Assembly (NCBI GenBank): GCA_947481575.1
Contig: CANKGV010000005.1
Span: 59,462-123,461 of the forward strand
Length of the DNA stretch: 64,000 bases
Direction of reading: 5' to 3'
From: Alphaproteobacteria bacterium
Lineage (GTDB): Bacteria > Pseudomonadota > Alphaproteobacteria > UBA2966 > CAIVPW01
The translations under genes were made by a program, and so were the position numbers. The notes below the pieces were generated by a model that had not been told where the DNA came from, searched no databases, and worked only from the letters and a program-made list of their open reading frames with translations. Shown here one piece after another: positions 1 through 64,000 of this stretch (the stretch's first letter is position 1; every line of letters starts with the position of its first letter).

Positions 1-395
1 CACCGCACCTCCACTCCCGCCTCGGCGCATTCTGCCAGCAGCATCGCCACGATGGCGCGCGCCGAGCCGTCGCAGAACAACTGGCCCAAGGTCTTCTCGT
101 GAAACGGGATGCCGTGTTTGGCCACCAAGGCGATGAAGTCGTGCTGGGTGTAGCGCGCCAGGGCGGAACGGCAGAAGTGCGGGTTGGCCGACAAGAACCG
201 GTCCGGCGCGCAGTGCAGATTGGTAAAGTTGCAGCGCCCGCCGCCCGAGATCAGGATCTTCTTGCCCGGCTCGTCCGCATGTTCGATCACGAGTACGCGA
301 CGGCCGCGGCGGCCCGCGCGCGCGGCGCACAGCAACCCCGCCGCCCCCCCGCCTGCGACAACGACGTCAAACTGTTCTGGGTTTGAATATGTCAA
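1..395 (-). CDS. HI0933-like NAD(P)/FAD-dependent flavoprotein, partial (3' end outside window)
   Basis: Minus-strand translation FDVVVAGGGAAGLLCAARAGRRGRRVLVIEHADEPGKKILISGGGRCNFTNLHCAPDRFL: dinucleotide-binding GGGAAG plus GGGRCNFTN motif. Start uncertain (TTG at 395 possible). Confidence 0.8.
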   Translation of the reverse strand, partial: MTYSNPEQFDVVVAGGGAAGLLCAARAGRRGRRVLVIEHADEPGKKILISGGGRCNFTNLHCAPDRFLSANPHFCRSALARYTQHDFIALVAKHGIPFHEKTLGQLFCDGSARAIVAMLLAECAEAGVEVR

Positions 396-396
396 A

Positions 397-1449
397 ATGC
401 TTACAGGGGCGACTAACCAGTCGAGTGTATCGCCAGTGACCCTGATCCGTATAACAGCCTACGCGTTCCTTCTTTCCACCACCGCCCTCGCCGCCCCGCA
501 CGCCCTCGCCGAACAACAGTTCGACCTGCCGGTCGACTGCGCAATGGGCACCGTGTGCGTGGTCCAGAACTACCTGGACGAAGACCCCGGCCCCGGCGCG
601 TTGGATTTCAACTGCGGCCAGCTCACCTACCAGGGCCACGACGGCACCGACATCCGCGTGCCCAACGCCACCTACATCGCCACGGGCGTGCCGGTGATCG
701 CCGCCGCTGTCGGCACCGTGCGCGGCGTGCGCGACGGCATCGCCGACATCAACTTCCAGGCGCCGGGCGCGCCACCCGTCGCCGGTGTGGAGTGCGGCAA
801 CGGCGTGCTGCTCGACCACGGCGACGGCTGGGTCACACAGTACTGCCATCTGCGCAAGGACAGCGTGAAGGTCAAGGGCGGGCAAGTCGTGGCGGCCGGC
901 GAGCAGCTCGGCATGATCGGCATGTCGGGCGCGGCGGAATTCCCCCACGTCCACCTGACGGTGCGCCACAACAACAAGGCCGTAGACCCGTTCGTCGGGC
1001 CCGAGCCGGTGGCGGCGTGCGGCACCGCGCGCACCCCGCTGTGGACCGCCAAGGCCCTGGCCGCCCTCGCCTACAACACCACCGGGCCGCTCAACGCCGG
1101 CTTCACGTCCGCCGTGCCGACGTCGGCCGAGATCATGGACGGCAAACACCAGTCGGCAACGCTGGCGCCCACCGCGCCGTCGCTGGTGTTCTGGGCCGAG
1201 GTGTATGGAATCGAAGCGGGCGACCGTGAACGCTTCAAGATCACGCAGCCGGACGGCATGGTGTTCGCCGAATCGACCGGCAACCCGGTCGACAAACACT
1301 CCGCCACGCACTTCGCCTTTTCCGGCAAGCGCAACGCCGGCGCGCCGTTCAGTACCGGCGTCTACAAAGGCGAATACGTACTCGAACGCATGATCGCCGG
1401 GCGTTGGGTGCCGGTGGTCACGGTGACACGCACCATGACCATCCGCTGA
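397..1449 (+). CDS. M23/LytM-family metallopeptidase, secreted
   Basis: Signal-like N-terminus, then GNGVLLDHGDGWVTQYCHL...GEQLGMIGMSG...PHVHLTVRH. Start may be GTG 436 instead of ATG 397. Confidence 0.85.
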   Translation: MLTGATNQSSVSPVTLIRITAYAFLLSTTALAAPHALAEQQFDLPVDCAMGTVCVVQNYLDEDPGPGALDFNCGQLTYQGHDGTDIRVPNATYIATGVPVIAAAVGTVRGVRDGIADINFQAPGAPPVAGVECGNGVLLDHGDGWVTQYCHLRKDSVKVKGGQVVAAGEQLGMIGMSGAAEFPHVHLTVRHNNKAVDPFVGPEPVAACGTARTPLWTAKALAALAYNTTGPLNAGFTSAVPTSAEIMDGKHQSATLAPTAPSLVFWAEVYGIEAGDRERFKITQPDGMVFAESTGNPVDKHSATHFAFSGKRNAGAPFSTGVYKGEYVLERMIAGRWVPVVTVTRTMTIR

Positions 1450-1468
1450 CGCGGGTGACGCCGCTACA

Positions 1469-2035
1469 TTAAGCGGCGCGCACCCGCTTCAGGCTGGAAC
1501 GCAACTCGTGCAGCGCGCTGTCCGGGATCAGATCGGCGAGCGGCTGGGCGACGCGGAACACTTCGGGCAGCGACTGCCGCACCTGCGACGACCACTGCGG
1601 CTGCATGCGCTGACGATCGGTCGGCGCGATGAAGCCGCGGCACCCCGGCCTGCCGCACAGGCAGTTGAAGGTTTCGTCTTCCCGCAGGCCAAGCTCGGCG
1701 TAGTCGTTGGTCAGTTCTTCGCCGGCCGCGATATCGCGGACCGCGATTTCGAAGCCGAAGCCGGAACTGATGCAGTTGGGCGCGCAGGAGTGGTTCACGA
1801 ACCGCGCGTTGTCCCACGTCAGAACATAGTTGCCGTCGGCGTCCTCCCACGCGTAGCGGTCGAGCAGATCGCGCGCCATCGCGTTGGGCATGGCGGCGAT
1901 TTGCGCGGGCGTCAGCACGCGGTCGAGCGGGTCGGCGGCCCAAGTGATGGTGCCGCGCGGCAAGTCAGCGGCCGCGAACACGCCCAGGCCGATATCCGGC
2001 GAAACTTCGAGAACCCTGGTGCGAGGGTGAATCAT
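1469..2035 (-). CDS. SET domain-containing protein (putative lysine methyltransferase)
   Basis: GLGVFAAADLPRGTITW...RFVNHSCAPNC...GEELTNDYAEL...CLCGRPGCRG: SET core plus post-SET-like Cys cluster. Confidence 0.85.
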   Translation of the reverse strand: MIHPRTRVLEVSPDIGLGVFAAADLPRGTITWAADPLDRVLTPAQIAAMPNAMARDLLDRYAWEDADGNYVLTWDNARFVNHSCAPNCISSGFGFEIAVRDIAAGEELTNDYAELGLREDETFNCLCGRPGCRGFIAPTDRQRMQPQWSSQVRQSLPEVFRVAQPLADLIPDSALHELRSSLKRVRAA

Positions 2036-2676
2036 GCGTTGCTGAGCCTCCGCGGCAGCGCCCACGGGCGGTCGCTGCAATCCACATCCGATACGTCCGC
2101 GCCCGAGTGATATTCGGACTGGCTCGGCACCGGATCGATGCCGTTGACCCAGCCCCAGAACTGCTGCGGGTTGCGCGCAAAACCCAGCAGCGGCTGCTGC
2201 ACGTGCGGCGAGAACTTCAGGTTGGCGGCGATCAGCGCATCCCACTCGGCGCCGTACTTCAGCACGTCGTCGCCGCGGATGACGCCACGGCACTTCGGCG
2301 AGCCGCAGCGGCACTTGAGCTGGCCGGTGATGTTGAGCCCGCCGTACTCGCAGGTGATCTGCTCGCCCACCGCGATGTCGCGCACCGCGATTTCAAAATC
2401 TGCGCCGACGCCCATCATCGCGGCGTCGCAGCCGTGGTTGATGTTGCGGCCATAGTCCCAGCACAGCACGTAGTTGCCGTCGCCGTTGACGTACGAGTAG
2501 CGCTCGATCAGCGGCATGTACGCCGAGGGAAGGTTGTCCACTTCCGCTGGGGTCATGATCTTGTCGAACTGGCACAGAACCCAGGTGACCGTGCCGCGCG
2601 GAATGGGCTTGGTCGCAAAAACGCCGTAGCCGACTTCAGGACTAATGAAGCGCAGCTCCGTGTGCGGGTGCATCAT
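2032..2676 (-). CDS. SET domain-containing protein, paralog of the adjacent gene
   Basis: GYGVFATKPIPRGTVTW...NINHGCDAAMM...GEQITCEYGGL...CRCGSPKCRG; overlaps the next SET gene by 4 bp. Confidence 0.83.
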   Translation of the reverse strand: MMHPHTELRFISPEVGYGVFATKPIPRGTVTWVLCQFDKIMTPAEVDNLPSAYMPLIERYSYVNGDGNYVLCWDYGRNINHGCDAAMMGVGADFEIAVRDIAVGEQITCEYGGLNITGQLKCRCGSPKCRGVIRGDDVLKYGAEWDALIAANLKFSPHVQQPLLGFARNPQQFWGWVNGIDPVPSQSEYHSGADVSDVDCSDRPWALPRRLSNA

Positions 2677-3211
2677 GATTGGTTCAGATCCTCAGGATCG
2701 AATGGCCAACGGCTGCTCCATCGGCCGTTGGCAGGCCACGCAGGCCGCTGGCAGGGGGACACGCGACCGCGGAGCTGCGGCGCGCCCAAGTAGAACCGGA
2801 TTGGTTGTGGTGGTGCGGCGCTCGGGTGAGCGCCAGAATCGGCAGCGGGTGCGCGCGCTCAACGTGCGGGCGAATCCGTGGGCGGAACGGCGAGGCGACG
2901 GCGGCGTGGCGCAGGCGGAGTGCGCGAACGCCGCCGTAGGTTCGCCAGCGCCCATGCAGGGCTGGCGAACTGGTGCCGCGAATCTGTCGAGGTCGGGCGG
3001 CACCGGCGCAAACCGTGCCACGAGGAAACCGAACGGCGTAACAGCGGATCCGACTACAGGGACTACTTCCGTCCCCGCTAGAGCTCGGTTCGCTGTCCTC
3101 AGACGTCGCCGGCGCAACTGCCGCGTCGTCTCGCGTTCTCATGGGTCCATCCACCCAAAAATGATCGTCGCAGAAACCATATGGGGGCCCCGCACGAATT
3201 TCAACAGGTAG

Positions 3212-4348
<1,137 letters not shown>

Positions 4349-4357
4349 GCCAAACGA

Positions 4358-4392
4358 AAACGCCCGCCCCGGTTTCCCCGGGGCGGGCGTTT
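4358..4392. terminator. Intrinsic, probably bidirectional terminator between convergent hemB and the PLP decarboxylase
   Basis: Perfect 15-bp inverted repeat AAACGCCCGCCCCGG-TTTCC-CCGGGGCGGGCGTTT. Confidence 0.9.
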
Positions 4393-4412
4393 CGATTCGA
4401 TGGACGACCGAG

Positions 4413-5582
4413 TTAGGCCGTCTTGGCGATGCGGCTCGGCACGCTGGCTTGGTGCCAGAACGGATACTCGTCCACTTCCACGAAGTTCTCGGTGGTGAAC
4501 CCGTTGAACGTGGTGGTCAGGGCCGACGAGTACGCGCCGATCTGACCGATCTCGATCCAGTCGCCTTCCTGGATGCCTTCCGGCAACTGCCACGCGCCCG
4601 GCATCACATCGACCGGATCGCAGGTCGGGCCGTACAGCGTGAAGTCGGCCAGCGGACCCGGAACGATGCCGTGGTTCTTGCGGATCGCCCGCACACCTAC
4701 GCGCAACTTCAGGTACACCAGCTCGCTGAGCGAACCGAAAATGCCGTCGTTGATATAGAGGGTCCGGTCCTTGCGCAGGTGAACCTGCGTCAGGATCGAG
4801 CAACCATCCACCGCCAACGCGCGGCCGGGCTCGGTCTGCAGGCGCATGCCCTCAAAGCCGAATTCCTTGACCGCTTCCATGATCGTCTCGACGTAGACCT
4901 GAAGGTCAGGCACATCGTCGCCGAGGTACGGAGCCGGCAGGCCGCCGCCGGTGTTCAGAATGCTGATATCGACGCCGGAAGCCTTGCGGACTTCGGCGGC
5001 GAGCTTGATGGCCATACGATAGTTGTCAGGCTCGCGGCACTGCGATCCCACGTGGAACGCAATACCCGTGTCATAGCCGCGCATCCGGACTAGGCGAAGC
5101 AACCTCGCAGCTTCGGCCGGCGGCGCGCCAAATTTGGACGACATGTGCTGGAGGGCAAAACCCGGGGGCGTTGCCAGGCGCACGGAGATCACCGCGTCCT
5201 GACCAGCGTTCTCGGCAACCTTATCCAGCTCATCCTCGGTGTCGATGATGAAGTTCTTCACGCCGTATTCGCTGTCGGCCGACTTGATGGCCGAACGCGA
5301 CTTCACCGGATGGTTGAAGTACGGCGTGGCCGCCGCGCCAAACAGGCGGCGGATGGTCTTCACCTCGGGCAGCGATGCGGTGTCGAAATGCCGAACGCCG
5401 CCGCGGTAAAGGGCTTCCAGCACCTTGGGGTGCGGGTTGCACTTCACTGCGTAGAGGACATCACCTGGAAACATAGAAACGAGCCGCTTCGCGGTCGCTT
5501 CCAATTCAAGTGGACGGAGACAAACTACCGGACTGTCCGGGTTCAACTTCGCCACAACCGCGTCTATCGATGTGTAGAGCAT
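4413..5582 (-). CDS. Fold-III PLP-dependent ornithine/lysine/diaminopimelate-type decarboxylase, likely ornithine decarboxylase
   Basis: DVLYAVKCNPHPKVL (PLP Lys), AFHVGSQC, NTGGGLPAPYL, TEPGRALAVDG, YGPTCDPVDVM. Start at internal ATG 5582. Confidence 0.92.
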   Translation of the reverse strand: MLYTSIDAVVAKLNPDSPVVCLRPLELEATAKRLVSMFPGDVLYAVKCNPHPKVLEALYRGGVRHFDTASLPEVKTIRRLFGAAATPYFNHPVKSRSAIKSADSEYGVKNFIIDTEDELDKVAENAGQDAVISVRLATPPGFALQHMSSKFGAPPAEAARLLRLVRMRGYDTGIAFHVGSQCREPDNYRMAIKLAAEVRKASGVDISILNTGGGLPAPYLGDDVPDLQVYVETIMEAVKEFGFEGMRLQTEPGRALAVDGCSILTQVHLRKDRTLYINDGIFGSLSELVYLKLRVGVRAIRKNHGIVPGPLADFTLYGPTCDPVDVMPGAWQLPEGIQEGDWIEIGQIGAYSSALTTTFNGFTTENFVEVDEYPFWHQASVPSRIAKTA

Positions 5583-5657
5583 CGAAGCCCCCCATTGCAA
5601 AAAGGCCCCAACAATCCGCTGCACCCGAAGGCCGGCGGCGCATCTGCATATAGTCAG

Positions 5658-5713
5658 CCCCCCCCCCACGCAAGAAATTCCTCAAAGTATTTTGGGGGGG
5701 GCCAGCCCCCCCC
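5658..5713. repeat. Homopolymer tracts C10 (5658-5667), G8 (5694-5701), C8 (5706-5713) with hairpin potential
   Basis: Read directly: CCCCCCCCCCACGCAAGAAATTCCTCAAAGTATTTTGGGGGGGGCCAGCCCCCCCC. Confidence 0.9.
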
Positions 5714-5915
5714 GGAGTCTGGCTCTGTGCTTGGGTTTCTGACTCGGGTTTGCAGAAGCCGATTCGCGTTTCTGCAGTCGAGCCCGCGTCGAATTGTTGC
5801 ACTTTGTACATCGAGCACTTGGCAGCGTCAGTTCTCAGAGTTCCGCAGGGGGGCATTCGCACCGCCGGAGCGCATGCTATAGAGGGGTCCCACCGATCCC
5901 TGGCAGCAGACTTTC

Positions 5916-7142
5916 ATGTCCGTCACGCTTGCAGACGTCCGGGCCGCCGCAGAAGTAATTCGCGGCGGTATCGTCCACACCCCCACCTTGTTGTCCAAGA
6001 CGCTGTCCGCAGTGACCGGCGCCGCCGAGGTCTGGGTAAAGTTTGAAAACCTCCAGTTCACCGCGTCGTTCAAAGACCGCGGCGCCCTGGTCAAGCTCTC
6101 GCGCCTCGGTGCCGACGAGAAAAAGCGCGGAGTTCTGGCGGTTTCGGCCGGGAATCACGCCCAGGGCGTCGCCTACCACGCCCAGCGCGCCGGCATTCCG
6201 TGTACGGTCGTGATGCCGGAGACGACCCCCTACGCCAAGGTGCGCCAGACCAAGAGCTTCGGCGCCCGCGTGCTCTTGCACGGCCAAACCCTGGCCGATG
6301 CCGAGCCTCACGCCAAAGAGATCGCGGCGCGCGACCAGTTGACCCTGATCCACCCCTACGACGACGACGCCATCATCGCCGGCCAGGGCACCGTTGCCCT
6401 CGAGATGCTCGCCGCGGCACCGGATCTAGACGTGTTGGTGATTCCGGTCGGCGGCGGCGGCCTCATCGCCGGCTGCGCGGTCGCCGCCAAAGGGCTGAAG
6501 CCGGACATCGCCATCGTCGGCGTCGAAACTGCCGTCTATCCGTCGCTGTACCAGACCTTGCGTGGGCTCCCGCACAAGGTGGGCGGCAATACCATCGCCG
6601 AAGGCATCGCGGTGAAGTCCGTGGGCAAGCGCCCCTTGGAAGCGGCGCAGCACCTGCTGAGCGAAGTGCTGCTGGTCGGCGAAAGCGAAATCGAACAGGC
6701 CATGTGCCTGTACTTGGATATCGAAAAGACCGTGGCGGAAGGCGCTGGTGCCGCCGCGCTGGCCGGGCTGCTCGCTCACCCGCAACATTTCGCCGGTAAG
6801 CGGGTTGGTCTGGTGCTGTCCGGCGGCAACATCGACTCGCGCCTGTTGTCGCAGGTGATCAACCGCGGTTTGGTGCGCAGCGGCCGCATCGTATCGTTGC
6901 GCATCGATATTCAGGACGTGCCGGGCACCCTCGCGCGCATTGCTGCGGTCATCGGCGAAACCGGCGGCAACATCATCGAGGTCCGCCACCAGCGTCTGTT
7001 CATCGATATTCCGGCCAAAGCCGCCGAACTCGACCTGATGGTGGAAACCCGGGATCCCGAAAGTGCCCGCGATATGATCACGCGGATCACTGCCGCCGGG
7101 TTCACCGTCCACGTATTGGGCACTGCATCGGGCAGCGACTAG
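5916..7142 (+). CDS. ilvA: Threonine dehydratase / threonine ammonia-lyase with C-terminal ACT domain
   Basis: WVKFENLQFTASFKDRGA (PLP Lys), VSAGNHAQGVAYH, PVGGGGLIAG, SGGNID, then ACT-like RIDIQDVPGTLARIAAVIGETGGNI. Confidence 0.93.
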   Translation: MSVTLADVRAAAEVIRGGIVHTPTLLSKTLSAVTGAAEVWVKFENLQFTASFKDRGALVKLSRLGADEKKRGVLAVSAGNHAQGVAYHAQRAGIPCTVVMPETTPYAKVRQTKSFGARVLLHGQTLADAEPHAKEIAARDQLTLIHPYDDDAIIAGQGTVALEMLAAAPDLDVLVIPVGGGGLIAGCAVAAKGLKPDIAIVGVETAVYPSLYQTLRGLPHKVGGNTIAEGIAVKSVGKRPLEAAQHLLSEVLLVGESEIEQAMCLYLDIEKTVAEGAGAAALAGLLAHPQHFAGKRVGLVLSGGNIDSRLLSQVINRGLVRSGRIVSLRIDIQDVPGTLARIAAVIGETGGNIIEVRHQRLFIDIPAKAAELDLMVETRDPESARDMITRITAAGFTVHVLGTASGSD

Positions 7143-7333
7143 CTGCCGCCGGGGCGCCCTGGCGGGCTATGGTCGCTGGCGGCGCTTGATTCCGATGCCC
7201 CGAACTGGCCATATTGGCGCTGCCCACGGGCATCGGCGGTTGGCCGTACATTGCCCCGCTATTGCGGAACGCAACGCGGCCGCTAGTTTGGGCCGGCTGC
7301 AGCGCACCTGATTCAACGCGGATACGGGGCGGA

Positions 7334-8194
7334 ATGTTCTTTTTTATCGGCTTGGCCGTCGTATTCGGGTCGGTGCTGGGCGGCTATCTGCCGCACGGTA
7401 GCTTCAGCGCGCTGAATCAGCCGTTGGAATTCCTCATCATTTTCGGCGGCGCCACCGGCGCTTACATCATCGCCAACCCGAGTGCGGTCCTGGGCAAGAC
7501 GCTCAAGCACCTCGGCCGGGTGATGAAGGGCGCGCCGTTCAAGAAGTCCGAATACCTGGAACTGCTGGTGCTCCAGTACAGACTCTTCCGGCTCGCCAAG
7601 GCCAAAGGCATGCTGGCGTTGGAAGCCCACATCGAAGGCCCGTTTGAGAGCGCGCTGTTCACCGCGTTTCCGGGGTTCCTCAAGAACACCAGAGCCGTCG
7701 AATTCGTGTGCGACTACCTGCGCCTGATGACCATGGGCACCGACAATCCGCACGAGATGGAAACCCTGATCGACGAGGACATCGAGGCGCACTTGGCCGA
7801 AGGCCACCACGTCGCCCACGCCATCACCGCCATGTCGGACGGTCTGCCGGCCTTCGGCATCATCGCGGCGGTCTTGGGCGTGATCGTGACGATGTCGAGC
7901 ATTACGGAGCCGCCGGAGGTCTTGGGCGGACTGATCGCCGGCGCCCTTGTCGGCACCTTCTTGGGCATATTGCTCGCATACGGGCTGATCGGCCCGATCG
8001 GCAAGAGCCTGGAAAACTACGCCAATGCCGAGATCAAGTACCTGCACTGCATCAAGGCGGGGCTGCTCGCGCATATGAGCGGCTACGCTCCTGCTGTGTC
8101 GGTCGAGTTTGCCCGCAAGATTCTGGAGACTCACGAGCGCCCGACGTTCGGCGAACTCGAAGCGGCCGTACAGGAAGCACCGCAAGTCTCGTGA
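7334..8194 (+). CDS. motA: Flagellar motor stator protein MotA
   Basis: MFFFIGLAVVFGSVLGGYLPHG...EFLIIFGGATGAYIIANP...LPAFGIIAAVLGVIVTM...GALVGTFLGILLAYG. Confidence 0.93.
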   Translation: MFFFIGLAVVFGSVLGGYLPHGSFSALNQPLEFLIIFGGATGAYIIANPSAVLGKTLKHLGRVMKGAPFKKSEYLELLVLQYRLFRLAKAKGMLALEAHIEGPFESALFTAFPGFLKNTRAVEFVCDYLRLMTMGTDNPHEMETLIDEDIEAHLAEGHHVAHAITAMSDGLPAFGIIAAVLGVIVTMSSITEPPEVLGGLIAGALVGTFLGILLAYGLIGPIGKSLENYANAEIKYLHCIKAGLLAHMSGYAPAVSVEFARKILETHERPTFGELEAAVQEAPQVS

Positions 8195-8217
8195 CCCGGG
8201 GCTAGGAAGGCCCACGC

Positions 8218-9093
8218 ATGGCAGAACACGAAGGCGGCCCCGCCCCCATTATCGTCAAACGCGTCAAGAAGGTGGCCGGTGGCCATCATGGCGGCGCGTG
8301 GAAGGTTGCCTACGCGGACTTCGTGACCGCGATGATGGCGTTCTTCCTGCTGCTGTGGCTGCTCAACGTCACCACCGACGTACAGAAAGTCGGCGTCGCC
8401 GACTACTTCGCACCCACCTCGCTGTCATCGTCAAGGAGCGGCGCCGGCGGCATCCTCGGCGGCCAGACTCTGGGGGTCGGGGCCAAGGTCGGCGAAGGCC
8501 AGCCGCCGGTTGCCATTGTACAGTTCGGACTGCCCGCCACCGGCGCGGGCCAGCCGACCGCGGAAGACGTCGCCAAGGCGCAGGCTGAGCGTGAACAACA
8601 AGCGTTCGACCAAGCCAAGGCCGCGATGGAAGTCGCGCTCGAAGGCAACCCGCAGATCGCCGCGCTCAAAGAAAACCTGGTCATCGACATGACCCCCGAC
8701 GGCATGCGCATCCAGCTCATCGACAAGCAGGGCGGCTCGCTGTTCCCGAGCGGCTCAGCCGCAATGCCCGCGCGCACCCTGGCGCTGATCGTGCAGATCG
8801 GTCAGGCCATCGCGACCTTGCCGAACAACATTTCGATCTCCGGCCACACCGACGCTGCGCCGTTCGGCAATGCCACCGGGTACACCAACTGGGAGCTGTC
8901 GTCAGACCGCGCCAATTCCAGCCGGCGCGCCCTACTCAACAGCGGAATCTCGCAGAACCGCGTCACCCAGGTCGTGGGCAAGGCCGACACCGAACCGCTC
9001 ACTCCAGACGATCCGTTCAAGGCCGAGAACCGGCGCATCAGTATCGTGCTGTTGCGCAACTCGCCGGTGCTGCCGCCGAGCCTGCGCAAGTAG
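8218..9093 (+). CDS. motB: Flagellar motor protein MotB (OmpA-like peptidoglycan-binding domain)
   Basis: GGHHGGAWKVAYADFVTAMMAFFLLLWLLN single TM with stator Asp; C-terminal ISISGHTDAAPFG...LSSDRANSSRRAL. Confidence 0.94.
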   Translation: MAEHEGGPAPIIVKRVKKVAGGHHGGAWKVAYADFVTAMMAFFLLLWLLNVTTDVQKVGVADYFAPTSLSSSRSGAGGILGGQTLGVGAKVGEGQPPVAIVQFGLPATGAGQPTAEDVAKAQAEREQQAFDQAKAAMEVALEGNPQIAALKENLVIDMTPDGMRIQLIDKQGGSLFPSGSAAMPARTLALIVQIGQAIATLPNNISISGHTDAAPFGNATGYTNWELSSDRANSSRRALLNSGISQNRVTQVVGKADTEPLTPDDPFKAENRRISIVLLRNSPVLPPSLRK

Positions 9094-9157
9094 TGGCGGG
9101 GCGGGCCCCGCCCTTGCCGCGCCCCGGTTCACGCACTAGCTTCACTCGGGCTAGGCC

Positions 9158-9913
9158 ATGAAGGTTCCGGACAAAACGGTACATCGGTTTTTCGCGACGC
9201 CCACGGCGCCGTGCCCGTACCTGCCCGGCCGCACCGAGCGCAAGCTGTTCACGCCGCTGGTCGGCACCGATCCCAACCGCTTGCACGACGTACTATCGGC
9301 GTCGGGCTTCCGCCGCAGCCAAAGCATCGTCTACAAGCCCGCCTGCGAAGGCTGCCGCGCCTGTATTCCGGTGCGTGTGCGCGTCGCCGACTTCGTCCCG
9401 CACCGCTCGTTCCGGCGCGTCGAACGCCTGAACGCCGAGGTCACCGCGACACCGCAACCGGCGCTCGCCACGACCGAGCAGTACGCCCTGTTCCGCAGCT
9501 ATCAGCGCAGCCGCCACGCCGATTCGGGCATGGCGGGCATGGATTTCGGCGATTACCAGGACATGGTGGAAGACACCACCGTGAATACCGCGGTGGTCGA
9601 GTTCCGCGAGATGAATGGCCGCCTGGTCGCCGGGTGCCTGACCGACCGGATGGGTGACGGCCTGTCGCTCTGCTACAGCTTTTTCGACCCGGATGAAGCG
9701 CACCGCTCGCTCGGCACCCAGATCGTGCTGTGGCACATTGCCGAGGCAAGGCGCCAACGCCTGCCATACGTCTATCTGGGCTACTGGATCGCCGAGAGTC
9801 CGAAGATGTCGTACAAGGTGCGCTTCCAGCCGCTGGAAGGCATTGTTATGGCGATCCAGGGCTGGCGCGACCTAAGCGAACTGCCGTCCGGACCCGGCTG
9901 CCACTCCACCTAG
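9158..9913 (+). CDS. bpt: Bpt/Ate-family aminoacyl-tRNA-protein transferase
   Basis: CPYLPGRTERKLFTPL...GFRRSQSIVYKPACEGCRACIPVRVRV...YVYLGYWIAESPKMSYKVRFQPLE. Confidence 0.93.
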   Translation: MKVPDKTVHRFFATPTAPCPYLPGRTERKLFTPLVGTDPNRLHDVLSASGFRRSQSIVYKPACEGCRACIPVRVRVADFVPHRSFRRVERLNAEVTATPQPALATTEQYALFRSYQRSRHADSGMAGMDFGDYQDMVEDTTVNTAVVEFREMNGRLVAGCLTDRMGDGLSLCYSFFDPDEAHRSLGTQIVLWHIAEARRQRLPYVYLGYWIAESPKMSYKVRFQPLEGIVMAIQGWRDLSELPSGPGCHST

Positions 9914-9926
9914 TTCCGGTTGCCGC

Positions 9927-10538
9927 CTACGGGCGGCGGATCAGCGTCCAGGCTGTGGGCAAAACGATCGCGGCCAGCGCGACCTTCACCACATCGCCCA
10001 CCAGGAACAGCACCATCCCGTTGTGAATGACCTTTGCCAGGTCCCACCCCGCCACACCCCTAATGCCGACCAGCAGGATGTCGAGCCAGGAGAGGCCGAA
10101 CGCGTAGATCACGACATTGCCCAGCACCATCGCGAGCGCGGTCATGACCAGACCTTTGGTCCACCCGCGTTCCGCAAGGAAGCCGACCAACCCCGACGCG
10201 GCGGCAAAGCCGACCAAGTACCCGCCGGTGGTGCCGGCGAAATACGCTGGCCCCGCGACGGCGCCGGCGAACACCGGCAGCCCGACAAAGCCTTCCGCCA
10301 AATACAGCAGCACCGTTATGGCGCCGAGCGGCCAGCCATAGGCCGCCGCGATGATCAGAATGCCGAACGTCTGCATCGTCATCGGCACCGGGTACATCGG
10401 CACCTGAATCTTGGCGCACACGACCAGCAGGACTGAGCCCGCCACTGCCAGCACGGCCTTGCGCAGGAGGCTGGAGCCTGCAGACGGCCACAGGGCGTCG
10501 ACAAGCGTGAGGCTGGAAGTGTTGGCGGTCGTGGTCAT
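9927..10538 (-). CDS. bioY: Biotin transporter BioY
   Basis: Multi-TM; VCAKIQVPMYPVPMTMQTFGILIIAAAYG...YLAEGFVGLPVFAG...GTTGGYLVGF. Confidence 0.93.
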   Translation of the reverse strand: MTTTANTSSLTLVDALWPSAGSSLLRKAVLAVAGSVLLVVCAKIQVPMYPVPMTMQTFGILIIAAAYGWPLGAITVLLYLAEGFVGLPVFAGAVAGPAYFAGTTGGYLVGFAAASGLVGFLAERGWTKGLVMTALAMVLGNVVIYAFGLSWLDILLVGIRGVAGWDLAKVIHNGMVLFLVGDVVKVALAAIVLPTAWTLIRRP

Positions 10539-10591
10539 CGGAGTCCTTCCTGGGCTCGTTGAGCCTATTTCCTACACCGGGTCGGCGGCGA

Positions 10592-12820
10592 TTACGAGAA
10601 CCTCCCGCTCTTGGAAAACCCCTTGGGCGCCAGCCGCCCGGCCTGGGCGCGCTTGCCGCGCCAGTCGGCCAGATCGGTCTCGGTCCGGGTTTTGTCGCCG
10701 ATCGCCCAGGTCAAGCCGTCAGCGCGGTTGAACGTCTTGGCATCCGCCAGCCCGCCGTCCTGGTAGCGCTGCAACACGACACCGCGGCCACGCGTCATCA
10801 CCGGCAGTTCGGCGATGCCAAACAGCAGAAGCTTTCGGTTCTCGCCGACGACCGCCACGGTATCGCCGTCGGCCGGTGCGCACACGGTTGCTTCCACACC
10901 GCCGGACACGTTCAGGACTTGGCGGCCCTGCCGCGTCTGCGCCAACGTCTGGTCTTCCTCGACAACAAAGCCCCGCCCATCGCTCGCCGCTACCACCAGC
11001 TTGCCGCCGGGCCGGTGCACGCGCATGTCGACGATGTCGTGGTCGTTGCCGAGTTCGACCATCAGCCGCACCGGCTCACCGGCGCCGCGGCCCCCCGGCA
11101 GCTTGTCGCCGGCCAGCGTGTAGAAGCGCCCATTGGTGCAGAACATCACGATCTTGTCGGTGCTCTGGGCGTGGAACCAGAACCGGCCCGCATCGCCTTC
11201 CTTGTACTTCACCTCGCCGGTGTCGGTGGCGTGGCCCTTGAGTGCGCGGATCCAACCCTTGGCCGAGCAGATCACTGTGATCGGCTCGCGCTCGATCATC
11301 GCTTCCGTCGGCACCTCGATGATCGCGGGCGCATCGGCGATGGTCGTGCGGCGGGCGCCGAGTTTGGTGTCCTTGCCGAAGCGCTTGCGGGTTTCCTTCA
11401 CTTCCGCGGCGACGGTTTGCCACCGCTTCTCTTCGTCCTTCACCAGCGCGCGCAGTTCCTTGCGCTCGGTGGTGAGCTGGGTGTGCTCCGTGCGGATTAC
11501 CTGCTCTTCCAAGCGGCGCAACCGGCGCAACCGCAAATCCAAGATCGCTTCGGCTTGGCGGTCGGTAAGCTGGAATGTCTTGATCAGTTTGGGCTTCGGC
11601 TCATCCTCGTCGCGAATGATGCGGATCACCTTGTCGAGGTTGAGGTAAACCAGCAAATAGCCGTCCAGCACCTCGATGCGCTCTTCCGCCTTGGTCAGCC
11701 GGTGCTGGGAGCGGCGCAGCACCACATCCTCGCGGTGCTTCAAGAACGCCAGCAGCGCGCCGCGCAGGTCCATGACCTGGGGCAGCCGCCCGGCGTCGAG
11801 CACGTTCAGGTTCAGCGGAATGCGCACTTCCAATTCGGTGAGGCGGAACAACGCCTCCATCAGCACGGCGGGTTCGATGGTGCGGTTGCGCGGCTCCAGT
11901 ACCACGCGCACGTCCTCCGCCGATTCGTCGCGGACGTCGGCAAGCAGCGGCACCTTCTTGTCGTTGATCAGTTCGGCGATGCGCTCGATCAGGCGCGACT
12001 TCTGCACCTGGTACGGCACTTCGGTGACGATCACGACCCACATGCCGTTGGGACGCTTCTCTACTTCCCAGCGCGCGCGCAGGCGGAAGCTGCCGCGCCC
12101 GGTCTTGTAGGCGGACACGATGTTCTCGTGGGCTTCGACCAGTACGCCGCCGGTCGGAAAGTCCGGCCCCGGCACCAGTTCGGCAAGCTTGGCGGCGGTG
12201 GCATTCGGCGTTTTGATCAGGTGCAGCAACGCATCGCACAACTCGTGCACGTTGTGCGGCGGCACCGAAGTCGCCATGCCCACGGCGATGCCGTTGGAGC
12301 CGTTGGCGAGCAGGTTCGGGAACGCCGCCGGCAGCACCAGCGGCTCCTTCTCCTCGCCGTCATAGGTCGGGCGGAAGTCGACGGTGTCTTCGTCAATGTC
12401 CGCGAGCAGCGCTTCGGCGACTGGGGTCAGCCGCGCCTCGGTGTAGCGCATGGCCGCCGCGCCATCGCCGTCGATGTTGCCGAAGTTGCCTTGGCCGTCG
12501 ACCAGCGGATAGCGCGCGGCGAAATCCTGCGAGAGGCGCACCAGCGCGTCGTAAACCGACAGCTCGCCGTGCGGGTGGAACTTGCCGATGACGTCGCCGA
12601 CCACGCGGGCGCATTTCTTAAAGCCCGAAGCGGGATCGAGCTTGAGAAGCCGCATCGCGTAAAGCAGGCGGCGGTGCACGGGCTTCAGGCCGTCGCGCAC
12701 GTCCGGCAGGGAACGGGAGGTGATCGTCGAGAGCGCGTAGGCGAGATACCGCTGGCCCAGCGCTTCATCGAGCGGGACGTTCCGCACCCCTTCCGGGCGA
12801 TCGATGACCGGCTTGTTCAT
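10592..12820 (-). CDS. parC: DNA topoisomerase IV subunit A
   Basis: [33 protein letters not shown]...[52 protein letters not shown]. Confidence 0.96.
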
Positions 12821-13536
12821 GGCCGCAGGTTTATACCAGACTTTGTGGCTCCGCGAGCCAGACGCTCAACCAGTCGCGTCCGGCCCGGTAAGGCGACGCG
12901 CTGGTCGTGGACCGCCCGCAGGAGGAATGCCCCGGTAACCTTGAGCGCCGCCGCCACGTCGTCGTCGCTGGCCGGTCCGCCGGTCACGAGGAACTGCGGC
13001 ACCGCCAAGCTATGAAGGCCGAACGCATTGCCCACCTCGGCCTGCCCCGTGCGGGTCGACACCGACCAATTGCCCCCGCCCGCCCCGGACAGATCTGGGG
13101 CGAACCCCAGTTCGCGCAGCAACGCCAGTTCCCAGCGCGCGTAGTCCGCGGGCCAGTCCGGCTGCGCCGCAACGACCACCAGCAGATCGCGGAATGCGGT
13201 GTAGGCAGCCGCGTGCGGCTCCCGCTCCGGCAGCGCCGCATCCAGGATTTCCGCCGCGGCCGCGAACGCCGCCAGCCGCGCCGGCTCGTCCAGCACCGTC
13301 GCCGCCCGCGCGTTGGTCATTTCCAGCGTGAACCAACCGAGTTGTTCCGAAAGGCGTGCGCGCCACGTCGCCTGCACCTCGTTGCCCGGCTGCAGCACGC
13401 TGCGGGCCCGGCGTCCGGCGCCGCCGCGCACCAGCCCCGCATGGCGGCCGTGCTCGGCGGTGAACAAGTGCACCACCGCCGACGTCTCCCCATGACGCCG
13501 CGCCGACAGAACGATCGCAGTGTCGGTCCAGTCCAC
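12817..13536 (-). CDS. recO: DNA repair protein RecO
   Basis: [39 protein letters not shown]; located between era and parC. Confidence 0.92.
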
Positions 13537-14477
13537 TAGCGGCGGGGCGCTTCGAGCCCCATGGCGCGCAGGTGGCGCGGCGTCTCGGCCCAGTCCTTGT
13601 CCACCGACACCTGCAGGAACAGATGCACCGGCCGGCCGAAGATGACTTCCAGTTCCTTGCGCGAGGCCATCCCGATCGCCTTGATGCGCGCCCCACCGGC
13701 GCCAAGGATGATCGGCTTCTGCGAATCGCGGGTCACGATCACGCGCTGCTCCACGCGCACGGAGCCGTCCTTCTTCTCTTCCCAGCGCTCGGTTTCCACC
13801 GTCAACGCGTGGGGCAACTCATCGTGCAGCGCAATGAATAGCTTCTCGCGCGTGATCTCGGCGGCGAGGAACCGCTCTTGGATGTCCGCCAACTGGTCCG
13901 GCGGATACAGCCACGGCCCATCGGGGGAAATCTTGGCCAGATGTTTGCGCAGGTCGTCGACGCCGCTGCCGGTGAGCGCCGAGATCATGAACACGTCGGT
14001 GAACGGACTGCCCGGCTGCGTCATCGCCGAGGCTTTGGCCAACAGAGTCGGGCGCGGCACCAGGTCGACCTTGTTCAGCACCAAGATCGCTTTGCGGTTC
14101 TTGTGCTTCAGGTGGTCGATGATCATCGCCGTGTCGTCGCCCGGCACATCGGGCTGACGGCGCGCGTCCACCAGCACCACGACCACGTCCGCGTCGGCCG
14201 CACCGCTCCACGCAGCGGCCACCATCGCGCGCTCCATCGTGCGCTTGGGTGAAAACACCCCCGGCACATCCAGGAAGATCAGTTGCGCACGTTCGGCCAT
14301 GGCGATGCCCGTGATGCGCGTGCGGGTCGTCTGCGGCTTCGGCGAGACGATCGAAACCTTCGATCCCACCAGCGCGTTGAGCAGCGTCGACTTGCCGGCG
14401 TTCGGCGCGCCCATCAGGGCGATCGTGCCGCACCGGGTCGGACCTTCCTCGGCCGCGGGAACTTTGGGATCAGCCAC
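13536..14477 (-). CDS. era: GTPase Era
   Basis: ALMGAPNAGKSTLLNALVGSKVSIVSPKPQTTRTRITG...FLDVPGVFSP...KVDLV; C-terminal KH GAGGARIKAIGMASRKELE. GTG start 14477 inferred. Confidence 0.96.
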   Translation of the reverse strand: MADPKVPAAEEGPTRCGTIALMGAPNAGKSTLLNALVGSKVSIVSPKPQTTRTRITGIAMAERAQLIFLDVPGVFSPKRTMERAMVAAAWSGAADADVVVVLVDARRQPDVPGDDTAMIIDHLKHKNRKAILVLNKVDLVPRPTLLAKASAMTQPGSPFTDVFMISALTGSGVDDLRKHLAKISPDGPWLYPPDQLADIQERFLAAEITREKLFIALHDELPHALTVETERWEEKKDGSVRVEQRVIVTRDSQKPIILGAGGARIKAIGMASRKELEVIFGRPVHLFLQVSVDKDWAETPRHLRAMGLEAPRR

Positions 14478-15216
14478 CGGGCAGCACCGCGGTGTTGCGC
14501 AGCAGCGCCGCGGCGGCTTCCTGTTCGGCGGTGCGCTTCGACGGGCCGTGACCATCGGCACTGCCGAAGCCCGGCACCGTCACCTCCACGCGAAACGTGG
14601 GCGCGTGGGGCGGACCATCGGTGGCCAGCATGCGATACGCCGGCGGGCCGAACTTCCGGCGGTGCGTCCATTCCTGCAGCATTGTCTTCGGATCCTTCGC
14701 TACACCCGCCTGCTCTTCGAACAGGGGGCCCCAATACCGCTGAATGAACCCGAGCGCTGCGGGCAGTCCGCCGTCGACATACAGCGCGCCGATCAGCGCC
14801 TCGCACGCATCGGCCAAGATCGCCGGCTTTGTGGCGCCGCCGGCGGCACGCTCGCCGCGCGCCATGCGCACAAACCCGCCAAGGCCAACCGCGTGGGCGA
14901 CCTTGGCACACGCCTCGCGCCGCACCAGCGCGTTATAGCGCAACGCCAGTTCGCCGGCGCCCGCCGCGGGAAACCGCCGCGCCAAGTCGCCCGCCACCAC
15001 GAGGCCCAGCACGCGGTCGCCGAGAAACTCCATGCGCTCGAAGTCGGCGACGTGCAGGCCGGACACGTTGCCGGCGCTCGGGTGAGTCAAGGCTTCGGCC
15101 AACAGGGCCGGGTCGTGGAACTGGTGCCCGAGCAGGCGCTGCAACTCTTCCGGGGTCGCAGTAGCGCTGTCCGCGCTTGGCGGTGCTGCAACGTCGGGCC
15201 GGGACGGGTCGCCCAA
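14470..15216 (-). CDS. rnc: Ribonuclease III
   Basis: LAEALTHPSAGN...FERMEFLGDRVLGLVVA...ADACEALIGALYVDGG; C-terminal dsRBD GPSKRTAEQEAAAALL. Confidence 0.96.
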   Translation of the reverse strand: MGDPSRPDVAAPPSADSATATPEELQRLLGHQFHDPALLAEALTHPSAGNVSGLHVADFERMEFLGDRVLGLVVAGDLARRFPAAGAGELALRYNALVRREACAKVAHAVGLGGFVRMARGERAAGGATKPAILADACEALIGALYVDGGLPAALGFIQRYWGPLFEEQAGVAKDPKTMLQEWTHRRKFGPPAYRMLATDGPPHAPTFRVEVTVPGFGSADGHGPSKRTAEQEAAAALLRNTAVLPGG

Positions 15217-15256
15217 GGATATGTGCGCCGGTTGGTTGCCTAGCGGCGGCAGGGCG

Positions 15257-16018
15257 TCAACCCCGCAGCCCGTTCAGGATACGGTTGTAGCGCACTGCCC
15301 ACGGCCATTTCCAGAACTCCCACCAGCTGGCGGAGCCGTCGCTGGAGAAGAACAGGATCTCGGCGCGCCCTTCCAGCCCTTCGGCGGACGGGTGACCGAA
15401 GTCGGAAAAGCGGCTGTCGTGGGAGTTGTCGCGGTTGTCGCCCATCATGAAATAGTGGCCGGCTTCCACGGTATAGACCGAGGTGTTGTCCTGCGCCGTG
15501 GTCTGCCGGTCGAGGGTCAGGTAGGTGACGCCGTTGGGCAGTGTCTCGCGGTACACGACGTACTTGTCGCCGCGGCTATCCAAGAACGGCTCCGGCACCA
15601 CCTGGCGCGGCACGGCAACGTCGTTGATGTACAGCGCGCCCTCCTTCATCTGGATGCGGTCGCCCGGAAGGCCGATTAGGCGCTTCACAAAGTCGGTCTT
15701 GTCGCCCTGGCCGCGTTTGAACACGATCACGTCGCCGCGCGCCGGCTCACGCCCCAGAATACGGCCCGAAAACAACGGCGGGCTGAACGGCATCGAGTTC
15801 TTTGAGTAGCCGTACGGGTACTTGGAGACGAAGAAATAGTCGCCCACCAGCAGCGTCGGCATCATCGACTCACTCGGCACGCTGAACGGCTCGAATGCCA
15901 GCGTGCGGATCGCCATCGCGATCAGCAGCGCATAGGCCAGCGTCCGCACGGTCTCGGTCATCCCGCCACCGGCGGTAGCGCCCTTGGACGGCACAACGAG
16001 GTCTTCTGGTTTGCTCAT
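15257..16018 (-). CDS. lepB: Signal peptidase I
   Basis: FSVPSESMMPTLLVGDYFFVSKYPYG...RGDVIVFK...DFVKRLIGLPGDRIQMKEG...YFMMGDNRDNSHDSR. Confidence 0.96.
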   Translation of the reverse strand: MSKPEDLVVPSKGATAGGGMTETVRTLAYALLIAMAIRTLAFEPFSVPSESMMPTLLVGDYFFVSKYPYGYSKNSMPFSPPLFSGRILGREPARGDVIVFKRGQGDKTDFVKRLIGLPGDRIQMKEGALYINDVAVPRQVVPEPFLDSRGDKYVVYRETLPNGVTYLTLDRQTTAQDNTSVYTVEAGHYFMMGDNRDNSHDSRFSDFGHPSAEGLEGRAEILFFSSDGSASWWEFWKWPWAVRYNRILNGLRG

Positions 16019-16042
16019 GGCCCCTCTAGAACGGCAATCGGG

Positions 16043-16495
16043 TCAACGTACGTCGCGCGCAGGCGCGCCAATGTCTACATCCGGCGGAGGCGCGCCGCTG
16101 TCCGGAACAGAACTGATGATGACGATCGCCTGGGCGAGCGGCGGCTCGTCGGTCAGGCTGACATCGATGCGCGGATTGGTGCCGGCCGGGGTGATCTCGC
16201 GCAGACGCGCCAGCGCGCCGCCGGTGAGTTCCATCGTCGGGCGGCCCGAGCGCAGATTCACCACGCCCATGTCGCGCCAATACACGCCGCGCCGGAACCC
16301 GGTGCCGAGCGCCTTCGAGCACGCCTCCTTAGCGGCGTAGCGCTTGGCATAGCTCGCCGCGCGGTCGAACCGGCCATCCGAGCGTTCCCGTTCGCGCGCC
16401 GTGAAGATGCGATCCAGGAAGCGGTCGCCGAACCGCGCGATGGTGCGTTCGATCCGCGCAATGTCGATCAGGTCGGAGCCGAGGCCGATCACCAT
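16043..16495 (-). CDS. acpS: Holo-[acyl-carrier-protein] synthase
   Basis: [32 protein letters not shown]...[27 protein letters not shown]. Confidence 0.95.
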
Positions 16496-17232
16496 CACGC
16501 CGTCCACAGCGCGCGGTCCATCGCCGCCCGCATGTTGCGGATCGCTGCGGCGAGGCCGACGAACACCGCCTCCGCTACGATCGCGTGGCCGATGTTGAGT
16601 TCGACGATCTCAGGGATACCCGCCACCGGCCCCACGTTTTCCACCGTCAACCCGTGACCCGCGTGCACTTCCAGGCCGAGTTCCGCCGCCAGCTTGGCCG
16701 CCGCGATCAGTCGCCGCAGTTGCGCGGCGGCGCCGCGGCGGTTGGCGTTGCAGTACTCGCCGGTGTGCAATTCGATCGCCGGCGCGCCCACCGTGGCCGA
16801 TGCTTCAACCTGCGCCGGGTCGGGGTCGATGAACATCGCCACCTGGATGCCCGCATCCACCAGCCGGTGCACCATCGGTTTCAACCGGCGCTTGGCGCCC
16901 GCCACATCCAGGCCGCCTTCGGTGGTGAGTTCGGCGCGGCGTTCCGGCACGATGCACGCCGCGTGCGGCCGGTGTTTCAGCGCAATCGCCGCCATCTCGC
17001 TGGTCGCCGCCATCTCCATGTTGAGCGGCAGGTCGATCTCGCGTTTCAGGCGGCGGATGTCGTCGTCCGAAATATGACGGCGGTCTTCGCGCAGGTGCGC
17101 CGTAATGCTGTCGCCGCCTGCCGCCACCACGATCTTCGCGGCGCGCAGAGGGTCCGGCGCGGTGCCGCCGCGCGCGTTGCGCAGGGTCGCCACGTGGTCG
17201 ATGTTGACGCCAAGCCGGAGGTGGCGGGTCAT
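16495..17232 (-). CDS. pdxJ: Pyridoxine 5'-phosphate synthase
   Basis: [28 protein letters not shown]...[21 protein letters not shown]...[10 protein letters not shown]. Confidence 0.96.
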
Positions 17233-17347
17233 GGGCCGCGGCTCCCTCGCTGCGCCGCCGGAGCGTTTCCGGCCGCGGAAAAGGCGCACAACCTACTCCC
17301 GGAACGGCCGGAACTCAAAGGCGCCCAGTGTCGCAAGGGCAGCACCA

Positions 17348-19492
17348 TCAGCCGCGCACCCGTTCCACCGATGCGATCGCCGGATCGACCCGCAGTGCCG
17401 CCACGATGTTGGTGAGGTGCTTCAGATCGCGCACCTCCACATCGACCCGCATCTCGAAGAAGTCCGGATTGCGGTCGGTGATCTTCAGGTTCGAGATATT
17501 GCCGTTGTTGCGCGCGATCACGGTGGCGAGCGTGCCCAGGCTGCCTGGCGTATTGGCCAGCACCGTGTGCAGGCGCGCCGTGTGCACCTCCGGCGCCGCC
17601 GCGGCCGCGTCCCACTGCACGTCCAGCCAGCGCTCCGGGCTCTCGGCAAAACCCTCCAGGGTCTCGCAGTCGATGGTGTGAACGGTCACGCCCTTACCCG
17701 CCGAAAGAATCCCGACGATGCGGTCCCCCGGCAGCGGATGACAACAGGTGGCGAGATGCACCGCGACGCCGGGGATCAGCCCGCGAATCGGAATCGCGTG
17801 GTCGCCCCCCTTGGCGTCGTCCTTGCGCCGCACCGGCACTGGCTTCGGACCTTCCTTGCTCGCCAGCGCCGCCTCCGGCGCCACCGCTTCCAGCACCGCC
17901 GAGGCCGCCAAGCTGCCATCGCCCACCGCCACGAACAGGTCTTCCGTCGTCTTCTGGCGCAGGGTTTTGGCGGCCGCGTCGAACGCCTGGTCGGTGGCGG
18001 TCTGGCCGCCTTCCTCCAACACGCGTTGCGCCATGCGCTTGCCGAGCGCCGCGTATTCGGTGCGCTCCTGCTTGGCCTTGTAGCGCCGGATCGCCGAGCG
18101 CGCCTTGCCGGTGACGATGAACGACTCCCACGCCGGCGACGGTGTCTGGGCGTTCGACCGGATGATCTCGACCTGGTCGCCGTTCCGCAATTGCGTGCGC
18201 AGCGGCACGATGCGGCTGTTGATCTTGGCGCCGACGCACGAATCGCCGATCTCGGTGTGCACCGCATAGGCAAAGTCCACCGGCGTCGCCCCGCGCGGCA
18301 GCGCGATCAACTCGCCGGCCGGCGAAAAGCAGAACACCTGATCCCGGTACATCTCCAGCTTGGTGTTTTCCAGGAACTCTTCCGGGTTCGCCGCCGCATC
18401 CAGAATCTCCAGCAGCTCGCGCACCCAGCGGTAGTGCGCCGCGTCCGACTGCTCGGCGCTCTGCTTGTATTGCCAGTGCGCGCACACGCCGAGTTCCGCC
18501 TCCCGGTGCATCTCGCGGGTACGGATCTGCACCTCGATGCGGTGCTTCTCCGGCCCGATCACCGTCGTGTGGATCGAACGGTAGCCGTTGCGCTTGGGCG
18601 TCGAGACGTAGTCCTTGAAGCGCCCCGGCACCATCTGGAACGCGCTGTGCACCACGCCCAGCGCCGCGTAGCACTGGGTGGTGGTCTCGACCACGATGCG
18701 GAACGCAACAATGTCCGATAGCTGCTCGAACGAGATGCTGTTGCGCTCCATCTTCTGCCAGATCGACCACGGGCGCTTTTCGCGGCCCAGCACCTCCGCC
18801 TCAATCCCGGCTTGCGACAGCGTGTGGCGCAACTGCGAAGTGATGCGCCCCACCAGGTCGCCGGAGCGCAAGCGCAGGTAACGCAACCGCGTCAGCACCG
18901 ATTCGCGCGCGTCGTGATTGAGCTCCGCGAACGCCAAGTCTTCGAGCTGGTCCTTGATGTCCGCCATGCCGATGCGTTCGGCCAGCGGCGCATAGATGTC
19001 CATTGTCTCTTGCGCCACGCGCCGCCGCCGCTCCGGCGCCTGGATGCCGGCCAGCGTCTGCATGTTGTGCAGACGGTCGGCGAGCTTCACCAGCAACACG
19101 CGGATGTCGTGCGACATCGCCAGGAACAGCTTGCGCAGGTTCTCCGCCTGCCGGCTCTTGGTCGTGGACGGCATCTCGAGCTGCGACAGCTTGGTGACGC
19201 CGTCGACCAGCCGCGCGATCTCCGGGCCGAAGCTCCGCTCGACCTCGTCCAGCGTGGCCAGCGTATCTTCGACGGTGTCGTGGAGCAGCGCCGTGGCGAT
19301 CGTCGCGCCATCGAGGTGCATGTTGGCGAGGATGCCCGCGACCTCGATCGGGTGCAGCAGGTACGGATCGCCGGAATCGCGAATCTGCGACCCGTGGTAC
19401 TTCAGGGAAAACGCGTAGGCGCGGCGCACCAGCGGCTCGGCGCTGGGGTCGTAGGCGCGAACCCGTTCGACCAGATTCTGCTGCAGGTTCAT
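17348..19492 (-). CDS. rsh: RelA/SpoT homolog, (p)ppGpp synthetase/hydrolase
   Basis: HPIEVAGILANMHLDGATIATALLHDTVEDT (HD), YVSTPKRNGYRSIHTTVIGPEKHRIEVQIRTREMH (synthetase), TGS and ACT regions. Confidence 0.96.
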   Translation of the reverse strand: MNLQQNLVERVRAYDPSAEPLVRRAYAFSLKYHGSQIRDSGDPYLLHPIEVAGILANMHLDGATIATALLHDTVEDTLATLDEVERSFGPEIARLVDGVTKLSQLEMPSTTKSRQAENLRKLFLAMSHDIRVLLVKLADRLHNMQTLAGIQAPERRRRVAQETMDIYAPLAERIGMADIKDQLEDLAFAELNHDARESVLTRLRYLRLRSGDLVGRITSQLRHTLSQAGIEAEVLGREKRPWSIWQKMERNSISFEQLSDIVAFRIVVETTTQCYAALGVVHSAFQMVPGRFKDYVSTPKRNGYRSIHTTVIGPEKHRIEVQIRTREMHREAELGVCAHWQYKQSAEQSDAAHYRWVRELLEILDAAANPEEFLENTKLEMYRDQVFCFSPAGELIALPRGATPVDFAYAVHTEIGDSCVGAKINSRIVPLRTQLRNGDQVEIIRSNAQTPSPAWESFIVTGKARSAIRRYKAKQERTEYAALGKRMAQRVLEEGGQTATDQAFDAAAKTLRQKTTEDLFVAVGDGSLAASAVLEAVAPEAALASKEGPKPVPVRRKDDAKGGDHAIPIRGLIPGVAVHLATCCHPLPGDRIVGILSAGKGVTVHTIDCETLEGFAESPERWLDVQWDAAAAAPEVHTARLHTVLANTPGSLGTLATVIARNNGNISNLKITDRNPDFFEMRVDVEVRDLKHLTNIVAALRVDPAIASVERVRG

Positions 19493-19573
19493 GGCAGCGC
19501 CCCCGGACGCCGCCCGGTCAGCACACGCAGGGAACAGGCGCCCCGCTGCGAGGCGCCCCGGTTTGGGCCGAAG

Positions 19574-19957
19574 TTATTCTTTGGCGGCGTCGGTCTCGAG
19601 GCCACCCTCTTCGCCCGAATCGAACACTTCCATGCCTTCGGCGTCATCGATCTGCTCGGCGGGAACGGCTTCGCCCCATTCCTTGCCGGCCATGAGGAGA
19701 GCCATGTTGTCCTCTTCCGGCTCGTCGACTTCGACCTGCTTTTGCAGGCCGCGCACCAGCAGACTGCGCAAATCGTCGAGTTCGACCTTGTCGGCGGCGA
19801 TCTCGCGGAGCGCCACCACCGGGTTCTTGTCGTTGTCGCGGTCAACCTGCAGCGCCTCACCCGAGGAGATGGCCCGGGCGCGCCGCGACGCCAGCATCAC
19901 GAGTTCGAAGCGGTTGGGAACGCGGAGAACGCAATCTTCGACAGTTACGCGCGCCAT
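19574..19957 (-). CDS. rpoZ: RNA polymerase omega subunit
   Basis: [54 protein letters not shown]. Confidence 0.95.
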
Positions 19958-20067
19958 GGGACGGAAATCTCCCGCAAAGTCGTTTAGAGGATGTGTCTGG
20001 AGTCCGAGTACATATTGAGTTCCGGCCCGAAAGGCAAGGATTGTGCCGTATTTGGCACGCCCAAGCC

Positions 20068-20625
20068 TCAGGTGCGGCCCGTTTCCCCAAGCTCCGGCTC
20101 GGCCGCGGACCCAGGCGGCAACGCCGCAATCAGTTCCTCGACGGTGCGGCCCAACACCGGATGGCGCCAGCCGGGGGCCACGTCCGCCAACGGCAGCAGC
20201 ACGAATGCACGGGTGTGCATGCGCGGGTGGGGAATCGCCAGACCCGGCGCCGCCAGCACCCGCTCGTCGTAGGCCAACAGGTCCAGATCCACCGGCCGCG
20301 CCGCATTGGGCACGGTGCGGTGCCGCCCCAGTTTGGCTTCCGTGGCCAGCAGGGCGGTCAGCACCTGCTCCGGGCTGAGCGCCGTGGTCACCGCCGCAAC
20401 GCCGTTGGTGAACCACGGTTGGCCGGACACCGGCACCGGGGCGCTGCGATACCAGCGCGACTGCCGCACCACGGTCACGCCCTCCGCATTCAACGCCGCC
20501 AAGGCTTCGGCCAGGGTGGCGGTCACCGGCTGGCCTTGGGCGCCGGCCAGATTTCCGCCCAGTCCAATCAGCACCACAGCGATTTTTCCCCGAACGCCGG
20601 CCGTTGCGCGGCCGGTCCCTGCCAT
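20068..20625 (-). CDS. folK: 6-hydroxymethyl-7,8-dihydropterin pyrophosphokinase
   Basis: VLIGLGGNL...[25 protein letters not shown]...[10 protein letters not shown]...[21 protein letters not shown]. Confidence 0.94.
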
Positions 20626-20660
20626 TGCGACACAATCAATAACAACTGAGGACCATCATT

Positions 20661-21284
20661 ATGAGTTTTGCCATTGCAGCGACGTCCGGCCCGCGTTTCG
20701 CGCTGTTCATTGACGGCTCGAACCTCTACGCCGCCGCCCGGTCCCTAACCTTCGACATCGACTACAGGCGGCTCCTGGAGGTGTTCGCCAGCAAGGGCAA
20801 CTTGGTGCGCGCGTTCTACTACACCGCGTTGATCGATGAACAAGAGTACTCGCCGATTCGGCCGCTCGTGGACTGGCTTGATTACAACGGCTACACGATG
20901 GTCACCAAGCCGACCAAAGAGTTCACCGATGCCACGGGCCGCCGCCGGATCAAAGGCAACATGGATATCGAAATCGCCGTCGACATGATGGAAATGGCCC
21001 CACACATCGACCATGCCATCCTGTTCTCCGGCGACGGCGATTTCCGCCGCTTGGTCCAGGCGGTCCAAGCCAAGGGCGTGCGTGTGAGCGTGGTCAGCAC
21101 CATCCGCTCGCAGCCGCCCATGGTGGCCGACGAGTTGCGCCGGCAAGCCGACCAGTTCATCGAACTGCAAGACATCGCCCGCGACATCATGCGTGAAACG
21201 GCCGAAGTAGTCGTGCCGGTTGCCGACGCCGCCGAGCGTCCGGCCGCCGTCGCGGCAGCTCCGCGCATCCGTCAGACCGCGTGA
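20661..21284 (+). CDS. NYN domain (LabA/DUF88-like) protein, putative RNase
   Basis: FALFIDGSNLYAAAR...KGNMDIEIAVDMMEMAPHIDHAILFSGDGDFRRLVQAVQAKGVRVSVVS: conserved acidic NYN motifs. Confidence 0.9.
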   Translation: MSFAIAATSGPRFALFIDGSNLYAAARSLTFDIDYRRLLEVFASKGNLVRAFYYTALIDEQEYSPIRPLVDWLDYNGYTMVTKPTKEFTDATGRRRIKGNMDIEIAVDMMEMAPHIDHAILFSGDGDFRRLVQAVQAKGVRVSVVSTIRSQPPMVADELRRQADQFIELQDIARDIMRETAEVVVPVADAAERPAAVAAAPRIRQTA

Positions 21285-21309
21285 GCGAACCGGTACCACC
21301 GCTGGGCGT

Positions 21310-21939
21310 TTGACCGCAGGACTGTCCGGCCCGCCGCACGACTGTCGCCGCTGCCCGCGCCTGTGCGGGCTGCGCGACCGTCTGCGCACCGAGCAGCCCG
21401 ATTGGCACAACGCCCCGGTCCCGTCATTTGGCGGCGCTGACGCGGAACTGTTGATCGTCGGCCTCGCGCCCGGGCTGCAGGGCGCCAACCGCACCGGCCG
21501 CCCCTTCACCGGCGACGGCGCCGGCGAAGTCCTCTACCCGGCCCTGCTGAAGTTCGGATTTGCCACCGGAGTGTATGACGCTCGTCCCGACGACGGCCTG
21601 ACGCTGCGCCGCGCCCGCATCACCAACGCCGTGCGCTGCGTGCCGCCGGAAAACAAACCGGTCGGCGCCGAGGTCGCCGCCTGTAATCCGTTCCTGACCA
21701 GCGAGATCGCCGCGCTGCCCAACCTGCGCACGATCCTGGCCCTCGGCCACATCGCCCACGGGGCCGTGCTGCGCGCGCTGGAACTGAAAGGCATCCCGTT
21801 CAAACACGGCGCGATTGCCGACGCGGGACGTTACCGCCTCGCCGACAGCTATCACTGTTCGCGCTACAACATGAATACGCGAAGGCTGACCGTGGCGATG
21901 TTCGATGCGGTCATCGAAGGCATCGCGGCCGGGGCCTAA
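21310..21939 (+). CDS. Uracil-DNA glycosylase (UdgB/family 5-like); start or frame uncertain
   Basis: CRRCPRL...LLIVGLAPGLQGANRTGRPFTGDGAGEVLY...ITNAVRCVPPENKP...YHCSRYNMNTRRLT. TTG 21310 is the only obvious in-frame start near the domain. Confidence 0.85.
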   Translation: MTAGLSGPPHDCRRCPRLCGLRDRLRTEQPDWHNAPVPSFGGADAELLIVGLAPGLQGANRTGRPFTGDGAGEVLYPALLKFGFATGVYDARPDDGLTLRRARITNAVRCVPPENKPVGAEVAACNPFLTSEIAALPNLRTILALGHIAHGAVLRALELKGIPFKHGAIADAGRYRLADSYHCSRYNMNTRRLTVAMFDAVIEGIAAGA

Positions 21940-21945
21940 ACGAAG

Positions 21946-21971
21946 TGGGGCCAGGCAATTGCCCGGCCCCA
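21946..21971. terminator. GC-rich hairpin between convergent genes, candidate terminator
   Basis: TGGGGCCAGGCAATTGCCCGGCCCCA, near-perfect palindrome just after the UDG stop. Confidence 0.55.
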
Positions 21972-21997
21972 TCGTCTACGTACAGGCGAAGAAAGAA

Positions 21998-22234
21998 CTA
22001 GGCGCTCACATCCACAGTCTTACCGGCCGAGTCGTCGCGATCGCTGTCGCGTTCGCGGTCGTTCGCGGTTTCCTTCGGCGCGGGAGCGGGAGCCGCCGCG
22101 GCCTTGGGCGGCGTGCGGTCGGCGGCGCGCGTGTTGGCCGCTTCCTTGTGTTGTGCTTCGCGCGGCTGCTGCTGGCGAGTGACGTGGGCGGCGGCGCTTG
22201 CCCCTGCCCCGGAACCGGTTGGCGACACGCTCAT
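21998..22234 (-). CDS. Small low-complexity hypothetical protein (78 aa)
   Basis: Isolated ORF MSVSPTGSGAGASAAAHVTRQQQPREAQHK...; no competing convincing ORF. Confidence 0.4.
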   Translation of the reverse strand: MSVSPTGSGAGASAAAHVTRQQQPREAQHKEAANTRAADRTPPKAAAAPAPAPKETANDRERDSDRDDSAGKTVDVSA

Positions 22235-22492
22235 GGTCTATTCCCTCGGTTGGGGCAACGGTTCGCGGTGGCAACGGTGCGCAGAAATTGCCGTGAAACG
22301 GCAATCTTTGCCTACCACTAGGCAAGACTGACCGTCCGGCAACCCTTGACGAAGACCGTGACGACGCAAGCGTTCTGCCCTTGATCGTTTGTTGCGGCCA
22401 TTTCCGGGGATCGCTCGGTCGAGCGGTCTCCGGTAGCCGTCATGGTTAATGCAATCGCCGTGCCCCAGGGCAGAAGGACGGCGACAGGCGCC

Positions 22493-22963
22493 CTACTCCT
22501 TCCGGAGCAGCCGCTGCTTCTCGCGGTCCCAGTCGCGCTGTTTGATCGTCTCGCGCTTGTCGTAGTCCTTCTTGCCGCGGGCAACGCCGAGTTCGACCTT
22601 GGCGTAGCCGCGGTCGTTGAAGTAGATCGCCAGCGGAATCACGGTCATGCCGGGGGAAGCAACGATCCCGGTCAGCTTCTCGATCTGGCGCTTGTGCAGT
22701 AGCAGGCGGCGCGGGCGCCGGGGCATGTGGCCGAAGCGCGCGGCCGGTGCGTATTCCGGAATGTGCGCATTCATCAGGAAGAAGTCGCCTTCGTCCTTGT
22801 TGGCAAACGCCTCCGCGATCGAGGCCTTGCCGGAGCGCAGGCTTTTCACCTCGCTGCCCGTCAGCGCGATGCCGGCTTCCAGCGTGTCGTCGATGAAGTA
22901 ATCGTGCCGCGCCTTGCGATTGACCGCGACCATCGCGCGGCCATCAGGGCGCTTCGCCACCAT
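22493..22963 (-). CDS. smpB: SsrA-binding protein SmpB
   Basis: [43 protein letters not shown]...[31 protein letters not shown]. Confidence 0.96.
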
Positions 22964-22967
22964 GGGG

Positions 22968-23843
22968 CTAGTTCAGAACGCCAGTGACCATCATGGCGGT
23001 CCGGACCTTTTCCTTGGTCGCCTCGGTCACCGGCACCAGCGGCAGGCGCAGGTCGCCGGTGGCGCGGCCCAGCAAGCTCATGGCGTACTTCACCGGCGCC
23101 GGGCTGGTTTCCAGGAACAGCGCCGTGTGGAGCGGCATCAGCCGGTCTTGCAGTTCCAACGCGGTGGCAAAATCGCCGCGCAGCGTCGCCGCCTGCAATT
23201 GTGCGCACAGCGCGGGCGCCACATTGGCGGTCACCGAAATGCAGCCGTGGCCGCCGTGGGCGTTAAAGGCGAGCGCGGTGGCGTCCTCGCCGGAAAGCTG
23301 GATGAAGTCCGAGCCCAGCAGCAGCCGCGTAGCGCTGACCCGCGCGATGTCGCTGGTCGCGTCCTTGATGCCGACGATGTTGGGCAGCTTGGCCAGGCGA
23401 TCCAGGGTTTCGCTGGTGATGTTCACCACCGAGCGGCCGGGGATGTTGTACAGGATGATCGGAATATCGACCGCGTCGTGGATCGCCTTGAAGTGCTGGT
23501 ACAGCCCTTCCTGGGTCGGCTTGTTGTAATAGGGCGTCACCTGCAGCACCGCGTCGCACTTCGCCCGCTTGGCGTGGCGCGTCAGCGCGATGGCTTCTTC
23601 GGTGGAGTTGGAGCCGGTACCGGCGATCACCGGCACACGCCCCGCCGCCGTCTCGACGCACAGGTCGATAACGCGGTGTTGCTCGGCATGGCTGAGCGTC
23701 GGCGATTCGCCGGTGGTGCCGCACGGCACCAAACCGTTGGTGCCCTGCTCCACTTGCCACGCCGCCAGAGATTGAAACGCCGCTTCGTCAACCGCCCCGT
23801 TCCGGAACGGTGTGACCAGGGCGACGATAGAGCCGCTGAACAT
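22968..23843 (-). CDS. dapA: 4-hydroxy-tetrahydrodipicolinate synthase
   Basis: [13 protein letters not shown]...[22 protein letters not shown]...[17 protein letters not shown]...[11 protein letters not shown]...IVGIKDAT. Confidence 0.96.
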
Positions 23844-23923
23844 GGATTTTCCGGGCTGAGTTGCGGGTTGGGACCATACCCGCGCGCGCTGCGCCGGGCA
23901 AGGCGGCGCAAGTGCGCGCGGGG

Positions 23924-24511
23924 TTACTGCAGGTTCAGTTCGCGCTTGGCGCCGTCGCGGATCACCGCGATGGCCACGGCCGCCGGCGCGCGCTTGCCCT
24001 CAAACAGGAATTCGCTGACCGAGGAAATATCGGCGCCGTTCACGCCGACGATGATGTCGTTGATCTTCACGCCGTTGCGCTCAGCGGGGCTGCCCGCCAC
24101 CACGTCCGCCACCACGATCCCGCCGAACAGACCCGGCATGGCGATCTGCATGCCGAAGTCCAAGTTGAACAACAGCGCTCCGGCCAGCCCTGGTTTCAGT
24201 GCGCCGCCTACCGCGCCGGAGATTTCCACCGGGGTGAAGGGCGTCGTCACGATCTGCTCGTCGCGCACCACGGTCAGAATCACTTGGCGGTCGCCTTCGA
24301 ACCGGCCGGCGATCTGGGTGAGCGCCGCCACCGAACCGATCGGCGTCCCGTCCACCGCCGATACCACATCGCCCACCAGCATCCCGGCGAAGTCGGCCGG
24401 CGAGTCCTGCTCGACGCGTGCCACGAACACGCCGCGTCCCACTTCCACCTTCAATTCCTTGGCCGTGTCGGGCGCAAGGTCGGTCACCAGGAAGCCGAAG
24501 TATGCCGTCAT
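23924..24511 (-). CDS. Protein with two PDZ-like domains and no protease domain
   Basis: [35 protein letters not shown] and [35 protein letters not shown]. Confidence 0.8.
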
Positions 24512-24514
24512 GAT

Positions 24515-25456
24515 CTAGCGCACTCCCCTGCGCCACGGCGCCGGGGCGGTGAATTGCCCGCCCCACATGCCGCGGTGATTGTTGTTGGCCTCGATCTCGA
24601 TCGGAATCATTTCTTCGACCCGGCGGCGGTCCGCCACCGCCCAGCCGGACCGCACCATCGCATCGTTCAGCGTCGGCGCGCCCGTCTTGCGCTTGCCTTG
24701 GGCGTCGGCCTCGGCGCACACGCCCCACACCCGGTCGTCACCCGGCACCGGGTGCACGTCGCACGCGATCCGCTTGCCCATGGTGAGTTCGATCAGGTGC
24801 GCTTGGCTCATTGCTCCGCACGAATAGGTCCCGGCCGCAATCCGGCACGTCTGCGCCAGTTCCGGCGCATCGGCGCCCCATAGGCGCACCCATACGCCGC
24901 CGATCGTCAGCGTATTCCCATCCGCCGCGTCTGCGGGACCAAACAGGCGGTCCGGCATCGCCTTCGGCTCGGGCAGGGCATACGCCCACAGCCCCTTGGC
25001 CGCCGCCTTGGCCGCAGCCGCGTCCGCCGCCAGTTCCTCGCCGCGATGGGCGCTCGCCATCGCCCACCCAGACTGAACGAGTTGGCGGTTCAATGTGGTC
25101 GCGCCTTGGATCGGCGCGCGTTGTTCGCGGTCGTACTCGGTGCACGTCGCCCAGGTGCGCACGTCGCCCTCGAACTGCTGCGTGTCGCACACGTAGTACT
25201 TGCCGCCCACCAGATCGGCGAACTTGCCCAGGGCGATCAGGCCGCACGCGGCCTCGGCCGCCCCCCGGCGGCACACGGTGTCCTCTTCGGCCATGGACAC
25301 GCCGAGCAAGCTGACCCACCAGTTGGCGATCTGCACCACGTTCGGCCCGCGCACCGTTGCGAAGCCGACAATCTCCTGCGCGCCGGCCGTACCGGCCCAC
25401 CCGAGGGCCGCCGCCGCCAGGCACACCGCCGCCAGCCAGCGCCTAGCGTTGGCCAT
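24515..25456 (-). CDS. Secreted double SNase-like (thermonuclease-fold) protein B
   Basis: Signal-like MANARRWLAAVCLAAAALGWAGTAGAQ; second domain VRLWGADAPELAQTC...RVWGVC...LNDAMVRSGWAVAD...NNHRGMWGGQF. Confidence 0.75.
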   Translation of the reverse strand: MANARRWLAAVCLAAAALGWAGTAGAQEIVGFATVRGPNVVQIANWWVSLLGVSMAEEDTVCRRGAAEAACGLIALGKFADLVGGKYYVCDTQQFEGDVRTWATCTEYDREQRAPIQGATTLNRQLVQSGWAMASAHRGEELAADAAAAKAAAKGLWAYALPEPKAMPDRLFGPADAADGNTLTIGGVWVRLWGADAPELAQTCRIAAGTYSCGAMSQAHLIELTMGKRIACDVHPVPGDDRVWGVCAEADAQGKRKTGAPTLNDAMVRSGWAVADRRRVEEMIPIEIEANNNHRGMWGGQFTAPAPWRRGVR

Positions 25457-26396
25457 GGCGCCACTCCGCAGGCCGCACGAACTGGCCCGCCCACATGCCG
25501 CGCTTGTTGCCGCGCGCTGCCGCTTCCAGGCGCACGTAGTCCTTGGGCGCGCCGCGCGCCGCCACCGCCCAGCCGTCCTCGATCATCATCTCGTTCAGCG
25601 AGGTTGCGCCGTCGGCCATGTCGCGCCCGCCCGGGCCGGCCTGGCCGCACAGGCCATAGATGTTGCCGTCGTCCTTGTTGCGCTCGGTCCGGCATACCTG
25701 GTTCTGGCCGGCGATCAGCTCCATCAAGTGCGCGCGCGCCAGCAGGCCACACGCGTAGTCGAGCCCGTTGAGCAGGCAGCGCTGCTCCTCCAGCGGCGCG
25801 TCCACGCCATACAGATGCACGCTAACATCGCGGATTTCGATGAGTCCGGCATTCTCCACCTGGGCGCCGCCGGTCAGCGAGCCGGTCTGGTTGGAATGGG
25901 GCATCACGGTCCCGGCCCAGATGCCGCGCTTGTCGCGCCGCGCCCGGTCCCCTTCGGCATCGAACGCGCGGGTGTGAAGCGGGTCCACCATCGCCAGCCC
26001 GTCGCGGATCATCACCAGGTTGAGGCTATCCGCGGGATAGGCGCCGTCGGCCCCGCGCACCCAGCACGTGCCCCACCCGCGGTTGTCCTTCGCGTAGTGC
26101 GGGATTTCGCAGCGCACGGTTTGGTTCGCCACCAGCTCGGCCAAGCGCGCCTGGGTGGTCAGCGTGCATTGCACCTGAACGCGCTGCACAAAGCAGTCGT
26201 TGAACTCGCGCGGCGGCTGCACCGCCAGTAGCGGGATCCAGTGGTTCTGCACCAGCAGTACCCCCGGCGCCGGGACGCCGGCAGGGCCTTCCACGACCAC
26301 GCCGCCGGAGCCGAAAAACGTCAGCGGCAGCCCAGCGACGATCGCCCAGCCCACGGCCGCGATGGCGGCAACGACCCAGTTGCGGCTGCGTTGCAT
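25443..26396 (-). CDS. Secreted or membrane-anchored double SNase-like protein A, paralog of protein B
   Basis: N-terminal TM VVAAIAAVGWAIVAGLPLTFF; domain 2 VHLYGVDAPLEEQRC...YGLC...LNEMMIEDGWAVAA...NKRGMWAGQFVRPAEWR. Start at internal ATG 26396. Confidence 0.75.
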   Translation of the reverse strand: MQRSRNWVVAAIAAVGWAIVAGLPLTFFGSGGVVVEGPAGVPAPGVLLVQNHWIPLLAVQPPREFNDCFVQRVQVQCTLTTQARLAELVANQTVRCEIPHYAKDNRGWGTCWVRGADGAYPADSLNLVMIRDGLAMVDPLHTRAFDAEGDRARRDKRGIWAGTVMPHSNQTGSLTGGAQVENAGLIEIRDVSVHLYGVDAPLEEQRCLLNGLDYACGLLARAHLMELIAGQNQVCRTERNKDDGNIYGLCGQAGPGGRDMADGATSLNEMMIEDGWAVAARGAPKDYVRLEAAARGNKRGMWAGQFVRPAEWRHGQR

Positions 26397-26514
26397 TGCC
26401 CTGCCGTACCACGGGCCAACCTGACCGGCAACGCGCGACGAATTGCCTAGCCTTGCGGCAGACGCAGCTATCCCCCTACACTTACTGCGTTTTTCGGGCC
26501 GATGGGGCGGCCCG

Positions 26515-28518
26515 ATGGCCTCGGGAGTACCAGGCGTGGGGGAATCGCGGTTCGGCGGGGTTACGGGGCTGCTGCTGCTGGCATGCGCGGCGACGCTCCC
26601 GGCATGGCCTGCCGGCGCCGCCGACGCGCCGTTCCCGCCCAAACTGAGCGACGCCAACCAGGCCACCTACCGCACTGCATTTGCCGCCATCGCCGCGGGC
26701 CGCTGGTCCGATGCGCTGTCCGCCGCCAATGCCGGCACCGAGCCGCTGCTGTCCAAAACCATCACCTGGGCGTTCCTGGCGGATTCCAGCTCGCGCGCGC
26801 GGTTCCTCGAACTCGCTGCGTTCATCGATGCGAACCCCGATTGGCCGCAGGCCGAAACGCTGCTGCGCAACGCCGAGAACGCGTTGGGCAATGAGCGTAA
26901 CGACGACGCCGTGCTGGACTGGTTCGCCCGCCACCCGCCGGTCACCGGCGCCGGCATGGTGCGCTTCGCCGAAGCACTCACCGAGTCCGGCCGGCCGCAA
27001 GACGCCATCACCTGGGCACGCAAAGCATGGACCGATACCAGCCTGACCAAGGACAACGAGACCCGATTGCTCGCCGGGTTCGGCAAGTTCCTGTCCAAAG
27101 ACGACCACGCCCGCCGCCTGGACGCGCTCCTGTGGCTCAACAAGACGGCCGAGGCGCGCCGCATGTTGCCGCGCGTCGTGCCCGAACAACGCCAGTTGGC
27201 CGAAGCCCGCATGGCGTTGCGCAGCCACGCCCCCGGCGTCGATGGCATGGTGGCCAAGCTGCCCGACAACCTGAAGAACGACCCCGGCCTGCTGTACGAG
27301 CGCATCCGCTGGCGCCGCCAGGCCAACAACACCAACGGCGCGCTGGAACTGCTGCTCACCGCCACCAACGGCACCGGCCCCGAATCCGTGTGGTGGACCG
27401 AGCGCGCCATCCTCGGCCGCCGCGCCCTCGCCGCCGGCCGGGTGGACGACGCGTACAAGATCTTCGCGGGCCACGGCACCAACGATCCGGTGGTGCTGTC
27501 CGAAGGCGAATGGCTCGCCGGCTGGGTCGCGCTGCGCTACCGCAACGACGCCGCCACCGCCTACGGCCACTTCACCCGCGAATACGACGCCGTGCGCACC
27601 CCCGTCAGCGTGTCGCGCGCCGCCTACTGGGCCGGCATGGCCGCCGCTGCTTTGGACCAGGCCACCGTCGCCGACACTTGGTTCCAGGACGCCGCCCGCT
27701 TCGCCACCACGTTCTACGGCCAGATGGCCCTGGACCGCATGGGCTCCGCCCGCATTGCCATCGCCGCCGACCCGCAGCCCAACGCCGCCGATGTCGATGC
27801 ACTGGGCCGCCGCGAGTTGGCGCGCGTCGCCGTGATGCTGGCCGAAGTCGGCGAGCAAGACCGCCTGCGCCCGTTCCTGCTCAAGCTGACCGACAGCGCC
27901 ACGACGCCGGGTCAGGCCTATCTGGTCGCCGAACTCGCGGGCGCCGTCGGCCGCACCGATCTCGGTGTCGCCGTCGCCAAGCGCAGCCTGCAGCGCGATG
28001 GCGTGCAGCTTGCCAAGGCCGGCTACCCACGGTTCCCCGTAGCGGGCACCGGCGCCGAACAGGCCCTCGTGCTGGCGATTACGCGGCAGGAGAGCGAGTT
28101 CAACGAAAAGGCCGTGTCGTCCGCCGGCGCCCGCGGCTTGATGCAGCTCATGCCCGCCACCGCCAAGCTGGTCGCCGCAGCGCAGAACGTGAAGTACGAC
28201 GGCACACAGTTGTTCGACGACGCGTACAACCTGCGCCTCGGCATCGCCCATCTGTCGTCGCTGCTCGACCAGTACAACGGCTCCTACGTGCTGGCGATTG
28301 CCGCCTACAACGCCGGCGAAGGCCGCGTGCGCGAGTGGCTGAAGGACAACGGCGATCCGCGCGCCGGCGCGATCGATGTCGTGGATTGGATCGAGGCGAT
28401 CCCGATTTCCGAAACCCGCAACTACGTACAGCGGGTCGTGGAAAACCTGGAAGTCTACCGCTCGGTGCTGACCGGCGCGGCCACCGCCGTCACCATCACC
28501 AAGGACCTGCGCCGCTAG
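26515..28518 (+). CDS. slt: Soluble lytic murein transglycosylase (Slt70-like)
   Basis: Helical repeats, then ITRQESEFNEKAVSSAGARGLMQLMPATAKLVA...YVLAIAAYNAGEGRVREWL...WIEAIPISETRNYVQRVVENLEVYR. Confidence 0.94.
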   Translation: MASGVPGVGESRFGGVTGLLLLACAATLPAWPAGAADAPFPPKLSDANQATYRTAFAAIAAGRWSDALSAANAGTEPLLSKTITWAFLADSSSRARFLELAAFIDANPDWPQAETLLRNAENALGNERNDDAVLDWFARHPPVTGAGMVRFAEALTESGRPQDAITWARKAWTDTSLTKDNETRLLAGFGKFLSKDDHARRLDALLWLNKTAEARRMLPRVVPEQRQLAEARMALRSHAPGVDGMVAKLPDNLKNDPGLLYERIRWRRQANNTNGALELLLTATNGTGPESVWWTERAILGRRALAAGRVDDAYKIFAGHGTNDPVVLSEGEWLAGWVALRYRNDAATAYGHFTREYDAVRTPVSVSRAAYWAGMAAAALDQATVADTWFQDAARFATTFYGQMALDRMGSARIAIAADPQPNAADVDALGRRELARVAVMLAEVGEQDRLRPFLLKLTDSATTPGQAYLVAELAGAVGRTDLGVAVAKRSLQRDGVQLAKAGYPRFPVAGTGAEQALVLAITRQESEFNEKAVSSAGARGLMQLMPATAKLVAAAQNVKYDGTQLFDDAYNLRLGIAHLSSLLDQYNGSYVLAIAAYNAGEGRVREWLKDNGDPRAGAIDVVDWIEAIPISETRNYVQRVVENLEVYRSVLTGAATAVTITKDLRR

Positions 28519-28522
28519 ACTA

Positions 28523-28993
28523 CTACTTCGACGTGCACAGAATGTCGGTCGTGCGGCCGAAAATGGTGGTCTGCAGCGGCTGCGGGTTGGCCGCCCAGGT
28601 CAGCTCAAGCCCCACCACCACGTCGGCGCCCGTCACCTGTTTGGCGATCTCCAGCATCGCGGCTTTCGTTGCCGTGCCTTCGGTGGCGTTGCCCTGCGCA
28701 AACGGGTGACCGTGGGTGTACAGCAGCAGCGCATCGGCGAGCTGAAACTTGCGGTCGCACACGATCGGCTTCTGCTTGGCGACGTCGTTCACCTTCAGGC
28801 CCACCGCCGCGTACTCGTAGCGCCGCACCTTCTTGCCGTTGACCACCGGCACGCTCACGTCGCCGAGGATGATGATCGTGGCCTCGACGGGGCCCTTGGC
28901 CGCTTCGGCCGCCGGCTTGTGGTCAGCGGCGTTGGCGGTCACGGCCAGGGCGGCCAGTCCGGCGGCAGCGGCGAATGCGGCGATCTTGTTCAT
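28523..28993 (-). CDS. Secreted hypothetical protein
   Basis: Signal peptide MNKIAAFAAAAGLAALAVTANA; continuous ORF of 157 aa. Confidence 0.6.
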   Translation of the reverse strand: MNKIAAFAAAAGLAALAVTANAADHKPAAEAAKGPVEATIIILGDVSVPVVNGKKVRRYEYAAVGLKVNDVAKQKPIVCDRKFQLADALLLYTHGHPFAQGNATEGTATKAAMLEIAKQVTGADVVVGLELTWAANPQPLQTTIFGRTTDILCTSK

Positions 28994-29037
28994 GGCGCAA
29001 GTGTAGCGGCTGGCGCCCAAAACCCGCAACGCAGGCT

Positions 29038-29793
29038 TTACGCCACCGCTTCCCGGATCATCCGCACGAACCAACCCAGGGCGATCGCCGCCAATATCAC
29101 GAACAACGGAAACGCCGTCGTGACCGAGGCGCCGTCGCTGCCTCCCACAATCAAGTCGCGCGCGGCATCCGCCGCGTAGCGGAACGGGTCCAGCGCCGAC
29201 AGCGCCCGGATCAGCGCCGGCGCGAATGCGATCGGCAGCAGCACGCCCGACAGCAGCAACAGCGGCAGTTGGAAGAAGTTGGTGACCCCCGCCAGGATGC
29301 CCTCATCCTTCACGATCAGCGCCAGGCTGAACGACGCCGAAGCCATCGCGATCGCCACCAGGACCAGCAGCACCAGCAGCAGCGCGATCCCCGCCATCGT
29401 CACGGTCAGGCCGAAGAACAGCGACACCACCACCAGCAGCACGCTCTGCAGAATCACCTCGGTGGTGCTCACCAGCACCAGCCCGAGCACCAGCGCCACC
29501 CGGCTGATCGGCGTCACGCGCAGGCGCTCCAAGAATCCGGAGCGCATCTTCTCGATGATGCCGAACCCGGCAAACCCCGCGTTGAACATCGCGTTCATGA
29601 TCAGCAAGCCCGGCGCGAAGAACTGAATCGAATCGCCGCCCGGAAACCCCGGCGTGCTCGCCACGCCTTTCAGGAACGGCGCGAACAGCAGCAGGTACAC
29701 GATCGGCTGAAACAGCCCGAACACGATCCAGAACGGGTTGCGCGCCGTCACCAGCAGTTCGTGCTTCGCCACCAGGTACGTATCGCGCAGCAT
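29038..29793 (-). CDS. ABC-2 type transporter permease
   Basis: Six hydrophobic segments, VLGLVLVSTTEVILQS, LSALDPFRYAADAARDLI; next to an ABC ATPase. Confidence 0.88.
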   Translation of the reverse strand: MLRDTYLVAKHELLVTARNPFWIVFGLFQPIVYLLLFAPFLKGVASTPGFPGGDSIQFFAPGLLIMNAMFNAGFAGFGIIEKMRSGFLERLRVTPISRVALVLGLVLVSTTEVILQSVLLVVVSLFFGLTVTMAGIALLLVLLVLVAIAMASASFSLALIVKDEGILAGVTNFFQLPLLLLSGVLLPIAFAPALIRALSALDPFRYAADAARDLIVGGSDGASVTTAFPLFVILAAIALGWFVRMIREAVA

Positions 29794-29796
29794 CGC

Positions 29797-30777
29797 CTAG
29801 CTCCCCACCTGCGGTTCCGACGTCAAACTCCGCCCGGTCAACTTCAGGAACACTTCGTCGAGCGACGGCCGCGCCAGTGTCACCGTGGCGATCTCCAGTT
29901 GCTTGGCATTGAGGAACTGCAGCACCGCCGGCAGCACCTCCTCGCCGCGGTGCACATACAGCCGCACGGTCTGTTCGTGGGTCTGCATCTTGGCCCCGAA
30001 CGGCGAGCCCACCACCGCCGCCGCTGCGGCCTTGGCGGCGGCCTCGCTGGCGAACCCCAGCACGATCGTGTCGCCGCCCACCGTCGCCTTCAGGTCGGCC
30101 GGCGTGCCGAGCGCCGCCACCGCGCCCTTGTCCACAATCGCCACATGCCCGCACAGCGCGTCGGCTTCCTCCAGGTAATGGGTGGTTAGGAACACCGTCG
30201 CGCCTTCCGCGTTCAGGCGCCGCACTTCGTCCCACACCCGCGCCCGGCTCGCCGGATCAAGGCCCGTCGTCGGCTCATCCAAAAACAACAACGGCGGCTT
30301 GTGGATGATACCCGAGGCCAAATCGAAGATGCGCCGCTGGCCGCCGGAATAGGTCTGGGTCTTGCGCCCGGCGAACTCTGCCAGCTTCAGCCGGTCGATC
30401 AGTTCGTCCACCCGCACCGCCGCCGCCGCCCGGCTCATGCCGTACAGGCGCGCCTGCAGAATCAGGTTCTCGCGCCCGGTGGCCACGCCCTCCATGCCGC
30501 CCTTCTGGCCCACGTAGCCGATACGCTGGCGCACCTGCGCCTGCTCGCGCACCAAGTCGAACCCGGCAATGCGGGCGCTGCCCGCACTCGGAATCAGCAG
30601 CGTGCACAAGATGCGCATGGCGGTGGTCTTGCCCGCGCCGTTGGGCCCGAGCAGCCCAAACACCTCGCCCGTGGCAACCGTCAGATCGACGCCGCGCAGC
30701 GCTTCCACGGCGGGGTTGCCGCGCGCCGCACGGAAGGTTTTGCGGAGCCCGGTTGCAACCAGAATCGGTTCGCTCAC
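29797..30777 (-). CDS. ABC transporter ATP-binding protein (DrrA-like exporter)
   Basis: [16 protein letters not shown] (Walker A), [36 protein letters not shown] (signature, Walker B). GTG start inferred. Confidence 0.93.
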
Positions 30778-31418
30778 CGCGTGACCTTCGTCGCTTGCAG
30801 CCCCGTCACGAACTCCACCAGCCCCGGCTGCCGCGTCCGCCGCATCCGCTCTGCCGCCAGAATCGTCCGTACGTCGGCAACGCACTCATCCAGGTCTAGG
30901 TTCCGGATCACGTAGTCGTAGTCCTTCCAGTGCTCGATCTCGTCGTGGGCGCGGTCCATGCGGCGCTGCACCACCTCGGCCGAGTCCTGCGCGCGCGTGC
31001 GCAACCGCCGCTCCAGCTCGCCCACCGACGGCGGCAGGATAAAGATGCACACCGCATCGGCCCGCGATTGCTTCAGCAGTTGGTTGGCGCCCTGCCAGTC
31101 GATGTCGAACAAGATGTCGCGGCCGGCCGCCAGCGCCCGCTCGACGCCGTCCCGGGGCGTGCCGTAGTGATTGCCGAACACCTCGGCGTGCTCCAGCAGC
31201 GCACCGGTGCGCACCAGCCGGTCGAACTCCGCCTTGTCGATGAAATGGTAATCGTGGCCGTTGACCTCGTTCGAGCGCCGCGCGCGCGTCGTCACCGAAA
31301 CCGACAGGGCCAACTCGGCGTCGTTCTGCAGTAGATGTTTGGCGATGCTGGTCTTGCCTGCTCCCGAAGGCGACGACAGCACCAGCATCAATCCACGGCG
31401 TTGCGGCAAAGGCGGCAC
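30774..31418 (-). CDS. gmk: Guanylate kinase
   Basis: [22 protein letters not shown]...[28 protein letters not shown]...[10 protein letters not shown]. Confidence 0.96.
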
Positions 31419-31421
31419 GGT

Positions 31422-32306
31422 CTACTCCAGGTTCTGCACTTGCTCGCGGAACCGCTCGATCGCCACCTTCAGCGCCAACCCGGCGCGGGTGAGATCAGCG
31501 TCCGCCGACTTCGAACACAACGTGTTGGCTTCGCGCCCCAGCTCCTGGGTCAGAAAGTCGAGCTTGCGCCCCACCGGCCCGCCTTCGGCCAACAGGTCGC
31601 GCCCGGCCGCGATATGTGCGCCGAGCCGGTCGATCTCTTCCCGCACGTCGGCCTTGAGGGCCAGCAGCGCCACTTCCTGCGCCAGCCGGTCCGGCGCCAG
31701 CGGCGGCGTGTCCGCCAGCATCTCGGCCACCCGCTGGGTGAACTTGGCCCGCAGCAGATCGGGCTGCGCCGAAGCATTGCCGGCCGCAGCCTTGGTGATC
31801 GCCGCAATCTCGTCCAGCAGCCCCGACAGGATCGCCCCGATGCGCCCGCCTTCCGCGCGCCGCGCAATCTTCAGGTCGGCCAGCGCCCGGTCCAAATCCG
31901 CCAGCATCGCCGCGTCGAGCCTCTCGCGCTCCGCCTCGTCCTCGGTCGGGTCGGAAACCTCCACCACGCCCGGCACCGCGAACACCGCATCGAGCGAAAC
32001 CGTCTCGCCCAGTTCCGCCGCCACGCTGCGCAGTGCCCGCACCAGTTCGCGGTTCACCGAAACCGCGCGCGCTTCGCCGGGCCGCGTCACCCGCAGCGAG
32101 ATCGACACCGACCCGCGCGCCACCGCCGCCGCGGTGCGTTCGCGCACTTGCGGCTCCAGCCGGTCGAGCCCGGTGGCAAGCTTGGCGCGCACCTCCAGCC
32201 CGCGGCCGTTGACGCTGCGCACTTCCCACTGCCACGTGGCGCCGCCGTGCCCGCCTTCTGCGCGGGCGAACCCGGTCATGCTCGCCACTGCTGTGCTCTT
32301 CGCCAT
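31422..32306 (-). CDS. yicC: YicC family protein (putative endoribonuclease)
   Basis: MTGFARAEGGHGGATWQWEVRSVNGRGLEVR...GRKLDFLTQELGREANTLCSKSADADLTRAGLALKVAIERFREQVQNLE. Confidence 0.94.
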   Translation of the reverse strand: MAKSTAVASMTGFARAEGGHGGATWQWEVRSVNGRGLEVRAKLATGLDRLEPQVRERTAAAVARGSVSISLRVTRPGEARAVSVNRELVRALRSVAAELGETVSLDAVFAVPGVVEVSDPTEDEAERERLDAAMLADLDRALADLKIARRAEGGRIGAILSGLLDEIAAITKAAAGNASAQPDLLRAKFTQRVAEMLADTPPLAPDRLAQEVALLALKADVREEIDRLGAHIAAGRDLLAEGGPVGRKLDFLTQELGREANTLCSKSADADLTRAGLALKVAIERFREQVQNLE

Positions 32307-33280
32307 CAATCCCCTCGCAGCGCCCGGAACCGGGCGACGTTGCGGTTGTGCTCGTCCAGGGTCGCCGCGAACACGTGGCCCCCGGTGCCGTCCGCCACAA
32401 AGTACAACGCATTGGTCGCCGTGGGATGCAGCACCGCAAACAACGCCGCCCGCCCCGGATTGGCGATCGGCCCCGGCGGCAGTCCCTTTACCCGGTAGGT
32501 GTTGTAGGGGCTGTCGATCTCCAGGTCGTCGCGGGTCAGCGGCGCGTCGGCGCGCCCAAGCTGCTGCAGCGCAAACGCCACCGTCGGGTCCGATTGCAGG
32601 CGCATCCCCAGGCGCAAGCGGTTCAAAAATACGCCGGCCACCAGCGGCCGCTCGTCGGCCACCGCCGTCTCGCGCTCGACAATCGAGGCGAGCGTCACCG
32701 CCTGCGCCGGCGCAGTCAGCGTCACCGAAGCATCGCGCGCCGCCCACAGCTCGGCGGTCAGATCCGCCATCGCCTTCTGCATCCGCGCCACCAGTGCGGC
32801 GCGCGTGTCGCCCCATTCGTACTGATAGGTCTCGGGCAGCAGTGCCCCTTCCGCCATGCCGCGCGGCAAATCGCCCTGCAGCGCGTCGGCGGCCGTCACC
32901 AGCGCCAGTGCCTGGGCGCTGGTCAGTCCTTCCGGGATAGTCACCCGGTGCTTGAGGGTGCGCCCCTCCACCAGCATGCGCGCTACATCGACACCGGTGG
33001 CGTGGGCGGGAAACCGGTACTCGCCGGCGCGCAGCAGTCCGCCCTGCCCGCTCACTCGCACCCACAGCGCAAACACCGGGGCGCTGCGGATCACTGTGTG
33101 ATCGGCCAGCAGAGTGGCGATGGCATTGAGATTGGTGCCACGCGGCAGCACCACGGTGGTGTCGGCCGCGGCGGGCCCCGGCGCGTGGATCACGGAAACT
33201 GCAAAACCGAACGCCGCCAGCACAAGGATGAGAACGCCGCTGAGGGCGAGACTGGCTACCTTGGCGACAGTCCGGGGCAC
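32306..33280 (-). CDS. mltG: Endolytic murein transglycosylase MltG
   Basis: LPETYQYEWGDTRAALVARMQKAM...ASIVERETAVADERPLVAGVFLNRLRLGMRLQSDPTVAFAL...SPYNTYRVKGLPPGPIANPGRAAL. Confidence 0.95.
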   Translation of the reverse strand: MPRTVAKVASLALSGVLILVLAAFGFAVSVIHAPGPAAADTTVVLPRGTNLNAIATLLADHTVIRSAPVFALWVRVSGQGGLLRAGEYRFPAHATGVDVARMLVEGRTLKHRVTIPEGLTSAQALALVTAADALQGDLPRGMAEGALLPETYQYEWGDTRAALVARMQKAMADLTAELWAARDASVTLTAPAQAVTLASIVERETAVADERPLVAGVFLNRLRLGMRLQSDPTVAFALQQLGRADAPLTRDDLEIDSPYNTYRVKGLPPGPIANPGRAALFAVLHPTATNALYFVADGTGGHVFAATLDEHNRNVARFRALRGD

Positions 33281-33284
33281 CGCG

Positions 33285-34544
<1,260 letters not shown>

Positions 34545-34605
34545 GGGGTTCGGTCTCCCGGGTAGCCGGGACGGCGATGCGTGAACTGCAGCAGTCTAGC
34601 TACGG

Positions 34606-34851
34606 CTAGCTCTTCTTCTGTGCGTGCTGGTTCAGGTAGTCGATCGCGTCCTTCATGGTCAGGATCTTCTCCGCCGCATCGTCCGGGATTTCGCACCCGA
34701 ACTCTTCCTCAAACGCCATCACCAATTCCACGGTGTCCAAGCTGTCGGCACCCAGGTCGTCGATGAAGCTCGCGTTCTCCGTCACCTTGTCTTTTTCGAC
34801 ACCAAGGTGATCGACCACGATGTCCTTAACGCGCTCGGCAATTTGCGTCAT
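34606..34851 (-). CDS. acpP: Acyl carrier protein
   Basis: [63 protein letters not shown]. Confidence 0.97.
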
Positions 34852-34980
34852 TGCGTTCCGTTCCACTGTTGACGTTTTCAAGCCGAAGTCACGTCGAGAC
34901 CGGGCTCGTTCGGCGGTAGTGGGTGCGTACCATACTTGCTTGTGGAACGTCCACAAGCCCTTGGGGCTCACCCAGGCCCT

Positions 34981-35034
34981 GATGGCCGGACGTCGCGCGA
35001 ATAGCGCGCCACGTCAAAGGTCCGGCCATCCACG
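34981..35034. repeat. REP-like palindromic element with enlarged central segment
   Basis: GATGGCCGGA ... TCCGGCCATCCACG; right half matches the element at 35141-35172. Confidence 0.65.
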
Positions 35035-35051
35035 CCTCGCCGCCGCCAAGT

Positions 35052-35083
35052 CGTGGATACGCGGGCCAAGCCCGCGCATGACG
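35052..35083 (+). repeat. REP-like 32-nt palindromic element
   Basis: CGTGGATACGCGGGCCAAGCCCGCGCATGACG. Confidence 0.75.
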
Positions 35084-35140
35084 CCCAGCACGAGGGGCCA
35101 ATGCGTAGCACCCCGTCACCGCCGGACTCATTGAGATACC

Positions 35141-35172
35141 CGTCATGGCCGGACTTGTTCCGGCCATCCACG
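35141..35172 (-). repeat. REP-like 32-nt palindromic element, inverted relative to 35052-35083
   Basis: CGTCATGGCCGGACTTGTTCCGGCCATCCACG. Confidence 0.78.
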
Positions 35173-35210
35173 CCTTACTGCCCGCAGTACCACGCAACCG
35201 GGTTCAACCC

Positions 35211-35948
35211 CTACGGCATCACCATGCCGCCGTTCACATGGATCGTCTGCCCGGTGACATAGGCCGCCTCGGTGCTGGCCAAATACGCCACCGCCGCCGC
35301 CACGTCGTTCGGCGTCCCCAGCGTCTGCGCCGGAATGCGCTCCTTCAGCCGCGCCCGCTGTTCTTCCGTCAGCCCGTGGGTCATCGCCGTTTCGATGAAC
35401 CCCGGCGCCACGCAGTTGGCGGTGATGCCGCGGGTCGCCATCTCCAGCGCGATCGCCTTGGTCATGCCCTCGGTGCCGGCCTTTGCTGCGGCGTAGTTCG
35501 CCTGTCCCGCGTTGCCCATCTGCCCCACTACCGAGGTAATCGAAATGATCCGCCCCCAGCGCCGCTTGGCCATGCCGCGCAGCGCCGCCCGGATAACGCG
35601 GAAGCCCGCGGTCAGGTTCACGTCCAGCACCGCCTGCCATTCTTCGTCCTTCATGCGCAGGGCAAGGTTGTCGCGGTTGATGCCGGCGTTGTTGACCAGA
35701 ATGTCCAAGGATCCCATCGCGGTCTCCGCCTGATTCGCCAGTTCCGCCGCCGCAGCCGGGTTGCTCAGGTCGCACGGCAGAATGTGCGTGCGCGATCCCA
35801 GTTCGCCCGCCAGCGCTTCGAGCGCCGCCACCTTGGTGCCCGAAAGTCCCACTTCAGCGCCCGCCGCGTGGAGCGCCCGCGCAATCGCACCGCCGATGCC
35901 GCCCGAAGCGCCCGTCACCAGTGCCCGCTTGCCGGTCAGGTCGAACAT
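35211..35948 (-). CDS. fabG: 3-oxoacyl-ACP reductase
   Basis: MFDLTGKRALVTGASGGIGGAIARAL...NNAGINRDNLALRMKDEEW...ITSVVGQMGNAGQANYAAAKAG...VAPGFIETAMT. Confidence 0.96.
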   Translation of the reverse strand: MFDLTGKRALVTGASGGIGGAIARALHAAGAEVGLSGTKVAALEALAGELGSRTHILPCDLSNPAAAAELANQAETAMGSLDILVNNAGINRDNLALRMKDEEWQAVLDVNLTAGFRVIRAALRGMAKRRWGRIISITSVVGQMGNAGQANYAAAKAGTEGMTKAIALEMATRGITANCVAPGFIETAMTHGLTEEQRARLKERIPAQTLGTPNDVAAAVAYLASTEAAYVTGQTIHVNGGMVMP

Positions 35949-36895
35949 CACCGCACCATCGTCAAAAATGCCGCCACATCTTCCGGCGTCTCGACCGAAT
36001 AGGTCGTAAGCCCCGGCTCGATCCGCTTCGCCAACCCCGCCAGTACCTTGCCCGCGCCAAGCTCTAGCAGCGTATCCACCCCCTGGGCGGCGATGTGCGT
36101 CACGCACTCGCGCCACCGCACCCGCCCGGTGATCTGGCGCACCAGCAGTTCGCGGATATCGTTCGGGTCGCTCGCCTGCCCCGCCGTCACGTTCGCCACC
36201 ACCGGCACCGCCGGGGTGCGCAGCGCAACTTCCGCCAGCACGCGTTTCATCTCGGCGGCCGCCGGCTGCATCAGCGGCGAATGAAACGCCGCCGCTACTT
36301 CCAGCCGCACAGCCCGCTTCGCGCCCGCGGCCTTCACGCCCACCTCGGCCGCTTCCACCGCTGTCGTGCTGCCGGACAGCACGACCTGCCCAGGCGCGTT
36401 GTCGTTAGCCACCACGCACACGCCGCCGGTCAGGTCGGCAGCGTCCGCCGCGGCTTTTTCCACCGCCGCCAGTTCCGCGCCCAACACTGCCGACATCACG
36501 CCCGCGTCGCCCGGCACCGCCTTCTGCATCGCCAGCCCGCGCGCCCGCAGCACCCGCGCCGCGTCGGCAATCGTGAACGCCCCCGCTGCCGCCAGCGCCG
36601 AGTACTCGCCCAGACTGTGTCCCGCCACTAAGGAGTACGAGCCAGGCGCCGCGCCGCCTTCGTCCGCCAGCACCCGCAGCACCGCCATGCCCACCGTCAT
36701 CAGCGCGGGCTGGGTGTTCTCCGTGCGGCGCAGGTCGATTTCCGCGCCGTCGAAAATCAGTTTGGACAGCTTTTGGTTCAGGGCGTCGTCGACTTCCTCG
36801 AACACCCGCCGCGCCGCCGGATACGCGGCCGCGAGCGCCTTGCCCATGCCGGGCTTCTGCGAGCCCTGTCCGGGGAATACCAGTGCCAGTTTCAT
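35948..36895 (-). CDS. fabD: Malonyl-CoA-ACP transacylase
   Basis: LVFPGQGSQKPGMGKAL...AGHSLGEYSALAAAGAF...AAFHSPLMQPAA. Confidence 0.96.
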   Translation of the reverse strand: MKLALVFPGQGSQKPGMGKALAAAYPAARRVFEEVDDALNQKLSKLIFDGAEIDLRRTENTQPALMTVGMAVLRVLADEGGAAPGSYSLVAGHSLGEYSALAAAGAFTIADAARVLRARGLAMQKAVPGDAGVMSAVLGAELAAVEKAAADAADLTGGVCVVANDNAPGQVVLSGSTTAVEAAEVGVKAAGAKRAVRLEVAAAFHSPLMQPAAAEMKRVLAEVALRTPAVPVVANVTAGQASDPNDIRELLVRQITGRVRWRECVTHIAAQGVDTLLELGAGKVLAGLAKRIEPGLTTYSVETPEDVAAFLTMVR

Positions 36896-36980
36896 TGTTG
36901 TTCCTTGCCCCGCAGTCAGGGCCGCAATCAACCGGCGGGGCGGCGGGCTGTCAACCGGACCGGCGCAATTCCGATACGTA

Positions 36981-37009
36981 TTGACACGTTACGGCTTGCA
37001 CACTAAGAT
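36981..37009 (+). promoter_or_regulatory. Candidate sigma70-type promoter upstream of rpsF
   Basis: TTGACA-N17-TAAGAT. Confidence 0.5.
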
Positions 37010-37102
37010 ACCGGGTTGCATGAACCGGCAAACGCTCAAAGCCACCGATCTCCTCGGCACCGTAATCAGCCCGTATTTGCGGTTCGCGGCCGCCGCGCCG
37101 TC

Positions 37103-37131
37103 CTGGCGTAAATCTCGCGTATTTACGCCAG
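37103..37131. repeat. Palindrome 1 upstream of rpsF
   Basis: CTGGCGTAAAT-CTCGCGT-ATTTACGCCAG, perfect 11-bp arms. Confidence 0.85.
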
Positions 37132-37160
37132 CCGCGGCCCGCGTCCGTCCCCGGATTTTC

Positions 37161-37181
37161 CGTAAATCCCGCGTATTTACG
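37161..37181. repeat. Palindrome 2 upstream of rpsF, same core as palindrome 1
   Basis: CGTAAAT-CCCGCGT-ATTTACG; differs from the palindrome 1 core at one base. Confidence 0.85.
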
Positions 37182-37219
37182 CAAAACCGCGATCACGCTG
37201 GCGCTGGCGGCGCCGATCC

Positions 37220-37247
37220 TTGCGCCCGGCGCGGCTTTCGCTATAGT
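37220..37247 (+). promoter_or_regulatory. Candidate proximal rpsF promoter
   Basis: TTGCGC-N16-TATAGT about 95 bp upstream of the rpsF start. Confidence 0.45.
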
Positions 37248-37341
37248 CCGCCGCTTCGAAACCTCCTTGCCGGAAGTCCGGCTATGGGCGGGTCTGGGCT
37301 CGGCTCAGATCTTCGTCCCGACACAGCCATAAGGAGCTGAA

Positions 37342-37800
37342 GTGGCACTCTACGAGAGCATTTTTATGGTCCGGCCAGACGTTTCCTCGGCGCAAGTCGA
37401 GGAACTGACCAAGACCTATACCGACCTGATCACCGCCCAAGGCGGCAAGGTCACCAAGGTCGAACAGTGGGGTTTGCGTAACCTCACGTACCGCATCAAG
37501 AAGAACCGCAAGGCCCACTACGTGTTCATGAACTTGGACACGCCATCTGCCGCCGTGAAGGAGATGGAACGTCTGATGGGCATTTCCGAAGACGTGCTGC
37601 GCACGTTGACGGTGCGCGTGGACGCGCTGGAAGAAGGTCCGTCCGCGATGCTGCAGAACAAGGGCCGCGACGAACGCGGTGGCCGCCGTGGCGATCGCCG
37701 CGGGGGTCGCGATGACGACCGCGGCTTCGGCCGTGATCGCGATGTCGAACTGCCGATGGGCGTCGGCGTCGTCGCCGATGACGAAGGAGACGTCGTATGA
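37342..37800 (+). CDS. rpsF: 30S ribosomal protein S6
   Basis: [29 protein letters not shown]...[30 protein letters not shown] start. Confidence 0.97.
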
Positions 37801-38063
37801 AGAGCGGTCAAGCTGGCGTAGGTGATATGGGGGGAGCCGGCCGTAGGCCGTTCTTCCGCCGCCGCAAGACCTGCCCGTTCTCCGGAACCGGCGCGCCCAA
37901 GATCGACTACAAGGACGTGAAGCTGCTGCAACGCTTCATCTCCGAGCGCGGCAAGATCGTGCCGAGCCGCATCACTGCGGTTTCCGCCCGCCGTCAGCGT
38001 GAGTTGGCCGTCGCAATCAAGCGTGCGCGCTTCCTCGCCCTGCTGCCGTACACCGCAGACTGA
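37797..38063 (+). CDS. rpsR: 30S ribosomal protein S18
   Basis: [70 protein letters not shown]. Confidence 0.97.
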
Positions 38064-38073
38064 GGAGAAAACC

Positions 38074-38730
38074 ATGGAAGTCATTCTCCTCCAGCGCGTT
38101 GAAAAGCTGGGCCAATTGGGCGACGTCGTCAAAGTGAAGGACGGCTACGCCCGCAACTTCCTGCTGCCGCAGCGCAAGGCTTTGCGCTCGACGCCGGAGA
38201 ACAAGGCCAAGTTCGCGGTCGAACGCGCGGACATGGAAAAGGTCAATGCGCACCGCCGTGGCGATGCGCAGTCCGAAGCCGCCGCGTTGGAAGGCAAGGT
38301 CTGCGTGCTGCTGCGTCAGGCGTCCGAGAACGGGCATCTGTACGGCTCGGTCACGGCGCGCGACATCGCCGAAACGGTGTCGTCGCTCGGCATCAAGATC
38401 GACCGCACCCAGGTGCGGCTGGATAAGGCCATCAAGGCGCTCGGCGTTCACCCGCTGCGCGTCTATCTGCACCCGGAAGTTCCGGCCAACGTGCGCGTGA
38501 TCATCGCCCGCTCGGAAGCCGAAGCCGAGACGCAGAAGCAGGCGCTCGCCGGCGGCGGTGCCGCTGCGGTCGCGGGCTCCGGTTCGGAAGAAGCCGTCGC
38601 GGCCGAAGCCTTCTTCGAAGAAGGCGCTGGTCCGGCGGAGGACGGCGAAGAAGCTGTTGCCGAGGAAGCATCTGCCGAAAAGCCCAAGAAGCGGGCCAAA
38701 AAGGCGAAGTCCGAGGCCGACGCAGAGTAA
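38074..38730 (+). CDS. rplI: 50S ribosomal protein L9, with long charged C-terminal tail
   Basis: MEVILLQRVEKLGQLGDVVKVKDGYARNFLLPQRKAL. Confidence 0.97.
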   Translation: MEVILLQRVEKLGQLGDVVKVKDGYARNFLLPQRKALRSTPENKAKFAVERADMEKVNAHRRGDAQSEAAALEGKVCVLLRQASENGHLYGSVTARDIAETVSSLGIKIDRTQVRLDKAIKALGVHPLRVYLHPEVPANVRVIIARSEAEAETQKQALAGGGAAAVAGSGSEEAVAAEAFFEEGAGPAEDGEEAVAEEASAEKPKKRAKKAKSEADAE

Positions 38731-38736
38731 TCTACC

Positions 38737-38772
38737 CCGGCCGCGCCGGTTGACCCCGGCGCGGTCGGTTTT
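38737..38772 (+). terminator. Intrinsic terminator after rplI
   Basis: CCGGCCGCGCCGG-TTGACC-CCGGCGCGGTCGG-TTTT. Confidence 0.8.
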
Positions 38773-38816
38773 AGTTGTTGGCGTTGGTAGTGATTTCCGT
38801 TCGCGGAGGCTCCAGC

Positions 38817-39646
38817 GTGTTTCCACTCGATCCTGTGTTGCGCAAGATCGTCGTGAAGGGCGCCCTGCCGATGGTGGACGCCAAGGGGGTCGCGCACTCC
38901 TACCGCGGCCGTCGACCCGGTCCCGTGCGCCACCACTACGACCTGTCCGGCGACCTCCACCGCCTGTTCCTCGATTCCGACTCGATATCGCCCGCATGAG
39001 TTCCGCCAACGTCACCGGCGTCACGTTGTCGGAAGAACAGCTCAAGGTGGCCAGCCAGCGCGCTGCCGACGCAGGCTTAGAGAGCCGGGTGAACTTCCAG
39101 TTGGCCGATTACCGCGCCGTCGAAGGCCAGTTCGACCGCATCGTGTCGGTCGGCATGTTTGAACACGTCGGCGTCAACCACTACGACGAGTTCTTCACGG
39201 TATGCCGCCGCCTGCTCGCCCCCGGCGGCGTGGCGCTGCTCCACACGATCGGCCGCAGCGATGGCCCCGGCGCCACCAGCGCATGGATCCGCCGCTACAT
39301 CTTCCCGGGCGGGTACTCCCCCGCCCTGTCCGAAGTCGTGCCGGCCATCGAGCGCAGCGGTATGTCGGTCACCGATATCGAGGTGCTGCGCTACCACTAC
39401 GCCGAAACGCTGCGCGCCTGGCGCCGCCGCTTTCTGGCCAACCGCAGCAAGGCGGTCGCCCTCTACGACGAACGCTTCGCTCGTATGTGGCAATTTTATT
39501 TGGCTGCATCGGAGTGCCTGTTCCGGTATTCGAACCATGTGGTGTTCCAAATTCAATTCTCGCGGCGCAAGGACTCGGTCCCCGGTACGCGCGACTACAT
39601 CGCCGATTGGGAACGCAACCGCGGCAACCACTCGGTCGCGGCCTAG
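38817..39646 (+). pseudogene. Degraded cyclopropane-fatty-acyl-phospholipid synthase (frameshifted, internally deleted)
   Basis: One frame gives VFPLDPVLRKIVVKGALPMVDAKGVAHSYRGRRPGPVRHHYDLSGDLHRLFLDSD then stop; another gives ANVTGVTLSEEQLKVA...FDRIVSVGMFEHVGVNHYDEFF...LLHTIGRSDG...YIFPGGYSPALSE. The DIGCGWG motif and YSCAY segment are absent. Confidence 0.8.
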
Positions 39647-39649
39647 CGC

Positions 39650-40159
39650 ATGGCGCGCAAACCCCCTCCGCCCGGCGGCTCGCCGTGGGCGTTGTCCAAG
39701 CGGATCGAAACCTTCGTGGTGATCCAGGCCGATCCGGCTCTGGTGTGGAGCACGCTGACCGACTTCCGCGCTTTGCCGGAATGGAACACGTTCCTGCGCA
39801 TTCCCGTTGGCGAGGCGCGCGAAGGCTCGGTGCTCGAAGTCACCATCAGCATCCCCGGCTCGCGCAGCATGAAGTTCAAGCCGACCGTCCTGCGCGCGCT
39901 GCCAAACCGCGAGCTGCGCTGGCTCGGCCGCGTGCTGATGCCGGGCCTGTTCGACGGCGAGCACTGGTTCCGCATCACGCCCCAGGCCGGCGGCACCCGC
40001 TTCGAACAGTGCGAAACCTTCAACGGCATCCTGGTCCCCTTCGTGATGGGCGGGTTCCCCTACCGCGCGACCCAGCGGGCGTTTGAATCCTTCAACGCAT
40101 CGCTCAAAGCGCGCGTCGAAAAACTCGCTGCGGCCGAGCCCGCCGCGGGGGTGGCGTGA
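39650..40159 (+). CDS. SRPBCC (START/Bet v1-like) family protein
   Basis: KRIETFVVIQADPALVWSTLTDFRALPEWNTFLRI...GGTRFEQCETFNGILVPFV...AFESFNASLKARVE. Confidence 0.85.
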   Translation: MARKPPPPGGSPWALSKRIETFVVIQADPALVWSTLTDFRALPEWNTFLRIPVGEAREGSVLEVTISIPGSRSMKFKPTVLRALPNRELRWLGRVLMPGLFDGEHWFRITPQAGGTRFEQCETFNGILVPFVMGGFPYRATQRAFESFNASLKARVEKLAAAEPAAGVA

Positions 40160-40262
40160 GACGCGTCCGAGTTATCCCCGTTGTTGTTCGCCTGTGGATG
40201 GTTGTTGTCCCCCGCTCAATTTGGCGCTCCGTGAATCCGCCGCGTAGTTCTGTGGTACCTCA

Positions 40263-41795
40263 ATGACCGTGGAGGCCCGGGGGAACAATCTGATCGCGTT
40301 CGGTGATCGCGCACCGGCTACTGCAGCCGGCTACCGCGAGCAGCCGCACAACCTTGAGGCCGAGCAGGCACTCCTAGGCGCAATCCTGGTGAACAACGAG
40401 GCGGCCCACCAGGTCGCCGGCTTCCTCGCCCCACAGCACTTCTTCCAGCCGGTTCACGGCCGCATCTTCGAGCACGCGATGAAGATGATCGAGCGCAGCC
40501 AGTATGCGAACCCGGTCACGCTGAAGTCGTTCTTCGCGCGCGACGACGCCCTCGCGGAAGTCGGCGGCGCATCGTACCTCGACCGTCTCGCCGCCTCCGT
40601 CGTCAGCGTCGTTAACGCCGAGGCCTATGGCCGCGCCATCCACGATTGCTTCCTGCGCCGCGAGTTGATCACGGTCGGCGAAACCATCGTCGCTACCGCC
40701 TACGACTCCACCCTCGATGAGCCGGCCACGCACCAGATCGAGAACGCGGAACAATCGCTGTTCCACCTTGCCGAAGACGGCCGCCCCGAAGGGGGGCTGC
40801 AGGTATTCCGCGAATCCCTGCTCGCTGCGATCACCAGCATCGAAGCGGCCTACAAGGCCGATGGCCGCTTGGTCGGCGTGTCGACGGGGTTGCACGACCT
40901 CGACAAGAAGCTCGGCGGCCTGCACCGCTCCGACCTGATCGTGATCGCCGGACGCCCGTCGATGGGCAAGACCGCGCTCGCCACCAACATCGCCTTCTCC
41001 GCCGCCAAGTCGTTTAAGGCTGCGTCCGGTCAGCCTGGTTCGGAATACCCGGAAGGCGCCGTGGTCGCGTTCTTCTCGCTCGAAATGTCGGCCGAGCAGA
41101 TCGCGTCCCGCATCTTGTCCGACGTCGCGCGCATCCCGTCGCAAAAGCTGCTCACCGCCAGCCTCGGCACCGACGACTTCCTGCGCTTCACCCAAGCCAG
41201 CATCGAAATCGAAACCGCGCCCCTGTGGATCGACGACACGCCGGCGCTCAGCGTGCCCGCCATCTGGACCCGCGCGCGCCGCCTAAAGCGTCAGCAGGGC
41301 TTGGGGCTGATTGTCGTCGACTATCTCCAACTCATGCGCCCCGCCGGCGGCCGCGGCAGCGGCTCCGAGAACCGCGTGCAGGAGATCAGCGAGATCACGC
41401 GCTCGTTGAAAGCGATGGCGAAGGACTTGGAAGTCCCGGTGATCGCGCTGTCCCAGCTCAGCCGCGCGCCCGAGATGCGCGAAGACAAACGCCCCATGCT
41501 GTCGGACTTGCGTGAGTCAGGCTCGATCGAGCAGGACGCCGACGTGGTGTTGCTGTTGTACCGCGAGGAATACTATCTGGAGCGCCGCCAACCGCCGCAG
41601 CATGGCGGCGAGCAGACCGAGGAACACCGCAAGTGGCAAGAGGAGATGGAGAAGGTCCACAGCATCGCGGAAGTAATCATCGGCAAGCAGCGCCATGGTC
41701 CCACCGGTACGGTGTCGCTCCACTTCGACGCCGAGTTCACCCACTTCGGCAACCTGGAGCGCGAGCGCTTCTCGTCGGCGCCGCCGCCGTTCTGA
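40263..41795 (+). CDS. dnaB: Replicative DNA helicase
   Basis: PHNLEAEQALLGAILVNNEA...DLIVIAGRPSMGKTALATNIAF...FFSLEMSAEQIASRI...IVVDYLQLMRP...LSQLSRAPE...LRESGSIEQDADVVLLLYR. Confidence 0.97.
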   Translation: MTVEARGNNLIAFGDRAPATAAGYREQPHNLEAEQALLGAILVNNEAAHQVAGFLAPQHFFQPVHGRIFEHAMKMIERSQYANPVTLKSFFARDDALAEVGGASYLDRLAASVVSVVNAEAYGRAIHDCFLRRELITVGETIVATAYDSTLDEPATHQIENAEQSLFHLAEDGRPEGGLQVFRESLLAAITSIEAAYKADGRLVGVSTGLHDLDKKLGGLHRSDLIVIAGRPSMGKTALATNIAFSAAKSFKAASGQPGSEYPEGAVVAFFSLEMSAEQIASRILSDVARIPSQKLLTASLGTDDFLRFTQASIEIETAPLWIDDTPALSVPAIWTRARRLKRQQGLGLIVVDYLQLMRPAGGRGSGSENRVQEISEITRSLKAMAKDLEVPVIALSQLSRAPEMREDKRPMLSDLRESGSIEQDADVVLLLYREEYYLERRQPPQHGGEQTEEHRKWQEEMEKVHSIAEVIIGKQRHGPTGTVSLHFDAEFTHFGNLERERFSSAPPPF

Positions 41796-41822
41796 GTCTT
41801 GGCGCCTAGCGCCGTTGCGGCC

Positions 41823-42935
41823 ATGAGCGAGTCCTCCGCCCGCGGCATTCTCACCATCGACCTCGGCGCCGTCGCCGCCAACTGGCAGGCGCTTGCCCGC
41901 CGCACCGCCCCCTCCGCCTGCGGTGCCGTCGTCAAGGCCGACGCCTACGGCCTCGGCGTCGCCCGCGTCGCCCCGGCTCTGTTCGCCGCCGGGTGCCGCA
42001 CCTACTTCGTTGCCTCCGTCGAAGAAGGCGTCGAGCTGCGCGGCATCCTGGGACCCGACCCGGCGATCCTGGTCCTGAACAGCCCCGAGCCGGTGCGCGA
42101 CGCCCGCGCCCACGACCTAATCCCGGTCCTGAACTCGCCGGCGCAGATCGACACCTGGATCGCCGCCGGCCGCGCCGCCGGCGCCGTGCTGCCCGCCGCC
42201 GTGCATGTCGACACCGGCATGAACCGCCTCGGCCTGAGCGCCCATGAGACAGCAGAGTTCGCGGTCGATCGTGCCCGCCGCGACGGCGTCGACGTCGTGC
42301 TGGTCATGAGCCACCTCGCCTGCGCCGAGGACCCGGCCCATCCGATGAACCGTCACCAGCTCACCGACTTCCTGCGCCGCATCGCCGCCCTGCCCGCCGC
42401 ACCGGCCAGCCTCGCTAACTCCGCAGGCATCCTTCTGGGCCAGCCCTACCACTTCCAGCTGTCCCGTCCGGGCATCGCCCTGTACGGCGGTCAGGTGTCG
42501 TCCGACCCCACCCTGGCGATGGCGGAAGTGGTTCATTTGCAAGGGAAAATTGTCCAGGTCCGGCGCGTTGACACCCCCGAAAGCGTTGGCTACGGTGCCG
42601 CTTTCCACGTGTCCGGGCCGTCCCGAATCGCCACCGTCGCCGTTGGTTACGCTGACGGCTATCCGCGTTCCGCGGGGGCGCAAGGTTCCGATCTGGCGCG
42701 GGGTTCCGTCATCGTGTCGGGCATGCGGGTCCCGATCGTCGGCAGGGTTTCCATGGACCTGATTACGATCGACGTGACCGCCGTGCCCGAGAGTGCGGCC
42801 CATTCTGGCGCGCTGGTCAGCCTAATCGGCGGTGGTATGGCGCTGGACGAAGTCGCATCGGCCGCCGGCACCATCTCGTATGAGATTCTCACGTCCCTCG
42901 GCCCGCGCTACGAGCGCCGGTACTTGGAAGGCTAG
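41823..42935 (+). CDS. alr: Alanine racemase
   Basis: GILTIDLGAVAANWQAL...CGAVVKADAYGLG...HVDTGMNRLGL...SRPGIALYGG...GYADGYPRS...GRVSMDLITIDVT. Confidence 0.96.
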   Translation: MSESSARGILTIDLGAVAANWQALARRTAPSACGAVVKADAYGLGVARVAPALFAAGCRTYFVASVEEGVELRGILGPDPAILVLNSPEPVRDARAHDLIPVLNSPAQIDTWIAAGRAAGAVLPAAVHVDTGMNRLGLSAHETAEFAVDRARRDGVDVVLVMSHLACAEDPAHPMNRHQLTDFLRRIAALPAAPASLANSAGILLGQPYHFQLSRPGIALYGGQVSSDPTLAMAEVVHLQGKIVQVRRVDTPESVGYGAAFHVSGPSRIATVAVGYADGYPRSAGAQGSDLARGSVIVSGMRVPIVGRVSMDLITIDVTAVPESAAHSGALVSLIGGGMALDEVASAAGTISYEILTSLGPRYERRYLEG

Positions 42936-42939
42936 GCGG

Positions 42940-43728
42940 ATGCTCGCATTCCCGCTCCAATTCCTCACCACCATTGGCCGCACCACGCGGTTGGCGCTGG
43001 CCGCCACCGGCCAGTTCGCCCGCTTCACTGCCAGCGGCTTGCGCGCTTGTGTGCAGCCACCGTTCTACCCGCGCCTGCTTGGCCATCAGTTGCTCGCCAT
43101 CGGCTACTACTCACTGCCGGTCGTCGGCATGACTGCCATGTTCACCGGCATGGTGCTGGCGCTGCAGATCTACCTCGGCTCCGCGCGCTTCAGCGCCGAG
43201 AGTGCGGTCGCCAGCATCGTCGTGATCGGCATTACCCGTGAACTCGGCCCGGTAATCGCCGGCCTCATGGTGGCGGGCCGCGTCGGCGCTGCTATCGCCG
43301 CCGAAATCGGCACCATGCGGGTGACCGAGCAGATCGATGCGCTGGAGACCCTCTCCACCGACCCGTTCCGCTACCTTGTTGCGCCGCGCCTGATCGCGGC
43401 AGCCATCACCATGCCGATGCTGGTGCTGATCGGTGACATCATCGGCGTGTTCGGCGCCTACGTGATTGGCGTGAACAAGCTCGGCTTCGCGCCCACCGTC
43501 TACATCCACAACACGTGGGACTTCTTGGAAGTCATGGACGTGGTGTCGGGCCTCGTGAAGGCATCGGTGTTCGGCTTCATCATCGCGCTCATGGGCTGCT
43601 ACTACGGCTATCAAAGCCGCGGCGGCGCGCAGGGCGTGGGTGCGGCCACCACCAGCGCCGTGGTCACCGCATCGATCCTGCTGATCGGCGCTGACTACCT
43701 GCTATCGGAAATGTTCTTCGCCCAATGA
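42940..43728 (+). CDS. mlaE: MlaE-family ABC permease (lipid asymmetry)
   Basis: LPVVGMTAMFTGMVLALQIYLGSARFSAES...GITRELGPVIAGLMVAGRVGAAIAAEIGTMRVTEQIDALETL. Confidence 0.93.
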   Translation: MLAFPLQFLTTIGRTTRLALAATGQFARFTASGLRACVQPPFYPRLLGHQLLAIGYYSLPVVGMTAMFTGMVLALQIYLGSARFSAESAVASIVVIGITRELGPVIAGLMVAGRVGAAIAAEIGTMRVTEQIDALETLSTDPFRYLVAPRLIAAAITMPMLVLIGDIIGVFGAYVIGVNKLGFAPTVYIHNTWDFLEVMDVVSGLVKASVFGFIIALMGCYYGYQSRGGAQGVGAATTSAVVTASILLIGADYLLSEMFFAQ

Positions 43729-44504
43729 CGGACGCTGTCCCCAAAATCCGCCTGAAGGGCGTGCGCAAAGCGTTCGGGCGCAAGACTGTCCTCAAAGGCG
43801 TCGACATCGATGTGGCGAAGGGCGAGTCGCTCGTCGTCATCGGCGGTTCCGGCACCGGCAAGTCCGTGCTGCTGAAGTGCATCATTGGCCTGCTGCCGCC
43901 CGACGCCGGCTCGATCTTGGTCGACGGCGCTGAGGTAGTGGGCCTGCGCGGGCGCGAGCGCGCCGAAGTACGCCGCAAGTTCGGCATGCTGTTCCAAAGC
44001 GCCGCGTTGTTCGACAGCCTGAACGTTTGGGAGAACGTCGCGTTCGGCCTGATCGAAGGCCGTGGCATGGCGCGGCGTGAAGCACGCGCGAAGGCGATGG
44101 ACATGCTTGCGCGTGTCGGCCTCGGTGCCGACGTCGGCAACCTATCGCCATCGGAACTCTCGGGCGGGATGCGCAAGCGCGTGGGCTTGGCCCGCGCCAT
44201 CGCCACTGAGCCCGAGATTCTGTTCTTCGACGAGCCCACCACCGGTCTCGACCCGATCATGAGCGAGGTCATCAACGAATTGATCGTGAAGTGCGTGCGC
44301 GAACTTGGCGCCACCGCCATCTCGATCACCCACGACCTCGGCAGTGCGCGGAAGATCGCCGACCGGGTGGCGATGCTGCACGGCGGCAACATCGTCTGGG
44401 AGGGCCCCGTCGCCGAGTTGGACAAGTCCAGCAACGCCTTCGTCGATCAGTTCATCAACGGCCGCGCCGAAGGTCCCATTCATGTCGAGGTGGCCGCCGG
44501 GTGA
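43725..44504 (+). CDS. mlaF: MlaF-family ABC ATPase
   Basis: VVIGGSGTGKSVLLKCI...[36 protein letters not shown]; 4-bp overlap with mlaE. Confidence 0.93.
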   Translation: MTDAVPKIRLKGVRKAFGRKTVLKGVDIDVAKGESLVVIGGSGTGKSVLLKCIIGLLPPDAGSILVDGAEVVGLRGRERAEVRRKFGMLFQSAALFDSLNVWENVAFGLIEGRGMARREARAKAMDMLARVGLGADVGNLSPSELSGGMRKRVGLARAIATEPEILFFDEPTTGLDPIMSEVINELIVKCVRELGATAISITHDLGSARKIADRVAMLHGGNIVWEGPVAELDKSSNAFVDQFINGRAEGPIHVEVAAG

Positions 44505-45871
44505 GCAAGTCGCGCTCGCGCTACGTGTGCCAGGCCTGCGGCGCTGTCGCGGGCAAGTGGTCGGGCCGATGTGAATCGTGTGGCGCCTGGAACCAGATCG
44601 TCGAGGAGCAAGTCGTCGAAGGCCGCATCGGCGGTGTCGCGACGGCCGCCGGCCGCGCCCTTCCGACCGAGTCGCTGTCCGGCCAATCGCCGACATTCCG
44701 GCGCCTGCCGTCCGGCATCGGTGAATTCGATGGCGTGGTGGGCGGCGGCCTAGTACCTGGGTCCGCGGTGCTGGTGGGCGGCGAACCGGGGATCGGCAAG
44801 TCCACCTTGCTGCTGCAAGTCGCTGCATCGATCGCCAGCAAAGGCATCGCGTGCCTGTACGTCACTGGCGAAGAAGCGTTGGACCAGATTCGCGCGCGCG
44901 GTCAGCGCCTGGGACTGGCCGATGCACCGTTGCGCCTGGCCGCCGCCACAGATGCCGCTGCGATTGCCGCCACTCTGGCCGCGCCGGACGCCCCGGCCGT
45001 CGTGATCATCGACTCAATCCAAACCCTGTTCCTGACCGAGTTGGAGTCCGCCCCCGGATCGGTGGCCCAAGTGCGCGGCACCGCCCAGGTGTTGATCGCC
45101 GCCGCCAAACGTAGCGGCGCAGCCCTGGTGATCCTGGGGCACGTCACCAAGGAAGGCGTCATCGCCGGCCCGCGCGTCCTCGAGCACATGGTCGATGCCG
45201 TCGTCTACTTCGAAGGAGACCGCGGCACCCCATTCCGCATCCTCCGCGCAGTGAAGAATCGCTTCGGACCCGCCGACGAGATCGGCGTGTTCACGATGAC
45301 CTCGACCGGCCTGGCAGAGGTCACCAACCCTTCGGCGCTGTTCCTGTCCGACCGGGGCGAGCCGGCCAGCGGTACTGCCGTGTTCGCCGGCATCGAGGGT
45401 ACCCGCCCACTTCTGGCGGAAATCCAGGCATTGGTGGCGCCAAGTTCCCTCGCCACGCCCCGCCGCGCCGTCGTCGGCTGGGACGCGGCGCGCCTCGCCA
45501 TGGTGCTGGCGGTGCTCGATGCACGCTGCGGACTGGCAATGGGGGGCCGGGACATCTATCTCAACGTCACAGGTGGGTTGCGGATACAGGAGCCCGGCGC
45601 CGATTTGGCCGTAGCGGCAGCATTGGTTTCGTCCCTATCCGGGATCCCGGTCCCCGAGGGCACGGTTGCATTCGGCGAGATCGGCCTGTCCGGCGACGTG
45701 CGGCCGGTCAGCCAGCCGGGCCTGCGGCTGCGCGAGGCGGCCAAGCTTGGCTTCCGCACGGCCTGGGCACCTCCGCTGCGCGGTGCCGATGCCGAAGCGC
45801 CGCTGCGCCACACGGAGATTGTGAGCGTCGCTGAGTTGGTGGCTTTGGTTGGCGCCGGGGAAGCGCAATGA
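44501..45871 (+). CDS. radA: DNA repair protein RadA
   Basis: YVCQACGAVAGKWSGRCESCGAWN zinc finger; VLVGGEPGIGKSTLLLQ; KNRFGPADEIGVFTM; GTG start. Confidence 0.96.
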   Translation: MSKSRSRYVCQACGAVAGKWSGRCESCGAWNQIVEEQVVEGRIGGVATAAGRALPTESLSGQSPTFRRLPSGIGEFDGVVGGGLVPGSAVLVGGEPGIGKSTLLLQVAASIASKGIACLYVTGEEALDQIRARGQRLGLADAPLRLAAATDAAAIAATLAAPDAPAVVIIDSIQTLFLTELESAPGSVAQVRGTAQVLIAAAKRSGAALVILGHVTKEGVIAGPRVLEHMVDAVVYFEGDRGTPFRILRAVKNRFGPADEIGVFTMTSTGLAEVTNPSALFLSDRGEPASGTAVFAGIEGTRPLLAEIQALVAPSSLATPRRAVVGWDAARLAMVLAVLDARCGLAMGGRDIYLNVTGGLRIQEPGADLAVAAALVSSLSGIPVPEGTVAFGEIGLSGDVRPVSQPGLRLREAAKLGFRTAWAPPLRGADAEAPLRHTEIVSVAELVALVGAGEAQ

Positions 45872-46428
45872 GCGGTTCCGCGATCGTGGATGTCGGAATC
45901 TTAGCGATGGTCTTGCTGTCCGCCGTACTGGCGCTTTCCCGCGGGTTCGCCAAGGAGGCCCTTGCCATGGGCGCCCTGGTCGCAGCGGCCGCCGCCACCC
46001 TGTACCTGCGCCCCTATTTCCTGCCGTATGCGCAGCGCTATGTGTCGGACGAACTGATCTCCAACGGCGCCACCATCCTCGTGCTATTCGTGGCCGTCCT
46101 GGTCTTGGTGAGCCTAGTTGGACACCCGATCGCCGTGCGCGTCCGCCAAAGCCGGCTCGGCCCGGTGGATCGGTGGCTCGGGTTCGCATTCGGCGCCTTG
46201 CGCGGGCTGGCTATCGTCACAGTCGCCTACGCGATTCTGTTGTGGTTCACGCAGCCTGACCAACCACCGCAGTGGGTCACACAGGCCCGCCTAGTCCCGT
46301 ATGTGCAGAAGCTTGTCCCCTACGTCGAAGAGTTCGGCGTGTGGTTCATGGATCTGATGCCGGCACTGAGCAATGACCAAACCACCACCGCGCGCATCAC
46401 GGCCAATAGGGAGTCCACCCGAGCATGA
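45868..46428 (+). CDS. cvpA: CvpA family membrane protein
   Basis: Multi-TM, VDVGILAMVLLSAVLALSRGFAKEAL...RWLGFAFGALRGLAIVTVAY; directly before purF. Confidence 0.92.
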   Translation: MSGSAIVDVGILAMVLLSAVLALSRGFAKEALAMGALVAAAAATLYLRPYFLPYAQRYVSDELISNGATILVLFVAVLVLVSLVGHPIAVRVRQSRLGPVDRWLGFAFGALRGLAIVTVAYAILLWFTQPDQPPQWVTQARLVPYVQKLVPYVEEFGVWFMDLMPALSNDQTTTARITANRESTRA

Positions 46429-47900
46429 CCCCATTCGACGACAAGCTGCACGAGGAGTGCGGGGTGTTCGGGATCTTCGGCCATACCGACTCCGCGGCCC
46501 ATACCGCGCTCGGCCTCCACGCCCTGCAGCACCGCGGTCAGGAAGCAGCCGGCATCGTCACGTGGGACGGCAAGCAGTTCAATACCCACAAGAGCCTCGG
46601 ACTGGTGGGTGACACGTTCAACAGCCAAGAAGTGATCGAGCGCCTGCGCGGGCGCAACGCAATCGGCCACGTGCGCTATGCGACGACCGGCGGCACTATC
46701 CTGCGCAACGTGCAGCCCCTGTTCGCCGATTTCGATTTCGGCGGCTTTGCGGTCGGTCACAACGGCAATTTGACCAACGCCCGTATCCTGCGCAGAGAGT
46801 TGGTTTCGCGCGGTGCGATCTTCCAGTCGACCACCGACACGGAGGTGCTGATCCACCTGATCGCCAACGCCCGCGAGTCCTCTGGCGTGATTTCACCGGC
46901 GACGGCGGAACCGGGCATCGTATCGCGCGTAATCGAAGCCCTGAAGCAAGTCCATGGTGCGTACTCCCTGGTTGCCCTTACGGCAAAGTTCATGTTGGGC
47001 GCGCGCGATCCCCACGGCGTGCGCCCGCTGGTCATCGGCAAGCTCGATGGCGCGCTAATCCTGGCTAGCGAAACCTGTGCGCTCGACATCCTCGGCGCGG
47101 AGTTCGTGCGCGATGTCGAGCCGGGCGAGATCGTCATCATCGACGACAACGGGATCAAGAGCCTACACCCATTCCTTCCCGTCGCGCCCCGCTTCTGCAT
47201 TTTCGAATACGTGTACTTCGCGCGGCCCGACAGCACGATCGGCGGAATGAACGTATACCGGGCGCGCCGCCACATCGGGGCTGAACTGGCACGCGAGTCG
47301 CCGGTCGCGGGCGCCGACATGGTGATTCCCGTGCCGGACTCCGGCACACCGGCGGCAATCGGCTACGCCCAACAGTCGGGCGTTCCGTTCGAGCTCGGCA
47401 TCATCCGCAACCACTACGTTGGCCGCACGTTTATCGAACCGGCGGAACAGATCCGGCATTTGGGCGTGCGCCTCAAGCACAACGCCAACCGGTCAGAACT
47501 CAACGGAAAGAGCGTGGTGCTAGTAGACGACTCAATCGTGCGCGGTACGACTTCGGTGAAGATCGTCGAGATGGTCCGCAGTGCCGGCGCGCGCGAGGTG
47601 CACATGCGCATCGCGAGCCCGCCGACGAAGGACTCATGCTTTTACGGCGTCGACACGCCCAAGCGCTCCGACCTGCTAGCTTCGAGCCGTACGGTCGAGG
47701 AAATGCGCCAATACATCGGCATCGACAGCTTGGCGTTCTTGTCGATGGACGGGATGTACCGTGCGGTAGGCCAAGCAGGGCGCAATGCCAAAGCACCACA
47801 GTATTGCGATGCGTGCTTCTCCGGCGAGTACCCGATTCCGTTGACGGATCAGATGGAGGGCGCGCCACCCAACCAGCTATCGCTGCTGGCCGACCACTAG
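46425..47900 (+). CDS. purF: Amidophosphoribosyltransferase
   Basis: ECGVFGIFGHTDSAAHTALGLHALQHRGQEAAGI...VLVDDSIVRGTTSVKIVEMVRSAGAREVHMRIASPP. Confidence 0.97.
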   Translation: MTPFDDKLHEECGVFGIFGHTDSAAHTALGLHALQHRGQEAAGIVTWDGKQFNTHKSLGLVGDTFNSQEVIERLRGRNAIGHVRYATTGGTILRNVQPLFADFDFGGFAVGHNGNLTNARILRRELVSRGAIFQSTTDTEVLIHLIANARESSGVISPATAEPGIVSRVIEALKQVHGAYSLVALTAKFMLGARDPHGVRPLVIGKLDGALILASETCALDILGAEFVRDVEPGEIVIIDDNGIKSLHPFLPVAPRFCIFEYVYFARPDSTIGGMNVYRARRHIGAELARESPVAGADMVIPVPDSGTPAAIGYAQQSGVPFELGIIRNHYVGRTFIEPAEQIRHLGVRLKHNANRSELNGKSVVLVDDSIVRGTTSVKIVEMVRSAGAREVHMRIASPPTKDSCFYGVDTPKRSDLLASSRTVEEMRQYIGIDSLAFLSMDGMYRAVGQAGRNAKAPQYCDACFSGEYPIPLTDQMEGAPPNQLSLLADH

Positions 47901-49249
47901 TGGTGGCGTAGGCTGAAGTCGGCCGCCTTGCCGGGGCTACGCCGCACCGTCATGCGGATCGGCACGCCCTCAAGATCGAACTGCTCGCGCAGATCGTTCA
48001 CCACATAGCGGATGTAGGAATCCGGCAGGTCTTTCGGGCGGCTGGTAAACAGGACGAACCGCGGCGGGCGCGACGCCACCTGGGTCATGTAGCGCAGCCG
48101 GATCGGTCGGCCCTGGGGTGACGGCGGCGAGTTGCGCGCCACTACGTCTTCGAGCCAGCGGTTCAGTTCGCCCGTCGGAATATTGCGGTTCCAGCGCTCG
48201 TACGTTGCCAGGACCGTCGGCATCAGCTTTTCCACACCGGTGCCGGTGCGGGCTGACAGCATCACGACAGGAACACCGCGCACTTGCGACAGCGAGTCGG
48301 CGAGGCGCTCGCGCAGTTCGGTGAGTGCCTTGCCGCGATCATCGATCACGTCCGCTTTGTTCACGACAATTACTACCGCGCGGCCCTCTTCAACCGCCAG
48401 CGCAGCGATCGACAAGTCCGCCCGTGCCATCGGCTCGGTACCATCGAGCACCACTGCCACCACCTGGGCGAACCCAAGAGCGCGCCGGGAGTCCTCGACC
48501 GCCATCTCTTCCAGCGGCTGATCAACCTTAGCCGAGCGCCGCATGCCGGCCGTATCGACGAGTTGTACGGACTTGCCCTCGTACTCCCACTGCACCGCGA
48601 TTGCGTCGCGAGTCAGTCCCGGCTCGGGGCCGGTCAGCATGCGTTCGTAGCCAACCAACTGATTCAGCAGCGTGGACTTGCCGACATTCGGCTTGCCGAT
48701 GATAGCGAGCTTCAGCGGCCCTTCGGCGCCGCGCGCAGCCACCTCGTGCTCCGCGTCCCCGATGTACGCCCACAGCGCCTCGTGCAGATCCGCAAGGCCA
48801 AGGTTGTGCTCAGCGGAAATCGCGACGGGGTCGCCCAGCCCCAGGGAGTAGGAATCGTAGAATCCAGAGTCGGAGTTGCGCCCCTCGCACTTGTTGGCGA
48901 CCAGCACGACCGGCTTCTTAGAGGCGCGCACGAGGCGCGCAAACGCTTCGTCGGTGGGCGTGACGCCCAACTTGGCATCGATCACCAAGAGGGAGAGGTC
49001 GGCTTCAGCGATTGCCATCTCGGTCTGCCGCCACATCCGTGCGGAGAGACTCTCGGGATCGCCCTCCTCGTAGCCGGCCGTATCGATGACGCGGAACTTC
49101 AAGCCCGCCAAGCTTGCTTCGCCTTCCCGCCGGTCGCGGGTAAGGCCCGGCGTCGGGTCGACCAGCGCCAGGCGGCGGCCGACGAGACGGTTGAACAGGG
49201 TTGACTTGCCGACATTGGGCCGGCCGACGATCGCCACGGTAAACGCCAT
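47897..49249 (-). CDS. der: Ribosome biogenesis GTPase Der
   Basis: Two G domains: VAIVGRPNVGKSTLFNRLVGRR and LAIIGKPNVGKSTLLNQLVG; C-terminal KH-like region. Confidence 0.97.
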   Translation of the reverse strand: MAFTVAIVGRPNVGKSTLFNRLVGRRLALVDPTPGLTRDRREGEASLAGLKFRVIDTAGYEEGDPESLSARMWRQTEMAIAEADLSLLVIDAKLGVTPTDEAFARLVRASKKPVVLVANKCEGRNSDSGFYDSYSLGLGDPVAISAEHNLGLADLHEALWAYIGDAEHEVAARGAEGPLKLAIIGKPNVGKSTLLNQLVGYERMLTGPEPGLTRDAIAVQWEYEGKSVQLVDTAGMRRSAKVDQPLEEMAVEDSRRALGFAQVVAVVLDGTEPMARADLSIAALAVEEGRAVVIVVNKADVIDDRGKALTELRERLADSLSQVRGVPVVMLSARTGTGVEKLMPTVLATYERWNRNIPTGELNRWLEDVVARNSPPSPQGRPIRLRYMTQVASRPPRFVLFTSRPKDLPDSYIRYVVNDLREQFDLEGVPIRMTVRRSPGKAADFSLRHH

Positions 49250-49253
49250 TGCG

Positions 49254-50591
49254 CTACCGCATCGCGTAGAGAGCGGCCGTGTCCGTGACGATGTAAAGAG
49301 TGCCATCGGCGACGACCGGGGGAACGCTGACGCCGCCCGAGACCCGCTGAGTCCCCAATAGGTCGCCGGAGTACGGCGACAGGGCCACGATATCCCCGGT
49401 GGTCGAGGCCAGCACCAACCGGTCACCCGCCAAAACCGGGCCCGTCCACGAGATCGGACCAGTGCGCTTGGTTTCGTTTTCAAATCGCGCCAGGTGGTGC
49501 ACCCACCGCACCCGGCCATCGACCCGCGAAATCGCCACCACGTCTGCATCGACCGTCACGAGGAACAGGAAGTCGCCCGCGATCCACGGTGTCTGGAGGC
49601 TGGAGTAGTCCTGCTCCCAGATGCGTGCGCCGGTGCGAATGTCTTCGGCGATCATGCGACCCGCGTGCCCGACCGCAAACACGACGCCGCGATCCACAAC
49701 CGGCAGGCCGCCGATGTCGCTCATCTGCGCGAGCGGCGTAAGCAGACCCGCGCGCGACAGTGCATCGGACCACAACTCGCGGCCATCCGTGACCCGCAGC
49801 GCGAACAACTCGCCGGACGAATACGGAACGATTACCGTGTCGCCCGCCACGGCAGGAGCACCGCCGCCGACTAGTGCCGCTGTTTCCTGGATGCCTTCGT
49901 GCGTCCATAACTCGGCGCCGGTGTCGATGGCGAGCGCGTGCAGTCGATTGTCGTGACTGATTACGAACACCCGGGCGGCGCTCACGGTTGGCGAGCCGCG
50001 CAACGGCACACCTAAGGAGCGGCGCCAAACCTCCTTGCCGCTGGCGGCATCCATGGCGATCATTTCGCCGTACTGCGTCGAGGCATACAGAATGCCTGCG
50101 TCCACCGCTAGGCCGCCGCCGATGGCACCCCGGTCTTCACGTGCGGGCACCAAGTCCTTGGTCCACAAGCGCTCGCCATTGGTGGCCCGGTGCGCCGACA
50201 GCATGCCCGCGGCGTCCAGCGCAAACACGATGCCGTCCGAAACGACCGGCGCGGCCGCCATGCGGCGTTCACGATTGGCGCCCGTTCCCAAGTCGACGCG
50301 CCAAGCCACAGCAACGCGGTCCGGCAGCGACAAGTGGTGCATCGCGTGGGTGGGATGACCGCCGGCCGTGGGCCAAGCAGCGTTTACGTAAGGTGCGGGC
50401 AACTGCACCTGCACCGACGCAATGCGCGGATCGGCGGTGACCTTGCCTTCCAGGGACAGCACGGAAACCCGCGTCCCTGGCAGAGGCGCCTCTTGCCCGC
50501 TGAAGGCGTTGCTGATCGCGGTGCAGCCCGAAACGCCGAGCGCCACCGCAGCAACGGCAGCCCCAGCGAGGATCAGGCTACGCACCACCAC
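49254..50591 (-). CDS. bamB: Outer membrane assembly lipoprotein BamB-like (PQQ-like beta-propeller)
   Basis: Lipobox GVSGC; repeated G.LSAHRATNGERLW, MIAMDAASGKEVW, LHALAIDTGAELW blades. Confidence 0.92.
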   Translation of the reverse strand: MVVRSLILAGAAVAAVALGVSGCTAISNAFSGQEAPLPGTRVSVLSLEGKVTADPRIASVQVQLPAPYVNAAWPTAGGHPTHAMHHLSLPDRVAVAWRVDLGTGANRERRMAAAPVVSDGIVFALDAAGMLSAHRATNGERLWTKDLVPAREDRGAIGGGLAVDAGILYASTQYGEMIAMDAASGKEVWRRSLGVPLRGSPTVSAARVFVISHDNRLHALAIDTGAELWTHEGIQETAALVGGGAPAVAGDTVIVPYSSGELFALRVTDGRELWSDALSRAGLLTPLAQMSDIGGLPVVDRGVVFAVGHAGRMIAEDIRTGARIWEQDYSSLQTPWIAGDFLFLVTVDADVVAISRVDGRVRWVHHLARFENETKRTGPISWTGPVLAGDRLVLASTTGDIVALSPYSGDLLGTQRVSGGVSVPPVVADGTLYIVTDTAALYAMR

Positions 50592-51228
50592 CGATCGCGG
50601 CCAGCACTTCGGCGGCGCGCGCCCTTACTCCTTGCGGGGTGTTGGGGTCGTCAGTGAGGACGGCGAACTCCTTGCGGGCACGGTCCAGGTCGGCGCGCTT
50701 GAGTGCCGCCAACGCCAGCAACTCACGCGCCGAGTAGCGCCATGGGTTGTCATTGCCCAGAAGCGGCGTGAGACGGCGCTCCATGGTCGCCATGTCGGTA
50801 GTATCGACAAGGGCTTCGGCGGCCAGCAGAGCCGCGTAGTCACGCATCGTCCGATCGAGCTTGGTGTCGGCGCTGATCTCGTCGTAGGTCGCCACACTCT
50901 CGCGGCGATCGCCGGCCTTGAACAGTGCGGCAGCCTTTTGAAGGCGCGCGAGGGTCGCGTAGCCGGGGGTCGAACTCTTTTGAATGGCCTCAAACGCGGT
51001 CACGGCAGGACCGGGATTGCCGGCCGCGACCTGCTGCATGGCGGCAACGAATCGCACTGCTTCCGCCTCGTTCTTCGCGGTCTCGTAGGCCTTCCATCCC
51101 TGGTAGGCGGCAGTCAAAACGATCACGGCGCCGGCGGCACCGATGAACCAGGACCCGTACTTCTTCCAGACCTTTTGGTACCGGTCGGTACGTACGTCGT
51201 CGCTGACCTCTTCAAATATGTCGCTCAT
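50578..51228 (-). CDS. YfgM-like TPR membrane protein
   Basis: DIFEEVSDDVRTDRYQKVWKKYGSWFIGAAGAVIVLTAAYQGW, then TPR-like helices; adjacent to bamB and der. Confidence 0.85.
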   Translation of the reverse strand: MSDIFEEVSDDVRTDRYQKVWKKYGSWFIGAAGAVIVLTAAYQGWKAYETAKNEAEAVRFVAAMQQVAAGNPGPAVTAFEAIQKSSTPGYATLARLQKAAALFKAGDRRESVATYDEISADTKLDRTMRDYAALLAAEALVDTTDMATMERRLTPLLGNDNPWRYSARELLALAALKRADLDRARKEFAVLTDDPNTPQGVRARAAEVLAAIGGGA

Positions 51229-51261
51229 GACCGCCCGGTATTCTGCAGCGTCAGGCCACGG

Positions 51262-51849
51262 CTAGCGCGCAACAGCGCTGGCGTGGGGAGATGCGGCAGG
51301 TTCATGCCACTTAATCGAGCAGCCGATGCTCGGCGTTTGCTCGGCCGGTCCGCGGCCGGTCCGCGCCACACGCACCATCGCATCAAACAAGTCACGGGGT
51401 GCATCGGGGACCGCCTCTTTCCTCGAAGAGTCCAGGCGGCCGCGGTACTGCAGCTCGAGCCGGGAATTGAAGCCGAAGAAGTCAGGCGTGCACACGGCGC
51501 CGTACTTGCGACCGATGTCCTGCGTGGGATCGAACACGTAGGGGAACGGAAATTCCTTTTCCTTCGCGAACCGCTTCATATTCGGGAACCAATCCTCGGG
51601 ATATTCGACCGGGTCGTTCACGCTGATGGCGATCGCGCCTATGCCGTAGTTCTCAAGGTCGCGGACGTCGCGAATGATGCGATCGATCACTGCCTTTACG
51701 TATGGGCAGTGATTGCAGATGAACATCACGAGCGTGCCGTTTTCGCCGCGCACGTCTTTGAGGGTGTACCAGCGGCCGTCGGTGCCTTCGAGACGAAAGT
51801 CGACAGCCATCCAGCCGAAGTCACAGACTGGCGTCGTCAGGGAGACCAT
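51262..51849 (-). CDS. Thioredoxin-like (AhpC/TSA-type redoxin) protein
   Basis: GTLVMFICNHCPYVKAVIDRI...GIGAIAISVNDPVEYPEDW...YVFDPTQDIGRKYGAVCTPDFF. Confidence 0.9.
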   Translation of the reverse strand: MVSLTTPVCDFGWMAVDFRLEGTDGRWYTLKDVRGENGTLVMFICNHCPYVKAVIDRIIRDVRDLENYGIGAIAISVNDPVEYPEDWFPNMKRFAKEKEFPFPYVFDPTQDIGRKYGAVCTPDFFGFNSRLELQYRGRLDSSRKEAVPDAPRDLFDAMVRVARTGRGPAEQTPSIGCSIKWHEPAASPHASAVAR

Positions 51850-51966
51850 TCGGCTCTCCGCCTAGTTTGGAGCGTTGGGTGTTCCTATGGCTTTGCGCCA
51901 GCAATGGCAAGGGGGAAGCCCCCTGCCCGCCGTCGCCGCACCGCCCCCCAACGGGGCGGCGAACCA

Positions 51967-52167
51967 TTACTGCGTGCTGGCGCGCTTGCGTGCCAACTTG
52001 CGCTGGCGGCGAAGCGCTTCCGCGACCTTGCGAACGCGCTTCTCAGAGGGCTTCTCGAAGGCACGGCGCATCTTCATTTCGCGCCACACACCTTCACGCT
52101 GCATCTTCTTCTTCAGGGCCCGCAGGGCCTGGTCGACGTTGTTGTCGCGGACGATGACTTGGACCAC
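51967..52167 (-). CDS. rpsU: 30S ribosomal protein S21
   Basis: [47 protein letters not shown]. Confidence 0.97.
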
Positions 52168-52283
52168 GCGCTGTGGGTCTCCTCTAAAGGCGAACGAGCG
52201 CCAAGCCGGCCAGCCGGTGGCGTCCCGAAACCGCGCGGAAATAGCAGTTCTGCGGCGGTTCGTCTAGCTGCAGTGCCCTTCGG

Positions 52284-52638
52284 CTAGGGTACCGGGCGAT
52301 TGTGGAAGTAGTCGGCCGTGATCCGGCCGCCGGCAAAGGTGCTTAGGAAGTAGGAAACCAGCACCAGCGGCACCCCCACCAAGCCAAACAGCGAAGCCGC
52401 CTGGGTGGTTGCCAGGCCGGCGACGATCGCCCCGGTGATCAGGCCCAGTGCCCACCCGGCAATGGAAGCAAATCCCCCGACTCGCTTGGCCTCAGCCGGA
52501 GTCAGCGGCAGCCCGGCGGCCGGAACGTGCTTCGGCGCGGCTGCGGCAGCCGGGGCAGCGTGAGCGTCCCCGGTGCGGCAGGAGGTGTATGTGAAGGCAC
52601 GCTTGCGTGCGCACTCGCCTTAGATTTTTCCATCGGTG
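52284..52638 (-). pseudogene. Small two-TM membrane protein with apparent frameshift
   Basis: ATG frame gives MEKSKASAHASVPSHTPPAAPGT...; the membrane part AAPKHVPAAGLPLTPAEAKRVGGFASIAGWALGLITGAIVAGLATTQAASLFGLVGVPLVLVSYFLSTFAGGRITADYFHNRPVP is in another frame with no start codon found. Confidence 0.5.
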
Positions 52639-52783
52639 ATCCCTTCGCGTGCCGCCAAGTCGGGGCACTCAGCCCATCGCGCCCAAACCACGCCCGAGGC
52701 GGCACGACGGGCCATTGTCCCACAGCAACGCGCTCGTGGGGTGTGACGCGTGTCACACTCCGGGAGTCACTCCCAACGAGAGG

Positions 52784-53026
52784 CCGTCGCTCATAACGCC
52801 GCCCTCGCGCCTCGTGTGGACGAACGAGGAAAGTGTCGACGGTGCCGTCTGCACGGTGATCTTCGAAAGCAAGGCCGGCAGGACGCTGGTCGTACTGCGC
52901 GACCTATATCCGTCGAAGGAAGCCCCTAACGCTGCCATCGCCTCGCGGGGCGCGGGCGGGATGAGCGAGGAGACGTTCGAGCAGCTGGATGCGCTGCTCG
53001 CCGCCTTGGGTGCGAACGCCGCCTAG
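52784..53026 (+). pseudogene. C-terminal fragment of an AHSA1/SRPBCC-type protein
   Basis: TPPSRLVWTNEESVDGAVCTVIFESKAGRTLVVLRDLYPSKEAPNAAIASRGAGGMSEETFEQLDALLAAL resembles the C-terminal half of AHSA1 proteins; no N-terminal half in this frame. Confidence 0.55.
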
Positions 53027-53044
53027 GTGCGCGTCAGGCCGAGC

Positions 53045-54217
53045 CTAGGAAATCTTAACGCAGCCGGCCGCGGCACGGGCCGCAGCACGGGCGGTATCCA
53101 TGTCGCCGTTGGGGGCAAGCGCCAAGGCCACGCCCATCCGGCGGCCGGGCCGCGTTGACGGTTTGCCAAAGATCCGCACATCGACGCTGGTGCCGGGCGA
53201 ATGCGGTTGGAGCGCGTCGCTCAATCCGGTGATTTCGAATGCTTCGGCGTGGCGGTCGGCCAGAATAACGGCCGAGGCCGCCGGGCCAAACTGCGTGATG
53301 GCCGGAATGGGCAGCCCCAAAATTGCGCGCGCGTGCAGGTCGAATTCGGTGAGGTTCTGAGAGATCAGCGTCACCATGCCCGTGTCGTGCGGTCGCGGCG
53401 ACAACTCGGAAAAGATGACGGTGTCGCTGACGACGAAGAATTCGACGCCGAACAGGCCGTAGCCACCGAGATTATCCACCACCTTGCGGGCCATGTCCTG
53501 CGCCGACGTGAGCGCTTTGGCGGACATGGCGGTCGGTTGCCACGATTCCTGATAATCGCCGCTCTCCTGGCGATGCCCGATCGGATCGCAGAAGAGTACG
53601 CCGTTCCGCGTGCGGATCGTCAGTAGCGTAATCTCATAGTCGAACGCGACGAACGCCTCGACGATGACGCGGGTGCGATCGCCGCGCATGCCGGCAACGG
53701 CGTAGTCCCACGCGGCGTCCACCTTATCGGCGTCGCGCACGGTGCTCTGGCCCTTGCCGGACGACGACATCACCGGTTTGACGACGCACGGCAGGCCGAC
53801 CTTGGCGACGGCGGCGCGCATTTCGTCCCGCGTCTCGGCGTACAGGTACTTCGAGGTCGGCAGGCCGAGCTCCTGTGCCGCGACCTCACGGATGCGGTCG
53901 CGATTCATCGTCATTTGCGTCGCCCGCGCGGACGGAACAACGTTGAACCCACGATCCTCGTAGTCCTTCAGCACTTCCGTGCGGATGGCCTCGATTTCGG
54001 GAACGATGAAGTCGGGCTTATGCTTCTCAATGACGGCGCCGAGTGCTGCGCCGTCGAGCATCGAGAAGACTTCGGCCGCGTCAGCGACCTGCATGGCCGG
54101 CGCAGCAGGGTAATTATCGCACGCGACGACCTGACATCCCAGCCGCTTGGCGGAGATGACAAACTCCCGGCCCAACTCGCCGGAGCCCAGAAGCAGAATT
54201 CTGGCAGTGGGGGTCAT
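53045..54217 (-). CDS. purT: Formate-dependent phosphoribosylglycinamide formyltransferase (ATP-grasp)
   Basis: ILLLGSGELGREFVISAKRLG...VVPSARATQMTMNRDRIRE...PCVVKPVMSSSGKGQSTV...GVEFFVVSDTVIFSELSPRPHDTGMVTL. Confidence 0.96.
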   Translation of the reverse strand: MTPTARILLLGSGELGREFVISAKRLGCQVVACDNYPAAPAMQVADAAEVFSMLDGAALGAVIEKHKPDFIVPEIEAIRTEVLKDYEDRGFNVVPSARATQMTMNRDRIREVAAQELGLPTSKYLYAETRDEMRAAVAKVGLPCVVKPVMSSSGKGQSTVRDADKVDAAWDYAVAGMRGDRTRVIVEAFVAFDYEITLLTIRTRNGVLFCDPIGHRQESGDYQESWQPTAMSAKALTSAQDMARKVVDNLGGYGLFGVEFFVVSDTVIFSELSPRPHDTGMVTLISQNLTEFDLHARAILGLPIPAITQFGPAASAVILADRHAEAFEITGLSDALQPHSPGTSVDVRIFGKPSTRPGRRMGVALALAPNGDMDTARAAARAAAGCVKIS

Positions 54218-54221
54218 GGGG

Positions 54222-55769
<1,548 letters not shown>

Positions 55770-55779
55770 GGTCGGCAAC

Positions 55780-58574
<2,795 letters not shown>

Positions 58575-59264
58575 CTAGGTTGCCGGTTCGCCTGAGACAG
58601 GGCGGTATCCGCGCGCGACCAGGTACATCTCGGCAGAATCCTGCCGGCTCGACTTTGGCTTGAACGCCTTTACCTCCCGGAACTTCCGCTTCAAGTCCTT
58701 CTCGAGATCAACGTCCGCACCGCTCCGCATCACTTTCACCACAAAGGCGCCGCCGGGTTTCAAGACGTCTTCCGCGGTGGCAAACGCGGACTCCGCCAAT
58801 GCCGCCGAACGCAGAAAATCCACGGAACGATGCCCCGTGGCCTGCGGCGCCATGTCACTCAACACAACGTCGGCGCCTTCGGGCAGGTGCTTGCGCAAGA
58901 CAGCCGTCGACTTGGCGTCGTGCAGGTCCATGACCAGGTCGGTCACGCCGCCGATCGGGTCAATAGGGGTGAGATCAGCCGCCACGACAATCCCGCCACG
59001 CGGCTCGCCCGCCTTGACCCGCAGTGCGGCAATCTGCGACCAGCCGCCCGGCGCGGCGCCGAGGTCGAGAATCGCCTTGCCGCCCATCAGCAGGCGAAAC
59101 TTGTCGTCGATTTCGATCAGTTTGAAGGCGGCCCGCGACCGATAGCCCTTATCCCGAGCCTCCGCCACAAATGGATCGCTGTGCTGGCGCTTCAGCCACC
59201 GTTGCGAGGAAGCCGTGCGCTGTGGCTTGGACGGACCGCTCTTACTCTTGCCACCGGTAGCCAC
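58575..59264 (-). CDS. rlmE: 23S rRNA 2'-O-methyltransferase RlmE (FtsJ)
   Basis: DPFVAEARDKGYRSRAAFKLIEIDDKFRLL...ILDLGAAPGGWSQIA...VVLSDMAPQATGHRSVD...VVKVMRSG; GTG start inferred. Confidence 0.95.
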   Translation of the reverse strand: MATGGKSKSGPSKPQRTASSQRWLKRQHSDPFVAEARDKGYRSRAAFKLIEIDDKFRLLMGGKAILDLGAAPGGWSQIAALRVKAGEPRGGIVVAADLTPIDPIGGVTDLVMDLHDAKSTAVLRKHLPEGADVVLSDMAPQATGHRSVDFLRSAALAESAFATAEDVLKPGGAFVVKVMRSGADVDLEKDLKRKFREVKAFKPKSSRQDSAEMYLVARGYRPVSGEPAT

Positions 59265-59266
59265 CG

Positions 59267-60355
59267 CTAGGCCGCCACGGGGCTCCCTACAACGGTGGAG
59301 GCCCCCATCAGGCGGCGCAAGATGCCTTCGCGCAGGCCGCGATCGGCCACCCGCACACGTTCTGCCTTCCAGGCGGAAAGGATCGCCTCCAGCGCTGCAC
59401 ACCCCGGCAACACCAGGTCGGCGCGACCGCGACGGATGCAGGGATGAGCCATGCGCTGCGCATAGGTCATGGCCGCCAATCCGCGCGTTACCGAAGCGAC
59501 GTCAGCGGAGGCGATCCAGGTGCCATCAACCCGCGTCCGGTCGTAACGCGGCAAGTCCATGAGCACCGCCGCCACGGTGGTGACGGTTCCGGAGATCCCC
59601 ACCATCTGTGCCGTCCCCGCGGCAAAGGCGCGGCTTGGCCGGTACTTCCGTTCGAACGCGTCGACGTGCTCGCCGACCTCAGCCACCATCGCTTTGTAGT
59701 CGTCCGCATTTGGCTCGCGGCCGCCGTGGTTCTCGGCCAGCGTGACAACACCGCACGGGATCGAAGTCCAGCCGATCATTTCCGGCTCGCGCCCCGCAGC
59801 AACCTTGGTCCAAATAATCTCTGTGCTGCCGCCACCGACATCGAATACCAGAGCATGTTCGCTGCACGGATCGAGCACCGGAACGCACCCGGCCAGCGCC
59901 AACCGCGCCTCTTCCTCGGGCGGAATGATGTCAAGCTCGATGCCGGTCTCGGCCCGCACGCGCTCGACGAATTCGGCAGCATTGCTAGCGCGGCGGCAGG
60001 CTTCGGTGGCGACGAATCGGCTGTGCGTGACGCCAGCAGCGCGGATCTTGTCGGCACACACCGCCAATGTGGACACCGTGCGCCGCATCGCCGCTTCGGA
60101 TAGGACACCACTTTGGGCGACACCCGCACCAAGCCGGACGATGCGTGAATACGCGTCCACCACGCGCAGGCCGTCTCCGGCGCGGCGGGCGATGAGCAAT
60201 CGACAGTTATTGGTGCCGAGGTCCACGGCGGCAAATGTCGGGTCCGGATCGTGCCGATCCAAGTCAACCAGCGGCCTCCCCGGTGGGCCAGCGTCCGCTT
60301 CCATGCCGCTCTCGGCCTCAGACGCCACGCCATTTCTCCCGGCAACCCCTGTCAT
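59267..60355 (-). CDS. Ppx/GppA family exopolyphosphatase
   Basis: FAAVDLGTNNCRLLIARR...RFVATEACRRASNAAEF...VFDVGGGSTEIIW...GISGTVTTVAA. Confidence 0.93.
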   Translation of the reverse strand: MTGVAGRNGVASEAESGMEADAGPPGRPLVDLDRHDPDPTFAAVDLGTNNCRLLIARRAGDGLRVVDAYSRIVRLGAGVAQSGVLSEAAMRRTVSTLAVCADKIRAAGVTHSRFVATEACRRASNAAEFVERVRAETGIELDIIPPEEEARLALAGCVPVLDPCSEHALVFDVGGGSTEIIWTKVAAGREPEMIGWTSIPCGVVTLAENHGGREPNADDYKAMVAEVGEHVDAFERKYRPSRAFAAGTAQMVGISGTVTTVAAVLMDLPRYDRTRVDGTWIASADVASVTRGLAAMTYAQRMAHPCIRRGRADLVLPGCAALEAILSAWKAERVRVADRGLREGILRRLMGASTVVGSPVAA

Positions 60356-60417
60356 AGGCGACTCTATCAGGTTCGCCGCACAGGTCGAATGGGGCACCAC
60401 AAACTGGGCCGCCTGCG

Positions 60418-60446
60418 TTGACATCCGAATACCGGAAACCTACCTT
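60418..60446 (+). promoter_or_regulatory. Candidate promoter for the tRNA gene
   Basis: TTGACA-N17-TACCTT ending about 15 bp before tRNA position 1; the -10 box is weak. Confidence 0.4.
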
Positions 60447-60460
60447 CCGCCCGCCCCTGC

Positions 60461-60534
60461 TGGGGGATAGTTTAACGGCAGAACTCTCGGCTCTGACCCG
60501 AGCGGTCTTGGTTCGAATCCAGGTCCCCCAGCCA
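60461..60534 (+). tRNA. tRNA-Gln(CTG)
   Basis: TGGGGGATAGTTTAACGGCAGAACTCTCGGCTCTGACCCGAGCGGTCTTGGTTCGAATCCAGGTCCCCCAGCCA: 7-bp acceptor stem, anticodon arm CTCGG-CTCTGAC-CCGAG, T-arm GGTTCGAATCC, encoded CCA. Confidence 0.95.
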
Positions 60535-60766
60535 CCTCCCGGCGCCAACTCTCCGCTGCGACGTCCCACCGGATGCCGTCAGCAGATCTCCGTGCGTCGC
60601 TCCAGCAGCGCCGGCCCGGACTCAATTTTTCGCATGCTGTACCGCGATCGCGTACCGGTGAACCTGGTGCTCGGCGTCGTGGCCGCACCGGCAGTGGCCC
60701 CAGCAACTCGCTTGACCGCCAACCGGGTCACCTGATCCATCCGGCCATAGGGGCCGTATGTAGGGT

Positions 60767-61327
60767 ATGAAGATCATGCACTGCCGGGGCCCACTCTGGC
60801 TGGTACTGCCCTGCCTTCTGCTGTTCATTGCGTCGGCACGCGCGGAGCCCCTACCCGCCGCGCTAGCCGAAGCGCTGCCCACGGCCGAGTTCCGGGGTAC
60901 CGCAACGGCCCGCTGGTTCGGCTTCGCTCTGTACGATGCAGAGTTCTGGGTGGACCGCGCGATGTCGGTTGGGGCCGTGGATTATTCGGTTCCGTTCGTG
61001 CTTCGCCTTCACTACGCCCGAGCCCTCCCCGGTCGTGCGATTGCCGATGTGTCGGGCCAGGAAATCGCCCGCCTTCAGGCCGTGACGCCCGAGCAGCTTG
61101 CGCAATGGCACGCACGCATGCTCGCTGCCTTTCCCGATGTGGAAGCTGGAACCGAACTTGCGGGAATGCACATTCCTGGGGTCGGGATGCGCCTGTTTCA
61201 CAACGGGGCCATCCGCGCCGACCTGCCGGGGGACGACTTCTCCCGCGCGTTCTTCGGCATCTGGTTTGACCCACGCACCCGCAACGCAGGGGTTCGCACC
61301 CTACTGCTTGCGACGCAGGCACCGTGA
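60767..61327 (+). CDS. Secreted chalcone isomerase-like domain protein
   Basis: Signal peptide; WFGFALYDAEFWV...FVLRLHYARALPGRAIADVSGQEI...AGMHIPGVGMRLFHNG...FSRAFFGIWFDPRTR. Confidence 0.8.
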   Translation: MKIMHCRGPLWLVLPCLLLFIASARAEPLPAALAEALPTAEFRGTATARWFGFALYDAEFWVDRAMSVGAVDYSVPFVLRLHYARALPGRAIADVSGQEIARLQAVTPEQLAQWHARMLAAFPDVEAGTELAGMHIPGVGMRLFHNGAIRADLPGDDFSRAFFGIWFDPRTRNAGVRTLLLATQAP

Positions 61328-62580
61328 CCGGCCTGTCGCGCGGCGCGCTGGCCGCCTATGCGGTCGTGGCGCTGCCGCTCGCGGCGGGCGCCCTGCCACT
61401 CTATATCCATGTCGCCAGCATCTATTCCGACTCGTTCGGCGCGCAGCTGGCGGCCATCGGCATTGCGCTGCTGGTGGCGCGCGCCGCCGACGCGCTCGTT
61501 GATCCCTGGCTCGGCATTCTGATCGACCGGCTGCGACGCCCGCGACTGGTCATCTTCACCGGCGTCAGTCTGCTCGCGCTTGGCCTCGTGCTGGTGTTCC
61601 ACCCGCCATGGCGGGGCACCGCTGGCATTGCGTGGCTGATGCTGTCGTTGTTGCCCGCCTACCTCGGGTATAGCAGCGCCACCATCGCGCACCTCGCCCT
61701 TGGCGCAACCTTCGGCGTCACCAGCGCCGATCGCGCCCGGGTTGCCGTGTGGCGCGAGGGGTTCGGCCTGGTGGGCATCCTGCTCGCCTCCGCGGCCCCG
61801 CAATTGATCGCGTCCGATGCGGCCGCCGCGCTCGCCCAAAGCTCGCTTGTGTTCGCGGTCCTAGCGCCCCTCGGCGTCGCCCTCGCCTTGTCGGCTGTGC
61901 CAACCAGCGACGGAGTAGCGCCCGCGGCGCGCCCGTCGTGGACCGACGCGCTGCGTCAATTCGCCCGCGCCCCCTTCGCACCGTTGCTCGCTGCGTTCGT
62001 CGTGAACGGCATCGCCAACGCGCTGCCCGCCACACTCGCCCTGCTGTTCGTCGCCGACGTCCTCGGTGCTCCGCAATTCGGCGCACAGTTCCTGCTGGCC
62101 TACTTCGCCGGCGGAGCGATCGGCCTGCCCGCCTGGCTGGCGCTCGCGCGCCGCCTGGGCAGTCGGCGCGCGTGGCAGCTGTCGATGCTGCTCGGCGCCG
62201 CGGCCTTCGTGGGTGCAACAGCCCTTGGCCCCGGAGACTTGCTCCCATTCCTGGCCGTGTGCGTCGCCAGCGGTCTGATGCTCGGCGGCGACCTTGCTTT
62301 GCCCGCCGCCCTGCTCACCGACGCCCTGCGCGAACGCGGGCACGAGGCCTCGGCGGCTAGCTACTTCGGCGTCTGGACCCTGGCCGCGAAGCTGACCTTG
62401 GCGGCCGCAGCGGGCATTGGTCTGCCGCTGGTCAGCGCACTTGGCTACGTGCCCGGCCAACCCGCCACCGGAGCGCCTCTGCAGCTTGCTTACTGCCTGA
62501 TCCCCTGCGCGCTCAAGGTCATCGCCGCCGGCCTGCTTCCCCTCACCGTTCGTCTCCGACCCCAAGGAGCGTTGCCATGA
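61324..62580 (+). CDS. MFS transporter
   Basis: About 12 hydrophobic segments; LPLYIHVASIYSDSFGAQLAAIGIALLVARAADALVDPWLGILIDRLRRPR. GTG start, 4-bp overlap with the upstream gene. Confidence 0.87.
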   Translation: MTGLSRGALAAYAVVALPLAAGALPLYIHVASIYSDSFGAQLAAIGIALLVARAADALVDPWLGILIDRLRRPRLVIFTGVSLLALGLVLVFHPPWRGTAGIAWLMLSLLPAYLGYSSATIAHLALGATFGVTSADRARVAVWREGFGLVGILLASAAPQLIASDAAAALAQSSLVFAVLAPLGVALALSAVPTSDGVAPAARPSWTDALRQFARAPFAPLLAAFVVNGIANALPATLALLFVADVLGAPQFGAQFLLAYFAGGAIGLPAWLALARRLGSRRAWQLSMLLGAAAFVGATALGPGDLLPFLAVCVASGLMLGGDLALPAALLTDALRERGHEASAASYFGVWTLAAKLTLAAAAGIGLPLVSALGYVPGQPATGAPLQLAYCLIPCALKVIAAGLLPLTVRLRPQGALP

Positions 62581-63110
62581 AGTACCCGCGCCTGCTCGCG
62601 TTGCTGACCGCGCCGATCCTCTTCCTTACCGGGTGCGCCGGCGTCTCGCCCGAGGTGTACGCCCCCGAAAAGCCCACGCTCGATCTTTACGAGTACTTCA
62701 ACGGCCGCGTCGACGCGTGGGGCTACTTTGCCGATCGCTCCGGCCAAGTCGTGCGCCGCTTCGCCGTGGCGATTGAAGGTTCGAAGCAAGGCGATGCGCT
62801 GGTCCTCGATGAGAACTTCACCTATTCGGACGGCACCACCTCGCGCCGCGTGTGGACCATTCACAAGTCCGATCCGCACACCTATACCGGCACCGCCGAC
62901 GACGTCTTAGGGACCGCGCACGGCCAAGCCTACGGGAATGCGCTGCGGTGGGTGTACCGCCTCGCGCTAGACGTTGACGGGCGCACCTACAACGTCGCTT
63001 TCGACGACTGGATGTACCTGCAGGATGAGCGCGTAATCCTGAACCACTCGGTCATGAGCAAGTTCGGATTCCGACTCGGCGAGGTGGTGCTGTCCTTCCG
63101 AAAGGCTTAG
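62577..63110 (+). CDS. DUF3833-like lipoprotein
   Basis: Lipobox LTGC; LDLYEYFNGRVDAWGYFADRSGQVVRRFAV...LDENFTYSDGTTSRRVWTI...DDWMYLQDERVILNHSVMSKFGFRLGEVVLSFRK. Confidence 0.82.
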   Translation: MKYPRLLALLTAPILFLTGCAGVSPEVYAPEKPTLDLYEYFNGRVDAWGYFADRSGQVVRRFAVAIEGSKQGDALVLDENFTYSDGTTSRRVWTIHKSDPHTYTGTADDVLGTAHGQAYGNALRWVYRLALDVDGRTYNVAFDDWMYLQDERVILNHSVMSKFGFRLGEVVLSFRKA

Positions 63111-63263
63111 GCCCCAGTGTGTTTGGCCCCCGGACGTGAATGGCAGCGCACTGCCGCACCATGACCGCCACCTGCGACTCAATCCTCTGAGGTAAGCGCC
63201 GCGGCGCCACGATAGCAGTGATCCGTTACAGGGGCGCATCCGAACAATCGGCTGTACCGCCAA

Positions 63264-63875
63264 GTGCACGCACACTCAGAACGTTGCCCGCACCTCGGCG
63301 CCGCGCTCAGCGGTGGCAGGGTCCGCGATGATCGACTTGTGTGTCCGTTCCACGGATTCGAATTCGATGCCGAGGGTCACCGCCAGCACATTCCCGCCAA
63401 CGGCAAGGAGGGCAAGGTCCCCAAGGGCATGGCTCTCAAGCCATTTCCGGTACGCGAACAACACGGGCTTGTGTGGTTGTGGCTTGGTATCGAGCGCGAG
63501 ATATACCCGGCTGTGCCATTCTTCCCCGAGCTAAGCGAAGGATGGCAGCACACCTCGATGATCGCGGATTGGCCGGTCCATTACACGCGCGCGATCGAGA
63601 ACCAACTGGACGTGGCGCACCTTCCGTTTGTGCATCGCACAACTATCGGCGCCGGGGAGCGCACTTTGGTCGAAGGTCCTTACGTGGAAGCAGATGAGAC
63701 GGCCGTCAACGTCCGGGTTACCAACAAGCGTGATGATGGGCGTCCGCCCCGGAGCATGATGGAGTTGGCGGCCGAGGCACAAGGGAAAGCTCCTAGCCTG
63801 AGCTTTCTGTTTCCCGCGCTGTGGCGCCTGAACATTAGCCCGAAGCTGAAGAGGGAATGTCCCGTTCGATGTTGA
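63264..63875 (+). pseudogene. Truncated Rieske-type aromatic-ring-hydroxylating oxygenase alpha subunit
   Basis: CPHLGAALSGGRVRDDRLVCPFHGFEFD (Rieske C-x-H ... C-x2-H) and ENQLDVAHLPFVHR (mononuclear Fe region); lacks a normal N-terminus and ends abruptly at LNISPKLK|RECPVRC. Confidence 0.8.
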
Positions 63876-64000
63876 AATAGGAAGGCAGGCGTTGCTCGCC
63901 TTGAGCCGATAGGCTCGGGGTGTCTATTCCACGAAAGGAAAGCAACGCCATGAAAGAATTTACCACGTCGGGGGCTCTGGTTCCGGCGGCAATTGTTGAA
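63853..64000 (+). mobile_element. Putative left end of an insertion sequence, truncated by window
   Basis: Oxygenase homology ends near GGGAATGTCCCG; followed by short noncoding DNA and a new ORF MKEFTTSGALVPAAIVE... at 63950 running off the window. Confidence 0.45.
63950..64000 (+). CDS. Start of an ORF, possibly transposase, partial
   Basis: GGAAAG Shine-Dalgarno-like sequence, then ATGAAAGAATTTACCACGTCG; open to the window end. Confidence 0.4.
   Translation, partial: MKEFTTSGALVPAAIVE

Follow-up and report, generated by a model that had tools for sequence, protein, structure and literature searches.

What do two near-identical palindromes do immediately upstream of the ribosomal protein operon rpsF-rpsR-rplI? 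Such a pair was noticed in the window analysed here, a 64,000-nucleotide stretch of the 2.45-Mb draft genome of an alphaproteobacterium (G000 below). The preliminary description offered two readings, namely paired operators for a dimeric regulator and RNA hairpins that exclude one another in a ribosomal protein leader. These readings make different demands on the surroundings of the palindromes, on their occurrence elsewhere and on their fate in related genomes, and the following sections take up these aspects in turn.

The Locus Upstream of rpsF

All features of the locus lie on the forward strand, and promoters throughout this work are consensus matches. The first palindrome, CTGG-CGTAAAT-CTCGCGT-ATTTACG-CCAG, spans 37103-37131 (C1 type, outer stem CTGG/CCAG, covariance-model E=1.3e-11), and the second spans 37156-37186 (C2 type, E=1.0e-9), with the core CGTAAAT-CCCGCGT-ATTTACG at 37161-37181 and an imperfect outer stem, TTTTc/cAAAA. 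The presence of the pair, the distance of 54 bp between the centres and the single spacer base by which the 21-bp cores differ were all confirmed as previously described. Within the window their sequence occurs exactly twice at up to three mismatches, against no occurrence in 100 shuffles, although here as in all hairpin counts the copies are related and shuffles overstate the significance.

The palindromes are indeed flanked by a distal and a proximal promoter. The distal one, P1, is of the sigma70 type (TTGACA-N17-TAAGAT, 36981-37009, with TTGACA at 36981-36986 and TAAGAT at 37004-37009), and the proximal one, P2 (CTTGCG-N17-TATAGT, 37219-37247, with CTTGCG at 37219-37224 and TATAGT at 37242-37247), lies outside the repeat. 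The analysis added to this picture the outer stem of the second palindrome, an operator-like palindrome, (G)ATACGTAT, which covers the -35 element of P1 (36973-36986, ATACGTAT itself at 36974-36981), and a third, weaker hairpin of B type, the degenerate CCGTAATCAGCCCGTATTTGCGG at 37060-37082 (covariance-model match G000:C5:96516-96548, E=0.027). Downstream of P2, and likewise outside the repeat, a conserved leader (37263-37336) precedes rpsF, which encodes S6 and is the first gene of the operon (37342-37800, from the open reading frame list and orthologues in relatives).

A Small Family of Dispersed Hairpins

The genome scan that had been suggested for the palindrome revealed a dispersed repeat with copies at many unrelated loci. 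At up to three mismatches G000 holds 16 copies, a number that also goes beyond the preliminary description, against none when the pattern was reversed as a control. The number rises to 20 with a relaxed pattern and to about 22, at 11 loci, with a covariance model trained on 32 hairpins; there they stand singly or in clusters of two to four. The hairpins are scattered over intergenic regions, with a few copies within early coding sequence. Their outer stems are of at least four types (CTGG/CCAG, TTTTG/CAAAA, CGCG/CGCG and CACC/GGTG), and units that combine CTGG on one flank with CAAAA on the opposite flank resemble products of deletions between the first two. In one case (L031, 1500-1521) the hairpin overlaps the stop codon of purD on the opposite strand, the TAA being that of CGTAAAT.

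Together with the promoter motif and the DUF5681 genes treated below, the hairpins are confined to two sister genera, g1 and g4, as judged from draft assemblies, those of the family being 79-99% complete. Elsewhere in the genome collection the exact core was found on four contigs only, one of them from a relative. A phage origin was considered and rejected, as viral contigs contained no exact copy of the core, and a text search of the literature for the core sequence returned nothing related. Genus g4 has, in addition, a second hairpin family, CGCGTAATCCCGCGTTCTTTGCGCGGG and variants, located 3' of the same type of promoter (L063, L064, L076, L081 and L085).

Promoter and Hairpins as One Cassette

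The hairpins are linked to a promoter in a fixed orientation. Of eight genome-wide matches to AATACGTATTGACA at up to two mismatches, six are followed by a hairpin on the same strand 65-120 nt further downstream. Only the two hairpin-carrying genera have the motif ATAC-N5-GTATTGAC in abundance, and reversed-pattern controls for the promoter and hairpin motifs are near zero in g1 and g4; a shared motif is thus found upstream of many genes beyond chance, as a regulon of common operators would have it. Across six genomes the motif (at up to three mismatches) stands upstream of 24 of 49 hairpins on the same strand and downstream of 6 of 49, its palindromic form raising the upstream counts on the opposite strand as well, and for part of the hairpins a recognisable promoter is missing. 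Within cassettes the operator over the -35 element is a palindrome, ATAC-N5-GTAT or ATACGTAT, and the -10 element often overlaps such a palindrome as well.

Comparison of whole loci extends this linkage. The cassette at L027 and the one upstream of atpI (L028) share 81% identity across 120 ungapped bp from the operator onward, the C1-C2 stretch at rpsF is 82% identical over 100 bp to a cluster on another contig of G000 (C2:58.4 kb), and paralogous cassettes have the same promoter layout as P1. Since the homologous blocks include the promoter, it has been dispersed together with the hairpins as a single cassette. In each cassette a sigma70-type promoter with a palindrome over the -35 element would come first, and one to four hairpin units would lie within about 30-150 bp downstream of it. 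The reading we favour, and consider probable, is that the twins at rpsF are two units of such a lineage-specific cassette that came to lie, by insertion or copying, between fabD and P2, the native promoter.

Copy number and homology suggest mobility of the cassette; no empty site was found, and no transposase is assigned to it. Inspection of the cassette ends revealed neither a terminal inverted repeat nor a target duplication, and at a G003 locus searched for an empty site G004 carries the cassette too, so that the insertion boundary could not be read. Classical REP/BIME elements, which owe their movement to a RAYT (Y1) transposase, come to mind in this context, being likewise short, intergenic, clustered and modular palindromes. 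The Y1 transposase domain (Y1_Tnp, PF01797), however, is present in none of the eight genomes of the family, whose assemblies are 79-99% complete, against 5 of 14 control genomes, and REPs are not known to travel with a promoter. This identity is very improbable and was rejected for the absence of the transposase.

On the minus strand of L062, about 110-190 nt 3' of the promoter motif and upstream of an lpdA-like gene, TTCACGGAACCGTGATCTGCGTA is followed by repeated CGTAA units. The motif CACG-N4-CGTGATCTGCGTA seen there recurs at L031, L040, L072 and L079.

Genes at the Cassettes

Seven of the cassettes in G000 lead into a co-directional gene, namely lepA, ahcY, the L027 gene (to which no function was assigned), atpI-atpB, rpsF, thrC and a DUF5681 gene that precedes an acetyl-CoA synthetase-like gene; lepA and ahcY were named by NCBIfam match, DUF5681 by Pfam and the others by eye from the translation. 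The other four face a convergent gene, identified by eye as purD, an M23-peptidase-like gene, a hydrolase-like gene and a putative lipoprotein gene. Because four of the 11 cassettes point into a convergent gene, a role as gene leader cannot be general. A translated leader peptide was also rejected as a general explanation: several copies have an open frame across the hairpin (RKSRVFT or VNPAYLR), with starts and frames that vary between them.

The rpsF Leader in Relatives

In all ten relatives compared (G002-G007, G008, G010, G012 and G014), P1 and the hairpins are absent upstream of rpsF. P2 and the leader, CTCCTTGCCGG..CCGGCTATG..ACAGCC..AAGGAG, are conserved there, giving 11 genomes with G000. 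As the ten relatives have P2 and the leader without the hairpins, the palindromes are almost certainly not the ribosomal protein leader. In the consensus fold of the 11 sequences CTCCTT pairs with the Shine-Dalgarno sequence; the pairs are nearly invariant, so that covariation offers no support for the fold, and sequestration of the Shine-Dalgarno sequence by this modelled helix is possible. The P2 leader is probably a diverged leader of the S6:S18 type. It shares with the known S6:S18 rpsF leader RNA (PMC4647458) the operon and, in the 11 genomes, a similar layout downstream of P2, whereas the palindromes lie outside it and are not kept upstream of rpsF. The proposed Rfam scan for an S6:S18 leader yielded no match in the window at gathering thresholds, and at E-value thresholds the interval 36900-37350 returned only an irrelevant mgtE match (E=3.8).

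These results bear directly on the suggestion that the twins form mutually exclusive RNA structures controlling the operon. In its favour, the arms are complementary across the two copies. The same units, however, recur at unrelated loci, they are missing at rpsF in 10 of 10 relatives, and the conserved leader, which does not contain them, begins downstream of P2. Moreover, the minimum-energy fold of the P1 leader does not depend on cross-pairing between the twins and is only modestly better than that of shuffled sequence (z = -1.83). The recurrence at unrelated loci and the absence from rpsF in relatives are the two outcomes that the preliminary description had named as refuting. The suggestion did not survive the comparison and is extremely improbable; the palindromes at rpsF are members of a small dispersed hairpin-repeat family and almost certainly not a ribosomal protein control switch. 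A striking pair of palindromes near a ribosomal operon thus need not be one.

DNA Sites or RNA Hairpins

If the twins are units of a dispersed cassette, the level at which these units act has to be considered separately. Between the species G003 and G004, conservation at orthologous loci is higher in the hairpin blocks than in most of the intergenic DNA around them, which suggests that at least some copies are probably under selection. Each unit has the form NCGTA-WWT-CNN-NCGTA-WW-TACG and thereby contains three NCGTA half-sites, two direct ones 11 bp apart and one inverted.

One alternative emphasises these half-sites and regards the units as operators that are read as duplex within a protein-DNA regulon, in which the regulator perhaps also occupies the -35 palindrome and represses by looping or as a road-block, with the orphan DUF5681 proteins as candidates. 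The first and the loop NCGTA have the same N in 45 hairpins out of 51, where 18.6 would be expected, and an RNA stem would leave this loop copy unexplained. In CATA variants all three units are changed together, and one orthologous locus shows the same coordinated change, with CCGTA..CCGTA..TGTCGG in G003 and CCATA..CCATA..TATGG in G004. DUF5681, in addition, co-occurs with the cassette in the genomes examined (see below). Against such a regulon, the outer arms beyond the half-sites co-vary, which a duplex operator does not need, the orientation of the hairpins relative to the promoter is fixed, though common descent could account for that, and template-switch repair could likewise homogenise the three units. 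We regard it as rather unlikely.

The outer arms carry the opposite argument, that hairpins in the promoter-proximal nascent RNA alter mRNA stability (RNase III-like) or act on RNA polymerase (nut/put-like antitermination). Changes in the outer stem are compensatory, with a covariation of 0.227 compared to 0.101 in shuffled sequence (0/500), a test that is inflated by the relatedness of the copies. Hairpins with a recognisable promoter mostly lie on the side that it transcribes, and hairpins are tolerated in untranslated regions and early coding sequence alike. However, conservation of the inner 7 bp is of sequence and not of pairing, the NCGTA of the loop changes together with that of the arm, and the hairpins are without an Rfam match. 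The G-U wobble strand test (11 vs 14) showed no bias towards the sense strand, which sits better with duplex operators than with RNA hairpins and is in itself uninformative for RNA. As the whole explanation, action through RNA appears unlikely. Considering the co-varying half-sites including the one in the loop, a protein-DNA role seems as likely as an RNA role.

The favoured reading of a promoter-plus-hairpin cassette accommodates either role. A dimeric regulator would bind the -35/-10 palindrome and thereby control P1, and the downstream units would be transcribed and provide further sites for that regulator or RNA hairpins setting transcript stability, as in Correia elements (see below). 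At rpsF, the conserved P2 and its leader would gain an additional distal promoter that is subject to regulation.

DUF5681 as a Possible Source of the Cassette

The distribution of DUF5681 (PF18932) equals that of the hairpins and the promoter motif: the domain occurs in six of six g1/g4 genomes and in neither of the two others (g2 and g3). Orphan DUF5681 genes have the same promoter, and in most of them the first codons contain a hairpin or a related direct repeat, while three high-scoring copies instead adjoin a terminase-large-subunit-like gene, as identified by eye. Relatives of DUF5681 are found on plasmids of Methylobacterium and others. At L034, L053, L093, L095, L098 and L104, the palindrome or direct repeat in the first codons of the orphan genes is made up of codons of the CGT, AAT/AAA, GTA and TTT type, unlike the codons in these genes generally, most of which end in G or C. 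A DUF5681 relative on a viral contig (L143, around 2001) has CCCGCGTA...TACGCGGG at the same early-codon position.

The cassette resembles the orphan copies of DUF5681, genes that are terminase-small-subunit-like in prophages, in promoter and early-codon repeat, and differs from them in that a DUF5681 gene is missing from most dispersed cassettes, the rpsF one among them. Being shared with the 5' ends of the orphan genes, the cassette may derive from them, an ancestry based on common layout and not on a tree. A further step would make the orphan proteins DNA-binding autoregulators whose promoter and three-half-site cassette were copied before the atp, rpsF, lepA, ahcY and thrC operons, such that housekeeping genes of a single small clade of alphaproteobacteria are now under a regulator derived from a mobile element. 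This we put forward as speculation that is quite unlikely to hold in full.

Comparison With Known Systems

Two groups of repeats invite comparison with the cassette. REP/BIME elements (REPINs) with their RAYT share its short, clustered, modular and intergenic palindromes; the cassette differs in the lack of a Y1 transposase in the family and in the fixed orientation of its repeats 3' of one promoter type. The closest analogue, and the best functional one, is the group of Correia repeat enclosed elements (CREE) of Neisseria, which are small, dispersed near genes and combine promoter sequence with inverted repeats that form mRNA hairpins (PMC2649163). In both cases a dispersed, promoter-bearing element near genes has hairpin-forming repeats, the promoter being predicted here from the homology block and linkage, and the likeness is one of layout and function, not of compared sequence. 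CREE are bounded by inverted repeats with a target duplication, whereas here the promoter stands at one end and the hairpins are internal and modular. If active, the cassette would supply core operons, among them those for ATP synthase and ribosomal proteins, with a regulated promoter, link them to a phage-associated protein family of unknown function, DUF5681, and represent a promoter-bearing repeat outside Neisseria that does without a RAYT transposase.
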